Below are positions 1 to 64,000 of a DNA stretch of 64,000 nucleotides, piece by piece (positions within the stretch are counted from its first letter, which is position 1; the number at the start of each line of letters is the position of its first letter). This DNA is from Flammula alnicola (taxonomy: Eukaryota > Basidiomycota > Agaricomycetes > Agaricales > Strophariaceae): positions 123,137 to 187,136 of the forward strand of contig JADNRV010000109.1 of NCBI GenBank assembly GCA_015499995.1, written 5' to 3'. A model generated the notes under the pieces. The model was given only the letters and a program-made list of their open reading frames with translations, was not told the DNA's origin and made no database searches. The position numbers and the translations under genes are program-made.

Positions 1-836
1 AGCCTTCTTGTTCTTCGTTGCCGCAGCTCTCTAAACATGCATGAGCATCAGAGGAGTCCGGACAGTCCCAAAAAAGCGACGCACCAAGTTATGCATCTCC
101 ATAACAACCCCCCGGGACCTTGCTCGCCTGATCTTGTCAATTCCCTTCGCCATTGCAGCCTGGAGTTCATCTGCATTAGACAAGCGGTGGGGAGGTTCCG
201 AAACACGGTCGCCGATGAATTTATAACCAAGTACGGCCTCAGCGGGGTCAAGGTCCATGTTAGCACATACTCTAGAGATGAAGTCCTCGAATATGAGGTC
301 GGTTTCCAAGCGGATTGTAATTCGGGTGACGATGCCGTTTTGGACCTCGGTGTTGCGGGGGATTGAAACATCGATGTGGCTAATGTCAGCTTCTGTGAAA
401 GAGTTAGGCGATAGATGAAAATAATATTCTATAGAAACGACTTACGAGGGGCAGCAGGAGCACGAGCAACAGGATTTCTGAGTAGGGGAGCAGGCTCTCT
501 GTAGTATGGGGGTGGGGCATGAGGCAACGGAGCCATTGCAGGCGGATAGTACCGGGGAGGGAGCTGATTGTAATTCGGTTGGAGTCCTGCATAACCTGGG
601 TTGAAATGCTGCTGGTGAGGTGGAAGGGCGGCAGGAGCAGCAGGGCCGGCCCCAACACCTGGTAGGGCTGCATACTGATATAGATTGGCGTTTGCCATAC
701 GGTCTAGGACAGGATGGATGTCGGGGTGCCTATCCAACATGCCGAACCAATATCCTGCTCGAGGGAAGCGCCGTTGGAGTTCAGCTGGATCAGCGATATC
801 GTGGGGCATATTGCCGTGGCCGTTGTTATTTGCCAT
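1..836 (-). CDS. Hypothetical protein, partial (3' end outside window)
   Basis: Function not recognised. Three exons were read on the minus strand: 836-446, 392-85 and 30 to beyond base 1. The introns start GTAAGT and GTGCGT and the phases agree. The N-terminal ~130 residues are rich in Pro, Ala, Tyr and Asn (low complexity, with Gln-His-Asn stretches). The second exon encodes a compact folded-looking segment containing AVLGYKFIGDR and ending near MEMHNL. The third exon continues with a basic AAATKNKK-like stretch and leaves the window. The start at 836 (MANNNGHG) was chosen because the longer in-frame extension to 899 is short and unremarkable. My impression is that this two-part architecture recurs in several copies in mushroom genomes, often near repeats, but I cannot confirm that here. 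Confidence 0.6.
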
Positions 837-1453
837 CTGAAAAATAATGTTCTTGAGAGCGAATTGTGTGATAGGACTTGAAAGCGAGGATATCCGCACT
901 GCTCAGACCGCATTTTATGCCCAAAAAGCCAGAAAAACCCCATCTGTTTGCTGTACGTCGTTGCCAGGTCCACTGAAAATTTCAACGGTGACAGTAGTGG
1001 CTTCTATAACAATGGTCAGTATTGAAGATAAATTGTAATATATTGACTGCCGTCAACCCTCAATATCTCGTTGATCAAGAGAACTGAACACCGAGGAAAG
1101 CGCACCAAAGCCAGAAGGTGAATCATGAATCACACAGGCTAGGAACTGAAATCTAGTTTATTTGAGTACTAGAATACAGATAACTGAAGAGAGGAGAGTG
1201 TGTAACGGCAGGACGAGGAGGAGGGACGGTGTTCAGAGCATGTCGCCGATGGTGAAGATATTAGATAAAGGTTCAAGTTGTCAAGGGATCGTCCCGATCG
1301 GTACCTGTTTGGCACCCTCTGGATCAATAAACAAACAAACCGCTGAGGAACAACGTCGGCCAAAAAGCTCTATCGTTTTGAATATAGCTGTAAGCGGATT
1401 AGATTATGATTGCCGTTTAGACGCGTTCCCAGGCGAATGTCGAGAGCTATCAC

Positions 1454-1547
1454 ATTGGATTGCTCCACTGCCTGTAGCATAGGAGCTCAGAGTTTGGATA
1501 GTACCATAACATAATACATTGTTCTATGTACAGTGGAGCAATCCAAT
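1454..1547. repeat. 17-bp perfect inverted repeat
   Basis: ATTGGATTGCTCCACTG at 1454-1470 is repeated as its exact reverse complement at 1531-1547, enclosing a 60-bp loop. The right arm is also the left arm of the larger fold-back at 1531-1777, so three related arms lie within 330 bp. Confidence 0.85.
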
Positions 1548-1777
1548 CTGACCGCTCTCAGGGCGCGCGTGCTCGGGAAGGCGTCCAAGGCAGCGCCCGT
1601 TGTAGCTCGCGTAGATTAGATTAGATTAGATTAGATTATGCCGTCGCTGTGCATATAGGCTGATTCTCTCAGAGTCAATGCAGAATCCAAGCAACGTTGC
1701 CCGCGACGCTATACCGCACGGCGCTGCCTTGACGCATTCCCGAGCCCTCGAGCAGTCAGATTAGATTGCTCCAATGG
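1531..1777. repeat. Fold-back element (MITE-like)
   Basis: The reverse complement of 1531-1607 and the forward strand of about 1718-1777 share the order GCGCTGCCTTG, then TTCCCGAGC, then GTCAGATTRGATTGCTCC. They form imperfect inverted arms around a loop that contains the TTAGA microsatellite. A related third arm lies at about 1415-1470. No clean target-site duplication was found. Confidence 0.6.
1612..1638. repeat. (TTAGA)n microsatellite
   Basis: About five tandem copies of TTAGA. The same pentamer occurs as short arrays elsewhere in the window, for example near 13400. Confidence 0.85.
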
Positions 1778-2353
1778 CGCGTTTATATAGGTGTCCTCGG
1801 GCAGGCTCGGACATCCGTGGATATCAAGAAAGCATCAAGGCCACGGCCCACATGCTAGCCGTGATTTTTCCCGCACCACCACAGAGGGTTGATGCCGGCC
1901 GACGTCTTCTGGGCAGATCTAAACAGAGAAACGCAGAGACCACGTCAAGTACTGACAGTAGGGGGAGTGTCGGGATATCCGGCGGGCGGAAGAAGCAAGG
2001 CTTAAGGCGAAGGCACGATGACCGTCTCATTTTCAAGGTGAACCAATCAAGAACCAATCCAAAGCAGAGTCCGCCTCCTCAGATGAGGTGAAGATAATTC
2101 CTTTTTGGGAATTACAGGGAAGGCAGAAGCCCCACAATCAAGAATGCATCGTAACCACCAGCTAGGCGCACAAGAATAGAGAACATTCCCAACAGCGGGC
2201 CAGTTTCTCCATCAAAAGTTGCTGGCAAACGATTGTATCCCAACCCCCAATACCCAAGGTCCTTCAACCTGCTTTCTGGGAGGTTTGTTCCACAGACCCT
2301 CTTGCTCGTTTAGTACATATAGTGCTCACATTTTCTATTCAATGCTAGCCACG

Positions 2354-3699
2354 ATGTCGCTGTTTTCCCCACCGCCCAATCCTGCAGACCTTCGCCCACT
2401 GTACGTGTTCCACACTCTTTCGCTTATTTGTGATGTTGACGGGATCCATGGACAGATTACGCCCTCTTGTATGTGCTTGAAGATCCAGTATCGTTCGGCA
2501 ACGTTAACATTGATCACAAACCATACTGTTAGGTATTAGCCCACCTCTTCAATTGGCTGCTAGCCGGGATTCTTTCCGTTCAAGTCTGTGGGTTACGCGT
2601 TTCTCCTCCTACGCACACCACTCACTCTCTATTTGATGCCTAGACGTCTACCACCTCTCCTTTCCAAACGATAGCACGAGAATCAAGACTCTGGTGTACT
2701 GCGTCTACTTCATGCACATGCTTCAGCTTGGCTTCACGGCAAAGACCGCTGTCCGCGCCTTGGCGGATGGGTTTGGAAACTTCACAATCCTGAATGAGAT
2801 AGGCACGATTTGGGTGGATGTTTCGATTATGATCTCCTTACGTACGTATTGCGCAATATCTTTCCCTCGTCAATGTGACATTTACTTAACACCACAGCGG
2901 CGTTTATTTCGCAAATGCTGTACGTCCATCGTATTCGAATACTTTCGGGCTCGAAACTATTAGCAAGAGTGATCGTTCTGGTATGTCCTTTCAAATATTC
3001 ATCGGAAACCGTCACACTGCGCATTACTTCCTGGCCCACTTTTGATCGTCCTCTATTAGCTCGCCATGTTCCAGTTGGCAATGGGTATTGTGAATACGGT
3101 TCCCAGTAGAGGCTCGCCGATGGAAGCACTCGTGACTGACATATTCACGCCTCGAGTAATATTAGTCAATACGGTACGCCGTTTAAAATTCTCCCTTTAC
3201 GTAGTCTACAGACGGAAAAATCTCACGCAATTCAATATATAGATCCAAAATTCTGCTAATGCCCTTTGTGACATTATGATCGCAATTACAATGACATACT
3301 ATGTGCGTATTGTCTAACTGTCTATGTACACTAATGCGAGCCTAGGATGTGACCAGCTTTCTCGCGGACAATCTGGTATAAGACAGACTCGCACTCTCCT
3401 CAACAAACTCATACGATTAATTATCGCTAGTGGGTCCCTTACAGGCAAGTTGACGATACATATTTAATATCGGGTCTAACTTCGGCATTTCTTCTACAGC
3501 CATAGTCACCATCATTAACCTCGTACTCTTAATTGTCGCCAGCGGACATTCATATTATTTTATTACCACGGGCGGGGTCCTCGGACAGCTCTACACCAAT
3601 TCCATTTTGGCATTGCTCAACAGCCGAAGTCGAAGTGAGGTCGCTTTAGATGAGACCCTCCAGCTGGAGTTGTCAAGCGTCTCATTCAATATCCATTAA
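2354..3699 (+). CDS. DUF6534 domain integral membrane protein
   Basis: Predicted 285-residue multi-pass membrane protein of unknown biochemical role, from a family greatly expanded in Agaricomycetes. Nine exons close in phase: 2354-2400, 2456-2468, 2533-2587, 2644-2841, 2898-2980, 3060-3173, 3243-3302, 3357-3444 and 3500-3699. Family hallmarks are visible in order: LFNWLLAGILSVQVY, a short loop with FPND, a helix around LVYCVYFMHMLQ, later helices around AFISQMLYVHRIRIL and LAMFQLAMGIV, and the C-terminal signature GGVLGQLYTNSILALLNSR. The second exon is only 13 bp and is the least certain part; the ATG at 2342 is an alternative start. The last intron (3445-3499) starts GC rather than GT (AG/GCAAGT). 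Confidence 0.85.
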
Positions 3700-6600
3700 G
3701 GGATGCGTAATACGGATCGGCAAACACCGTCACTTCCATTTTCCCAGTGAATATCTATCGTAACAAGTAATATCTTACATTGATGTACTGTCATCGTACA
3801 GTAAAATTTCCAACTCGAAAGAATCTATTCTCCATACCCATAGGATTCGGAGAGAGAAGTTGTAACTCGGCTGCTGACCTCTTGTCAGCCAGAATAAAGG
3901 ATAGCTCTCATCCTACCTTATGCTCAGGGGCCAACTCTTCGCCAATGTAGGCTTTACTTTATTCAAGTGCTGGCAAACACAACGTTCGGTGAACTCTTAC
4001 TCTTATAAATCTTGGTTGAGGTTTGCACTGACGAGGCTGATTTTGCGGCTGCCTATTCACGTCTGGCTTTCTTTTATAGCGCAAAAAGTGGCATTTTTAA
4101 CGGATGAAGACCTTACCTTTGTTACGACAACAAACCGCTGAACGCTGAACATCGGAGGAGAGGCTCGAGTGGAGCACATTTTCTCCTAGAGACTGCTGCA
4201 GAGCTGAGATTCGTTAGATGAGACAATATCGGACATACTATGCAAGTAAGTTTTTCAACGCACCCTATCGCAACAATCCTTGATTTAAGGGGTATGTTGA
4301 GCGTTTCTTTGAGGCGGACGTCAAGGCTACATCGGCAGCCTCCTCTCCTGTTCACCTGCGTGATCACCGGATTAGCCTAAAAGTGCAAGACAAGACCACT
4401 GGTAGTAAGAGGCATGTACACCATTAAAGCTCTGGAGTTCAATTAGCCTGTTTTCTGAGCTGCTTCTTGATACCACGTAAATGGTGCATCCTGTCTGACG
4501 AGTGCTATTATATGTCGATACTATTTTTTGTGAATACTCCTCCGTCCGAAAACTCCGGCAGGACGTAGTTTTAGCGGAGGCGTAGACCGTACATTGGGCG
4601 TACAGCCGGACGGAACGGAAAAGGGAAAGGGATCATCGGAGTGTTTCCGTACATGTCTGCGTTCATCAGGAAAGTCACCGCCGGAGTATCGTATGATGAG
4701 TCTGAAGCGAGGTTGGCGATGGGTGCCGCAGATTTGTCGTGTCGTTGATCGTATTTCTGCTTATTGCTGCGGGATTGTCAGGATGGATGTCGAGAGGAGA
4801 GGCACTCACTGGCAATGCCGATTTGGCTGGGAATGCTGCCGCCTGGGGTGGCTCTACTTATGGAACCGTGAGAATTGGTGACGTATATATATCAGCCAGC
4901 TTTTAAATTCTTCCCTTGAAACGCTGGAACTTCGGCCAGCTGACCATGTCTGTGGAGGATAGCGGATACCGGATAGCGCGTATTATGTAACCGTATTATG
5001 TAATATCTTTGGTCGGCTTGTCTCGGCACCGCGCGCGTCTACTCTTCGTCAACCTTTGCTCCTTCCCCTCCGTGCTCCTTCTTCCCCTAGTGGCGACGGC
5101 AGCATTGTGCCGCAGTCCCTGTTCTACAGCCTGAGCGTTGGCAAGCTCTCATGTACTTGATACGGCTGGAAAATGCCCAAGGTCAGCAGCAGAACACCTC
5201 CGCTTCGTCACATCTGGCTTACCGTGTTGTGCTCATCGTGCACAGACTGCCCAGGCCCCAGTCAGCACCCCGCCTCTTGAATAATGACTTGCCGGTGTCG
5301 TTTCACACCACAGAGAGTCTATAGCAGAGGTGCAGTGCAGGATCGAAGCTGGCATGCAGCAACGAGAGCAAGATCAGTGCTAGCAACAATGGAGCGGGTC
5401 GATGTTGGGCCCCTACTGGATAGCAAGGAGCAGGTGGAAGGGTTGGTGTTCATAGGAGAAGTTGTCAGCAATGGTGGGGCAGGTTGGGCATCGAGAAGGC
5501 AGAAGGAAACATGTAAGTTCCAGGCTCATATCATGAGGTAGACTGCGTAGACTCACCAGTGTTCTTCCTTACAGCTTTTCTGTTGCTCGTATCCACGGGC
5601 ACGATCAAGTCAGCGACGGCGGGTAGTTGACTTGATGCAGGAGAGATGACACGAACGGCTTGGCGAATGTGGCAGCGGCGAACGGGCATAGCGTGATGGG
5701 CCATGGCAGATGAGCGGATTAGAAGGGGCGTCAAAACCAACAGCATGTAAGTTTAACCATACATTCTCAGTAAAGGACGTCTTACTTACCTTATGGTTCT
5801 CGCATCTAGTGCTCTATTTTGTTTGAAGTCTACGTGTAGCAAGAAGCATTAGCGCCAAACTCGAAGAATGGAGAGAGTCGTACCTCCTGGATTCAACAAG
5901 GCTGACATTAACCCTTGCCCTGTACCCTGCCTCCCTCTCATCGGTCGCTCGCATCAATCGGATCCCTGCTGGATCAGGTGTCGTGTCGTGCCGCCGTTCG
6001 TTGGCTTTTCGTGGTGCTCGCGAGGTTGGAGAGCAACGTCGTGGAGGAATGTTCAGCACTGCGGAAAGGAGTGGATCGAGAAAGAGCATGAAAACAAACA
6101 CAATACGTGAGTATTCATTCAGTACACAGGTCCAATGTATGGCGTTTACCCTGTCTTGGTTTGCAGTGGGCACACGACTTCCTTGTCGTCGCCGTTTACG
6201 GTCGGTCGCAGCCATCCCACAATTTGTTGTCACCCTTACATCACTCACGGCTGGCTTCCTTGAGGTTCGTCAAGTTGTGCATCGGCCGCGGTGGCGTGGG
6301 CTGTTGGGAACTACAAAACTGATAATGCATGGGGACTGGCAAGTCCGCGAGTTCGCGAGGACAAAGACAGAACCAACACACCAACACCACATTGTTCTTG
6401 TCACGTCATATGGTCATAGATAATCAGTAGATAGAATGGAAAAAATATGAATACCTTCTTTGATCTCGACACCGTGTCTCATGATGCGATAAAGAGCACC
6501 TCGTCCTCGATGTGTCTTGTCCAAGGCAGCCAAGGCAGCCCAAGGCATGTATAGGGCTGAGCGCGGGTGCACCCGCAGGTATTTCGCAGGTAGTGGTAGT

Positions 6601-9600
6601 TACCTTGTAGCCCCGAATTTTCTGAAAATTTTGCAATTTCTTTGGTGCAAATCCGTTGAGAACTGACTGAGTTATGCTTTCACCAAGTTTGAGCCAAAAC
6701 TCTTGAAAAATGCGGCTGTGCTGCGCCAAACTTCCCTTTTTGAGATCCGTGGGTCAATTTTGACGTATTTGGTATGCTGTGAGATCACCTTTGAGCACAA
6801 GGACTTCAAACTTGGTAAAAGCATAACTCAGTCAGTTCTCAATGGATTTGCACCAAAGAAATTGCAAAATTTTCAGAAAATTCGGGGCTACAAGGTAACT
6901 ACCACTACCTGCGAAATACCTGCGGGTGCACCCGTGCTCAGCCCTAGGCATGTATACTATCTAATCTAATTCATGTGAACCGTGACATGTTACTACTGAT
7001 GTGATGGTTCCACCTCCATCAAGATCTAACCGAGTATCCAGCGCTTTCGTGTATGAGGTCCCTTGCAGGTTCATCAAATCTACTCGACAATCTGTTTCGC
7101 AAGCGAGAATCCAACGGGATTTTTGAATTTATCATGCATCTTAGTGTCTATATTATAGATGTACCAAATATCACTAATACTCACTGTTTCCAATGTGCTT
7201 GGACACTCATGGTATCTACCGTGAATCCCTTCCTCCTCCGCTTCCTCCTTCCCCTTTTTTTAATTTCTTTTTCGATTTATTTTCTCGAATTGCGCCACAG
7301 ACACCGCTATCCGGCCGGAACTTCGGCTCGTTACCACAGCCAACGGTTCACGCGCAGGTCACCTGTAGGCTGTGCAACTTGTAGGTGACCTGTCAGCTGG
7401 CCTCCAAGCAGAGCGTAAATTGACCTACAAGCTTCTCGTGTATTTAAACTATTGGTTGCCAGCAAACACCACTAGTACATCACCTATGGACTGTGCTTGT
7501 ACGTATCGTGTATATTTGCTTGTACTCTGCCTACAAACTGCCGTTCCCATGCACGGCTAGCTCCGGGCAGCGCGTCGCTTGTGGACTTAGAGAAATTTCC
7601 GCCTTCACATCATGCTGTGACTGCCAGCAAACTTGTCCTCTCCCTCCATGTTGAACTTCAACCAACGCACAAGTCCTTCGGTTCGGACTCCCTCCTCCCC
7701 CTCGCTTTCCACTGCCCATCCATCCATCCTCCCTCCCTCCGTGCTTGAGTAGCCCTCAGCCCCCTCTTCTGACCTCCAATGGTATCACTTTTGGCCCCAA
7801 GGAGTCAGCACCAATTATGGTCATCGAAGACATCCGCTCCAGTGTAAGTTCTTTCATTACTCCTGCTCATGATAGATAGAGGTCTCATATCATCCTTCTA
7901 TAGACATGCTTTCAAGCAATGGCGAGAGATTATTCTCGAACGGCGCCATGTCACGATACCGCCTCGACCCGCCGGTTTGATTTATCTTCGCTGGAAGTTC
8001 TTAGTCTTGCCGTATTTATATTACATTATGTCCCTGTTGCTATTTCCCTCCTGTTCTCGTGGTACATACACCCTACAGGTGCAATAAATATTAAATTTAA
8101 GCTCATTTTCGTGAATAGACCAGGATTGTGGTCTCGGAGAGTTTACCAAATGCGGTATAGTGCGCACTAATCGACCTTCAAGCTGCCCGCAGGCTGTTAG
8201 CCGAGATCGCAGGCAGCCTACGCTCAGTGAACGTCAGCCGACTGAGATTTAAAAACGTGAATTGCTCCCAGATCAAACTGTTAGTAACCTTTAGGCTGGC
8301 CCTCAGGCTGCTTGCGCCGGTGCCCGCGGGAAATTTCCGCGCAGACCATTGACCGTGTACTCGTGTCTGTGGCAGATACTGACACTGATACTCGGATGTT
8401 TCGGCACTGACGTAATCTTCCCAGGCCCCCCTGAAAAAGTGCGGATGGCTAGATTGCGCATCCATTGCGCTCATGCTAGGCAGAATTTTTAAACAAAATT
8501 GCATTAATTCACATCCGTAATGCTTCAGAGATACTTACTTGAAGTTTACACATCATACCGGTGGTTCTTGATGGGTTTTTGAGTGATTTGAGCCCATGCA
8601 CTAACAATCTTATTTTCTGTTTCATATTTTCTGTACTAAATATGAATCATCATGTCAAATGAGTGCTAAGCCAATTAAAACAATTATTATGTACTTAATG
8701 AGCCATCATAAAATGCCAAACGCATGAGGGGCAGTGAATGGTGCAAGGTCAACGAGGGCGGAGTGTAGCGGAGTGAAGTCGCGGGAAATGCCGAAACTTT
8801 GCTAGAATGCGATTAGATTTCATGAGATGTCGTCCCGCGGGAAATCTAATCTACTGAAGATGTTTGCTGATGAGCCCAACGTATCTAAGCGAGTATCCGT
8901 TTGTTGACCAATTAAAACACGCAAAAAACGGTGAGAAACCACGGGTGATGGGCTCTAAGCGAGTATCATCGGCTGCGGGGCGCATCTGCGGCGATCAAAA
9001 ATGTCCATTCTAGGAAAAAATTGAATTTTGGGTCGCTTTTTTTGGTGCTGGAACAGCATTTTCCATGAGGCAAGCCACGGAAATTGCACAGTGGATGCCT
9101 CGTAGATGTATGCACATTCTCCCCTCTCTTTTTCCCTTTTTCCCTTTCCTTTTTGGGAATTTCGATTTATTTTTCTTTATTTTTTTATTTTCATCCCACA
9201 CACACCAGTATCGGGCCGGAACTTCTTTCCCAAAAACGTCGCTCTCGACTCAACAACGATGTTTTGCGATGAGTTAATGTTCGAACAATTCCTCTCATAT
9301 TTACTCATGCAAATACCAGAAACAACCTTTAACCACATTTTCTACCTTGTTCAAAGAAGGCACCAAGAAGGCACTGTGCCTGGCCCCGGCTCCAAGATCA
9401 CGCCAATCTCCAATTCGTTCGCCGCAGATGCCTCACCGTCATGACTCATTGCTCCAGATGCAGCCTGAGCGTCATCCCAGAAGCTCCGTTATAAACTTAA
9501 AACGCGTCGTGCCAATGATGGCCTGCATTCCCACTGTAAACATCCCAGTCCTCGCCTCTTTTCCTCTGCTATTGGCTTTGTCATTGTACAGCGATAACAG

Positions 9601-9617
9601 AAACATACCCGTGGAGG
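3700..9617. other. Gene-poor region with repeats
   Basis: No reliable gene was seen in about 5.9 kb. ORFs at 4594-4881, 5284-5541, 5814-6423, 7053-7748, 7869-8170, 8178-8504 and 9106-9640 show no domain, no conserved exon pattern and mutually overlapping frames. A 395-bp hAT-like MITE lies at 6552-6946. A 9-bp inverted repeat (AGGTCACCT / AGGTGACCT) is at 7356-7391. CT-rich tracts followed by a GGCCGGAACTTC-like motif occur at about 7230-7330 and again at 9120-9240. A fragment at 6331-6375 recurs at about 51461-51505. Confidence 0.55.
6552..6946. mobile_element. hAT-like MITE with long inverted arms
   Basis: A 395-bp non-coding element. It begins TAGGGCTGAGC and ends with the reverse complement GCTCAGCCCTA. 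The arms stay inverted and nearly identical for about 140 bp on each side (6552-~6690 and ~6807-6946). It is flanked by the exact 8-bp direct repeat GGCATGTA (6544-6551 and 6947-6954). An 8-bp duplication and a TAGGG-type terminus fit the hAT superfamily. Translating each arm outward gives the same ~36-residue peptide, which is an artefact of the inverted repeat and not a gene. Confidence 0.9.
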
Positions 9618-10801
9618 ATGGCTATTATTTGGGGATTTAATCTCTCTGAGATGAGTTGGGGTGCATTCGGGAATAAAAAGATGTTCGATAGACGATGGCG
9701 CTTTCGAAGAGAAAGGATTAGTGAGTCCTGCCTCCCCCCGCATTGTCTCCGGTTCAGCCTCTGACAAATTTTTACAGTGATATACCAAGTAAATTTCGAT
9801 TTTTACAGACAGTAAATCCCCCCTCATCATCTCGTACAGCTCGCTATGCTAATCAGCCTAGCTGCCGAAGTAAGTCCAAAGGTCTGAGGTCTTCTGTAGC
9901 CCCAGTCTGACAGTGTCGTCTTTTAGTGCACGGCAACATATTCCCTAGCAAAATACGAGAACCATCAAGGCAATATCGAAAGGATCAGTGGATACACTGC
10001 GTCCGTACACAATAACGACATCATCGCGGCGGCCTGCCTCACCATCGTATTCTGTGTCCTCGTCGCGACCCTTTTCGGCGCCGATTTCTTCTTCCTTTTA
10101 TTCTGGCCGAGAAGGAGGTATCCGGTGTGGTATAATGCTTCGAGAAAGGCTTTGGCAGTGGGGATTACGTTGGGTATGGCTGCTGCCACGTTGATGAGTA
10201 CGGTGCGCTCATTCTCCTATCTCAACCCCCAGCCTTTTCTGATGCTTTACCATTTCACGCAGATAGTCGTTGCTCGTCATGCAGTTTTCATCACGGGTGT
10301 GAGTCCATCTACAGCTCAGCGGTACCTCGATATCTACTTCCGCCCGCCGATTGGTACGTTTTTAGCTTGCATTACCCTGTGCTTATGCTCTTACTGACAT
10401 CAACTGGTCAGTGTACCGAAAATTCCCGCAAAATATTGCATGGGTTGTACTGCTTTGGCTGGCTTTCCTCTCGACCGTCGCAAGGTGAGTAGTATATGTT
10501 CCTAATTCCTATATCTAGGTTATCCTCGCTCACGCAACGATATAGCACTTTCATCATGTTCATCGCGGTCTCCCACGAGGAACATTTCGGTACTGATCCC
10601 TCAAACGAGAACGAAAAAGACACGGAGCCGCTGCCCATTCATGATGAGCGGTCGTCCGGTAATGATAATAACGCCCCGGCACTCACCGAGAAATCGAATG
10701 CGCTGAACACAGATGATCATGAGGGTGGGGAAGGTGTGACGAGGGCGGCTGCTGTTTCTTCGTTGGGTGCCCCGTTCACTCCCTCTCAGGATGTTGTATG
10801 A
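9618..10801 (+). CDS. Four-helix membrane protein, paralog 1
   Basis: Function unknown; 279 residues. Seven exons close in phase: 9618-9720, 9778-9788, 9840-9869, 9927-10202, 10263-10353, 10412-10484 and 10546-10801. A conserved N-terminal motif MFDRRW.FRRER is followed by four hydrophobic segments: around LAMLISLAAE, around LTIVFCVLVATLF leading into FFLLFWPRRRYPVWYNA, around VGITLGMAAATLM, and around VVLLWLAFLSTVAS. The C-terminal ~80 residues are hydrophilic and acidic, probably cytosolic or disordered. Exons 1-6 have exactly the same lengths as those of the gene at 13917-15033, which proves common descent. A broken third copy lies at about 53440-53920. The start at 9618 was chosen by alignment to the paralog. 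Confidence 0.8.
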
Positions 10802-10959
10802 AGCGCGGCCCATCATACCGAGGGGCCCGACTCATGTTTAGCCGGCCTCTTAGGGCGTCTGATGTATTATAGGCTGCGCTATTAGTGGCAGAATTGGAGG
10901 ATGCCATATACCTTACGTTTGTGGGTTTCGTTCTGACCTTTGGATCTTCTGAAGTCTGA

Positions 10960-11115
10960 TCGTCCGCTTATACCTTACTCCCCAGTTTTCTTCATAATAT
11001 ACCGATGCCTCGATTCTCCAAGTTCTCGCTCCGGATCCTCGAAAGAAATAGAGTACTCTGCGCATTGGCGATGTTGGCTTCTCATTTGATAACAGATAGA
11101 ACAATGTTCACTGTA
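10960..11115 (-). repeat. Duplicated coding-like fragment, copy A
   Basis: On the minus strand this reads SFEDPERELGESRHRY, then IMKKTG. The second copy, about 13245-13395, reads VFEDREGEMGDWERWY, then IIRKT. The codon-phase-preserving match suggests both are exon remnants of one gene family. Sequence upstream of this in each copy does not stay in one frame. Confidence 0.5.
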
Positions 11116-11823
11116 CACCCTCGATGATAAGCACATCAATAATGTCATGATAAGCGCCCGATAACGCTCCGCTGAGGGCGTCTTTCGCCACTTCACGCAC
11201 AGGAATGCAGTCCATTCCAACACGTTTTCGCCTCGTTCCTCCAGCAAACACACACCCGGAATGGTATAAGATCCCTTCGTTCTATTTCTACCTCCTTGCC
11301 TGTCCTTTGACTCAGAAGTACAGGTCCACCTATCCCTTCTCCTTTCCGGAGGGCGGTCGCATCAGCGTTCTACCCTCCACATCTATCCGGGGCATCCGCA
11401 TCAACCCTCCTGAAACGCTGCAGACAATGTCTGGAATCCCTAGTGGATTTCTTGTCGATCAATCTGATAGATGTCGCCCGTCGCATCGACCAGGGTACGC
11501 ACTGATTGCGACCATGTCGGGCCTTCGAGCTCGAAAGGCGAATATCGTCAAGTAAGTATGATCTATCGCCTGGTGCTCATCGCTCCGTCTGGAATATTAA
11601 GGCTGCACGCGTCAGTACGCGTCGTATTGACGGCCTCATGAAGCTTCATGAGAGGAACGAGCATGATGCTCGTTAGGGTTTGGGAAACGAGTAACTCTGG
11701 TACGTCAACCCTTCAATACCATGGGATGCATCCAAAAGTCACTGGCGTACCGCCGTGGATAGGCTGGTCCCTACCAATCGACATTGTAATGTACCTGCAA
11801 ATATATGAAGGATATTCAAGTTA

Positions 11824-12012
11824 CAGTGATTTGCAGTGCCGTTTGCACACGAATGTTAGGAAAATGTGTTTGTCTGCGTCTTGCCTTTGACCGTGCCTGA
11901 TACGCAGGAATAACCGGGAGCCCAGCAGCCGCCTGACATGCCGAACTCTCACGCCCACACATGCAAACAACTTTCAGGAAACGTGTCGTGCAAACGGCAA
12001 TGCAAGTCACTG
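11824..12012. mobile_element. Tc1/mariner-like MITE
   Basis: A 189-bp element. The left end CAGTGATTTGCAGTGCCG and the inverted right end CAGTGACTTGCATTGCCG differ at two positions. The match continues through GTTTGCAC. Each end abuts a TA dinucleotide (11822-11823 and 12013-12014), as expected for the TA duplication of Tc1/mariner insertions. It has no coding capacity. Confidence 0.75.
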
Positions 12013-12619
12013 TAAACCTGTTCACAATGACAACGTGAAAACATCATCCCGTTCTAGGCTAGAATATAAGTTGAATGACCATCCAAAACCCTGGCACATG
12101 TTCCAGATTTTGTCTGCTATACTTGCAAAACCAAACACTATTGTCGCACCTCTAATATGTTTATACAGTGTGCCTAGAGTAAGCATTGCGTTCATGGAAG
12201 TATATCAGTTTTAGCTGAATGTGCACGATGTAGGAACGGGTAGGCAAATTCACATATGGGATCTCGGGAAGAATAGATTAGATCAATTCATGGCTGTGCG
12301 CGGCTTACCTACAAATCTTCCTTCTTACCACCCATCACCACATCGAAATGCCTGCGCGTCTGGGCGGTGGCGATGTAGTAGTGGTCTATGGCGAGAAAAC
12401 TCTGCAAAGACTTTCGCGATACCCAATGATATATCAATGATACCCCAGTCTCTCGCGCTAAAGAAATCAGAATGAAAATGCAAAATCGTCTTGGCGCCCT
12501 GTCTGATATACCAGGTACTTCAATCATCCACCACCTTCAATTAAAGCCTTTTCCTAACATAAACCACAGTTCTTACCACCAAAACCACCGCTCCAGGTCA
12601 TTTGAACAGCGATATTACG

Positions 12620-13260
12620 ATGGTCCGGTGGCCTCAGGCGGATGCCGGCTCCAACCTCACGTCTTCGCCGATTATGGACACCGTCGCTCGCACGACGTCT
12701 GAGCTCCAGCAAATCTGCACCCAGCAAATTTCTGAATCATTGGCCGGCCAGCAGATCGCAACCACCGCTTCGAAGCAGAGACGTGGGAAGCAAAGCATGC
12801 AGCCCGGTGCGTGCTTCACCATCTCTTCACACACAATCTTACCGCGTTATCAGGCCCATCCGCCAGTGATTATTCTGGAATCGAAGAGATCATGAACAGG
12901 CTTTCCGCACTGGAAGGGGAAAATGTTGGCCTGTTTACCGCGGTGAAAGAGAGGATTACTTTCCTGAAAGAGGAGAACACTGTCCGGAAAGCTGAAATCG
13001 CTGTCCTGAACCAGGCTTACCGCATTGGAAGAGGGGATAAAGGAAACAATGGAAACAGTTATTGGTGTATTTCTGCCTTTCTCTTATTTCCTGCTATTGG
13101 TCTCACATTCGCTTATAGGACCGAATCGCGATTAAAAAATCCGTCAACGTTTGGGTCCTGGGAATGGAAGTGTAAATCTGCAGGAGGCGCCATGGTAGGC
13201 TTCGCAAGGACTACACTCATCTCTGGGCAGGTTCAAGTCTCCCCTCGAATTACCCCCTAG
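12620..13260 (+). CDS. Putative small coiled-coil protein, possibly degenerate
   Basis: Function unknown. An ATG at 12620 opens a reading frame that continues across a convincing intron (donor GTGCGT after 12807, acceptor before GCCCATCC). It gives a Gln/Thr-rich N-terminus and then a heptad-like segment (IMNRLSALEGENVGLF, then ERITFLKEEN, then EIAVLNQAY). Beyond about 13020 the frame becomes ambiguous. Two different frames each give plausible continuations across an intron starting GTGTAT near 13060, and neither agrees cleanly with the coiled-coil frame. This looks like a recent one-base indel or a decaying gene. It lies between the two four-helix membrane protein genes. Confidence 0.35.
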
Positions 13261-13395
13261 TTTTCCTAATAATATACCAACGCTCCCAGTCTCCCATTTC
13301 TCCCTCTCTGTCTTCGAAGACAAGAACTTTAATACTCAGTTCATTGATGGCGTTGCCGCTTCTCGCTTTGATAACAGAAGGAACACTGCAGAGGG
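13245..13395 (-). repeat. Duplicated coding-like fragment, copy B
   Basis: Partner of 10960-11115. The shared DNA core includes CAGTTTTC/TAGTTTTC followed by an AATATACC motif, and a distal TTTGATAACAGA motif. Both copies lie in the flanks of the four-helix membrane protein genes. Confidence 0.5.
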
Positions 13396-13916
13396 AAGAT
13401 TAGATTAGATTAGGTTGTGGCTGTGCAATGCATTGTTGTGTGCCAACATGACGCGGCGCAGGGCAAAACTTGCTTGCAACGCCATCACTACTGCCATGGT
13501 CGCTTCCCTCGACTCCTTCGAGGCGTTTTTTTGCACCCGCGTCTCAGATTACACGACTCCAATAAAAGGCCATCCCAAAATATCCGGCGTGTACTTGCTC
13601 ACCTCGATTTGGGTTATCTGACCTCGAAGTTCCCATTTGTTCATCCCACGAACAAAAATAACTCGAAAACGGCGTTCTCATCTTTGTCAGTTCTGTATGT
13701 CACCACCTGTCCATTCCATCGAGGCTAATTCTATGTATAACTAAACCCTTCGATCCCGCAGTCCAAGCACACACGCAACGATGTTAAAACGCATCGTACG
13801 ACTTGTCTCCTGTGTTTATCCCCACCACACCGACCATATTCTTCATTCACCCTCTGGGAAATATTCCCACAGATTCTTCTACCTTCTCAATTCAGACCGC
13901 CGTAGTGTCTGGTACA

Positions 13917-15033
13917 ATGCGTCAAGGCGATGGCTTCGATTTGTCGCAAGTGTCATGGAAGGCGTTCAGCAAGGAGGCAATGTTCGACAGGCGGTGGTAT
14001 CTTCGTAGAGAGAGGCTAGGTAATTCGATCCTATCTTATTTTAATCATGGAGGGTTGACTCACGCGTGATACGTTTACCAGTCATCTATACCGTAAGGCT
14101 ACGTTCAAACCCTGAATTCCTGGAATTTGGCTAATATCTCAACATTTAGGCGACAATGCTGGTAGGGATGGCGGCCCAGGCGAGTCAATTCGTTTAATCC
14201 AACTATAGCCAACGCTGAAAACAATTACAATGTCTCCAATAGTGCGCGGCTACGTACTGCATGTTCAAATACAAATTCCTCCGAAACCACATCCAGGAAT
14301 TTAGCCTGCATGTGGCTCATGTACACGACAGCGACATTGAAGCGGCCACGATACTCGGCATGATTTTCCCGTGTTTTGTCACCCTGCTCTTCAACGCCGA
14401 GTATTTCCTTCTCTTATTCTGGCCAGCAAAAACATATCCGAAGTGGTACATCAACGCTAAGAAATGGACATTCGTTGGAATAACATTTGGAATGGTGGCG
14501 ACGGTTATCATCGGCACGGTGAGCCGTTACTCTTGTCATAAAATAGCAGATCTCATAGTTTAATACCTAGGTTATAGTGGCTAGGCGCTCCGCATCTATC
14601 ACTGGCGTCGATATGGCCACGGCTCAACAGCTAACAACCCTGTACTTTCGCCCGCCATTAAGTCCGTATTTTACATTTCGAATCTATTCACTATCTAATG
14701 TTACTGAACAGAGTATAATTCGTGGCCACAGAACATCGCATGGCTTGTTTTGCTCTGGATTGCTGTTGCTCTGAATGTAGCAAGGTGGGTGACGACTCGT
14801 GTTAATTTCTGCGTTGCGCGCTATATTTTCATTACTCATCAGTTCGCTCGTTTCACAGCACCATTCTGATGCTGCTCACTATTAATCACGACGCGAAGAT
14901 ACCCACAAGGAATAGCATCTCTACCAGCCATTCAGATGTGGCCGATGATACCCAGATGGGTAGCACTGAGATCATTGCTGTGGAAGACGAAAAATCCTTG
15001 TCAGTAATGCCACCAGGCAAAAGTTTGGTCTAG
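13917..15033 (+). CDS. Four-helix membrane protein, paralog 2
   Basis: Function unknown; 252 residues and four predicted helices. Exons: 13917-14019, 14082-14092, 14150-14179, 14243-14518, 14571-14661, 14712-14784 and 14859-15033. The first six match paralog 1 in length (103, 11, 30, 276, 91 and 73 bp). Shared landmarks are MFDRRW, a helix leading into FLLLFWPAKTYPKWYINAKK, ASITGVDMATAQQ followed by LYFRPP, and WPQNIAWLVLLW. The hydrophilic tail is shorter and unrelated in detail (ends PPGKSLV). The third intron (14180-14242) begins GCGAGT, a GC-AG intron absent from paralog 1, which has GTAAGT there. Gene order and orientation suggest an old tandem duplication. Confidence 0.8.
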
Positions 15034-15254
15034 GTGAGGATTAAATGTTACGCTTGGTAGTTTTTGAGTACTCAGTCGAATTCAATTTTCAGGCTGGTAA
15101 CGGCTTGTAACTTGTTTGTACCAAGTTTGTACTTGTGTTGGACTTTTTAATTTTTGTTCATAATCACGATTCATCGATTGTACATCGACCCTCTGCCTGT
15201 GTTCGACTCTATTCGCCATTAGTGCCACCACCCTGCCTTTCTTTGATCTCTGCG

Positions 15255-17030
15255 ATGTTGCACTATTTCAACGACTTGGAAGAATCTGAAGAAAAAGTAG
15301 CCATGGATCTCTTCCCGTTCGCCTCCCATTTAGCGAGTGGCGACATCCTTTCCGAAGACGAGAGGAGCAAAGTTCGGTCATTCGTTTCCGACTCAAGTGC
15401 GGAATTGGAAGCCACGGAGGCTCATATATTGAATTTGGAGAACGAAGTGGAAATGGCAATACGGAAATACCAGGGGATCGCGCTTCGACTGGATGCTGGT
15501 AAATCCCTGCTTGCCCCTGTACGAGATCTTCCCGACGATATCCTACGTGAAATCTTCCAGCAGTCGCTTCCAACAGACCATAACGCACTTCTAAAGATCA
15601 ACAGTCCACCCCTCTCGCTCACTCGAACGTGCCGGCGCTGGCGCGAGGTGGCCCTAACAACGCCGCGAATCTGGAGGTCCATTCACATCCCTGTCATCAG
15701 GGAATTTGAGGACGACGGATCGGTCAGTGATAATGACGACCCCCAAGCTGATGCCTACGCACTCCAAAGGATTCAACAAAAATCCGCCGCAGTTCAGGAG
15801 TGGCTCAAACGAGCCGGTGTTGTCCCACTCGACATCTCCATCAGCCGCGATCGAGACAGCTTTGTTCATCACTCTGACTGGAAACAATACTTCGATATAT
15901 ACATCGGTATCATCAGCCAATTCACCTCTCAATGGAGGGCCATCTTCATTTCTGCGCCGTACGACTGTCTCGAAAGTCTTGCGAAGTTGACTGCGCTTGA
16001 TCTTCCGAGTCTGGAATCATTGGCCCTCTCTTTCGGAGGGGATGGGTCCAGATGGCCGGTGGGCCCGGAGGCAAATTTCAACGAATGTTGGTCCAAATCT
16101 CAGATATTCCAAGCCGAAAATCTTCGCAAACTCTCTTTAACACAATCTCGCGCCGATGTAACGAAATTTAACATTAATTGGGCTCGTTTAACACACTTGT
16201 CAATCCAAACTACCTTAGGAAGTTACGAACCGCCTATCAGGGCAGACAAAGCGGCTACCATTCTCCGGACCTGTAGCTTATTGGTTCAATGCCGACTCGA
16301 AGTCGGAGGTCAAGATGAACCGGATTTTTCGACCGTACCAATCGTACTTCCTCGTCTTCGAACATTGTCAATTGTTGAATTGCGCAACACGTCACCTTTG
16401 ATGGAAATCCTCGAGGTCCCAGCCATTCAAGTGCTCGAATTCCATAGCACTGTGTTCGGTGCCGACGATGTCCTTCTTCGTTTTCTCTCTCGAATAACGC
16501 GCAATATTCGTTCTCTAATCATCGACTCCGGCATATTTTCTCCCTCCTCCTTTGTTGCTTGCCTTCGAAGCTGTCCCCGCTTGAAATCTCTTTCGATAAA
16601 GTATAGGCGCAGCTATCCCGGCCATCACGACGCTTACTTTGCTGAGAAGGGATTCGAAATGGACAACAAAATTTTACGACTTTTCACGGGAGACCGGGAC
16701 TCTGCGGAGGGTGATGTCGGCCACGAAACAGAAACAGAAATTCCTCTCTGTCCCGAACTAGAGGAATTCATATGCCGAACCAATGTGCGTTACTCTGACC
16801 AGACTTTCCTGGAATTTGTCACACGCAAACAAAATGGCAAAATTCCAGGAATTGCCAAACTTCGGAACGTGATTGCGCCAGTTCGAACGCATGAATGGCA
16901 ATTCATCGGTAACGATGGTTTCAAAACATTCAAGGAGGATGGAATGACATACGAACTCTTGTATGTCCCCCGACTGTGGAGAAAAGGGTTTGAAGCTTCG
17001 GGAGGCCTTGAAGATGCCATCTTCATCTAA
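15255..17030 (+). CDS. F-box protein with LRR-like C-terminal region
   Basis: A 591-residue single-exon protein. Fungal proteins of this type are thought to be substrate receptors of SCF ubiquitin ligases, binding Skp1 through the F-box; the target is unknown. A coiled-coil-like stretch at residues ~46-85 leads into the F-box at ~87-145 (LPDDILREIFQQSLP, then LSLTRTCRRWREVAL and PRIWRSIHI). The rest shows repeated Leu-rich segments of the degenerate LRR kind usual in Agaricomycete F-box proteins. The ATG at 15255 (MLHYFNDLEE) is preferred to the in-frame codon at 15135, because the extra 40 residues look like translated 5' UTR with pyrimidine-rich sequence. Confidence 0.88.
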   Translation: MLHYFNDLEESEEKVAMDLFPFASHLASGDILSEDERSKVRSFVSDSSAELEATEAHILNLENEVEMAIRKYQGIALRLDAGKSLLAPVRDLPDDILREIFQQSLPTDHNALLKINSPPLSLTRTCRRWREVALTTPRIWRSIHIPVIREFEDDGSVSDNDDPQADAYALQRIQQKSAAVQEWLKRAGVVPLDISISRDRDSFVHHSDWKQYFDIYIGIISQFTSQWRAIFISAPYDCLESLAKLTALDLPSLESLALSFGGDGSRWPVGPEANFNECWSKSQIFQAENLRKLSLTQSRADVTKFNINWARLTHLSIQTTLGSYEPPIRADKAATILRTCSLLVQCRLEVGGQDEPDFSTVPIVLPRLRTLSIVELRNTSPLMEILEVPAIQVLEFHSTVFGADDVLLRFLSRITRNIRSLIIDSGIFSPSSFVACLRSCPRLKSLSIKYRRSYPGHHDAYFAEKGFEMDNKILRLFTGDRDSAEGDVGHETETEIPLCPELEEFICRTNVRYSDQTFLEFVTRKQNGKIPGIAKLRNVIAPVRTHEWQFIGNDGFKTFKEDGMTYELLYVPRLWRKGFEASGGLEDAIFI

Positions 17031-17584
17031 CCATCAGTGTAAATTAGTATGCGTGTTTTTCGTCAGATATATTCGATACTTGTCAATCTCATTTGCTTCC
17101 TTGTTCGCTCTCAATTTGTATTGATTTATATAGAAATATTCTCGTAGAAACATTGGTGTGGGAGCTTCTTAATACCTTCAAGCACCTCCTTTATGGCACT
17201 TGAACGATTAACAAATTCAGGCGACACACTAGTGCAACGTTTCCGTTGAACATCTAAGGAGAGGAAGCGTGATACAGTGTTGACGCCAGGGGAAACTCAG
17301 GTTATTTTAAAAATGAAGTGATCTTCAGCTCGATTATGATCATTGTTGAAGTGCTAAAGCGCTGACGGCTAACAGTTGTCCATGACGACCACTGCCAGCT
17401 CCGTCGAATAGCGACTAGTAGTATCGCATGGATGGTCAAGCTCAGATTGAAGAGGCGATATAAGATCCTTATGATCAAGATCAAGCCTTGAGAGTATCTG
17501 AAACGTAGCATGGAGCTCGTATTTTGACACAAAGACAGACGTCCATAGATTTAATTTGTATGGGCTGCCACCGCTAGGACTCTC
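17031..17584. other. Convergent intergenic region
   Basis: The 3' flanks of the F-box gene (plus) and the MYND gene (minus). The minus-strand ORF at 17302-17532 has no domain. Nothing else seen. Confidence 0.6.
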
Positions 17585-18772
17585 TCAGGCCAGAAAAATG
17601 CGCTGCAGATATTCCTGGTCGCACTTTCTCAAATTCTTGCGCAATTTCAGGGTATCTTCCGTGTCCTCTTCGATAAACTTGTTGATTATGCTACCAAAAG
17701 GAAATTGTTTATAAGTAAATGGAGAGTTGAAAGGCGACGAGAAACCTACCCTCGTGCCGATTCATACGTCCACGGCGTCGGAGGCGCTGGCACTGATGGA
17801 GGAAGTACTCCACTTGTCGTCGGTGTCCCACTCCGCGCCGTCTGAAAAGCATCCTTCGTAATCTCCACCGCAACACAAATCTGGTCCGTATCATAGCCAA
17901 ACGCCACGAGCACGACGGGGTTCGTCTTCCTCCCCGCCGCGTCCGCCTCCTTCCTGGCCTGCCTCCAAAGCCTCAGCGCCATCGTGTCACCCGAGCGCGG
18001 CCTCGTCATATTCTCCTTGCTCCCCACGGAGAGGCGCATTGGAGGCTCCCGCGGGTTGATCCCGATATGCAGACGCCCAGGGATCGCGCTCCCCGGCGTC
18101 TTTTCCGCGTCGATGTTGTAAAGACCCAAGGCTAGAGGCGGTATGTGTTTCTCCCAGAGGGGGTAGAGGTGGAGGTGCACGGTCTCGACTTGACATTCAT
18201 ACGGTGCGGGCTTGGCTAGCAGGCCGAGGCGGAAGATAAGCAGGACGCGGAGGTAGTGCAGGAGGAAAGGAGACTGGTAGACGTTTCGCCCAAGTTCCTC
18301 GAGCTCCATCGCCTTTTGGAGTGTGAGGCATTCGACTTTGTGTTTTGGCCTGGATGTAGAATACGAATTCCAGGACAATTATTAACTCTTCTCTTTTGGG
18401 GTACATGATATATGACAAAGGGACTTACCAATATGCCTTCGCGCACTGAACAGAGTCAGAACATACGATTAGAAACAATGCAAAACCAGTGACGATGAGG
18501 ATTTATAGACTCACTTCCTTCGAACAAAAGGCAGTTGTCCAGCACTAGAAATAAATAACTTTGGTTACCACCATGATGCCAAACTAAAGAAAACCGATAT
18601 GTACCCCACGACATCTCATCATCTTCACGCCTTCAACACCATCGCGCTTGGAACAGTTCTCGCATGTTAGGGCGGGCACCGTCTTGATGTGTTTCCTATA
18701 ACTCCCTTCATCGAGGGTATATACGCCCTCAACTGGCTCATAGTCTACGTCGACGGTATTGGGTTTGTCCAT
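17585..18772 (-). CDS. MYND-type zinc finger protein
   Basis: A 306-residue protein with an N-terminal MYND zinc finger, a module that usually mediates protein-protein contacts (for example with proline-rich partners). The ligands are split over four exons: C37, C40, C54, C57, C63, C67, H74 and C78, the full C-C-C-C-C-C-H-C set with classic MYND spacing (FCSKEC, then YWPKHKVEC). Exons on the minus strand: 18772-18605, 18544-18515 (30 bp), 18445-18429 (17 bp), 18349-17750 and 17690-17585, all in phase. The remaining ~225 residues match no domain I recognise. The finger appears only after splicing: the unspliced ORFs break inside it, so a one-ORF annotation would miss it. Confidence 0.85.
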
Positions 18773-19722
18773 GACCAGAAGCTCGGCTAAATATCTTGAG
18801 GGGTTGTGGACTCCAGGGGGAAAGGGTCAAGGATGAGTAGCTGGCTTGTTGCGAAAAATTTAGTTTGCCACACGCGGTATGATCTGATCTTTGTATGGCG
18901 CTCCAAAAAAGAGAAAACAAATGACGACATATATAGCGGTGTCTGAGTTTGCCTGCCAAATCACATCGCAAACGCAAAACGCAATGCTTGCGTTTTGCGA
19001 AAAACTTGGGAGGGTTGAAGCACTGAAAGTAGACATATCAGAATGGAGGAGATCGACAGAAGAATAGTATACCGCGTTGCATTAGTGGAAGGGTCGAAAA
19101 CTCCTACGCAGTGGTTACTGTGAGACGCGACGTATAGGCGGCGATGACAGCGGATGGATAAGCCAGATGCACAATCGCAGAGGGTCAAATGTTGGTATTG
19201 AAGATCTGATAAGTCGATCACGACAAAAAGTCCAAGTCCAGGGCGAAAGGTACAGTTCAACGGCATTAGTTTCTACATTCCACAACCTCGGAGTCAAAGG
19301 TCAGTTGTACAACAGCAAGTGATAAGCAGTACAGTAAATCGATGATGGTACGAACGACAGTAAGTAGAGCATCAACGTCGTTCAAAGGTATCAACGAAAG
19401 GATAGACAGAGCAAGTTGGAAAGAGCGAAGAGGAAAATAAATACGAGAGCAAGGAAAAGAACAAGGACATCAACGGACAATACAATAAGGATAGCCATAA
19501 TCGAGCAGCGCACTGGACTGAAAGACAGACCGCATTAAGGCTGGAGGAAGGAGATTCGCATATGGACGTGGGCGCTGGGGTGTCAAAGGAAGACGCCTCA
19601 AGGCTATGTTCCGAAAATATGCGAGGGTCATCCATGGGTATCTACGATCTCCGATATTAGCCCGCCCGCTGTCACATACCATACACAGGATGAACGTACA
19701 TACCTGACAGGCATATCGATGT
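18773..19722. other. Intergenic region with palindrome
   Basis: Region between the MYND gene start and the HMG-box gene stop. Minus-strand ORFs at 18738-18977 and 18961-19266 have no recognisable domain. A perfect 11-bp inverted repeat lies at 18974-18998. Confidence 0.55.
18974..18998. promoter_or_regulatory. Perfect palindrome upstream of MYND gene
   Basis: GCAAAACGCAA (18974-18984), three loop bases, then the exact reverse complement (18988-18998). It lies about 200 bp upstream of the MYND gene start. The symmetric arrangement is compatible with a dimeric transcription-factor site, but no factor can be named. Confidence 0.35.
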
Positions 19723-20362
19723 TCAATCTTCTTCGTCGTCGTCGTTAACATCTTCCTCGGCGGCATCGCTGCTCTCCTCTTTCGCAGCCTTCTTGGCCGT
19801 CTTGCGGGACGCTTTGGGTTTGGATGCCTTGGGCGCCTTGGGCTCTTTAGGCTCCTTCGGCGCTTTAGGTTTACGCGCCTTGGTTTCTTGGCCGCGATTG
19901 GGGTTCTCGGGAGCGTCTTTCCACATAGCCGCAATCTGTGGCGGAACGCAAGTGCGATCAGTATCGAGGCGATGGACAGATAGAATGGGTACCGAGAAGT
20001 GCTTACATGCGACATGGCCTCCTTTGCCCGACCAGGGTTCTCCTCGTTCCACTTCTTCATGTGCTCTTTGCAGAAGATCTGGTAGGCGGTTGGCTCCCGC
20101 TTGGGCTTCTCCTCACCATCGACTTTATCTGCGGGTAGATAGTATTAGTATTGAATAAAAGTGCGATGCGCATGATAAAAAAGAGGATTGAAAGAGCGCA
20201 TATATTCAACGATTGTTGCATAGTTCAACTCACCAGCCTTCTTGGTTCGCGTCCTGGCGTTCGCCGTCTTAGTCGCCGCCTTGGTCTTCGTTTCTACGTT
20301 GCGATGAGTACATTATCGAGAACAAAAGAACGGAAAGGAGTACCGGTAGCAACCTTTGCCAT
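19723..20362 (-). CDS. Small HMG-box-like nuclear protein
   Basis: A 137-residue basic/acidic protein, probably a non-sequence-specific DNA-bending chromatin protein. Exons: 20362-20344, 20293-20234, 20128-20007 and 19935-19723; phases agree. The N-terminal ~34 residues are Lys/Thr/Ala-rich. Residues ~35-85 resemble an HMG box or the related YABBY-type box: REPTAYQIFCKEHMKKWNEE, then NPGRAKEAMSHIAAMWKDAP. Next comes a Lys-Pro-Ala repeat region of the PKAPKEPKEPK type, then a short acidic tail (DDDEED). The acidic tail after a basic box is typical of HMGB proteins. The second intron interrupts the box; reading through it gives a spurious 196-residue ORF. Confidence 0.8.
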
Positions 20363-20730
20363 TTCTTGGAGAGGGAGGGAGTGGTAGTTTGAGAGAGAGA
20401 AAGATCTGACAGCGAAACAGACAAGCTGGATTTGAAAAATAACGCGAAAACGCGTTTGTTGAATATCAGCACGTGATGGCCAACGTTATGGTCCGTGCGT
20501 GTGGCACTCTTGCACTGCCTGACATATAATTTTAAAACCTCCGATCTGTCCAGAATAGAGCTTGGCATTCTTGGGCTCGCAGACTACCGTTTTTGGGAGT
20601 CTCAAATAAGATTCAAATAAGATAATGACTTTCACCTGAACGACCCTAATTTCTTGTACTTTCCCCCCTTCGTCGACGCCTTCAACATTTCTGCCTTTCC
20701 TTTCTTCTAATACCCCTCTTGTTGACTGGC

Positions 20731-22085
20731 ATGTCGCCCGCCGCTCTTTCTCGTTTTGTCTCCCTCGCCGTCGCCGCCGCCGTCGTGGTTGCTCAGCAAT
20801 CGACCTTCCCCGCCACACCGCTGGCATCAAAACATTTCGCCTATCCCTCTGGAATCGTATGTACCAGGCTACGCGGTATATTTGGTGTCCTCGCTCAACC
20901 CGTTCTTCGCTGTGTAGCCCTTCAAAGTCGATACCGACACGAACCTCATCCGCGGTACTCAAACCGGATACAACATCTGTAACTCGACCACCGAGAACCA
21001 ACAGTCGCTTTGCCAGACTTCTATCTTCAACGGTCTCGATGGTAAAGCTTTTTTGCGGTCCGTTTTCGGCGTAAGCGCCCAACTATTGGATTTTTTATAT
21101 AGATTTCTGCGTGTGGGCTCCCAGCAAACCCGGTCAGACCGTCGCCGATGTCGAAGGCGAGATGATTGCCTGGTGCAGCAAGCCGGGTCATGGAACCCGT
21201 CTCATTCCTAACGGCGCTCTCACTGGTCTTCAATACCTCAGGACTCCTGACTATATCCAAGTCGTCGGTTTCATTGACCAGACCAAGATTAACATGGCCA
21301 CCGGTGACTTTGGTGGTGAGATGGACCCACACGGTGCCGATCTCGTACGTTATTCTTCCATTGCCCCGTCCTAGGATTTTATTATTGATTTTGATTTTGA
21401 ATTATAGCGTGGTAACCCTATGGGTGGTATCTTGTTCTCGAATGCGTGGACGGGATCTTACGTCCAGGTCATCGAGTGGACAAAGTGAATTATTGTGTTC
21501 ACAATATCTGGAACATGTCAATTAAACGTCTTGTTCTTCAGCTTCATGGGTGGCAACGCATTCTGCTTGAAGGCCTGTGACCCTGCGGGCGCCAACGCTG
21601 CCAACTACTGCCAGCACATCTACGATCGCATTGGCTGCGCCTACAACGCGCCTAACGCCGCCCAGGACAAGATCTTCGAATCATGCGACGCCGAGAACGC
21701 TGATTTCCCCGGAATTTACACCACCAACGGACAGGTCGTCACCTACAAGCAACCTGCCGAGTCCCTGGGTGCTATCACTACCATGCCCTACACCGCCCGC
21801 ATTCCCTCGTCCTCGAACTGCAAGACCTTCAGCAGCGCCGCCCTTCTCGCCAGCTTGTCAACTGTCTCAGCCGCTGTCACGACGACCGCCTCTATCACTG
21901 GTCCTACAGGTTCGGGTCTTTTTACATCGGGTCTTACTACCACCAAGGCCACTAGCGCCGGAGCCTCTGCCACCGGCTCTGCTAAGCCCAGCGCGTCGTC
22001 ATCTGCCAGCAGCGACGGTACTGCACTCGCCATCTCGGGTGTCTCATTACTCGGCGTTGTCTTCTCTGCTCTCTTCCTCTCATGA
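20731..22085 (+). CDS. Macrofage activating glycoprotein-like secreted GPI protein, copy 1
   Basis: A 370-residue cell-surface glycoprotein of the basidiomycete group commonly annotated 'macrofage activating glycoprotein'; the biochemical function is unknown. Exons: 20731-20856, 20918-21041, 21103-21344, 21408-21484 and 21542-22085. Visible parts: an N-terminal signal peptide (Ala/Val-rich, ending near VVVAQQ), then a conserved Cys-rich core with GYNICNSTTENQQSLCQ, DFCVWAP, AWCSKPGHGTR, TPDYIQVVGF, GGEMDPHGADL, AFCLKACDP and YCQHIYDRIGCAYNAPNAAQ. The C-terminus is Ser/Thr/Ala-rich and ends in a hydrophobic stretch (VSLLGVVFSALFLS), as in GPI-anchor signals. All intron positions and phases match the paralog at 55344-56749. 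The ATG at 20731 is the first one preceding the signal peptide. Confidence 0.88.
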
Positions 22086-22604
22086 GGTGCCTGCGGCGGC
22101 GTCGATTTACGCCCTGCTTAACACATGCGCCACTGGTTGTCGCTAATTCACTGTTGCTAATTCACGCCTGTGATGACAAGTATCTGCCACCTATTCTTAC
22201 TATCGACTTTAACGGCCTTCTATACCCCTTATCTACACTAGCCATTGCTGCAATACATATACTGTACATATCCTATCCTCTCTGTCTCTGCCCATAGTTG
22301 GGGAGAAAGTTGGATTTTAACTGCCTGCGTTTATTCTCTCATGTTCGGTTGCAACATCCGAATGAGCTTGGCAATGGGCGCTCTTTTCGGGCTCTTGGTT
22401 GAGACTCGTCATTCGCTTGGGCGGCGGAATATTCTCATGCATTCAACCTTCCTCCATGCACGACATGCCTTGGGCCCGCCGATCACAGTAAGCACCTTTT
22501 CGACATCTACTATTTTCCTTTATGTATTTCCGAGTCCGAAGACACCTTCAACAGGTCAGACCTTGAGGCGATAATGAGCTCCCAACGTATCGCATCTGAT
22601 TGAG
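22086..22604. other. Intergenic region
   Basis: No gene seen. A ~170-bp part (about 22396-22560) is partly repeated at 23869-24030, sharing GGCGGCRGAATATTCTCATG and a downstream TCTACT.TTTTCC.TTATG pattern. Confidence 0.5.
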
Positions 22605-23858
22605 GGGCACCGTGATGCGAGAACCCAACCTCTAGGCAGTTGGAAACGGGGTAGCCGCAGGGTAGCCGCAATAACAACAGAAAAGAAAGACAATCGAAGC
22701 GTCGTTCACAACTCGGACCCTCGTCGAAGTTTTGGGTGAAACGATTCCAGGGTACCGCGTTTCCTTCAATTACTTGCGCATCGAAGTTGAGTCGACCTAC
22801 CTCCCAAGTATTCAACGCATTTCACCTGATTCAGGTGTCTCAGCTTGACCTTGGCACCTATGTGCCTCTGCCAATGCACTTCGGGGTCAGGGCGTCGAGG
22901 ATCGTCGTGAATTATGTCTAAGCAGTAAGATCTTGTGATTCCTGTCACCAAAAATCCAGGTTATAAGCTGAACGTTATCCAAACGAAATCCTAAGCCTCG
23001 CTTCCTCTGCACAACTTTCATCACATCATCGTCATCATGCGTGTTTCCTTCATCGTACTCACCATCCTCGGCGTTATCGCCTCTTCATCTGCCATCGCGC
23101 TCGAGTCTCGCAACGGCGGCAACCCTCGTAACATGTTTCTCATAGGCTCTGTTGTCATGTGCTGATCTTATCCTTTATCACACCGCAGAATGCTGCGACG
23201 ATTGTTTCGACTGTGATGACAACGACAACTTCGGTTGCAAGTCGCGTGACGACTTCGAATGCCTTTGCAAAAATAATGACTGGTGCGACGGCATGGAGAA
23301 GTGCTTCCGGGATAAGTGCGACAACGACGACGACTTTAAGCATGGCAAAAAGCGCGTCGACGATATTTGCGAGAAGGTAAGCTCATTCATCTTTTTCCAT
23401 CGTCCTTGTTTTCATTAGAACTTGTCGTTCAGCATCGTGGTTGGTGAATCATCGAGTTGCAGGATGCGCGAGGTCTCAGGTATCACACTTGAAATTGACA
23501 CTCCTATAGCTACATCAGCGAAAAAGCAGCTACTTTGATTTTGACTTTTTGTACTTCGACTTTCCGGCTTGAATGTTGGACACTTGTTACCTTGAATGTT
23601 TACTTTGATTTTCTGCGCTTTGACTTGTTGCCTGACATTTGGTTATTCTTTTGAAGTCCAAGTGAATTTGAGATAGTTTTCGAGAACCTATGGTCTTATC
23701 ACCAAAGTACGATTTTGTACATATGCAGTGCACTTGGAGATAACGCTCTGAAGATGCGATGCGATGTGATTACCAGCAGGCGGTCAAGATGATCACATTA
23801 TGGCGGTACCGCGGGTGGCAATATAAATACGACCTCTTTTCGTAACAAGCCACACAAT
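22605..23858 (+). repeat. CFEM-gene duplication unit, copy 1
   Basis: About 1.25 kb of sequence, including promoter, both introns and 3' flank, is shared with 34595-36085 and 51687-53072, all in the same orientation. The 5' landmark is an AACCCAACCTCTAGG-like motif and GAAAAGAAAGACAATCGAAG; the 3' landmark is a TACGACCTCTTTT motif. It is the most diverged of the three and lacks the ~300 extra upstream bp shared by copies 2 and 3. Confidence 0.85.
23037..23492 (+). CDS. CFEM-like small secreted cysteine-rich protein, copy 1
   Basis: About 102 residues. The signal peptide MRVSFIVLTILGVIASSSAI is followed by a mature region with the Cys pattern CC-x2-C-x2-C...GC...DDFECLC...C...C-x4-C...C. This resembles a CFEM domain, a fungal surface/secreted module that in some members binds heme or acts at the host interface. 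Exons 23037-23127 and 23189-23376 are secure. The last exon is not: acceptor before 23463 gives a short DARGLRYHT tail, and acceptor before 23419 gives a 39-residue tail ending at 23538. The first matches the exon that in copy 3 encodes an extra Cys pair; both of those Cys are lost here. The core is highly acidic (Asp-rich). Confidence 0.72.
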
Positions 23859-26416
23859 AAATACTTAGCGCTGAGACTTGTCATCGGCTTAGGCGGCAGA
23901 ATATTCTCATGCATTCGGATCAGGCAACCTTGAGTAGCGAATTTGAAAATCATCTCTTGCGACATATATCAGGCTCCCTTCTGACGTCTACTCTTTTCCG
24001 TTATGCATTCCTGAGTCATAATAAACTTTGTGACAGCCAAACCATGAACGAAAACGATCCGCGTTTGGCCTTTTGCTCTTGGGATAATACTGCCACTTTG
24101 ACCGACGCCCAGGAGGTTTGGGTAGGCTTATTTTCCGATCTGGCGGGCTTCGGTGCGGGGCAGAGATACATATCTTGGATTTCACAGCTTCACGCAGTTC
24201 CTGTTCCTTTAGATTCCCCAGCTATCGAGGTTGAGAATAATCTGCTGGCTACGCATCCGGTGTTGCATGTGGAGTGGCTTCTGCGATCCGTGGCGCCAGA
24301 AGGAAAAGTATCGTGTCAGAGGTGAGTGCGATCACATTACCCTCCTTTTGTCGAGCGATATTGGACTCTCTTCAGACTATTCCCCGTGGCTTTCTCCTCA
24401 GGTGTGACCGAAGCCTTCCATATTTTACTCTCCCGTACGTTTTGTTGAGAGATGGGGTATTGATGCGTTGTTTTCGTGCTTTCTTGCGCGATAATCCCAT
24501 AGGCATGCAGTATCGCCGTGTTTAATACATTCAGTCCAACCCATCCAAGGCGTCCAAAGTAAAAGTCAGAAGACCCGTCTGTCTATCTATTTCATACAAG
24601 TTTATGTCACCCTCCGTCTAGCCTCACGTTCATAAACTTCAACTCCATCCTTGACGTCAGCACGAGGCACTATTTCGAGGGTCGAGTATTTCTACTGTGC
24701 GACCCAATCGGATGCGTGGACAGCGCCCAAAAGGCAACGACTAGGAGGGCATTCGTGTGGAAGTTACGACGCCGGATTACGGCGATCATTACTGCGTCGC
24801 GCCGTACTTTCCCATTCACTAATGAGAGCTCTTTCGTTCGTATTATTGGTACAAAGTGGCATCTAGAGCCTCTAACTCGGCTAACGGCCGCGTATAAATG
24901 TGACATAAAATAATGTTTCTGTTACCCAGGATGTATAGAAATGAACCTGAAATACACTCAACTTGAAAGCGGACACGCGACGCGTTTTAAAGAGTCGCAT
25001 GGCAGTCGCATGGCAGTCGCGATAATCACGTTTCTGCCGGTCCGAGTTGGCCGCCATAACTTGCAATTCCCAAACTGACTGACGACGTTGTTCGAATTCC
25101 CTGTGAGAACGAGAACCAGGATTTCCGTGGCCTGAACTCTAATTCGATCTCATCTCAGAGCGACATAGACACTCATTAGACAATGACTACGGTGGAAAAG
25201 GAGGTAGGTACGGAAGAATTGAACGGCCGCGGTGGGCGCTAGGAGAAGGTATTATCAGGCATTTCCAAAGCGAGTTCGCCAGAAATCGTTGGACTTGCTG
25301 TATGGTATATCGCTGTTCAAGTTTGAGAGTGCTATAGTCTTCTGAATGGGAATGTCAGCTATATCCTTTCATTTACTGTACGATTTCGAGCGATTTCCAT
25401 GGTAAGCTGAATAAATACAGGCTGAAAAAGTCGACTACCGGGGTCGGATGAAATATTTTTTGGCCAGGGCGCCAGGCATCTGCCAAAAAAATTGTCGCCG
25501 CACGGGCTACTGCCCAGTGAACTATAGTCGTAACGCATCACAGGGCGTGAATATTTGGGCAAAATCGTACAATACAAGTATTTCTCTGATTCAGATGGTA
25601 TTTTCAACTTGAGTACTAAGGCATGATATCCCCGCGTTGTTTCCTCGGTGAAATATGCCAACAATAGACTGCGGGTCCTATCGGATGTCCAGTGCTTTCC
25701 TCCGATGCTCTGGAGTCTGAACACAGGACTATCAGCGAGCACGTCAACCTAGCTTCGCCGTTGGCATCGGGATATATTGACGCTTGGGCGTCAGTTCCTT
25801 TTTAAAGCATCGTCTATGCGAAATCGAACAATATTATTATATAGCCTTCAATCCTCGGGGGCCACGATCAATGGCACGCGGTTTACAATGTGAAATAGTC
25901 ACCGATATCCATGTCTGAACTTTGGGTGTGTCGTGGCAACGGTATTCCATGACGCCATGTACATGGTGAAGTCAAATTTCAGTGCCCGTGGGCCGTCGGG
26001 CAAAGGCCAGTCATGAAATTCGAAGCTCACGGTTTTCGTTGCATTACTCCATGGACCCATACATTAAATAAATGACTATTTTCAGGCCAAACTGTCCACA
26101 GGGTATGTAACGGCCGTATCTCGACGGCCGTCGCCTTCAGGGTGATGGCGCGTGCGCTTCTTACGACGAGAAGCCCGGATTGACAACATGGGTGACCTTG
26201 AGGCAATTATTTTCCTTTTAGGGAACTGTCAAAAATAGGGGTCGTCGACTCGTTATTTCCTCTACGTAAGCTTCGCGCTGGGCTGCCGTACACAAAGATC
26301 CGTGTGGGGTGTTTTGATCAAACTAACGGTTCGCACGAAGTTGTCGAAATAGTGAGAGTGGGGTGAGGTATTAGTCCTTCCAACCCCCAAGTACACCTCT
26401 ATTTCAAGTTGCCAAC
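23859..26416. other. Gene-poor region
   Basis: No confident gene in 2.5 kb. An ORF at 23909-24325 (138 aa) has plausible composition but no domain; it begins in the short repeat shared with 22396-22560. The minus-strand ORF 25359-25742 (127 aa) is also unrecognised. AT-rich and otherwise featureless. Confidence 0.45.
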
Positions 26417-27573
26417 ATGGCAGACTCATCCTTAGTTTCTCTTCCAGGAAAACGAAAACGGACAGAGGTCGATGAAGAAGCAACTTCGGACGTTGAACAC
26501 CCTACTCGTTCGGGTGATATCTGGTTCGAAGATGGGAATATCATTCTCCAAGCGGACAATATACAATTTCGAGTTCACCGTAGCGTCCTTTCCAATCATT
26601 CTAATTTCTTCAAGGACTTGTTTATGGTCCCTCAACCTGAACGCGAACTGATGACCGACAATTGCTCGCTCGTCAAGATGCCGGACGCTGCTCAAGATTG
26701 GCAGAATCTCTTAGCCATAGTGTACCATAATCTCAAGTGAGCCGCTTCTCGTCTTATATTTCTATGTTGTTGAATCAAGCTTATATAGTCCTCACAGAAT
26801 ATACAAATCTACAGACAAACTACCCTTCCCAATTCTCGTCTCTATGCTGAGGCTAGGGAAAAAATATCAATTCGACCATTTTCGAGACGACGCTCTGGAA
26901 CGCTTGAAGGTCGACCTTCCGGCTAAACTGGCGGATTGGGAGTGTGTCTTTGATGTGGACGCCGGAGGTGTCGACGACGAAAGTCCTGGCTGGTACACCT
27001 TCAATAACGAAGTCGACGTCATCAATATTGCTCTGGAAGTAGGGATCCAGTCGATTCTTCCTATCGTTTATTATTTGTGTCTCAGCAACCATGACCTCGT
27101 AGGAATTTCACCTCTTCTTTCAGATATAGGCACTCACCGAAAATACTCTGCATCTATATATCTAGGCAATTATTTTTGACGGCCTCCCTCGGATAGACGG
27201 CACCACTGCCCGTCTACATCCGGACTCCCAGCGCGTGCTCGTTCTAGGTCGCGAAAAGGTGATTCGCGCAATGTTGAAGCACACATACCGGTGGTTAAAA
27301 GCGAAGAAGATCGTCCCATGTGAAATCTGCGTTACCCAGGAGAAATGCAGCGAGGCACGCATACAGGCCCTCGAGTCCGGCTTGCCCTCCTTTTCAAGTG
27401 AGGTTCACGTTGCGCTCGATACGCTCAATAGTAAATACACCAAAGGCTTCTGCAGACCGTGTACACTTGCGTCAATCGAAGCACACGAGGCCGGTCGGCA
27501 GAAAGTCTGGCAGGAGCTTCCTTCTTACTTTGGGCTCCCGGAGTGGGAAAACCTCAATGACTTTGCGAGTTAA
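26417..27573 (+). CDS. BTB/POZ domain protein
   Basis: A 342-residue protein of the BTB family expanded in Agaricomycetes; BTB domains dimerise or recruit Cullin-3 ligases, but the role here is unknown. Exons 26417-26736, 26798-27098 and 27166-27573 are in phase. Residues ~10-14 form a basic KRKR nuclear-localisation-like patch. The BTB domain starts at ~31 (SGDIWFEDGNIILQADNIQF, then RVHRSVLSNHSNFFKDLF). The helical back half contains ALEVGIQSILPIVYYLC. The C-terminal region has paired Cys (PCEIC, EKC, CRPC), as in relatives, and ends LPSYFGLPEWENL. A truncated duplicate of the middle follows at 27740. Confidence 0.9.
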
Positions 27574-27739
27574 TTTAAGACTTCTCTTTCAATTGGCCAC
27601 GGTTTCGTAGGTAGTTTACACAGTTCATAGCACTTACTTGCACGTAGATATAATTTTTTTAAAGTCAGTGGGCTGATGAAGGGGGTAGCGCCCCCCCAAA
27701 AAACATGAAAATGAGCCGGCCTACCCCTGAATTTGCCAT

Positions 27740-28035
27740 CTCAAGAGTCTTGGCAGCTGGAAACCAATTCGACATCGTAAACATCGCGTTGGAGCTGGGA
27801 ATTCAATCCGTTCTTCCTATCGCTTATTTTTTATATCTCAAAAACGTTGGCATTGTTAGTTGTTCATTTTTTATTGCTAACTTTCTCCTGATTTTGAGTA
27901 TTGAAATATGTTTTGTATCTTATCAGGATGGGATTATCCACGGAGCACCCGCGCGGACGGTACTAAGACTGGCAGGATCTCAAGAACTTCCAGGAATACT
28001 TAATAGCCGAGGGTCTTTCCTGCCAGAGCCATAAA
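27740..28035 (+). pseudogene. BTB gene fragment (truncated duplicate)
   Basis: The segment reads NQFDIVNIALELGIQSVLPI followed by AYFLYLKN. This corresponds to NEVDVINIALEVGIQSILPI in the BTB gene 700 bp upstream. No BTB domain precedes it, and the downstream frame changes after about 27920 (a DWQDLKNFQEYL-like C-terminal piece is in another frame). It is therefore a broken partial copy, not a gene. Confidence 0.7.
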
Positions 28036-28435
28036 TACAGAGATGTAATGCTTCATGACGTATCTACAACAAGTGGATGAATTGTACAGATGCAGATAGA
28101 GGAATAAAGGTGAGAAGATGTCGAATAACATGAAAACCCGTATGTGCCTGTGCTATGTGTATAGGTGTTACATAAATATAAGAGGAGAAGCAACCCGACC
28201 AAAACGAAAATTGCACACTTCACGCTGCGAACTACAGCTAGAAAAACATCGAAACCAGGAAGGCTAAGCACACGATACCAACAGCGGGCCTCGTACAAAG
28301 GCAAAAGCGCATCGACAGCCGAACCACGCACTCTAAAAAAACAAAGGCAGAACCACGGACCCGACAGGTCACACACACCAATCAGCACTTTCGCAAACAC
28401 AAACGGAGGGGAGGATAGAAGGAGAAAGAGGGAGG
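28036..28435. other. 3' flank of minus-strand gene
   Basis: 400 bp between the BTB relic and the stop of the EH-like gene. Nothing beyond likely 3' UTR was seen. Confidence 0.5.
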
Positions 28436-31045
28436 CTATAGCGGTTTCCAACCTTCTCCAGCGGGCCATTTGAGATTATCCTTCTCCACGCCCGAGATAG
28501 GGTCCTCCCCATAGAACACGTCACGGTTGTCCGCAAGCCCGTTCTGACGCCCCCGACGCACGGGGCTCGAATCCATCCCGCGCGAGCGACTCCAGTCTTC
28601 GTCCTCATCCACCTCTGGATCATCAAATATCCTCGAGTCCTCATCATCCCGCTCGATATCGCCATTACTCCCTACCCAGTGGGACCTGCCCCTCATCAAA
28701 GGCGCGCCCTTCCTGCTGCGCGACTCGCCCATGAGTCCCTCCTTCTCCTCGCCCTCTTGCCAGGTATTCGCCCGCGCGGGATCGCGCACGAACCCGCGCC
28801 GGCTGAGCCCCGCTTCCGCTTTGTATCGCGCCTTGTCAAGGCGCGGCTGGATCTGCAGCGCGTCGAGCTTGGGCTGCAGCGTCGCGATGGTGCGCTGGAT
28901 GTTGCTCAGCGGGTTGTTGTCGTGCGAGGAGGAGGCGGAGGTCTGGTTTGAGTGCGGCATGGATGAGACGGAGAGCGAGGAACGACGGTGATTACTAGGG
29001 TTGGAGAGGCTGGTATGTCTAGAGAGTCCAGACGAAGAGGTAGGTGACGAGGGCTCCTCGCGTCTTGTCAGGGAACCAACGACGACTTCGCCAGAACCGA
29101 GTACCTGTACACTTTCTGGCCGCTTCCGTCTCACAGGCGGAGGAAGGGATGGTAGTGGTGGACTTGCTTGATGCATTGACTTTGAACGGAATACCCGTCC
29201 AGTGGGAGAACTGGGATTGGCAGGTGTAGGGGAACTGACCGTGGATAGTACGGTAGATGACGTCATAGGACCATAAATCGCCTCGAAAGACTCGAGGTTA
29301 TCGTCTCGCTGCGACGAGGATGCGTTGAAGGAGGACGGAACTTGGTACTGAATATATGGCTTCCGGTCTGGGTGCGTAGGTGGAGGCCCGTTAGGGAGCT
29401 CTATATGTGAGCGAGAAGGGGAGTGATCTGGAGAATCGTTGTTTGGGGGGACAGGGTCGACTGGGGAACGGAATGGGCTAATAGAGTAGCTATCAGGGTT
29501 TGTGTCGGTTCGTGGATAGCTGCGCGTTGCTGAAGGGGAAACAAAGGGCGGCGGTGCAGCTAGAGCGACTTGTTCGAGGGAACTCGCAGACATGGGCGGC
29601 GAGGGTTCCTGCTGGTGATGCCTCCGGCGAGGAAGAGGCGGGGCGCGATCCTCCGACCCCGAGGAAGCAGAGGAAGCATACGGCTTAGCCGGGCTAATAC
29701 TTCGACGTTGATGTTGATGTTGATTGTGGATATTCGTGCCTATGACGATAGATGAGCTGGTGACACTCGCACCTGCTAGAGAATAAGAACCTGAGACGAC
29801 AGAACTACTCTTTAGGACCTGCATCACGCGTTCCTTTTCCAACTGTTCTTCCGCCCTCTTCATCGACTGCGCGACTTTGCTTGCTTGCAGACTTTGCTTC
29901 ATCAAAGTAGACGTGACGTGATGCGGCAGTTTGGCCTGCGCAGCGGTTGCGGAAATCACGTTCGCTTGTCCGGAGGCTGTCCCTATCGCAGGTGGTGGGT
30001 TAGCCAGCTTTGCTGGTGACATGGAGCGCTCTGCGCGATTACGGGTCGTCAGATGCCGAGGAGGGGGGACCAACGGAACTTGCGGATGGGATGGGATGGG
30101 CGGTGGCGGTTTGCGTGGAGGTAGAGGGGGTAGTTTGTTAGTCCCATCCTCAGACTTGGGGGGTTGACGAACGAAAGGATTGTGAGAAGAGTGTTGCGAG
30201 CCGGCCATAGATGCCAAAGATCTTGATGATTCGGAGCGTTGAGATGGATGTAGTGGAGGTTGCGGATGTGAATCAGAACTTGAAAACGGATTATGCGAGG
30301 TAGGATCGGGGGCTGATGAAGGTTTTGATGAAGCTGCAATGGATGACTCTGTGTAAGGTCGACGTGATGGCATCGGTGGAGGCAGTTCGGCATTGCGTTT
30401 GGCAGGGGACGGAGCTTGCGAGGTAGACGGCGTTGATCGAGCTAACAATATGAAAGTTAGAGGAGAGATGTAATTTGTACAAAAAGCCCACATTCTTGTC
30501 CAGCACGTTGTGCTGACGAGGGGAGTTGCCCTTGATTCGAGGTGGAAGGATCGGCTATATGGCAAGGAAAATAAAGTCAGACGTGAAAGAACAAGTAATC
30601 GTCGTCCTTGGAGGCAGACTCAAATCGGAACATACCTTGAACAAAGGCCAAGGACCTGTCTACTTCCTTCCCATTCTCTGCATGTATTACGAGCCGCAGA
30701 GCAGCAAAGAACTCGGACCCAGAGAGTATATCTTCATGACCAAGACTAGGAGAGAATAATTTGAGAATCTGGAATTCCGATGAATGAGATTGGACAAATA
30801 AAGGATGCGAAGAACGTACGCACCCCATCTATTACTGGAGAAGGAACATGTGAATATCGTCCTCGCAACCAAGCCCTCGCTTCGCGCACACCGATGGACA
30901 TACTCTCGAAATAAGCATCGTCGGTTGGCCCACTGCTTGAAGGGTGGTCATCATCATCGGCTAGTGCAATATCGCGCAGGCTGGATGTGTATAGATAGTA
31001 TTCTGCGTCACTGAGAGCCGAGGCATGGAGAGCGAGTCTCCGCAT
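28436..31045 (-). CDS. EH-domain-like, proline-rich scaffold protein
   Basis: An 807-residue protein, probably a cytoplasmic adaptor. Exons: 31045-30824, 30768-30636, 30554-30492 and 30441-28436. The N-terminal ~118 residues form one folded unit split by an intron: SDAEYYLYTSSLRDIALADD, then a helix, then ILKLFSPSLG followed by LSGSEFFAALRLVIHAENG. The last part matches the second half of an EH/EF-hand fold (acidic loop, then E-F and an Ala-Leu-Arg-Leu-Val helix). EH domains bind NPF motifs; two NPF sites (HNPFSSSD, HNPFVRQP) lie in the following ~600-residue Pro/Ser-rich disordered region, together with PPLPPRKPPPP-type SH3-binding sequences. A coiled-coil-like piece (MKRAEEQLEKERVMQVL) is central. 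The C-terminus is acidic and ends WPAGEGWKPL. The call of EH is moderate; the domain is divergent. Confidence 0.72.
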
Positions 31046-31360
31046 TGCAGATAGCCAACTTGTTGAGAGAGAGGAACAGACAATCTTACACTTCCACCGA
31101 ATCGCATCCAAAAATAACATGCGTAAATACTGGTAAATTGTCAATTAGCGCAATGCGCGCCCTATGCATTCATATCAAGAATGCTTAAATCCAATGGTGG
31201 AACTGTAATGGAACTCGGTTTTTGATTATCGCTTGCTTAAGTAGTCATCCCAGGAAGAAGTACACAAGGTTACATGGGTACTAATGATCGTCAAGACAAA
31301 CAGCGCCCAGTCGAGGGCTTTTGCATCGTCTACGCAATAATCATATTCTTGGAGCCGAGC
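31046..31360. other. Short intergenic gap
   Basis: Promoter side of the EH-like gene and 3' flank of the transporter. No feature seen. Confidence 0.5.
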
Positions 31361-33283
31361 CTAACGAGCATCCTTTGCCTCTTCTTTCCGGCGTAATTTC
31401 TGATGCAAGAAGAAAACCATCCCGCTGTAGCAAGCACATCCCGTCAACGCCATGATCTAGCAGTACGCAAAATACACCCCTCGTTAGCGTCAATTGAACA
31501 TAGCAATACTCGATTTACTTACTCCACTGAAAACCCCGGCTCTCCACCAATGATACTGGGAAGTTAACAATGCTCCCTCGATCGGCGTACCTATCAATCC
31601 CCCGACACCTGAAACGTCAACCAGCAATGTGATTAGAGGGGGGAAGAAAACTAAGACAGTTGACTTCGACTGAAATGCGTACCAGCAAGAGTGAACCCAA
31701 TACCCATACGCAAACCGATCTCTGAAATATCGTCAGCGAGGTTGGCAACCATGGGCGCCATAAGCGCAACATCTACGATCATATCTGATCAGCTATGAAC
31801 CTGGATGAAGGCTTGGTTCCTTACAAACTCCGGCCCAAAAACCATAGATAATGGCGATCGTTACGACACTCGCGACGTTTGAGATGGCGATCATCGCGAA
31901 GATGAGGATGCTACAACACAGGGTCGAGGCGATGACGAGGTTCCCTACGCCCGCAATTCCAGCAAGGAAACCGGCGGCGATACGCCCGAAGAACGACGAA
32001 CCGTTCAGGATTACTAGCTAGTTAACCATTTATCAGTAAATGAACGATTTTTATAGTTGAACGTGATACCCACTGAGTAGAAGGAGAAACTAGGGCTGAG
32101 GTTGTGCTTGATGGAGTCTAACTGGATGTAGAAAAGGGGGAAGTATAGGCCCATAATGAAAAAGAGAAATCTAGGGATCAAATGTTCATTATGGAGCCGG
32201 AGAGTAAAGAACATCCAAAGATGGTACTTACCCAGATGTACAAAAAAGATACGCCTTGTCTTTCGAGAACTTGATTAGGGCCTTCTTTAGACTTGGCGTC
32301 ATAGCCGGTGGAGGCAGCCTCGTCCGCATCGACAGACACGAGATCAGCAACAGCCCAGAAATAAGCCCGGCATTCGCCCTAGTCGCGGTGGGGAACCCTA
32401 GTTTGTCGAGTGTGTTGTTGAGCATAATCGGATGAACGACTGCTCCTAACGAGGACCCAGATGCGACGAGGGTCATCACTAGACTCCGACGTCGTTGGAA
32501 GTAGTGAGAGAGGACGGCAATGGATGGCACGTAGATCATCCCGATTCCTATGCCGACCCCGAATGCTTGCGAGAGGAGTACTTGATAATAGTGGTTCGGT
32601 TTCGTGAGAGATAGCATGAAGAGCGAGAATGATATGAGCAGAGATCCTCCATATAGAAGCTGGTAGCTAGATGCGGAGAGAAACGGAAGGGATAAAAATG
32701 AGTGGAGGTTATAGCATAAAGCTGAAGAGATTGCGCACAAGTATCCTCGATCGTACACCCTTCCTGCAAGTAGGCCACCAGCAACGACCAGGAATGCGTT
32801 GATACTGCCTATCCAGCTGGGAAACCTGTGAAAACCATAGGATATTGGAGAATAAAAGAGGATTTACGAAATGGTGGATGCGCTTTCGTTTGTTAGGTGA
32901 ATGCGCACATAATAATCTGACGGAAAATTGTCAACGAAGACGGATACGAGACGAATACGGCCCATCTCACCTTGGAATACTCCATAGGACGTCGTGTAAC
33001 TTGGAAAATGATATATATCACCACACAGCAGACATAATGTGACGAGACAACATACCCAAAGCCGCAAAATTGTATGAGGAATCTACATAATGGAATATTT
33101 AATTTCAACTTCACGCTTTCCTGATCCTGCTCAGATCCAGACTCACGCTCCGAATACAGTTGCCCATGCTTTGAACCCTCCCTCTGGGAACGACGGCCCC
33201 GCAGGTTGGACGGCTTTCGATGCCACTTCGCCTTTCTTCTCTGACTCCGACTCCAAAGCAATTGGATGATGTTCGGTTGACAT
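31361..33283 (-). CDS. MFS monocarboxylate-type transporter
   Basis: Twelve-helix major facilitator of the fungal MCT (monocarboxylate porter) group, at a cellular membrane; the substrate is unknown. About ten exons were joined in phase from ATG 33283 (MSTEHHPIALESE) to the stop at 31361. Landmarks in order: FPEGGFKAWATVFGA, FLIQFCGFGYTTSYGVFQ, SWIGSINAFLVVAGGLLAGR, YQLLYGGSLL, GIGMIYVPSIAVLSHYFQRR, ASGSSLGAVVHPIMLNNTL, LNGSSFFGRIAAGFLAG, the C-terminal half signature AGVGGLIGTPIEGALL, and a final helix CACYSGMVFFLHQKLRRKEE. All are typical of this group, and no lesion was found. The gene is broken by many introns, so only fragments are visible without splicing (largest 32228-32758). Confidence 0.88.
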
Positions 33284-34594
33284 CCGGGTAGGTGACTGTT
33301 GGCTTTTGTTCAGAGAACTGGGATAAAGTCCTAGCGAAGCAAAAATGAGAGGAACGCAGCTCCACGAGGGAGAAGGATCCTTAGTAATGCCCGTGGCATT
33401 GCCTATACGAGTCGGATAGCAGCTGGTGAGAGCAGGACGATAAAAATATCAACTTGCCATCCGGCAGGAAAATTGGAAACTCCAGAAGGGCTGCCGATCA
33501 TAGGCGCTTCGGCAGCGCTTCGGCAGCGCGTCGAACGGCGACCATCATGATGTTGACAAACGTCATACCAATTACAGCCGAAAGAACGTTCAGCTAAGTT
33601 GGGGAGGGGCAGCGCCTGATGTTGATCTGGCCTGCTGACTAACGGCACCGCCACACGAAATCCGCAAAACCCTGACATTTGTTATCACTTCACGATAATC
33701 ATACATCTTCATGTTCCAGAGGCATGATTCACCATAGAATATTTCGTTGAGATTTATTAGAGTAGAAACAATAGAATTTGGGAGTATCCAAAGCCTTGAC
33801 CGGCATGTTAGTGTTATTTTTTGCTTGCCGACGCGTCAAGACGCGTCCATTTATTATGCATTAGGTAAGCTTTTGACCGCGTTTTGGCCTCATTTTTAAA
33901 AGCAAAATTGCAGCTCACCACTTAGTTTTCTTGACCACATTTATAGAGAGAAAATACACCTTTGTTTATTATCTAGGCTTTCGCCTGAAAAAAGTTAAAT
34001 TTACAGTTCATTCTTCGTCCCATTACATATAGATCAGACCTTATCCTTTAACTTTTTTATATTTTTTTCAGGCGAAAGCCTAGCTATGTTATTTAACTTA
34101 TGATTTAAATTTTCACCTTGCAAAAAGAGGCATGTTATGCCGTTAAATATTGTTTTTCCATTTCTTATGCAGAATCATAAGGTGGGACAACAAGTACAAA
34201 CAAAATCAGCAGAACCGGCGTTGCCCCTCCCCATCAGCTTGTCTTTTTTACGATTACATGTTCCCTGCCTCCACCCCGACCGCTCCGCCGTTAGTTAGGC
34301 AAGGAGCAAGAAATATGGGCATAGAAAACTATTAGATGCTAGAATTTATGGTGAATGCCCGTGAATAAATAAATGTTATTATCGCCGATTCGCCCTGTCC
34401 CGTTACTGTTTTGCATTCCGCTTTGAAAGAGGAAGTCTCAGGAAGACATCGACCTGGTGAATGGGAAGAAGACCACCGAGAGAGCCGATTTAAAATCGCG
34501 CTTGTACTAATAAGTTGAGATTCGCTGAATGAGGGATGGATGTCGGAGGAGATGGAGATACGAATCATGCGATGAACGTGGATGTCAGTTGACC
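33284..34594. other. Intergenic region with inverted repeat
   Basis: No gene seen. The segment 33440-33530 (GACGATAAAAATATCAACTT and a CGGCAGCG repeat) is partly repeated at about 36245-36320. A small inverted-repeat element lies at 33973-34083. Confidence 0.5.
33973..34083. repeat. 111-bp inverted-repeat element
   Basis: CTAGGCTTTCGCCTGAAAAA at 33973 is found inverted at the right end (34064-34083), with an AT-rich interior. It could form a long hairpin and may be a tiny non-autonomous transposon. No clear target duplication was found. Confidence 0.7.
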
Positions 34595-36085
34595 ATTGTT
34601 TATTCCAGAGGCTGCTGGTAAGATTTGAAAATTTGAACTCTCACGTCTGTCCGAGTCGATGGCACTTGCTCAGTGAGCGCTCAACGCGCAACCTCAACCA
34701 CGACCCGAGTCTCACTTGCAATACTTAAACGTCTCTCTCTCTGCGCGCGAACTGGCAGAATTCTGAGTGTAATTTGCAATTCTTTCGGATCTGTACCGGA
34801 GTCAAACTCGGTCTCGTCTTGCTGGATCTTCCTCTGAGGCTCTGACACACATTCACTCTCTTGTTTTCTTGGGAATGCATTGATGTTCTAAACCGGGAAC
34901 CCAACCTCTAGGCTGGAAACAAGGTAGCCGCAACAACAACAGAAAAGAAAGACAATCGAAGCGTCGTTCACAAGTCGGACCCTCATCGAAGTTCGGGGTG
35001 AGACGATTCCAGGGTACCGTGTTTTCCTTCCACCGCTACTTGCACATCATAGCTGAGTCGTCCTACCTCCCAAGTATTCAACGCATTTCACCTGATTCAG
35101 GTGTCTCAGCTTGACCTTGGCATCTATGTGCCCCTGCCAATGCACTTCGGGGTCAGGCGTCGAGGATCGTCGTGAATTATGAGGTCTAAGCAATAAGATC
35201 TTGTGATTCCTGTCACCAAAAATCCAGGTTATAAGCTGAACGTTATCCAAACGAAATCTTAAGCCTCACTTTCTCTGCACAACTCCCACCACATCATCAT
35301 CATCATCATGCGTGTTTCCTTCATCGTACTCAGCATCCTCGGTGTTATCGCCTCTGCATCTGCCATCGCGCTCGAGTCTCGCGACGGTGGCCGCCCTCGT
35401 AACATGTTTCTCATAATATCTGTTGTCATGCGCTGATCTTATCCTTTATCACATCGCAGAATGCTGCGACGATTGTTTCAACCGTGATGACAACGACAAT
35501 TTCGGGTGCAAGTCGCGTGACGACTTCGAATGCCTTTGCAACAATAATGACTGGTGCGACGGCATGGAGAAGTGCTTCCGTGAGAATTGCGACAACGACG
35601 AGGACTGTGACCAGGGAAGAAAGCATGTCGACGATCGTTGCAAGGAGGTAAGGTCATTCTTCTTTTTCCATCGTCCTTGTTTTCATTAGAACTTGTCGTT
35701 CAGCATCGTCATTGGTGAATCCTCGAATTGCAGGATGTTCGAGAATGCGCGAGCTATCACACCTGAAATCGACGCTCCTATAGCGAAACCGCATCTACTT
35801 TGATTGTGAATTTTTGTACTTCTACTTTTTCTCTAACATTCAAGCCGGCTTTAGACACTTTGACATTTTGTCTGACGTTGAGTTATTCTTTTGAAGTCTA
35901 AGTGGATTCGAGAACCTATGGTCTTATTACAAAGGTATGATGTTGTTCATACACAGTGCGCTTGGAGATAACGTTCGGAAGATGTGATGCGATGTGATTA
36001 CCGGCAGGCGGTCAAGATATCGGATCATGTCGGTGCCGCGGGTCGCAATATACGACCTCTTTTTTGGTTATAACAAGCCACTCAG
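34595..36085 (+). repeat. CFEM-gene duplication unit, copy 2
   Basis: Shares its full length with copy 3 (51687-53072), beginning TTGTTTATTCCAGAGGCTGC, and its right ~1.2 kb with copy 1 (22605-23858). It ends about 280 bp before the nested transposon at 36369. Confidence 0.85.
35308..35766 (+). CDS. CFEM-like small secreted cysteine-rich protein, copy 2
   Basis: About 103 residues. The signal peptide (MRVSFIVLSILGVIASASAI) is nearly identical to the other copies. Exons are 35308-35398, 35460-35647 and probably 35734-35766. The CFEM-like core has GCKSRDDFECLC, a WCDGMEKC segment and ENCDNDEDCD, giving one additional Cys late in the core relative to copy 1. The last exon reads DVRECASYHT and keeps only the first of the two terminal Cys of copy 3, because the second position is Tyr and a stop follows. 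Same alternative-acceptor uncertainty as copy 1. Confidence 0.75.
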
Positions 36086-36955
36086 TACTCTCTCTCTCGA
36101 ATTGACCCAGTGAGGACTGGAAAAATTTGCGTTCAACCCTATCAATTCTCACCCAGAAAATGAAACAGTATTGAACTAAACAAATAAAAGTGAGGAGGTT
36201 AGACTGTTCTGCCCCATTTTATGCTCCGACTTACAGTGAGAGTCGGATGATAAAAATATCAACTTGCCGTCTACTCCGAAGGATTGCCGATTCGATCGCC
36301 GGCTCGGCTCCGGCAGCGACGCGGTCGGCCCTTCTTCAAGTTGAACAATCAGCTTACTGCTTAGTCTCTAGACCTGTGACCGATCCTAGTATGTGCCAAA
36401 ACCCACGATACTAGGACCTGTAAAGCGGGACTTGCCGGCTCTTGTCGCGCGCTATGATCGAGAGTGGAGCGTCCGGACATCACCGACGCTCCTTTTTAAG
36501 GCAAAGACCTCGAATAGGAAGGTACGATTTGGCCTGGATTTGGCAGAGCGCGTCTGAGAGCAAACTCGCGCTCACTTTCCCTTCATATGTAATCCTTTCT
36601 TTTAATTGTATGGTATGGCATCTGGCCCAACTCTCAGTGTATGGCTTCAGTTTTTTCGTACTTGTTCTCCCGGAGAGATTTCACGGCTGGTATCAGTGGA
36701 AATTCCTCAAGATCATCTTCCCCTAGGCTCGTGACCACCCTGTATATGAGATACTCGATATACAGGCTGGTCCGTCTGAGTTTAAATCCCTGTAGCGCGC
36801 GCCTCCCACGCCCTTCTCCATAAAAGGTTCGACGATTTTTGACCTCCCCTGAACAAATCTGGTCACGTTACACTGTCAACAAACGCGCTGCCTCTTTCAA
36901 ACGTGTCTATGGCTATGCTGGCACCTTGAATACAGGACTTAGAGCGCGTTTTTTT

Positions 36956-39241
36956 ATGGACAACGCGTCGATATTGGACGACAAACTTGCTAGGACCCGA
37001 CAGGCTCTTCAAAATATCCGGGAACTGCCCGCTACCCTCCTCAAATCTGCTTTTGATATTATTATCCCTGCTGATCGTGCTCCAGCGCCGACTTTCTGGA
37101 CGCCGTACAATGATAAAGAGAGACATATCGGGCTTCGAGCATGCCTCCTTGTCTGGACTGTAACTGAATACAAGCTGGTACCTCGGGAATTCCAGCTGGA
37201 GTCAACAATAGCGCTTATGACCGGAAAGGACTCCTTAATCGATGTCGGTACTGGCTATGGAAAGACTTTATGCATGGTCATACCTTGTCTACTGGCTCCG
37301 GAAAGTCTTGCTATTATTTTTTCCCCTCTCAAACGACTGCAAGCGGTTCAAGTACTGGAATTCACGCGCTATGGGATCGAAACAATTGCTATTAACGAGG
37401 ACACACCAAACGAGCCAGAGCTCTGGAAGGTTAGAGCGAGATGGACACTTGGTGGCTTGCATTGAAAATGTCCCTTTATATCCAGAAAATTAGCAGAGGA
37501 AAGTTCTCGGCGCTTTTTGTCCAACCGGAGCAACTCTTTACGATTGATGGACATCTACCTCGATTGGCGCGGTTGATGCAGGATCGCGCATTTGTCAAAC
37601 TGGTCAAGCGTACTCACGTTGACGAAGCCCATTTTATATATAGTGCAGGAATGGCGCACTATGGCTTACCTGCATTTCGGGCGGCTTGGGGCAAGCTAGG
37701 CGAATTTCGAATCAAAGTTGGGAAAGGCATTCCCATACAGGCGCTCTCTGGCACGCAGCCTCCTCATATCAAAAAAGCTATCATCGCCAGCCTTCTTTTT
37801 GACGAGGCCAATCTTTGCTCCATCAAACTGTCAAGCAACCGTCCAAACATTGTTTATGCAACTCATCCTATTGTCGGCGAGCTCTCTGACTTTCGAAATC
37901 TCGACTTTCTCGTTCCAGATGACTGTCCATCCGATATAAGACTTCCGAAAACCATTGTTTTCCATGATGATTCCAAGGAATCTTCAAGTGCGGCCCTTCA
38001 TGTCGACCGTCGGCTTCATACATCCCTTCAGGACAAAGGAATTGTGCGACACTACCACGGAGGAATGTCAACCGAGTACCTAACTAAAGTATACGAGGAT
38101 TTTAGCAAGACTGATGGCGTCTGTCGGATTTTACATGCCACGTCAGGCGCATCTACCGCATGTTCTTATCTTTTGATCTCTTATTTATTACTTATCCATC
38201 TATATAGGGACTTGACATCTCAGATATCGAGGCTGTTGTTCAATACGGGATTTCACGAGATGTGCCGTCAACGCTTCAACGCTGCGGGAGGGGTGGAAGA
38301 TCCTCTTCAGGAGAGGCAATTTTTTTAATTATGTATGAGCCGTGGGCACTCGACATTGACCTTTTCAGTACCGAAGAAGACCCAACTGATCCGGACTTTC
38401 CTAATAATGGAAAATTGACGAAACATGCAACCAAGATCCAACGTACCGGAAGAGCGATGATAGCTGCAGTTCAATCGAAAGAAGATTGCCTTCGTGGGTT
38501 TTGGGCAAACTATTTGAAGGATCTATCCCTCACTGGTAAGCAAATACTTCCTTTCTATTTCTAACTGATGCCATGTGCAAATTTTCAGCGCGTACATTCA
38601 CGACGGAGTGGTGTTGTGATCGACATCCAGGATCCGGATTTCACATTAGACGATACTTCAAAGGTCGCTTTCTGTATCAAGATGGAACCTTGAGTCTCTT
38701 ATATGGCGATATTGATGAAATAGATCGCAAAGAGATTCTCCCACCGCGGAAGGGAAAGCGCCCTGCTGGAAAAAAGGTTCGCGCAACAAAAGACCGCATG
38801 GAGCTCAAATCACGTTTGCTCCTTTGGCGCACCGATACCCATTCAAATGACCCTCTGGCCTCTGTACAACCGCCTTCCTTTATTCTCGATGATAAAGCGA
38901 TCAAGACTTTGGCAATAATACATCCAACCGAGATCAGAAACACTACGCAAGTTGTTCTTGCGCTGAACGAAATAGACGAGTGGGATCAAGAGTGGTCGAA
39001 GAAAATACTTGCGGTCATCCGCACATATGATAAAGAGTTGGATGATGCTCGAAAGGCTGCTGTTGCACAGGAGAAGGCTCGACAGAAGCGAAGGAAAGTT
39101 GAAATAGACAAAGCCTTGTTCCAGGAAGAATCTGATCGTGTTCGAGCTGAAACGGAACGTCGGATACAAGAGTCTGCTGCCCAAGGATCCTCGCGTTTTG
39201 CTAATACAGATATTCGCCGTAATCTACGGCCTCGAAAGTAG
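36956..39241 (+). CDS. RecQ-like DEAH helicase of the mobile element
   Basis: A 708-residue superfamily 2 helicase, likely ATP-driven DNA unwinding during movement of the element. Exons: 36956-37429, 37486-38157, 38208-38535 and 38589-39241. Motifs: I GTGYGKT (98-104), II DEAH (204-207), III-like ALSGTQPPH, IV-like KTIVFHDDSKE, V-like ATSGASTGLDISDIEAVVQY, VI QRCGRGGR (406-413). After the core comes a WCCDRH segment, perhaps a remnant of the RecQ zinc-binding region. A Lys/Glu/Arg-rich coiled-coil tail ends NLRPRK. The second intron starts GCATGT (GC-AG); using the nearest GT would break motif V. The first ATG follows the left terminus by ~230 bp; a longer non-ATG opening exists. It converges on the DUF6589 gene, with stops 29 bp apart. 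Confidence 0.88.
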
Positions 39242-39270
39242 TTACCAGTCCTTAATAAATAACCAACTGT

Positions 39271-41945
39271 TCACTGCTCTGTATCAACATCCTCTAAATT
39301 TCGACCGAGAGCCAGCTCTGGTAGTGTATCGGTATCTTCTGATGGTTCGGGCTGATAAAGGTGACCATCTTTCATTGCCATAATCTTTCGATTGAACGTT
39401 CCAAGGGAAGATGACTTGAGTTTCTGTTCTCCCACTGCGAGAATGTCAAGAACGGGGATTACTTTGTCATTACCGTGCCTATCTTTTTTGAATGTTTGAA
39501 GTTTTTCATCCCGGGCATTATTCGCAATGAGCCAGACCAGAGGAGTTGTATCTGGTTTAGTATGTGTCGTACTTTGATAGGCGGTACTCATTGCAGTTGC
39601 AACCTGTTTTTTGACCTTTTTAAGGTAGTCGATTGCGGCCGAAATATTTCCAAGGCGATCCCATGTTGATTGCAGGCCTTTTGCTTCAAGTAAAATCTGC
39701 AAATGTAAATGTAGGGCATAAGAAAGAGATTAGCAACATGTTATCATACCTTGAGCTCTCCGATAAGGTGCTCGATGTTAATATCGATTGGCATAGAGTG
39801 ACCTTCAAGCCCCGAGACATTCACAAGCATGTTGTCGTGCATAATATCTCTGGAAATAAAGAATAAGTTTTAACATTATTAATAATTAAAGAAGATGGAC
39901 GCACGCAAATTCCGGAGTCCACACATGCAGAAGATTAAATATGAAGTGCAGGATTTCTGTGCAGTAATTATTCCCTCCTGCACCTCGAAACATCATCCCG
40001 AGCTGGGGAAGAAAATCTTCTATGCAACCTATATCGCCATCTGAAATAGCTCGAACGAGTTCTGCGACATAAATAAGGTCGCGCGTGAGCAGTCGGATAT
40101 TGTGGTAAGCTACATCATCTTCTGGGTTCGGGCATTGTGCTTGTGCTGGTTGTGGCCGCGGCGCGGAACCTGCGTCAATGTGTCGTGCATCTGAATTTCC
40201 AGAGTCTGTATTGTTACCTTCACTCTCGTCGGAGGACTCCATCTCGTCATCGTTAGGCTTGGCCATTGGAGTCGCGTACTGCAATAGAATTTGTTGCGCG
40301 ATAGCAGAAAGCTGTTCTGGAGTAGGCTTTGACTCGGCAAATTCCTTTAGATTACTATGCCCACATTCCTCACGCCAGGCATTGAGTAAGAGTCCATCAC
40401 GAATTTGCGTAAGAGTGGCCAGAAGTGTATGATAATCTGGGTGTTCACCTCCGAGACGAGCTTTTGAAAGCAGGGTGAAAAAATAAGTCAAACTCGAAGC
40501 CTGTTCAACGCCGCCTCGATGAATATGAAGAAGAGCCCAGACCAAGTTGAGGCAAAGATGAAATAGGCCGAACCCAAGCTGGAATACCTGTCTCTGAGTC
40601 CAGGGATTCAAATCGCGCAAGCGAAGGATTTGTCCGGAGCGAATACGGGAATTTGTGAGTTGATCATTGAATGTCGGAATGGCATACTTGGATAAATGTT
40701 CTGGATCGCGCTTGAGTTGCGTAAGGTAGACATCATCGTGAAAGAGCAGATTGCCTCGGACGGTTGCTTCGTCAATGGTTGTTGCGCGGATTGGGTATTG
40801 TTCTGTTATATGACCTTTAGGCATAGGCCGTCGAGGCTTGTGTTGGAGGGCGGGAACTAGTGCATAGGATTCAAAATGTTCCGAAAATGTTGTGAGAACC
40901 CGAATGATGATGATCACAAGCTGAAATTGAAAAGATTCCAACTGTGCTCGTGTTGGTCGGACGTCGCGGTTAAATTCCAGTCCCACCGCATTTTTCAGCC
41001 GTTCCAGAATTGGTGCAAGCTTCATATGTTCGGGATTTCCGTTCCTGACCTTGTAGATAACGCCGAAAGTGCCCGATGTCACCTTTGCAGGCCCGAGAGA
41101 TCCTCTTTGCTCGACAAATATAGAGGTACTGAAATTGACGTTATCATAGCAGAACATATGCATTCCACGGCCGACTTGAATAGCCAGCTGGATGCAGTGG
41201 TTGGCAAGCGACTCAATGATTTTTAGGACCGAAGTGTAACAGACGGAGAGGCCGCATCTATGAAGCGCTTCGATGGTTTGCCGTGCACACCCTGTGGTCC
41301 ACAGAAAGAGGCCAAACTGTCCAGCAAATCCAAGGGAGAAGTGAGAGCGTTGGAAGCATAGCTGCTTCATGATTACGTTGCAAGTCTAGAGATAATAAGA
41401 TTAGTACTCGAAGGTTAGAGAAAGCAAAGTAATCTCACTCCAAGGGGCGTCTTCTTCTTATTCTTTTCCTTTGCGGACGCTGTTTCCGCAGCTGTTAAAA
41501 GGATCTGAAATAGGAATGGGGCGCTTTCTCGGTGCCCAGATACTGTCCAGCTATTGATGAATTCTGGTGTGATCGCGGAGAGACCAGGCAGCTTCTCAGC
41601 CTCTTGTACTACATCCATTTCCGTTGTCACTTTCTCGCAAATCAGCTCCAGAGCATGTGAAAGAATCAATTCATTCAATTTTTTCTTCCCAGCTGTACTG
41701 GACAAGACGAGGTCGAGGAATTGACCAAGCTTCCTGTTTTCGGCTTTATAAAACTCATTTCGGTATGCAGAAAACTGGGGGTTTGATTCGTCGAGTACAT
41801 CGAGTACAAGATCAAATGGGCTCAGACGACCATCGCGTAAAACGTTGAGCACATTCTCAATGCGTTCGGCTCGAGAAAATGTTTTCGAAGGTCCAGGAGA
41901 TTCAGGAGCATCTTGATCAGAAGAATCTGATTCAAAATTTTCCAT
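39271..41945 (-). CDS. DUF6589 protein, candidate recombinase/transposase
   Basis: An 837-residue protein. Exons: 41945-41439, 41385-39905, 39849-39750 and 39696-39271, all in phase and free of stops. The N-terminal ~170 residues are helical. The DUF6589 region follows: WTTGCARQTIEALHRCGLSV, then a strongly patterned FCYDNVNFSTSIFVEQRG (Asp at residue 250), FHLCLNLVWALLHIHRGGV, EECGHSNLKEFAESK, an acidic Ser/Asp-rich linker, then NMLVNVSGLEGHSMPIDINI and GLQSTWDRLGNISAAIDYL. The last two blocks are the usual C-terminal DUF6589 signature as I recall it. No biochemical function is established to my knowledge. Its position as the only large non-helicase gene of the element makes it the best transposase candidate (inference), with Asp250 a possible metal ligand. 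Confidence 0.85.
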
Positions 41946-42004
41946 CTCAAGTGAAATCGAGCTGCAAAATCAAATACATTTGAGAAAGATACAAAATAAA
42001 TGTT

Positions 42005-42340
42005 TTAATGAATTCGAACAGACGTGGTATCAAGATCCTCAAAAAAACCACTCTCCGCTACGTCCTCCTCCTGTGTCGGTGCCAAATTCGGCTTAGAAGT
42101 TGGAATAAATTTGAAGGTGGAAGGTGGTATATAAGGCCCAGAACGATTGACATTTCTTGCGAGATTGGAGACGAGGCCCGCCGCCAGCTCGGATGTTGAA
42201 CTTGAAGCTGTTGCAGTAGCAGAAAAATTGGTGAATTGCGTGTCAGACGCGAGAGGGTTGGGCTTCGGAGGTTTTCGAGGTTTTTTTGGTGGCGCAGGTA
42301 CAGCGGAGGCGAGGATATCAGCGGCGCTTCGGGGAGGCAT
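42005..42340 (-). CDS. Small MPPR protein of the inner element
   Basis: A 111-residue single-exon protein, transcribed in the same direction as the DUF6589 gene and ending 59 bp before its start codon. The N-terminus MPPRSAADILASAV is followed by a basic proline run (PPKKPRKPPKP), a Ser/Thr/Ala-rich middle (ATATASSSTSE), and an acidic end (EEDVAESGFFEDLD). It looks disordered with a DNA-binding basic patch; no family is recognised. A gene with a similar MPP start in the same relative position (about 200-250 bp inside the right terminus, minus strand) exists in the outer element (44355-44810), suggesting a conserved third component. The ATG at 42340 was preferred to an in-frame codon at 42367. 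Confidence 0.6.
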   Translation of the reverse strand: MPPRSAADILASAVPAPPKKPRKPPKPNPLASDTQFTNFSATATASSSTSELAAGLVSNLARNVNRSGPYIPPSTFKFIPTSKPNLAPTQEEDVAESGFFEDLDTTSVRIH

Positions 42341-42547
42341 ATTGCAGCGATGAGACCTTGTGCGCAAGGGAGAAAAAATTGCAGGACCGGAAAGATTTGG
42401 CGTGAGCCGGACCGGATTGTTCAGGGGAGGTCAAAAATCATCGAACCTTTTATGGACAAGGGCGTGGGAGCCGCGCGCTACAGGGATTTAAACTCAGATT
42501 TACCGGTCTGTGTATCGCAGGTTTACCTTCATGCACAGACGGTCACC

Positions 42548-44331
42548 CCCAGTGAGAATGCCGGCGGTTCCGTTTGGCTCAGATTGGTTGCCCTCGGTAT
42601 TTACCAATTCCATGTGTTCAAATCGGTTATAGTTGGTCAAATTATTATCATTCTGTACCTAGCTCAATTCTCCTCGGATAAATCTTAGCCTGAATTTCTC
42701 GATGTCCTAAATTCATCCAAAATGCACCCTACATATTCATCTCAACGATCTCAACACAGAGCGCACTTTTGACAAGTTCACACGGCACTGCCACCAGTGT
42801 CGTCTCATTTGCCTCAAACTGTGATCGACTTGTCTGTCCCTCTCCTCGCTCTGCTCGACCACTATGTTTTGACACAAGACTATTCCTAAATGGCTTCTCA
42901 ACCGAAGGAATTTCATTGCAATTGCCAGCGCTTTTGCCGTGGCCGTGAAACCTGAGACCACCATAAAAAACAATGAAAGCCTCAAGAAATTTTTCAAGCA
43001 CTGACAGCGCCAGTCGGGTCAAGAGAAGTCGACTACTATCGAACCAACACCCCGTGCGACACCGCTGCATGTGCAACTTGGTGGTCATGAGCAGGTGCGA
43101 GTACCAACAGTATCATTTCGATAATGCTCACCATGTTATACAAGAAATTGTAGGCACCGTTATTCAACCAAACCCTGTTGCCGCCACAAAATACCGAAGG
43201 TTCCAGATGTTCAACATCCTCCAGAACTGGCCACATCTACTGCGAAGGGATCGGTGTTTCCTCTCGAAGAAGTAACGGACGTTGGAATGGGTGGAGATAA
43301 GGGTTTAGGCAATGGAGAGATCGGGTCGCAGAAGGCATCTCAGCCATTCAAAGTATGTGTGATTTGCAATCTTATTGGGATGATACTTACTATACTCCTA
43401 CTAGTTGTTGCTGAAAAATGCCCTGTGAGTCTCTCTCCCCTTTGTCATTTGGCCGTTAGCCTGTTACTGACAGTCTTCTGTAGGGCGTACTCTGCTCACG
43501 TCACCTCTGGCCCCGCGGCCTCTCGTCTTGATGCCCTCAAATTGAATGGTATGTTTATTGATCCTTGCTCTTGTTCTTCACTAACAGATACCTCTCATCT
43601 CCAGCTACAAAATCCACAAAAAGCGAAATGGTTGCAATGCCATCAAGCTCAGGCTTGCCATCCGCTTGTGAAAGTGTCCTCACCACACCTTCGGCACCCC
43701 TGTTTCCACCGAATGCTGCCGTTTTCGACGAATAGCTTTGCTGAGTGGTTTGTTGATCCTGCTACGTCGATACAATATCATACCGACTAATTGTAGGAAT
43801 CTTTTTGGGGACAAATATTGCAAGACAAATAAACGCGCCACGAAGCAAGAGGTGAAGGACGCGTTTGAAGCACTCTCGGATAGCGAGAAGCAGGTCAGTT
43901 TGTTTCTCGAGCATCCCGCAATCTTTTAACTAATTGAATGTCTAATTTAAGAAATGGTCTGCTCTGCATAAAGAGAAACTCGCACAAAAGAAGGAAGCAC
44001 GAAATGCTGTGGCCATGGGGCAGTGAATGGGCGAAGTGGCTCGAGGGTAGGATGGCGAGGGTCAATATGGCACACTATGTGTTGGTTCTTTTCGGTTCTC
44101 TTCGGTACACCGTATTACGTAGTACATGTAGTGGTATTGTCAGAAATTAACCAATCTCATTCTATTAAAGCTACAGCAATTCTTTTATTGAGTCGATGCC
44201 AACCCAAACTAACCGATGACAATCGGTTAGATTCTAAATCCTGTGTTGTTATCGGTTTTGATCGGTGACATGTGCCCAAATCCGATTTCAACCAAAGACA
44301 ACCAACCTGAACCGCCGGTATTCTCACTGGG
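42548..44331. mobile_element. Third nested TIR element, inserted in a terminal repeat
   Basis: 1784 bp. The left end is CCCAGTGAGAATGCCGGCGG; the right end, inverted, is CCCAGTGAGAATACCGGCGG, one mismatch in 20. It is flanked by the 7-bp direct repeat GGTCACC (42541-42547 and 44332-44338), which is part of the host element's terminal motif. Subterminal AACCGAT/ATCGGTT motifs recur in both orientations near the right end (44190-44280), as in subterminal binding-site arrays of cut-and-paste elements. The superfamily is not assigned: the 7-bp duplication and CCCAGTG terminus do not match a group I can name with confidence. The interior has only broken reading frames. Confidence 0.8.
43797..44026 (+). 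pseudogene. HMG-box-like exons inside the third element
   Basis: Two exons (about 43797-43893 and 43952-44026) joined in phase 0 across a GTCAGT intron read LFGDKYCKTNKR, ATKQEVKDAFEALSDSEKQ, then KWSALHKEKLAQKKEARNA and a stop. The pattern of a conserved Phe-Gly block, a Leu-Ser-Asp-x-Glu-Lys turn and a Trp is reminiscent of HMG boxes. Upstream exons (43254-43790) cannot be joined without in-frame stops, so this is probably a decayed gene of the inserted element. Confidence 0.4.
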
Positions 44332-44354
44332 GGTCACCGGTCTAATCTTCCCCT

Positions 44355-44810
44355 TCAATACCTCGAGAGCTTTTCAGAAGAGAACAAGACTGTCTGTTTT
44401 TGAGCATCAATGATTTGCTGGGCTGTTACTGGAAGTGCTATGGTTCCCCGAGAACCTGCTCTATCCACTATATTGTCGGTTGGCCCAGTATCCAACTCCA
44501 TCGCGTACCCCAAATCTAGCATATTCAACGGTGTCTGCGGGGTCGGCATTCCATATGCAATCGATGTTGAACTTGGATCCAGTAGAGGAGCAGTGTTGGA
44601 TATGTTGAGGTCCCAGTCGGAAAGACGCGTCTTCTGGACGTTCGAGCTCTGGAAAGTCGGTTCGCGTTGTGATTTTCTCAGTAGCTTGTCCTCGTCCTCG
44701 GCCAAAGTTCCTAGCAAAGCGAAGCTCATCATTGTTGTCGAGGTCGCTCCTGATACATTTTCTTGTTGGCTTAATGACAGTTTTACACGGAAAGATGGTT
44801 TTGGAGGCAT
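44355..44810 (-). CDS. Small MPPK protein of the outer element
   Basis: A 151-residue single-exon ORF on the minus strand, starting MPPKPSFRVKLSLSQQENVS and ending FSSEKLSRY. Its stop codon is two bases from the ATCTTCCCC duplication left by the inner element, so the inner insertion narrowly missed the coding region. Contents: Ser/Thr-rich, with an acidic stretch (TLAEDEDK) and a Pro/Thr motif (MPTPQTPLNML). No family was recognised. It occupies the same place and orientation relative to the right terminus as the MPPR gene of the inner element, but sequence similarity beyond the start is weak. Confidence 0.45.
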   Translation of the reverse strand: MPPKPSFRVKLSLSQQENVSGATSTTMMSFALLGTLAEDEDKLLRKSQREPTFQSSNVQKTRLSDWDLNISNTAPLLDPSSTSIAYGMPTPQTPLNMLDLGYAMELDTGPTDNIVDRAGSRGTIALPVTAQQIIDAQKQTVLFSSEKLSRY

Positions 44811-45055
44811 CAGATACAGAAGCGAGTGTAGATGAGGGAAGGAAGGAAGCAAGGACGACCGCTGTCGATGCGCTCCGCCAAATCGTACCTTCCTATTCGA
44901 GGTCTTTGCCTTAAAAAGGAGCGTCGGGCATGTCGGAACAATTCATTCTCGATCATAGCGCGCGACAAGAGCCGGGAAGTCCCGGTTTTCCAGTCCTCAT
45001 ATCGAGGGTTTTCTCATATGATATATGAGGGCTGGTCACGAGTCTACTTAGTCTC

Positions 45056-48000
45056 CTTCACAGACTCCTTAGTGATGATCAATCGATCACTTGATATGGA
45101 CTTACTGCTCCCATTCCGTCATCTTCGTGCGCGTGAATTAATGGTACCCTCCGTCGTCCATGCTTCGCAGTGCACATCCTCCTCTTGCATCCATTCTGCG
45201 TTGCTATATCACCATGGTAAGTCTGCAATCTCGTCACCCCACCCTCATATTCACCTTCTTTTAGCCCAGATTGAGCCCATCATGCCCATATACAGGGCCT
45301 TGTACAGATTTGCACTCATTCCCCCGCTGCCTCCCAGACGTCGTTGATTATTCGAGTGCTTCTTTCCACCGCCACACAAATGTTGACGCGATAGATCATC
45401 TTCTCTTTGCGCCGTCATTGTCAGTTGGCAACTTTCTCCCGTTTTCGTGCCCGCAGAGCCGACATGGATGTATTCACTTGCAGGGCAACTGACACACTCC
45501 TCCGCCCATCCCCACCCCTTAAGCATTCCTGACCGCCTTCCCCCCCGCAAGTGCCCGTTTCTTGGATCTCTCTTCCGCCACGTTGGCTTTTATCGACTCT
45601 GAGACCCCCAGTCCGTTGTAGAGCACCAGGGGTCGGGGATTGGAGTACATACCTGAGGCTGGACCAACGCATGGACGCAGTACGTTCTTGGACGGAGAAT
45701 TTGCTCTCGGGCTTGCCGTGCAGGTAGACAAGGGCTGCATGGCGAGGTGCGCCAGGGTAGTGGATCCGTTGACCGAGCAGAGGGATAGAACCGAGGACAG
45801 AATGCTGAATCTGCTGTACATGCAATACTAGTAGGCCCATCGGATGCCTCAGATGACGGGCAGATCATCCATTAACAGGTCCAGCAGGTGTAGATGTGTA
45901 CTTGGGGAGGAGGGCAGCAGAGGAAGGCACTCCATTTCATGTGTGTTCCTCTCTTTTCTTGCGTTTTCGTTTGCTCCGCATTCTTCCTTTTCTCGTTTCT
46001 CGTTTCCCTCTTCTGCTCCGCGTGGTTTTGCGCTTTTCTGGCTATTATATGGGTCATCTCTCGCGCTTCCTCATTTTTTTTTGCTTTTTTTTTTGCGTTC
46101 TGCCTTCGCGTTTTCGGGCTTCGTATTTTCGCCCAGCAGTTCGCGCCTTGCCATGCACTTTTGGATGCATTTTCTTTTCTTTCTCAGTGCTACTCCCCAC
46201 ATTGCAGCTCGTTCCTGGGGTCTCGGGTCTCGTTTTCGTTTACATGCCTTGCGCTGTTTTTTCTTCGCTGCACCCCTATTTATGGTTGGGGTTGCGCAAC
46301 CGTTAATCGGCCAATGCCGGAGACTTGGCGTTAGGCAAAAATAGTCAGCTGGCGTCTCTGCCCCAGCGCATCCCCACGTACAGTATGACACAGGTATAAC
46401 ACGGCCGTCTAGCATGAAGAACCGAAATTTATCTATGGACCACAACTTGAATCCCAGCCATCGCCCCATTCTGGTGGTCAGTGATTTCAACTTACTTAGA
46501 GGACTTGCTAATCCTAATTTTCTTGCAGAACCGCAACTGTTTGGAACCTTGGAGGGGAAAACACGACCAGCATGGGCCCCAAGTACCAGAGGCGACAGAG
46601 GCATCGTTCCGACGGTATTTATGGCCATCGGCATCATAGTGCGTCTTCCTTCCAATCTTGCCATGGCGATTGGACCGCGCGCTGGCTCGGAGACTGACTG
46701 CGTCCATAAATTTCTTAAGTGCGCTCATGTGGATCTGCATCTCGTCGTCCACTTCGGACACCGCAGCCTGCTGCCTCCTGGCTCCTGCGGTGATATGTCC
46801 TCCATTATAGTCCAAAACGAGTTGTTGCGGTGGAGGTGTTCACGCAGTATGTGCGCCTCGCTTTGCAGGAGTAAGACTATTTGGATCAAAATTGAGCTGT
46901 CAGGATCCGTTTGTGTCAAGGAAGCATAGTGTGTCAAGGAGGTGTATTACACTGTACGTTACGAGCGAGCCTCGTTCTGTCTGTCTTTTCTAGATCATTT
47001 ACGAAATGTTCGGAGTGACACTTGTTCCGGTAATTGTTCTTTACGCGCGTTCTTCAGAATTACAGTAGATAACTTATGCATAGACTCCCGAGACCCGAGG
47101 GTCGTTTTTAGGTCCAATCACAAATAGTCGTATCTTGGTCATTTCTCTTCAACGGACATCTCGAAGACACTGCCCTGCAACCAGGCTTCATTCGGTTAGG
47201 GCTTCTCCCCGACACTATTGACTCACGCCATGCACAAATCCCTAGGCCGCCTTGTTTAGTACGTTCTTGGACACGAATATGATTTATATTTTCACGTCGC
47301 GGGAGGAATTATAATCGACTCTACGCGTATTCCCCAACCCAATTTCGTTTCTCCGTTACACGGCATGGATGAGGAACCTCCTCTACTAATATGGCCACAT
47401 GGGCTAAACGACCTTATGGTTACGGTTATTTGGCGGGCAACTTAGGATTCAGGGCATTCGTGGAAGTATCGTAGAAATTTACTCAGATATTCGCTTGCAA
47501 GGCAATAGAAATAGACCCTCAGACAAGCCTTCCGCAATTGAAACCAGTTCCACTAAGGCAAAATCGTGCATTGAAAGCAGGGCCGTATCGCTTTCTTTCA
47601 CTTTGCCTCCTCCGGTAAATTTTCGCATTCCAGGGAAGATATTTCTCTCTCACGTTTTTCTGCCTGCACCAAACGAGGTACGAGGGTTACTTGCCTCGAG
47701 TCTTAAATTTTACTTTCCCTGCAACGCACTCGGGGATATAAGTAAATACCAGGCCCGTGAATCAAGGTTTGAATGCGTCGGGAAGAAATGTTATTGGTCA
47801 ATCGAGAGGGTTTCATTGTGGGAATACCGATTGTTTGGGGCGATTGTCTGCCCTGTGGAACACGGACAAGCTGCACCCTTCTGGTTGGAGGGTTTTCCTC
47901 CTTCCTTCCTTAGTTTAATATTTTTCAAATAAGCTCTCCCATGCCGTGCTTAAAAATGTTGGAATATCACGAGGCAATGCGAGTGTGTGCAATGCACCCG

Positions 48001-48434
48001 ACATGCCATCGTCAGTATCAGGTGATTATTTCGTAGTACATAAGTAATTTATTTGTACTTTACCCCCCATCCGTTTGTCCTCTCTCCGTCACAGAGGTCA
48101 ACCGGAATATATCTTTTTTGCTCTCCTTCGTTCGATCTTCACGCGCTTGCAGATTTGATTTCAACAAAAAATTCCCCCCAATTTCATTCCCTAAAACCCC
48201 TCCTCCTCCTGCCAGACCGCTCCTGGATTTTCAGGACGTGTCATCAAGCTATCACCCAAGAACCAGGTGAGAGGCATCCTAAGCTGACCTGCGCTCATGC
48301 TGACCATCCCCCCCCACTCCTTATAAGGCAAGACAGCAAGGGATTGTTCGTAAGTATCATACTCCAAACCCTGATCCAACAGTCGTTGTATTCTCATCGC
48401 ATTCGTCATCACGCCAGCAGCAGAAATTTCAGCG
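45056..48434. other. Gene-poor region with CT-rich tract
   Basis: No secure gene in 3.4 kb. A strand-asymmetric pyrimidine-rich tract at about 45940-46270 makes long low-complexity ORFs on both strands (Phe/Ser/Leu-rich plus, Lys/Arg/Glu-rich minus). A minus ORF at 45519-45821 (RPLVLYNGLGVSES, then a basic tail) looks protein-like but matches nothing I know. ORFs 46414-46929 and 47495-47932 are also unrecognised. Confidence 0.45.
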
Positions 48435-49886
48435 ATGCCAGCGCTAGGTTCGCAATACTCGTACATTGTTCCGGACAACGTTCTCTGGTGCATTCTCATG
48501 TTCTCTGGCATGAATGAGCCAGTGCGCCTACCTTTCCAGCCAGAAGAGCCTCGACACATCCTCAGTCAAGTTTCGAGGCAATGGTGGGATGTCGTCCAAT
48601 CTACCGCCTCGTTTTGGGACCATATTTATCTCACACCCGTCCTGAGTCCTCAACAGTCCTTGACTCTACTTCGTCACTTTTTCCGATGCCTCCTCAGAAG
48701 CGGAAACAACGCTCTTTCACTCAACTTCGGTATGATCCATGGCGGATGGGGTTTTAGCATTGTCAACTGGATCATTGGCCCCAATGCCGAACGCATCAAA
48801 TCCCTTACGTGTCTTATATATGACCAAGATATAGAGACTTTCTTGAATATCCAAGAGGGACGCTTCCGGGTTCTCGAGGCGGTCGATATTGCATTTATGA
48901 ACACCGGGACCAGACTTTCGTCGTTCACCATGGAGCAATGGTTGAACTTCACGGTGTTCCGTTCCCTTCCACATATTCGCCAAGTCACCTTGCACATCCT
49001 CAATGGCCTCCACCCATTCGATCTTCGTGTACCTTGGAGGCAGTTGACCACACTTGACATGGGAACCACCGCCATGCCGCCCGATGTGTTTATCAAGATC
49101 ATAGGCGAAGCGCGGTCGTCCCTCCGCGACGCCTTTTTTCAGATCAGGTTCCATAAACCCGCATGCCCTGGACTTCGACTCGCACCTAGAAAAATCACTC
49201 TGAAGAAATTAGAGATACTGCACCTCAGACTCGTCTATCCAACCCAGGACCCTCGGCTCTTTGCACTCCTTCGCTTCCCGAAGCTTCGAGGACTATGGAT
49301 CGAAATGCATGATATTTTTCAGGACTGGGATGTGGAGATGTATACCGATATTCTTCGCCACTCGACCGAGTCTTTGCAATATCTACGATTGTCTGACTTT
49401 CCACGACAGGGATCCAACGTGCCGCCACCGAACAGACGACACCGCGACACATCTTACCACGAGTTGGAGAGGTTCTTAAGGGTTATCCGTAACATAAACA
49501 TCCTACACCTGCCACTGGGTGTTCACGTCCCGGCAAGAACAATCGAGAAGTTGGCTACAGGAGAATTACTTCCTCGACTAACTGCGCTCGCGTTAGGCTC
49601 CATACATGGGAAGGATGTCCTATCCACGGTTAAAAGAAGGAACGAGCGTGTTCTGAGCCACTCGCTAGCCCCTGGACCCTCGTCCTCGATATGCACATCC
49701 TTATCCTTTCTTTATCTTGTGATTCCTCGTTCAAGTTGCGGACCGGAGGAGAAACGAGATTTCGACAAGGAAGTGGAGGTACTCCGTTCGCTTGGGGGTC
49801 ATCTGTCGCATAGAACCTACGGATGTCCTTCCGCTCAAAATGGGGAGAGAGAGGGAAGCAAAGGTTGTACATACACTGTAGAATGA
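48435..49886 (+). CDS. F-box-like protein with Leu-rich C-terminal region
   Basis: A 483-residue single-exon protein. An N-terminal F-box-like segment at residues ~9-66 (YIVPDNVLWCILMFSGM, then ILSQVSRQWWDVVQSTASFW) is divergent but keeps the Leu/Trp pattern, and is followed by Leu-rich repeats such as LTTLDMGTTAMPP and LEILHLRLVYP. By analogy it would be a substrate receptor of an SCF ubiquitin ligase (inference). The ATG at 48435 is the first in frame and lies after a 5' region with several CT-rich blocks. It is not closely similar to the F-box protein at 15255. Confidence 0.75.
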   Translation: MPALGSQYSYIVPDNVLWCILMFSGMNEPVRLPFQPEEPRHILSQVSRQWWDVVQSTASFWDHIYLTPVLSPQQSLTLLRHFFRCLLRSGNNALSLNFGMIHGGWGFSIVNWIIGPNAERIKSLTCLIYDQDIETFLNIQEGRFRVLEAVDIAFMNTGTRLSSFTMEQWLNFTVFRSLPHIRQVTLHILNGLHPFDLRVPWRQLTTLDMGTTAMPPDVFIKIIGEARSSLRDAFFQIRFHKPACPGLRLAPRKITLKKLEILHLRLVYPTQDPRLFALLRFPKLRGLWIEMHDIFQDWDVEMYTDILRHSTESLQYLRLSDFPRQGSNVPPPNRRHRDTSYHELERFLRVIRNINILHLPLGVHVPARTIEKLATGELLPRLTALALGSIHGKDVLSTVKRRNERVLSHSLAPGPSSSICTSLSFLYLVIPRSSCGPEEKRDFDKEVEVLRSLGGHLSHRTYGCPSAQNGEREGSKGCTYTVE

Positions 49887-51686
49887 TCCTTGAACTTCAA
49901 ACCATGCTGCAGTGATCGCTAGATGCTAGCCACAAATAATTGCTGCACTGTCAAGAAATATTGGGTGTTCATTTCAGGCCATAGTAGTAGAGAAATAGTA
50001 TCCTTGGATTTATATGCCAAATACAGGTGACACATGTCACAACTGGCGTGGTACGAAAACAAACTGAATATTTGAACGGTTACACCCACGCTACGGCCGG
50101 CCGGCCAACGGCGATTGGAAAATGGGGTATTCAAATTGCGCACTCCGGATTGTGTACTACATATTTCGACTGAAGGTTCACGCGTTCACGGCCTGTGACG
50201 CATGTGACGTGTGATGCCATAACCTGGTCGTGATGCATGATGTGACCAAAAATATGACACGAAGCACACGGATTTTTTTTTTCATACCTGTAATATGACT
50301 GACCAAATGCACATTTAATATGATTTATTCCCGCGCGCGCCAAACTGATCCGCGCGCCCGCGCATGACCTCAAACTCAGAAAAACATTAACTCCTGCTGT
50401 ATAGTAGCACATCTAGTCTACTGTAGTCTGCCTAGGTGCATTTTATAACTGCAAAGCAGATATTTCTCTGTCAGGTTAACGAGTTGTCTGAGGGTAGGCG
50501 GGCCGGGGTTGCCCAGAGCATCCATTCCGAATGTTGCTTGTCTTGAAATCTTGAAATTGAGGCTGAAATTCACAAATACAAGTCAGATCACAATTGACTC
50601 TGAAACTTAATATTGATTAGACTTGACACCTTTGGGAGCATTATATGGATGTAGTGAGTAGTTGACTCCTTTTCCAATGACAGAAGAGATATTTGGTGCG
50701 TCATAGCAAGATTGAAGCACTCTCATTTCTTTGGATATTACCCAATCAAGTATTCATATTCCCTCACCTAAAAGTTTGACTCAAGTTGGGTATTTCCGTG
50801 GCTAGGTTTGGGCTAGGTTCCTGCAGAAGTTGAACTCATGTTGAACTTTGTGTTGTGGCATGTTCATTCAGTCTCTCAGCTGAGTATTTAATTGGAAAGA
50901 AGGTGTGATCTCTAATTCATGTTGACACAGGGGCATTGTGTTAGAGTTATATCCATGAATTTCGGCCTCGATTTCAAGACGAGCACTCGGAATGGATGCT
51001 CTCGGCAGCCCGGCCCGCCTACCCTCAGACGTCAAGGAACCCATAACTCGTTAACCTGACAGAGAAATATCTGCTTTGCAGTTATAAAATGCACCTAGGC
51101 AGACTACAGTAGACTAGATGTGCTACTATACAGCAGGAGTTAATGTTTTTCTGAGTTTGAGGTCATGCGCGGGCGCGCGGATCAGTTTGGCGCGCGCGGG
51201 AATAAATCATATTAAATGTGCATTTGGTCAGTCATACCTGTAAGTCCTGATTTGAAAATGTTCACCAGCCGTTGTGATGCGTGAATGCGTGATGTGAATC
51301 TTCGGTCGAAATAGTACAGCATATGTATTTGAGCCAGTTGAGGTCGGGAGGAAGGACAAAGCAAATGACAAACAGGATGGAAGTGCGATGGAAGTCGATT
51401 CTGAAGAAATTTTATCTATTGAACTCGTTCATAGTAGTACCCATCCGCCATCACGTCGTGGGGACCGGCAAGTCCTCGAGTTCGTAGGACAAAGGACCGC
51501 CGAACTGACACCGTGTCTATTCCGTAATGTTTATAGTTCGCAACTTGAAGTCTAAATAGTAGTCGTAAATGAATATGTGCGCCCTCTCGATACAAGATGT
51601 CTAGTCAATGTCTAGTGGTCGAGAATCATATGCATAAGTACCGTTCAAATACCGTTTCATACGATGAAAGTGGACCGTTGGCCAAC
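49887..51686. other. Non-coding region with large inverted repeats
   Basis: No gene. Dominated by the fold-back element at 50294-51235 and a weaker outer inverted repeat (about 50148-50200 versus 51285-51330). Confidence 0.7.
50294..51235. mobile_element. 0.94-kb TIR element with ~245-bp arms
   Basis: The left arm begins (T)ATGACTGACCAAATGCAC and runs to about 50540. The right arm (about 50990-51235) is its near-perfect inverse and includes GCGCGCGCC and a CTACTGTAGTCTGCCTAGG segment. A direct repeat ACCTGTAA flanks it (50286-50293 and 51236-51243), and the shared flank can be extended to TCATACCTGTAA, so the exact duplication length is ambiguous (8-12 bp). The ~450-bp interior has no ORF, so it is non-autonomous. 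Confidence 0.85.
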
Positions 51687-53072
51687 CGTTGGCTATTGTT
51701 TATTCCAGAGGCTGCCGGAGGCTGCTGGTAAGATTTGAACTTTGTCACTGCCCAAAGCGCAACCTCAAGCTTCCACCACGAGTCTAACTTGCAATATCTA
51801 AGCGTCTCTCTCTTCGCCCCGACTGGAAGAATTCTGAGTGTAATTCGCAATGCCTTCTCGTTTTGGTTTATCTCGGATCTGTATCAAACTCGGTCTCGTC
51901 TTGCTGGATCTCACTCGGGCAAACATTCACACTCCTTTCTCCCCTTTTCTTCCTTGGGGATGCGTTCACGTTCTAAACCCAATCTCTTGGCAGTTGGAAA
52001 CAAGGTAGCCGCAACAACAACAGAAAAGAAAGACAATCGAAGCGTCGTTCACAAGCCGGACCCTTGTCGAAGTTTGGGGTGAGACGATTGTAGGATACCG
52101 CTTTTCCTTCAATGACTACTTGCGCATAACAGTTGAGTCGATCTACCTCCCAACTATTCAACGCATTTCATCTGATCCAGATGTCTCAGCTTGACCTGTG
52201 CATCTATATTGCCTTGTACCTCTGCTAATGCACTTCGGGGTCAGACGTCGAGGATCGTCGTGAATTATGAGGTCTGAGCAGTATGATCTTGTGATTCCTG
52301 TCACCAAAAATCCAGCTTATAAGCTAAACGTTATCCGAACAAAATCTTAAGCCTCACTTTCTCTGCACAACTTCCACCACATCATCATCATGCGTGTTTC
52401 CTTCATCGTACTCAGCATCCTCGGTGTTATCGCCTCTGCATCTGCCATCGCGCTCGAGTCTCGCGACGGTGGCCAGCCTCGTAACACGTTTCTCATAAGC
52501 TCTGTCGTCATGCGCTGATCTTATCCTTCATCACATCGCAGAATGCTGCGACGATTGTTTCAACCGTGGCGACCACGAGAACTTCGGGTGCTCGTCGTGT
52601 GACGACTTCGAATGCCTTTGCAAAAACAATGACTGGTGCGACGGCATGGACAAGTGCTTCCGTGAGAAGTGCGACAACGATGACGACTTTAAGCGGGTCA
52701 AAAAGGATTTCGATGACCGCTGCAAGCCTGTAAGCTCATTCATCTTTTTCCATCATACTTGTTTTCATTAGAACCTGTCGTTCAGCATTGGTGAATCGAC
52801 ATCGAATTGCAGGATGATCGAGAATGCGCGAGCTGTCCTCCTGAAATCGACGCTCCTATAGCGAAACCGCATCTACTTTGATTTTGTCTTTTTGTACTTT
52901 GACTTGTTCTCCATTCAAGCCGGCTTTAGAACTTTGACTTTTTGTCTGACATTGGGTTATTCTTTTGAGGTCTAAGTTGATTCGAGAACCTATGGTATGA
53001 TGTTGTGCATACACAGTGTGCTTGGAGATAATGTTTTGAAGATGTGACGTGGCGTGATTACCAGCAGGCGGT
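51687..53072 (+). repeat. CFEM-gene duplication unit, copy 3
   Basis: Homologous to 34595-36085 over nearly all its length and to 22605-23858 over the right part. It ends in the GATTACCAGCAGGCGGT motif; the final ~60 bp present in copies 1 and 2 are missing. Confidence 0.85.
52390..52881 (+). CDS. CFEM-like small secreted cysteine-rich protein, copy 3
   Basis: 115 residues. Exons 52390-52480, 52542-52729 and 52813-52881. The signal peptide MRVSFIVLSILGVIASASAI is followed by a CFEM-like core: CCDDCF, then ENFGCSSCDDFECLCKNNDW, then CDGMDKCFREKC. The third exon encodes DDRECASCPPEIDAPIAKPH, then LL and a stop, adding a C-x2-C pair that is half lost in copy 2 and fully lost in copy 1. This is probably the most ancestral C-terminus. 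The core also has Ser-Ser-Cys where the others have Lys-Ser-Arg, a Cys gain. It is likely secreted; the role could be heme capture or interaction with another organism (family knowledge, not shown here). Confidence 0.78.
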
Positions 53073-53439
53073 AATTTCTGCAAGGCCAAGGTCGGCAGTG
53101 AGTGCGCGTGCGCGTGACTGGCGACTGTCCGCCTCTGTTAATATTATAGTGCAATTCTCCGCCGCTCGATCTTCATCGATGTGACGATCGAGGATTAGAA
53201 ATATTACTCCACGAAATCAATTTAATTGACCGTCAGAGTATCAACCAGAAAGGAGTCTTCAAATTGGGAGGTTTTCGTGAATTTCAGCCGACTTTCTTGT
53301 TAGCCGTGACGCTACCTTTCCGTCAGATGTCTTCAACATTTCGCATCGCCCACAGCAACAGAGCCAGAACAAGAGAAAGATACCGGTTGCATCATTGTCT
53401 CATGCTGGAAAACAAATGGAACCAGAGCCTGCGTGGTAA

Positions 53440-53920
53440 AATCCTACGAAGCAACCTTTGGCAGTGAGAGTACGTTGGGTACGCCTGCCGCGACGTCCGA
53501 GTCGACGAGTGCGGTGCATACACTCTCCTATCTCAACCCCAACCTGTTCTAATGCTTTATGTCATCCATTTCACGCAGACTGCAGTTTATCATGCAGCCT
53601 TTATTACGGGTATGAGTTCATCTACAGCTCAGAAGCACCCGGAAATCTGTTTCCGCGTACCGATCAGTGGTAAGTTTTTGGCCTACATTGTCATTTCTTT
53701 ATGTATGTACTGACACTGTTGACGAGACAGTGTATCGAAAATATTGCCTGGGTCATATTTCCTTCCTCACGACAGCGGCAAGGTGAGCATTATATGTTTC
53801 TTAATCCCAATCCCGGTACCCGCTAACCCGAGATATAGTGCTTTCATCATGCCCATCGCGGTCTCTCACGACGAAAATTTAGGCACGGACTCCACAAGCG
53901 AATCACTACGAGGATAACGT
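53440..53920 (+). pseudogene. Relic of the four-helix membrane protein family
   Basis: DNA matches exons 4 (end) to 7 and the introns of the gene at 9618-10801. Shared landmarks are CTCCTATCTCAACCCC, TCATCTACAGCTCAG and TTTCATCATG..CATCGCGGTCTC. The copy has stops, a lost donor, deletions and no exons 1-3, so it cannot encode the protein. It preserves intron sequence, so it arose by DNA duplication and not by retroposition. Confidence 0.8.
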
Positions 53921-55343
53921 GCGCTCCAGCGAGCGATCATTTAACAGGTTGCAGGAACCGATGTGTCGTATAACACAGCGCTTTCATCTACTCTGTTCCT
54001 GGCACTGTCGGTGGACTTTATAATTAAGCGCCGAAGACCATCACGTCGCAATTTTATGCCAACCTCCTTCATATTGATCATTCAGCCCCTCCAAGAGTTA
54101 GGACATGCCTTGAGATTTTCATGTAGAAATGGGTTAGTCGCCGAAAGTCATTCAACTTTCAACAGCCGAGCGTCTGCTTTTGAATAACGTACGCTCACTG
54201 TAATTTCCCTTTTACCTTGTCTCATAGAATTCGGATTGTTTCAGAAAAATCGCGAGCGAACAATACCTTCCATCACTCACGAATATTAATATTCAGTGTT
54301 TGGCCTTAGGAATATTTGAGGAAGCTTGCAGGAATCGTATGTGTCGTTGCTTAATTACGTGCCATCGAACGTCCACCGCTAACCATCGTACTCGGTATAG
54401 ACGGAATTACAATCAGACACCTTGTAACCATGCTTTCAGAGTTTAATTGCAATGTTCAGAGTTTATTGAAACCATCTTTCGTCCCGATGAAACTACTCGA
54501 ATACTCAGAGTACGTAGCGTCGACGTCCCACTGTGGGGACGGACGAAGGGCGCCCAGTATTCAGGGTCTAGAGATGCCCAGATAAGGCTACTTAGACCTA
54601 ATGCCAAGACTATTGCTTTTCACCCAACGCTGAGCCATTTTATTTTTGTGCGGTTAGGCCTGTGCTCGTCTGTCGCGCTCATGATCATTCGCCCTCGACA
54701 GACACCACCAACAAGCGCCGAGCTCCAACAAGGCAAACAGCTGGCAGGCTGTGTAACGCATATTTTGGGTGATCTGCGGGCTGCCTAGCCCGACACTTGA
54801 TCGACACCTCTATCACCTTCCATCACGCGCATGCAGAACGGGCGATGATTTCCAAAAATCTTTTGCTATCCTCTTCGTCTATTTCGTAGAACGACGAGCA
54901 AATTCTTTCTTGTGTTCCACCTCGATATACTGAGAGATCCCGGGCGCTTGTTTTTTTTCCAAGTGGGGCGGCGTGCGGAGCATTCGTGCCCGCAAACAAC
55001 ACTGCAGGCTAACGAATGCCAAGCCTTTCTTGTATCCCCGAGTATGTACCGCCCAGTGCATATCCCTGGATCCTGTCTTGATGCTTGCTTGATGCCATCG
55101 ACGTGAAGTGAATATGTAATTCGGAACATGGCTCTCAAACATGCCGTCCTGCCCTGCCTTGTCGGAGTCCCTGTCCTTTAACTACCCTTTGTTCGCTGTC
55201 AAGGTCTTTCTCCCTTTCTCCCCCTCCCCCTCCCTCGTGTGAACCGTTTCTCCCCTCACGAGCTCCTCCTCCCTCACGATTCCTCGTTAGGAGCTCCCTG
55301 GCACGGTTACATCTATACGACCTTCCTGTATCTGGTTCTCAGG
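53921..55343. other. Intergenic region
   Basis: No convincing gene. The ORF at 54447-54788 (113 aa) has no recognisable domain. Minus-strand ORFs near 54866-55142 overlap the promoter side of the next gene. Confidence 0.5.
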
Positions 55344-56749
55344 ATGCCTTTCGTTAAGTTCTCCCTAATGGCGTTCGCGCTCTCTGTCTCTGCCGCGCTC
55401 GTAAAAAGGCAGGGTGCGGGCTTTGTCCCATTGGTCGATAAACGCTTCGCGTATGCGGATCTCGTACGTGTCTCTCATTGGCCATCGTGGAAGTAGCAGT
55501 GCTGACTGAGTGTTGATTGGGTTAGCCCTATCGAGTCGACACGGACGTGGGTCTCGCTCGTGGCGAACAGATTGGGTATAACATGTGCAATTCGACGACA
55601 GAAGGCCCGACCTCGCTCTGCCAGACCTTGATTTTCAACTCCCTTGATGGTGCGTGAACCCCTCTCGAGTTGATCATAATCAACCACATGCCCATCTGCT
55701 CGCACGATGTCAACTAAATAACCGTATGCATTGCGAACTTCGTATATCTAGATTTCTGCATCTGGGCTCCGCCAACCCCAGGTCAAACCGTCGGCCAGAT
55801 CGAGGGCGAGATGATTGCGTGGTGCACTAAGCCCGGGCATGGCACGCGTGTCATGCCTGCTGGAACGATCACAGGCGTGCAGCTCACCAAGACGCCGGAT
55901 TATATCCAAGTCGTGGGGTTCATGGACCAGACAAAAATTGATATGGTCGCGGGTGATTCTGGAGGAGAGATGGATCCGCATGGGGCTGATTTGGTGAGTT
56001 TTTTTTTTGTGCAGGACAATGGTTATGTCGCGTGCGAGGGATGGGGTAGAGGTATTGATGAGTGCTGATGATTTTTGTGGTTTGATTACAGAGAGGAAAC
56101 CCGATGGGAGGAGTCGTCTATACCCAAGCATTCAACGGATCGTATACTCAAGTTATCGAATGGCATAAGTGAGTGTTGCGGCTCTTTCTCGAACGCAATA
56201 TTCCTGCCAAGTTATCGGAATTCTAACCAACCCGTTTCACTTCCCATCATCAGCTTCAACGGCGGTAACACCTTTTGCCTGAAAGCATGCGACCCCTCCC
56301 GCCCCAACGGCCCTGCGCTGTGCCAACACATCTATGATACCCAAGGCTGCGACTTCAACGCGCCCTCCAACGCGCGCGACGGCGTCTTCGAGTCCTGCGC
56401 GGGCGACTCGCAGAACCCCCCAGGCCAGGGCGCGCCCATCGTTCCCGCGAGCTCGTCGTGCAGTACGTTCGCGAGCACGGATATTTATGCCGGCTGCACG
56501 GCGGTGCCGCTCCCTGGCGCCACGGCTGCGCCGACCAGCAGTTGCGCGAAGCCGACGACTACGAGCGCGTCTGCTAGCGTGAGTGCTCCTACTGGAGGAA
56601 ATGCGGCTGCTTCTGGGTCGAAGAGTGGGAGTGGGAGCGCGGCTGCGCCTAGCAAAACGACTTCGAGTGGGGCGAAGGGGTTGGAAGTCGCGAAGTTAAC
56701 CGTCATGAACTTGGTGGGCCTTGCGCTTTCGGTTCTGTTCTTGCTGTGA
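55344..56749 (+). CDS. Macrofage activating glycoprotein-like secreted GPI protein, copy 2
   Basis: 352 residues, paralog of the gene at 20731-22085. Exons: 55344-55463, 55526-55649, 55752-55993, 56092-56168 and 56254-56749. Exons 2-4 have the same lengths as in copy 1 (124, 242 and 77 bp). A signal peptide (MAFALSVSAALVKR region) is followed by a Lys-Arg that could be a Kex2-type processing site. Conserved core: GYNMCNSTTEGPTSLCQ, DFCIWAP, AWCTKPGHGTR, TPDYIQVVGFMDQTK, GGEMDPHGADL, FNGGNTFCLKACDP, LCQHIYDTQGC. The Ser/Thr/Ala/Gly-rich C-terminus ends in a hydrophobic GPI-type signal (LVGLALSVLFLL). Presumably cell-wall or membrane anchored. Third-position GC is higher than in copy 1 in the last exon. 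Confidence 0.88.
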
Positions 56750-57683
56750 GTGGTGACGTGAGTTGCGGACGAACGGGACTCTGTCGAACTTTGTGGCTTT
56801 CTAATTGGGATCCGGACATTACACGAACTATTTCACATTTGGCTATACACATTCACGAACTTGATGATAATTTTTTCGCACCTGTAGTTAGCGTTTTAGT
56901 AGCGTCGATGTTTCAAAAATAGCCTGGACTTTTTACATACCGTGTTATACAACTCATACCGATCTGTAATTCATCCGTCATATGGAAGAAGCGGGGTAAA
57001 TGCAGAGGCTTTGTTCGGAGAGCGTGGAGGTTGAAACGTTGAAACGTTGACAGGATATGTCGATCATTCCCTCACGTGAAGGACTTCGTATTGGAAGTCA
57101 TGGTATAACAGAACAGGCCTTCGACAGCAACTCGGAAGGCGGACTCGGCGATAGAACAGATACAAGGAAATCGGATGCAGAGCTTGTGATGGAAATGACT
57201 GCCATCCAGTTGTCAGACGATAATCGAGTTGCAAAGAGATGATCAACGACGAACTATGTTCGTCAAAAAGAGCGCTCATGATGATAAAGTTTTCCGATGG
57301 AAACGCTGATTATTGCACTGTGAAACGAAAGAAGAATAGCACGGAAAGTTGTTTCCTGGTCGACGAGGTCGGTGTGGCAGAGAGATGGTGGCCGAGAGAC
57401 GTGTGTCGCGCTGTCAAGTACAAGCTCGGCATCTCGCGGCCGCAGAGACCTCTTATCACGCTCATCTCCTCCTTCAAATTCTACCACCATTTCTCCTCTT
57501 TGCTCTCTCCCTGAAACTCGTCTGCGAGACTAACGGCTCGGCCTTAACACACTCCGCGCCCCACACCGGAATCACACTAACTCCACAAGCTTCAACTAAT
57601 AATACGCCATCCGAATCATACGTTTCAGACTCCTAATTCCTTTGCCACTTGAACCTCGTCAAGTTGGGTCTTCATAGTTCGAC
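56750..57683. other. Intergenic region upstream of PSD2
   Basis: No gene seen. ORFs 57057-57242 and 57239-57514 are short and without domain. The last ~200 bp is probably the PSD2 promoter and 5' UTR. Confidence 0.55.
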
Positions 57684-60600
57684 ATGTCGTCGGAAACGCC
57701 ACCCACAACGAAAGGGACCAAGATTAAACGCGTACTCAAGTCAGCGGCACGTCTACCCCGAGTACCGTACGTCAAGGCTGGGAGGGGCAGTGGAAGAAAC
57801 AATTTCACCCCGCGGCCAGGAGAGCCACCTGTCGTCGTACTCAAGCTGCGGGTTCTGGGGTGCACGAATGTACTGGCAAAAGACCGCGCGGGCACGAGCG
57901 ACCCGTGAGTCTGCCTGCCTTGTCATCGCGTGCTCATGTCCGCAGCTAACCAGACTATTGATAACTCTTGCAGCTTCGTCGTCATCTCTCTTCTAAACAT
58001 AAGGCAACAAACGCCCGTGGCGAAACGAACCCTCAACCCAATCTACGCCGCAAAGGATGCCACATTCGACTTCCCGATATACCTCTCCCTTGCTGACAAG
58101 CTCGGCGTCATCGAACTTGTCGTCTGGGATAAGGATATGCTCAGGAAAGAGTACCTCGGCGAAGTCGCGTTCCCTCTCGAAGATTGGTTTACGGACAGAA
58201 TAGACGGGAAGGAAAGGGATTTCGGGTTCGACCAACCAGGAAATACGGTCAGGATCTTATCCTTGACTCTTGCGATCATCACCCAGACACTCATTTGTTC
58301 GTGTTCATAGCCAATCTCTCTCGACATCGTGTCCACTCGCGCGGGTACACCTACTACCGGCAGCATGCAAATTAAACTTGGATTCGCGCGAACCGCAAAT
58401 TCCCAGAATCTCATGGAATTCGATGAAATTTATTCCGAGCTTGTGAAACGCTCTCGGCCATCTCTTGTCTCTGCACCTCCGGTTAGTCTGACTTAGCCGC
58501 TCTATTTTTAACTGTAGCTGACGTTGACGTACATTCCTCATTTCCTGCCGTTCGATAACTTTCTATCGTCTTCCCGTCTTCGGTATCTTTTTCCATTGGC
58601 CATGTCGTTTTGCTTTCTATCATCCATTCTTCCCTACTGCCACCCACTTAGACTGAAGGTGTAGGCACCATCCGCTCGAACCAGATTGGAGGTGCACACT
58701 ACCAAGACGACGGCGGTCTCTCCTCGGACCCTGACGACTCAGACGACGAAGCCGAATTCGTAGACGCGTCAGATACCACCCCGCCATCCGGCTCCATCTC
58801 GCCCAAGCCCCTCCTAGATCTCTACATACCACCCTCTTCCGACCTTTGCCGCCACCTTCCTCCGCTGACACCGATCGCACCCAGCCTGTTGTGGGTCAGG
58901 CGCCACCACAACCTCGACCACCCTTCAACCTTCCGGAGCTCAAGATCTTACCCAGCTCGCCAGCGACTCCAACACCTGGCAACCTCCCAACCGCCATGCC
59001 CACCGAAGATACTCCACGTGCATCGGCAAGCTTCTCCGTCCCGACACCACAGTCCTCCAGATTTCCCAAAAAAATTCGTCCGCAAGTTCTCGGGGTTGAC
59101 CAACTCGACGGCGGCACCTTTGTCGCCCGCGCCGCTCGCGTCTCCTGCTGTCGATATGCAGGGCAATCTCGTGCCGCCCAACGTGCAATCCGCTGCTGAG
59201 AAGAGGTCGGCGAGTAGGGATAGGAAGAAGTTTGGGAGGAGCTGGAGTACCGGTACGGTCTCGCCGTCTGGGAGTAGCGGAAGTGAGACCGGCACAGTTG
59301 GAATATCAAGCTTGGGAGCGGGTCGCAGGAGGAAGAGCGATTTTGAGTTTAAGGGCGCCAACGATATCGTTGGTATCGTCATGTTGGAGATTCAGGGTGC
59401 CGACGATCTTCCTCGCTTGGCCAATAGTAAGCTTATCTCCCTCCCATTCTCAATGATCGAGCTAACGTCATTTTCAAAGTGACTCGTACGGGATGGGATA
59501 TGGACCCCTTCGTTGTCATCTCGTTTGGCAAGAAAGTATTTCGTACACGTGTCATCCGGCACTCGCGTAATCCTGTCTGGGACGAGAAGCTATTGTTCCA
59601 CGTCAGGCGCTACGAAACATCTTTCAAAACCCAACTCACCGTCCTTGATTGGGATAAGCTATCCAGTAATGACCACATCGGCGACGTTTATTTCGATGTC
59701 AAAGAGCTTATGGAGAACGCGCCTCAGCCTGACCCTGTGACGGGTCTCTATGCACATGGAGAAGAGCAGGGCGGTGGAGAGGAGGGGATGCGAGAGTTCA
59801 AGCTGCCACTGTCGACGGCGAAGGAGATGCCTTGGGAAGCGAAACATAACCCAGTTATCAGGTTCCGGTACGTCACCTCATGTCTTACACCTTGCTTCGC
59901 CTAGTAACGAGGCTTTCTTCAGTGCTAAATACCAGCCATATGATGCTCTTCGTCAGCGATTCTGGCGTCAGTACCTCAAGCAGTACGACACCGACGATAC
60001 GGGCAGACTCTCCCATCTCGAGCTGACATCCATGCTCGACTCTCTTGGCTCTACGTTGACACGTTCGACCGTCTCTACCTTCTTCACGCGCTATGGCAAG
60101 AAGGCCCACGAAGACGAGATCACCGTCGAGCAAGCAGTGCAGTGTCTCGAAACTGAGCTTGGCCGCCCTGATAGCGAGAAGAAGAGGGTTGATGCAGACG
60201 ATGGCCTGCCGGACACGAGTCTTAGCGCTACCCCCGTGCTCATGGTTGCAGGACAGAAAGGCGAGGAGCTTCAGCTTCAACTCGACCAACTCAACTTTTC
60301 GGGGCCTCCTCACGTCTCGGCTATAGATGGCGGCGATTCTCATCCTGGTCCACATCCTTACACCACGGAGCCGGTGCAGCTGCCTCTCGTGGTGGATTCT
60401 TCCTTCGGCGCAGGCCCCGAGAACCCCGATTCGAGCTCGGATGACGCAGATGGCGATTTGTCGAACTCGTCGACGCCGGTTAGCACGGCCGCCGAGTCTC
60501 TTGCGGCCTCTTCCTCGCCTCCTGGTACCCCCGGCGGCAAGAAGACAAAAAAGATGCGGTTCCAGCGGATAAAGAGACAGAAGAAATCCGCCAAGGAGAC

Positions 60601-62150
60601 GAGCGAGGACTCGACGACGTCGGCCTCCGAGAGTAATCCTATCGAGCGCATTATCAACGTGAAGAACTGCCCGCTGTGCCATCGCCCGCGGCTGAACTCG
60701 AAAGCGGAGATGGATATTGTGACACATCTCGCTATCTGCGCGAGCCAGGATTGGAATCAGGTTGATAAGATCGTGGTGGGTAATTTCGTCACGGCGAGTC
60801 AGGCGCAGAGGAAGTGGTACACGAAGATCATCACGAAGGTGTCGAGTGGGGATTACAGGCTTGGGGCTGTATGTTTCTTCTCCGTTTCCTTTCTTCATAA
60901 CGTGAACTGATCGGATGTGCTGCAGAACTCGGCCAATATTATTGTTCAAAGTAGAATAACGGGTCAGTTGCAGGAGGAAAAGATGCAGGTATATGTTCGT
61001 TTGGGCATCAGGCTACTGTACAAGGGTGCTACGAGCCGCATGGAGGGTGCAAGAGGTGCGTCAGTTCAGTTTTGTCGATTCTCCAGGATATACGTTTACG
61101 CTCGTCGATGTCTTCAGCTCGACGTCTCCTCAAATCGCTATCTATCAAGCAGGGTGTTAAGTACGACGACCCGAGTCGGCCAAGGAAATTCCTACTTTTG
61201 TCGAATTCCACGGGTTAAACGTGGATGAAATTCTCGATCCTCTCGACTCGTTCAGTACGTCTGCTGCCCTATCGTGAATTTAACCGATACTAATTCTTCT
61301 TTCTCAGAAACTTTCAACGAATTCTTCTACCGGTTAGCAAGCTCCTCCATGATCTCGGTCCTTATCTAACTCTCTCCAGGAAACTGAAGCCCTCTGCTCG
61401 CCCCGTGGAGAGCCCGAACGACCCTTACCGCCTCGTCAGCGCTGCGGATTGCCGTTTGATGACGTTCGAGACTGTCAGCGAGGCTACGCGTTTGTGGATC
61501 AAAGGCCGCGAATTCACGGTTGCTCGCCTCCTCGGCGACGCGTACAAGGGTCAGGCGGACAAATACACAGGAGGGGCGCTGGCCATCTTCCGCCTTGCAC
61601 CTCAGGATTACCATCGGTTCCACTCTCCCGTGGAGGGTACGATTGGCCCGATGACTTACATTTCTGGAGAGTATTACACAGTTAATGTCAGTTGCTCTCG
61701 TTTGGGGCTCTTTCCTTCGCTCGGCCATATAACTAACATCTTGCTTTTTTTAATCAGCCCCAAGCAATACGTTCTTCCCTCGACGTCTACGGTGAAAACG
61801 CGCGCAAGATCGTCCCGATCGACAGCCCACAATTCGGACGAGTGATGGCGGTGTGCGTCGGCGCAATGATGGTCGGCAGCATTAAAACAACGGTGCAGGA
61901 AGGCGAATACGTCCAAAGGGGACAGGAGCTTGGGTATTTTGCTTTCGGTACGTCATTCCGCCCTCTTCGTTGTGTTTGATTTGTGATGCTTACGAAGCCA
62001 TATTCAATAGGTGGGTCGACCGTTGTTATTTTATTCGAGAAAGGCAAAGTAGCTTGGGATGAGGACCTTCTCATCAACGGTCGCGCATCCCTTGAAACCT
62101 TGGTCCGCGTTGGAATGGGCCTTGGAAGGGGTCGTCCAGCCGATGCTTAA
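57684..62150 (+). CDS. PSD2: C2-domain phosphatidylserine decarboxylase (PSD2 type), with frame breaks
   Basis: Converts phosphatidylserine to phosphatidylethanolamine at Golgi/endosomal membranes. Order: first C2 domain ([20 protein letters not shown], then SDPFVVIS), Ser/Pro-rich linker, second C2 ([18 protein letters not shown] in outline, then [18 protein letters not shown]), an EF-hand ([18 protein letters not shown]), a Cys/His motif ([10 protein letters not shown], then THLAICAS), and the catalytic part: [35 protein letters not shown] and the processing site FGGSTVV, whose Ser would become the pyruvoyl group. Three or four positions fail to stay in frame: the exon 2/3 junction at 58247/58309 next to a TC repeat, the linker 58835-59075 bounded by an A7 run, and about 61173. 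Otherwise well conserved, so these may be sequence errors; inactivation is possible. Confidence 0.85.
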
Positions 62151-64000
62151 GCATTTACTAAATTTAAAAACGTCCGTAATGTTAGAGGCGACCGTCTGCG
62201 TCACTACTACTAACTAGCGTATACCATGCGCCTTGTAAATAATATAACTCTTGGTGCACATATTACTATATATTAGAGAGAAGAAGAAGAAGAAGAATCC
62301 GAATTTTCCCTGTATTTATTCTGATACGCTTCGAAGGTACCTTTCCAAAAACATTCACATAATCTTTGTCCTCGCAAATTTAAATCCGCTGTCAAACTGT
62401 TTTCTCCTTCACATTTCTTCTCTTCTCTGCATGCCATGGATCTCGAAGCTCGACTGCAATGCATCTGTGCGTGCAGACGTGTGTCGATTTCAAGTATTCG
62501 AATGTTTTGGGAGCGTATAACGGCAGGGCAGCAATATAATTTCCCTTACAGGTTTCCGTCACATAGAGAAGAGGAGATACAAGACAAACGGGAAAAGAGA
62601 AGAATAGATGACCGAGACAACGAAACGAAAGGAAAATAAAAGAAGGAGCGACAAGGTGATGCGACACCCGCATCTCGTCCCCGCATGTAGTACTTTTTCA
62701 CGACGCAGATTGGTCAGGCCCTCCCGTCCAAATTTACCAACCAACCCAGCACTTGACGACCGCACGAGCTCGATATGAATCTCTGAGATACAGCCTAAAA
62801 GTAGGAGGGTCATTGGGGATGCATAGAAAAAAGAACTAAAAATAATAAAAACAAGGTCACGAAAAGCAATACATGCATATACTCACTCTACTTGAATATA
62901 CGCGCATATATCCACTACCAATAGCTGTTTACCTGGATAGAGATGGAACGAATGATCTCTATAATTTTCGAAGCTCATGGGTGGAAAATGTACGTGTTTA
63001 TGAGACGCTTAGACCTGGGATTGGGATAGAGGGCATGTATTTCAATCTCAGAGACGGGGTGGGTGGCACTGTCCGGTACGTATGCGTATCAATAAGCGCA
63101 TCTGGGCGAGTTTTTAATCTACTTGCGAGGATTTGTGGCCGTTAACTGGTGACTGCCCGACGCGAGCGACCCTAGCACTCGGGCGAGAAGCAGAAAGTCG
63201 ACTTCGGCCATGTCAACACAGTGGCGGTGGTTGTGGTTTAAAGGGTATTTTCAGGGTCGTCATGAGTGGAGCTGATACCTATGCCCACGCACGAATCCCA
63301 GACGCCACATTGCAAAAAAATGTCTGTAAGGGACGATGGGAGCAATGAATGAGAAGAAAATTAAAACATACAACATTCCGGAATTACAAGAACAGATGTA
63401 GCAGGAGCAGCAAGTCTCATGAGGTCGATTATCCAATAAAAAGCTGCTGCCAAAGGTCAGTTCTGTGTAAGTCAAAAAGCTACAAAGTAAGATATAAGAA
63501 ACTCGCGTGGTATCCAAAGAAGAGACCTAACCAAATACACAACGTACTAGACATCCCACAAGGTCTGCACTCCTCTTCGGACAACATAACGACACTGGTC
63601 GCGACTGTCGAAGTCAAGCTACGCGTCCAGTCAGGGCATCCGGGAGCCTGAGTCACGAACATACGTGCCAAGAGCTTGTGCTTAGTGAACGGCGAGGGCA
63701 AATAGCTCAGCTCTTTGAGGCTGAGGAGTTTGTACAACCGCATTCGAGTCTTCGGGGTCTTCTTCGTTTGAGGTGGATGTGGCGAAAACAGGCAAAAAGC
63801 ACTGCAGGTACGCTTATCTTCAATTCGGATCATATTGGCCGGATCATGGACCAATACGGTAAATTACACGCACGTGACACAGACGCGTCGCGTTCAAGAT
63901 CTTAATAATTGCAGGAAACTCTACGTGTGCATGCAGGTAGCAGCCGACATTTACGTAAATGCTTGCGAATATTCCTCAGTTGCAGAAGCCCGATGATTTT
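62151..64000. other. No convincing gene
   Basis: Contains an AAG microsatellite at about 62280-62297. ORFs at 62251-62520, 62873-63145, 63349-63651, 63480-63854 (minus) and 63678-63905 (plus) have no recognisable domain. A truncated gene at the right edge cannot be excluded. Confidence 0.5.

Follow-up and report, generated by a model that had tools for sequence, protein, structure and literature searches.

The 64,000-nucleotide stretch of Flammula alnicola DNA analysed here (the window) contains a discrete unit whose ends are inverted (YAG...CTR) and which is flanked by 9-bp target duplications. It has related families and non-autonomous derivatives in the same genome and carries a recurrent pair of genes for a RecQ-like helicase and a DUF6589 protein. 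We consider it highly probable that this unit is a DNA transposon of cut-and-paste type and belongs with AcademH; on this view the DUF6589 protein would serve as a DDD/E-type transposase and the helicase as its accessory.

Boundaries and insertion site of the element

A sequence-only reading of the window had placed the element at 36724..44344 between exact 9-bp duplications, and both boundaries were confirmed to the base, with ATCTTCCCC on either side (Table 1). The inverted termini that it described were recovered as well. The left end, TAGGCTCGTGACC, starting at 36724, and the reverse complement of the right end, TAGACCGGTGACC, ending at 44344, are identical at 10 of 13 bases, and the subterminal inverted repeat is present in two arms. 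An uninterrupted related site was identified in the same genome on contigs C107 and C246, which matches at 171/197 positions with no gap over the junction and shows that the DNA inserted in the window begins and stops exactly at 36724 and 44344, as the sequence-only reading required of empty sites. Hairpins had been proposed at both ends. That of the left end held, with a DNA fold of -12.7 kcal/mol (z -4.5) equalled by none of 200 shuffles; that of the right end, read inward of a later insertion, was weaker (z -2.2, equalled by 5 of 200 shuffles). Terminal hairpins as a universal feature were rejected, since the folds at the left end of locus L039 (z -0.7) and the right end of locus L040 (z 0.1) were not significant.

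To estimate the chance of finding such ends, four 9-kb loci were each block-shuffled 300 times and scored for an exact 9-bp duplication together with YAG...CTR ends matching at 9/12; the shuffles move two-base blocks and preserve dinucleotide content only approximately. None of the 1200 shuffles yielded a qualifying duplication with ends. Five of six real loci were positive, the miss being L037, which has an 8-bp duplication. Inside the window the test returned two positives in 36001-45500 and none in overlapping 9-kb slices elsewhere.

The right end of the transposon is split by the later insertion, a different element flanked by a 7-bp duplication, GGTCACC (42541-42547 and 44332-44338). At four of five other copies of this element 7-bp duplications were seen by eye, and at the fifth, L052, none was seen. 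The transposon itself lies within an outer element (36369-45046) that is non-autonomous, has ends of this same type and is flanked by its own duplication, CTTAGTCTC, at 36360-36368 and 45047-45055.

Table 1. Features of the transposon and its surroundings (window coordinates)
Feature	Position	Strand	Remarks
Whole transposon	36724..44344	.	7621 bp including the later 1784-bp insertion; from termini, duplication and ungapped uninterrupted related site
Left target-site duplication ATCTTCCCC	36715..36723	+	exact 9 bp
Right target-site duplication ATCTTCCCC	44345..44353	+	exact 9 bp
Left end TAGGCTCGTGACC with terminal hairpin	36724..36784	+	fold z -4.5
Outermost 13 bp of right end, TAGACCGGTGACC	44332..44344	-	separated from the remainder by the later insertion
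Subterminal inverted repeat, left arm	36756..36856	+	101 nt
Subterminal inverted repeat, right arm	42417..42517	-	101 nt, 91% complementary to left arm
RecQ-like helicase exon 1	36956..37429	+	in-frame exon model; PF00270/PF00271 in spliced protein
RecQ-like helicase exon 2	37486..38157	+	in-frame exon model
RecQ-like helicase exon 3	38208..38535	+	in-frame exon model; intron before it taken as GC-AG
RecQ-like helicase exon 4	38589..39241	+	in-frame exon model
DUF6589 gene exon 1 ("MPPR protein" ORF)	42024..42340	-	in-frame reading, N-terminal matches
DUF6589 gene exon 2	41439..41961	-	in-frame exon model
DUF6589 gene exon 3	39905..41385	-	in-frame exon model; Pfam match
DUF6589 gene exon 4	39750..39849	-	in-frame exon model
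DUF6589 gene exon 5	39271..39696	-	in-frame exon model
Later insertion, different 1784-bp element, ends CCCAGTGAG	42548..44331	.	98% copy on C334
Outer non-autonomous related element, left part, TAGACCTGTGACC end	36369..36723	+	element into which the window transposon inserted
Outer non-autonomous element, right part, TAGACTCGTGACC end	44345..45046	+	

Helicase and DUF6589 genes

The two genes of the element are separate and lie on opposite strands. From the in-frame exon model the helicase has 708 amino acids and the domains PF00270 and PF00271. Its best PDB matches are RecQ-family helicases; against the RecQ family model it scores 101 bits, under the curated cut-off of 220 bits. The DUF6589 gene, modelled in the same way, encodes 948 amino acids with a PF20231 match (E=1.7e-98). 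The NCBI model of this protein, P0001, is identical to ours from its Met in exon 2 through to the end, and exon 1 is absent from it. That exon had been taken for a separate gene encoding a small MPPR protein. The MPPR reading frame joins the DUF6589 gene in frame across an intron GTCTGT..GCAG (42023-41962), and by BLAST its N-terminus matches two of 120 DUF6589 relatives, P0012 (73% over 25 amino acids, E 1e-4) and P0032 (E 0.006). The starts of P0009 and P0007 resemble it by eye. To judge from the reading frame and these matches, what was read as an MPPR protein is very probably exon 1 of DUF6589. The broader proposal, a DNA transposon with TAG ends and 9-bp duplications that pairs a RecQ-like helicase with DUF6589, proved right.

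Related copies in the genome

The shared ends that the sequence-only reading foresaw for DUF6589/helicase pairs were present at eight of the ten pair loci searched (window included), as YAG...CTR inverted ends with target duplications; at the other two, L058 and L060 on contigs C112 and C545, no duplication was found. Exact 9-bp duplications flank the pair loci on C848, C623, C667 and C261. Three copies are 99.8-99.9% identical over 5.2 kb and have different flanks, with the duplications GGAAGGGGT, TCCGTTGCG and GGTGCTTG; all three carry both genes, the domains having been checked on one. The terminal inverted repeat arms of other families measure 108 nt, and 23, 142 and 37 + 105 nt, and gene order differs between loci, being either convergent or divergent.

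The genome holds several related families and many non-autonomous short copies. Eight of ten short or partial loci scanned have an exact 9-bp duplication, and the two without one, L041 and L043, are stretches ending before the far end. A 74-bp derivative, L004, has both ends, with the right end uninterrupted, and its own 9-bp duplication. The existence of short copies with matching ends suggests that movement in trans probably occurs.

Pairing and co-inheritance of the two genes

On 13 of the 27 DUF6589-bearing contigs (window included) a helicase match lies within about 8 kb of DUF6589; the remaining 14 gave no nearby match to the single helicase query. In a public protein search 30 of 120 listed DUF6589 matches (the window's own included) were on a contig equal in length to that of a listed helicase match, most of these contigs being long, so that the count is evidence for a shared contig and not for adjacency. 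Four of these contigs are shorter than 60 kb, and the two genes have consecutive gene numbers in Candolleomyces aberdarensis and Dentipellis fragilis. Over these 30 pairs the distance matrices of DUF6589 and helicase agree with r 0.884, a value reached in 0/2000 permutations. The window protein matched a Flammula alnicola protein at 100%, and the listed relatives with an organism name are from mushroom-forming fungi. A search with a diverse DUF6589 alignment likewise gave fungi wherever an organism was named among the best 120 of 167 matches, although proteins without short exact words in common with the query go unscored in it, so that it is no proof of absence in animals.

DUF6589 as a candidate transposase

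Asp250, to which the earlier reading had drawn attention, matches position 250 of P0001. Of 54 aligned proteins 53 have a residue at this site, and in every one it is Asp. In the same numbering D410 is Asp in 50 of 51 proteins with a residue at that position, and E689 is Glu in 47 of 48. A nine-protein alignment keeps all three in every row that reaches them (9, 8 and 6 rows, respectively). Two other candidates for a third catalytic residue were rejected: E611, a Glu in no more than 39 of the 54 proteins, and E646, for which the C623 and C667 families have other residues. D250, D410 and E689 are the best candidates for a catalytic triad. Taking the recurrent pairing with the helicase, the co-inheritance and the conserved acidic residues together, we infer that DUF6589 is the transposase.

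Pfam describes DUF6589 as a family of unknown function. All 54 DUF6589 proteins contain PF20231, and a Pfam profile search with them gave no credible remote relative, the best other family reaching E 0.011 in one of the 54; none of the 16 Pfam families at E up to 1 was a MULE domain. A profile search of the PDB gave no credible remote relative either (best E 0.35). The name DUF6589 was not found in a literature search, and text matches to 'pf20231' were off-subject titles, which we took as chance strings.

We propose that DUF6589, as a DDD/E-type transposase, would bind the inverted, partly hairpin-forming ends, cut them and join them to the two target strands at points 9 bp apart, a stagger that host repair would convert into the target duplication. 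The RecQ-like helicase may act as an accessory, opening or remodelling the ends or the strand-transfer product, and the short copies that share matching ends are presumably mobilised in trans.

Relationship to known transposon classes

Terminal inverted repeats are a feature of AcademH elements and are present here, at 10/13 bp. In the excerpted text of PMC10045372 and PMC10799480, AcademH is the helicase-encoding lineage of Academ (Kojima 2020, Mob DNA 11:15), has target duplications of 9 or 10 bp and is found in fungi including Basidiomycota. As far as these excerpts go the likeness is close: the window element encodes a helicase (PF00270 + PF00271), its host belongs to the Basidiomycota, and the duplications are 9 bp at seven of ten pair loci and 8 bp at one, with none found at two. 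The element fits AcademH by description, that is by helicase, duplication length and host group. AcademH is called low-copy in these excerpts, whereas Flammula alnicola has several families and many short copies, and of the enzyme it is said only that it 'seems related' to duplication length. AcademX, of the same superfamily, is described there with duplications of 3 or 4 bp and with a nuclease where AcademH has its helicase. The earlier view that this gene set belongs to no described class gives way to these descriptions of AcademH, and because the element fits a published class, what is new and useful here is the probable role of DUF6589 and not the class.

It is conceivable, if rather unlikely, that the element represents a helicase-bearing superfamily of its own, outside Academ, in which DUF6589 would be a transposase or nuclease of other descent and the resemblance to AcademH would be confined to gene content and duplication length. 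The lack of detectable sequence kinship between DUF6589 and other Pfam families or PDB chains would agree with this, as would the silence of the literature search on its name, but the helicase, the 9-bp duplications and the occurrence in Basidiomycota all coincide with AcademH as excerpted. We give a modest chance to the related proposition that DUF6589 is a transposase family, its role unstated in print under that name, which powers a diverse, recently mobile helicase-bearing group of mushroom-forming fungi, apart from Academ. Were both genes cargo or accessories, with the transposase encoded elsewhere, short copies that probably move in trans would be expected; however, independent families of this genome repeat the same gene pair, other fungi have both genes on one contig, and a scan of proteins and ORFs turned up no further transposase domain, making such an arrangement very improbable.

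Other known systems share single features with the element. MULE / MuDR duplications are also 9 bp; the MULE transposase domain was not detected in the window element proteins. Helitrons combine Rep/HUH with a PIF1 helicase and leave no target duplication. A Helitron or other rolling-circle element could account for a helicase and for hairpins at some ends, but the 9-bp duplications contradict it, the inverted ends speak against it, and Rep/HUH and PIF1 domains are absent from both proteins, so we give it almost no credence. Kolobok duplicates TTAA, whereas the 9-bp duplications at the loci studied are of other sequence. KolobokH is, in the excerpt of PMC9587614, likewise fungal with a RecQ helicase, but one downstream of the transposase domain and not, as in the window, in a separate gene on the opposite strand, and we think this identity scarcely plausible.

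Implications

An AcademH-kind transposon mobilised by DUF6589 would provide a likely function for a Pfam family of unknown function. Fungal annotation would then be able to assign many 'hypothetical proteins' to transposons. With copies that are almost identical, empty sites and short derivatives, Flammula alnicola also offers a practical system for studying the role of a RecQ-like helicase in DNA transposition.

Boundaries and related copies

The element, which pairs a RecQ-like helicase gene with a DUF6589 (PF20231) gene, is real and precisely bounded (see table). The boundaries read from the sequence alone are borne out by the paired flanking copies of ATCTTCCCC and by an uninterrupted related site. 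With a script we joined the two flanks, then compared the product with copies of the outer family elsewhere in the genome. The joined flanks aligned without gaps to contigs C107 and C246 over 197 nt spanning the junction, with 171 identities and a single target copy, indicating that the element is absent there and ends exactly at 36724 and 44344. A 74-bp copy on C858 has both element ends, TAGGCTCGTGACCACCC... and ...GGTCACCGGTCTA, within its own duplications ACTATACAG, and its right end is without the later insertion. An 872-bp copy on C8 (L003, 1464-2335) has TAGACCG ends, a 9-bp duplication (ACCTCTGCC) and subterminal sequence in common with the window element.

Features of the element and its surroundings (window positions)
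Feature	Position	Size or structure	Ends, duplications and matches
Element	36724-44344	7621 bp	flanked by two copies of ATCTTCCCC
Helicase gene	36956-39241	four exons, 708 aa	PF00270 and PF00271
DUF6589 gene	42340-39271	five exons, 948 aa	PF20231, E=1.7e-98
Outer element	36369-45046	1048 bp without inner element	ends TAGACCTGTGACC and TAGACTCGTGACC, duplication CTTAGTCTC
1784-bp element	42548-44331	1784 bp	CCCAGTGAG inverted ends, 7-bp target duplication; 44 genome matches, 98% copy on C334
52-bp repeat	36353-36361 and 45049-45109		start TAGTCTCC; more than ten near-identical genome copies

Scored exon by exon, PF20231 matched the 74.4-Mb genome 74 times and 14 control genomes not at all. Of the 27 contigs with DUF6589, the window's among them, 13 had a helicase match within about 8 kb, a count that misses distant helicases because the window version was the sole query. 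Ten loci carrying both genes, again including the window, were inspected for ends. The copies on C201, C323 and C223 share 99.8-99.9% identity across 5.2 kb, stop in common at TAGTCTCGGACCAGC and its inverse, and have duplications GGAAGGGGT, TCCGTTGCG and the 8-bp GGTGCTTG. The other loci with a duplication are C848 (TAGGTTCGGA ends, duplication GTCCTTTGC), C623 (CAGACTCC ends, a 142-nt inverted repeat, duplication GAGTTGGCT), C667 (CAGGCTCC ends, duplication GTTATGCCT) and C261 (ends TAGGCTCGTGACCAG / TAGACTCGCGACCAG, duplication CCCTGTTGA). The expectation that such pairs share ends and duplications thus held at eight of the ten loci and failed at two: C112 has inverted repeats with no duplication found, and no ends were found in the stretch of C545 examined. 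The 9-bp duplication test on block-shuffled loci scored 0 of 1200. Gene orientation depends on the family, being convergent in the window and divergent on C261 and C112.

Nesting and age

The outer element is related to the inner one, which sits inside it and has the same type of ends. The left 347 bp of the outer element have 40 genome matches, a count to which a single copy can contribute twice, once by each end, and on C107 and C246 its left end runs into a helicase match. Ten loci with short or partial copies were scanned; eight have an exact 9-bp duplication, and at the remaining pair, the window locus and C107, the compared stretches stop short of the far end.

The nest has four layers, formed by the 52-bp repeat, the short outer element, the complete element and, within the right end of the complete element, the 1784-bp element. 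Apparently, the 52-bp repeat created an 8-9 bp duplication, CTTACTGC(T), on insertion and later took in the outer element. A locus on C51 (L056, at 78043) is without the whole nest and matches the window at 98.0% on the left (34845-36361) and 99.6% on the right (45101-47200); it is an allelic or duplicated empty site. Most simply, the entire nest was built up after the C51 and window copies split. The element has been mobile in this genome's recent past. Two more window segments, 51950-53072 and 22618-23859, align at about 83-85% with the left half of L056, which suggests locally repeated sequence.

Gene content

The helicase is best matched in the PDB by RecQ-family enzymes (RecQ, BLM, WRN, Q1 and Q5), as judged with the NCBI model P0121. 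On the NCBI RecQ family model P0121 reaches E=5e-29 and 101 bits, below the cut-off of 220, so 'RecQ-like' is the right wording. P0121 has 695 aa and is 98% identical, not fully identical, to our model, where the intron preceding the third exon is read as GC-AG.

The small 'MPPR' protein, previously taken as separate, is very likely exon 1 of the DUF6589 gene, into which it splices in frame. Two of 120 DUF6589 relatives have a BLAST match to it at their own N-terminus, and two others look similar by eye. The NCBI model of the DUF6589 protein, P0001, has its start in exon 2 and from that point agrees fully with ours, so exon 1 is absent from the public annotation.

DUF6589 as candidate transposase

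The DUF6589 protein would be the transposase, as we infer from its being the product of the only other large gene and from the contigs it shares with the helicase. Among the 120 listed DUF6589 matches, 30, including the window's, lie on a contig equal in length to that of a listed helicase match; most of these contigs are long, so that this points to a shared contig rather than to adjacency. Four measure less than 60 kb, and the pair bears consecutive gene numbers in two species (EST38_g3858/g3859 and EVG20_g10773/g10774). The protein distance matrices of the 30 pairs agree (r 0.884, 0 of 2000 permutations), to which shared species history contributes.

Among those rows of a 54-protein set (P0001 numbering) that have a residue at the position, conservation is 53 of 53 for D250, 50 of 51 for D410, 53 of 53 for H445 and 47 of 48 for E689. 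An alignment of nine proteins with 16-24% identity to the protein of the C201 copy has the DN pair at 250 without exception and E689 in all six rows reaching it; the second Asp lies in GDRLT, GDLLT, GDLRT, NDQLT, NDQST or ADLHT in the eight rows covering it. E611 (Glu in 39 of 54) and E646 (which differs in C623 and C667) are less likely candidates for the catalytic Glu. A DDD/E core interrupted by a large insertion would match these motifs: a hydrophobic stretch with Asp at its end, another Asp of this kind, a His motif and, late in the protein, a Glu. Pfam and PDB profile searches gave no link from DUF6589 to a known transposase.

Relationship to known transposons

The sequence-only reading knew of no described class with such a gene set; a precedent exists in AcademH, of which terminal inverted repeats are a feature. 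AcademH is described as a helicase-encoding Academ lineage with 9- or 10-bp duplications that occurs in Basidiomycota (PMC10045372 and PMC10799480). Our element resembles it in helicase, duplication length and host group, and also in having inverted ends. PMC9587614 places Academ among superfamilies with a DDD/E transposase, and PMC8290104 reports that in the agaric Marasmius oreades putative non-autonomous insertions of Academ are widespread. KolobokH, likewise fungal, also has a RecQ helicase (PMC9587614); gene arrangement and duplication both contradict this identity. The element is most likely AcademH-type. The term DUF6589 was absent from the literature searched (Repbase and most subscription papers lay outside its scope), and its connection to AcademH may therefore be missing from published work.

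The main value of these observations is a probable function for DUF6589, together with a tractable set of copies for testing the role of the helicase.
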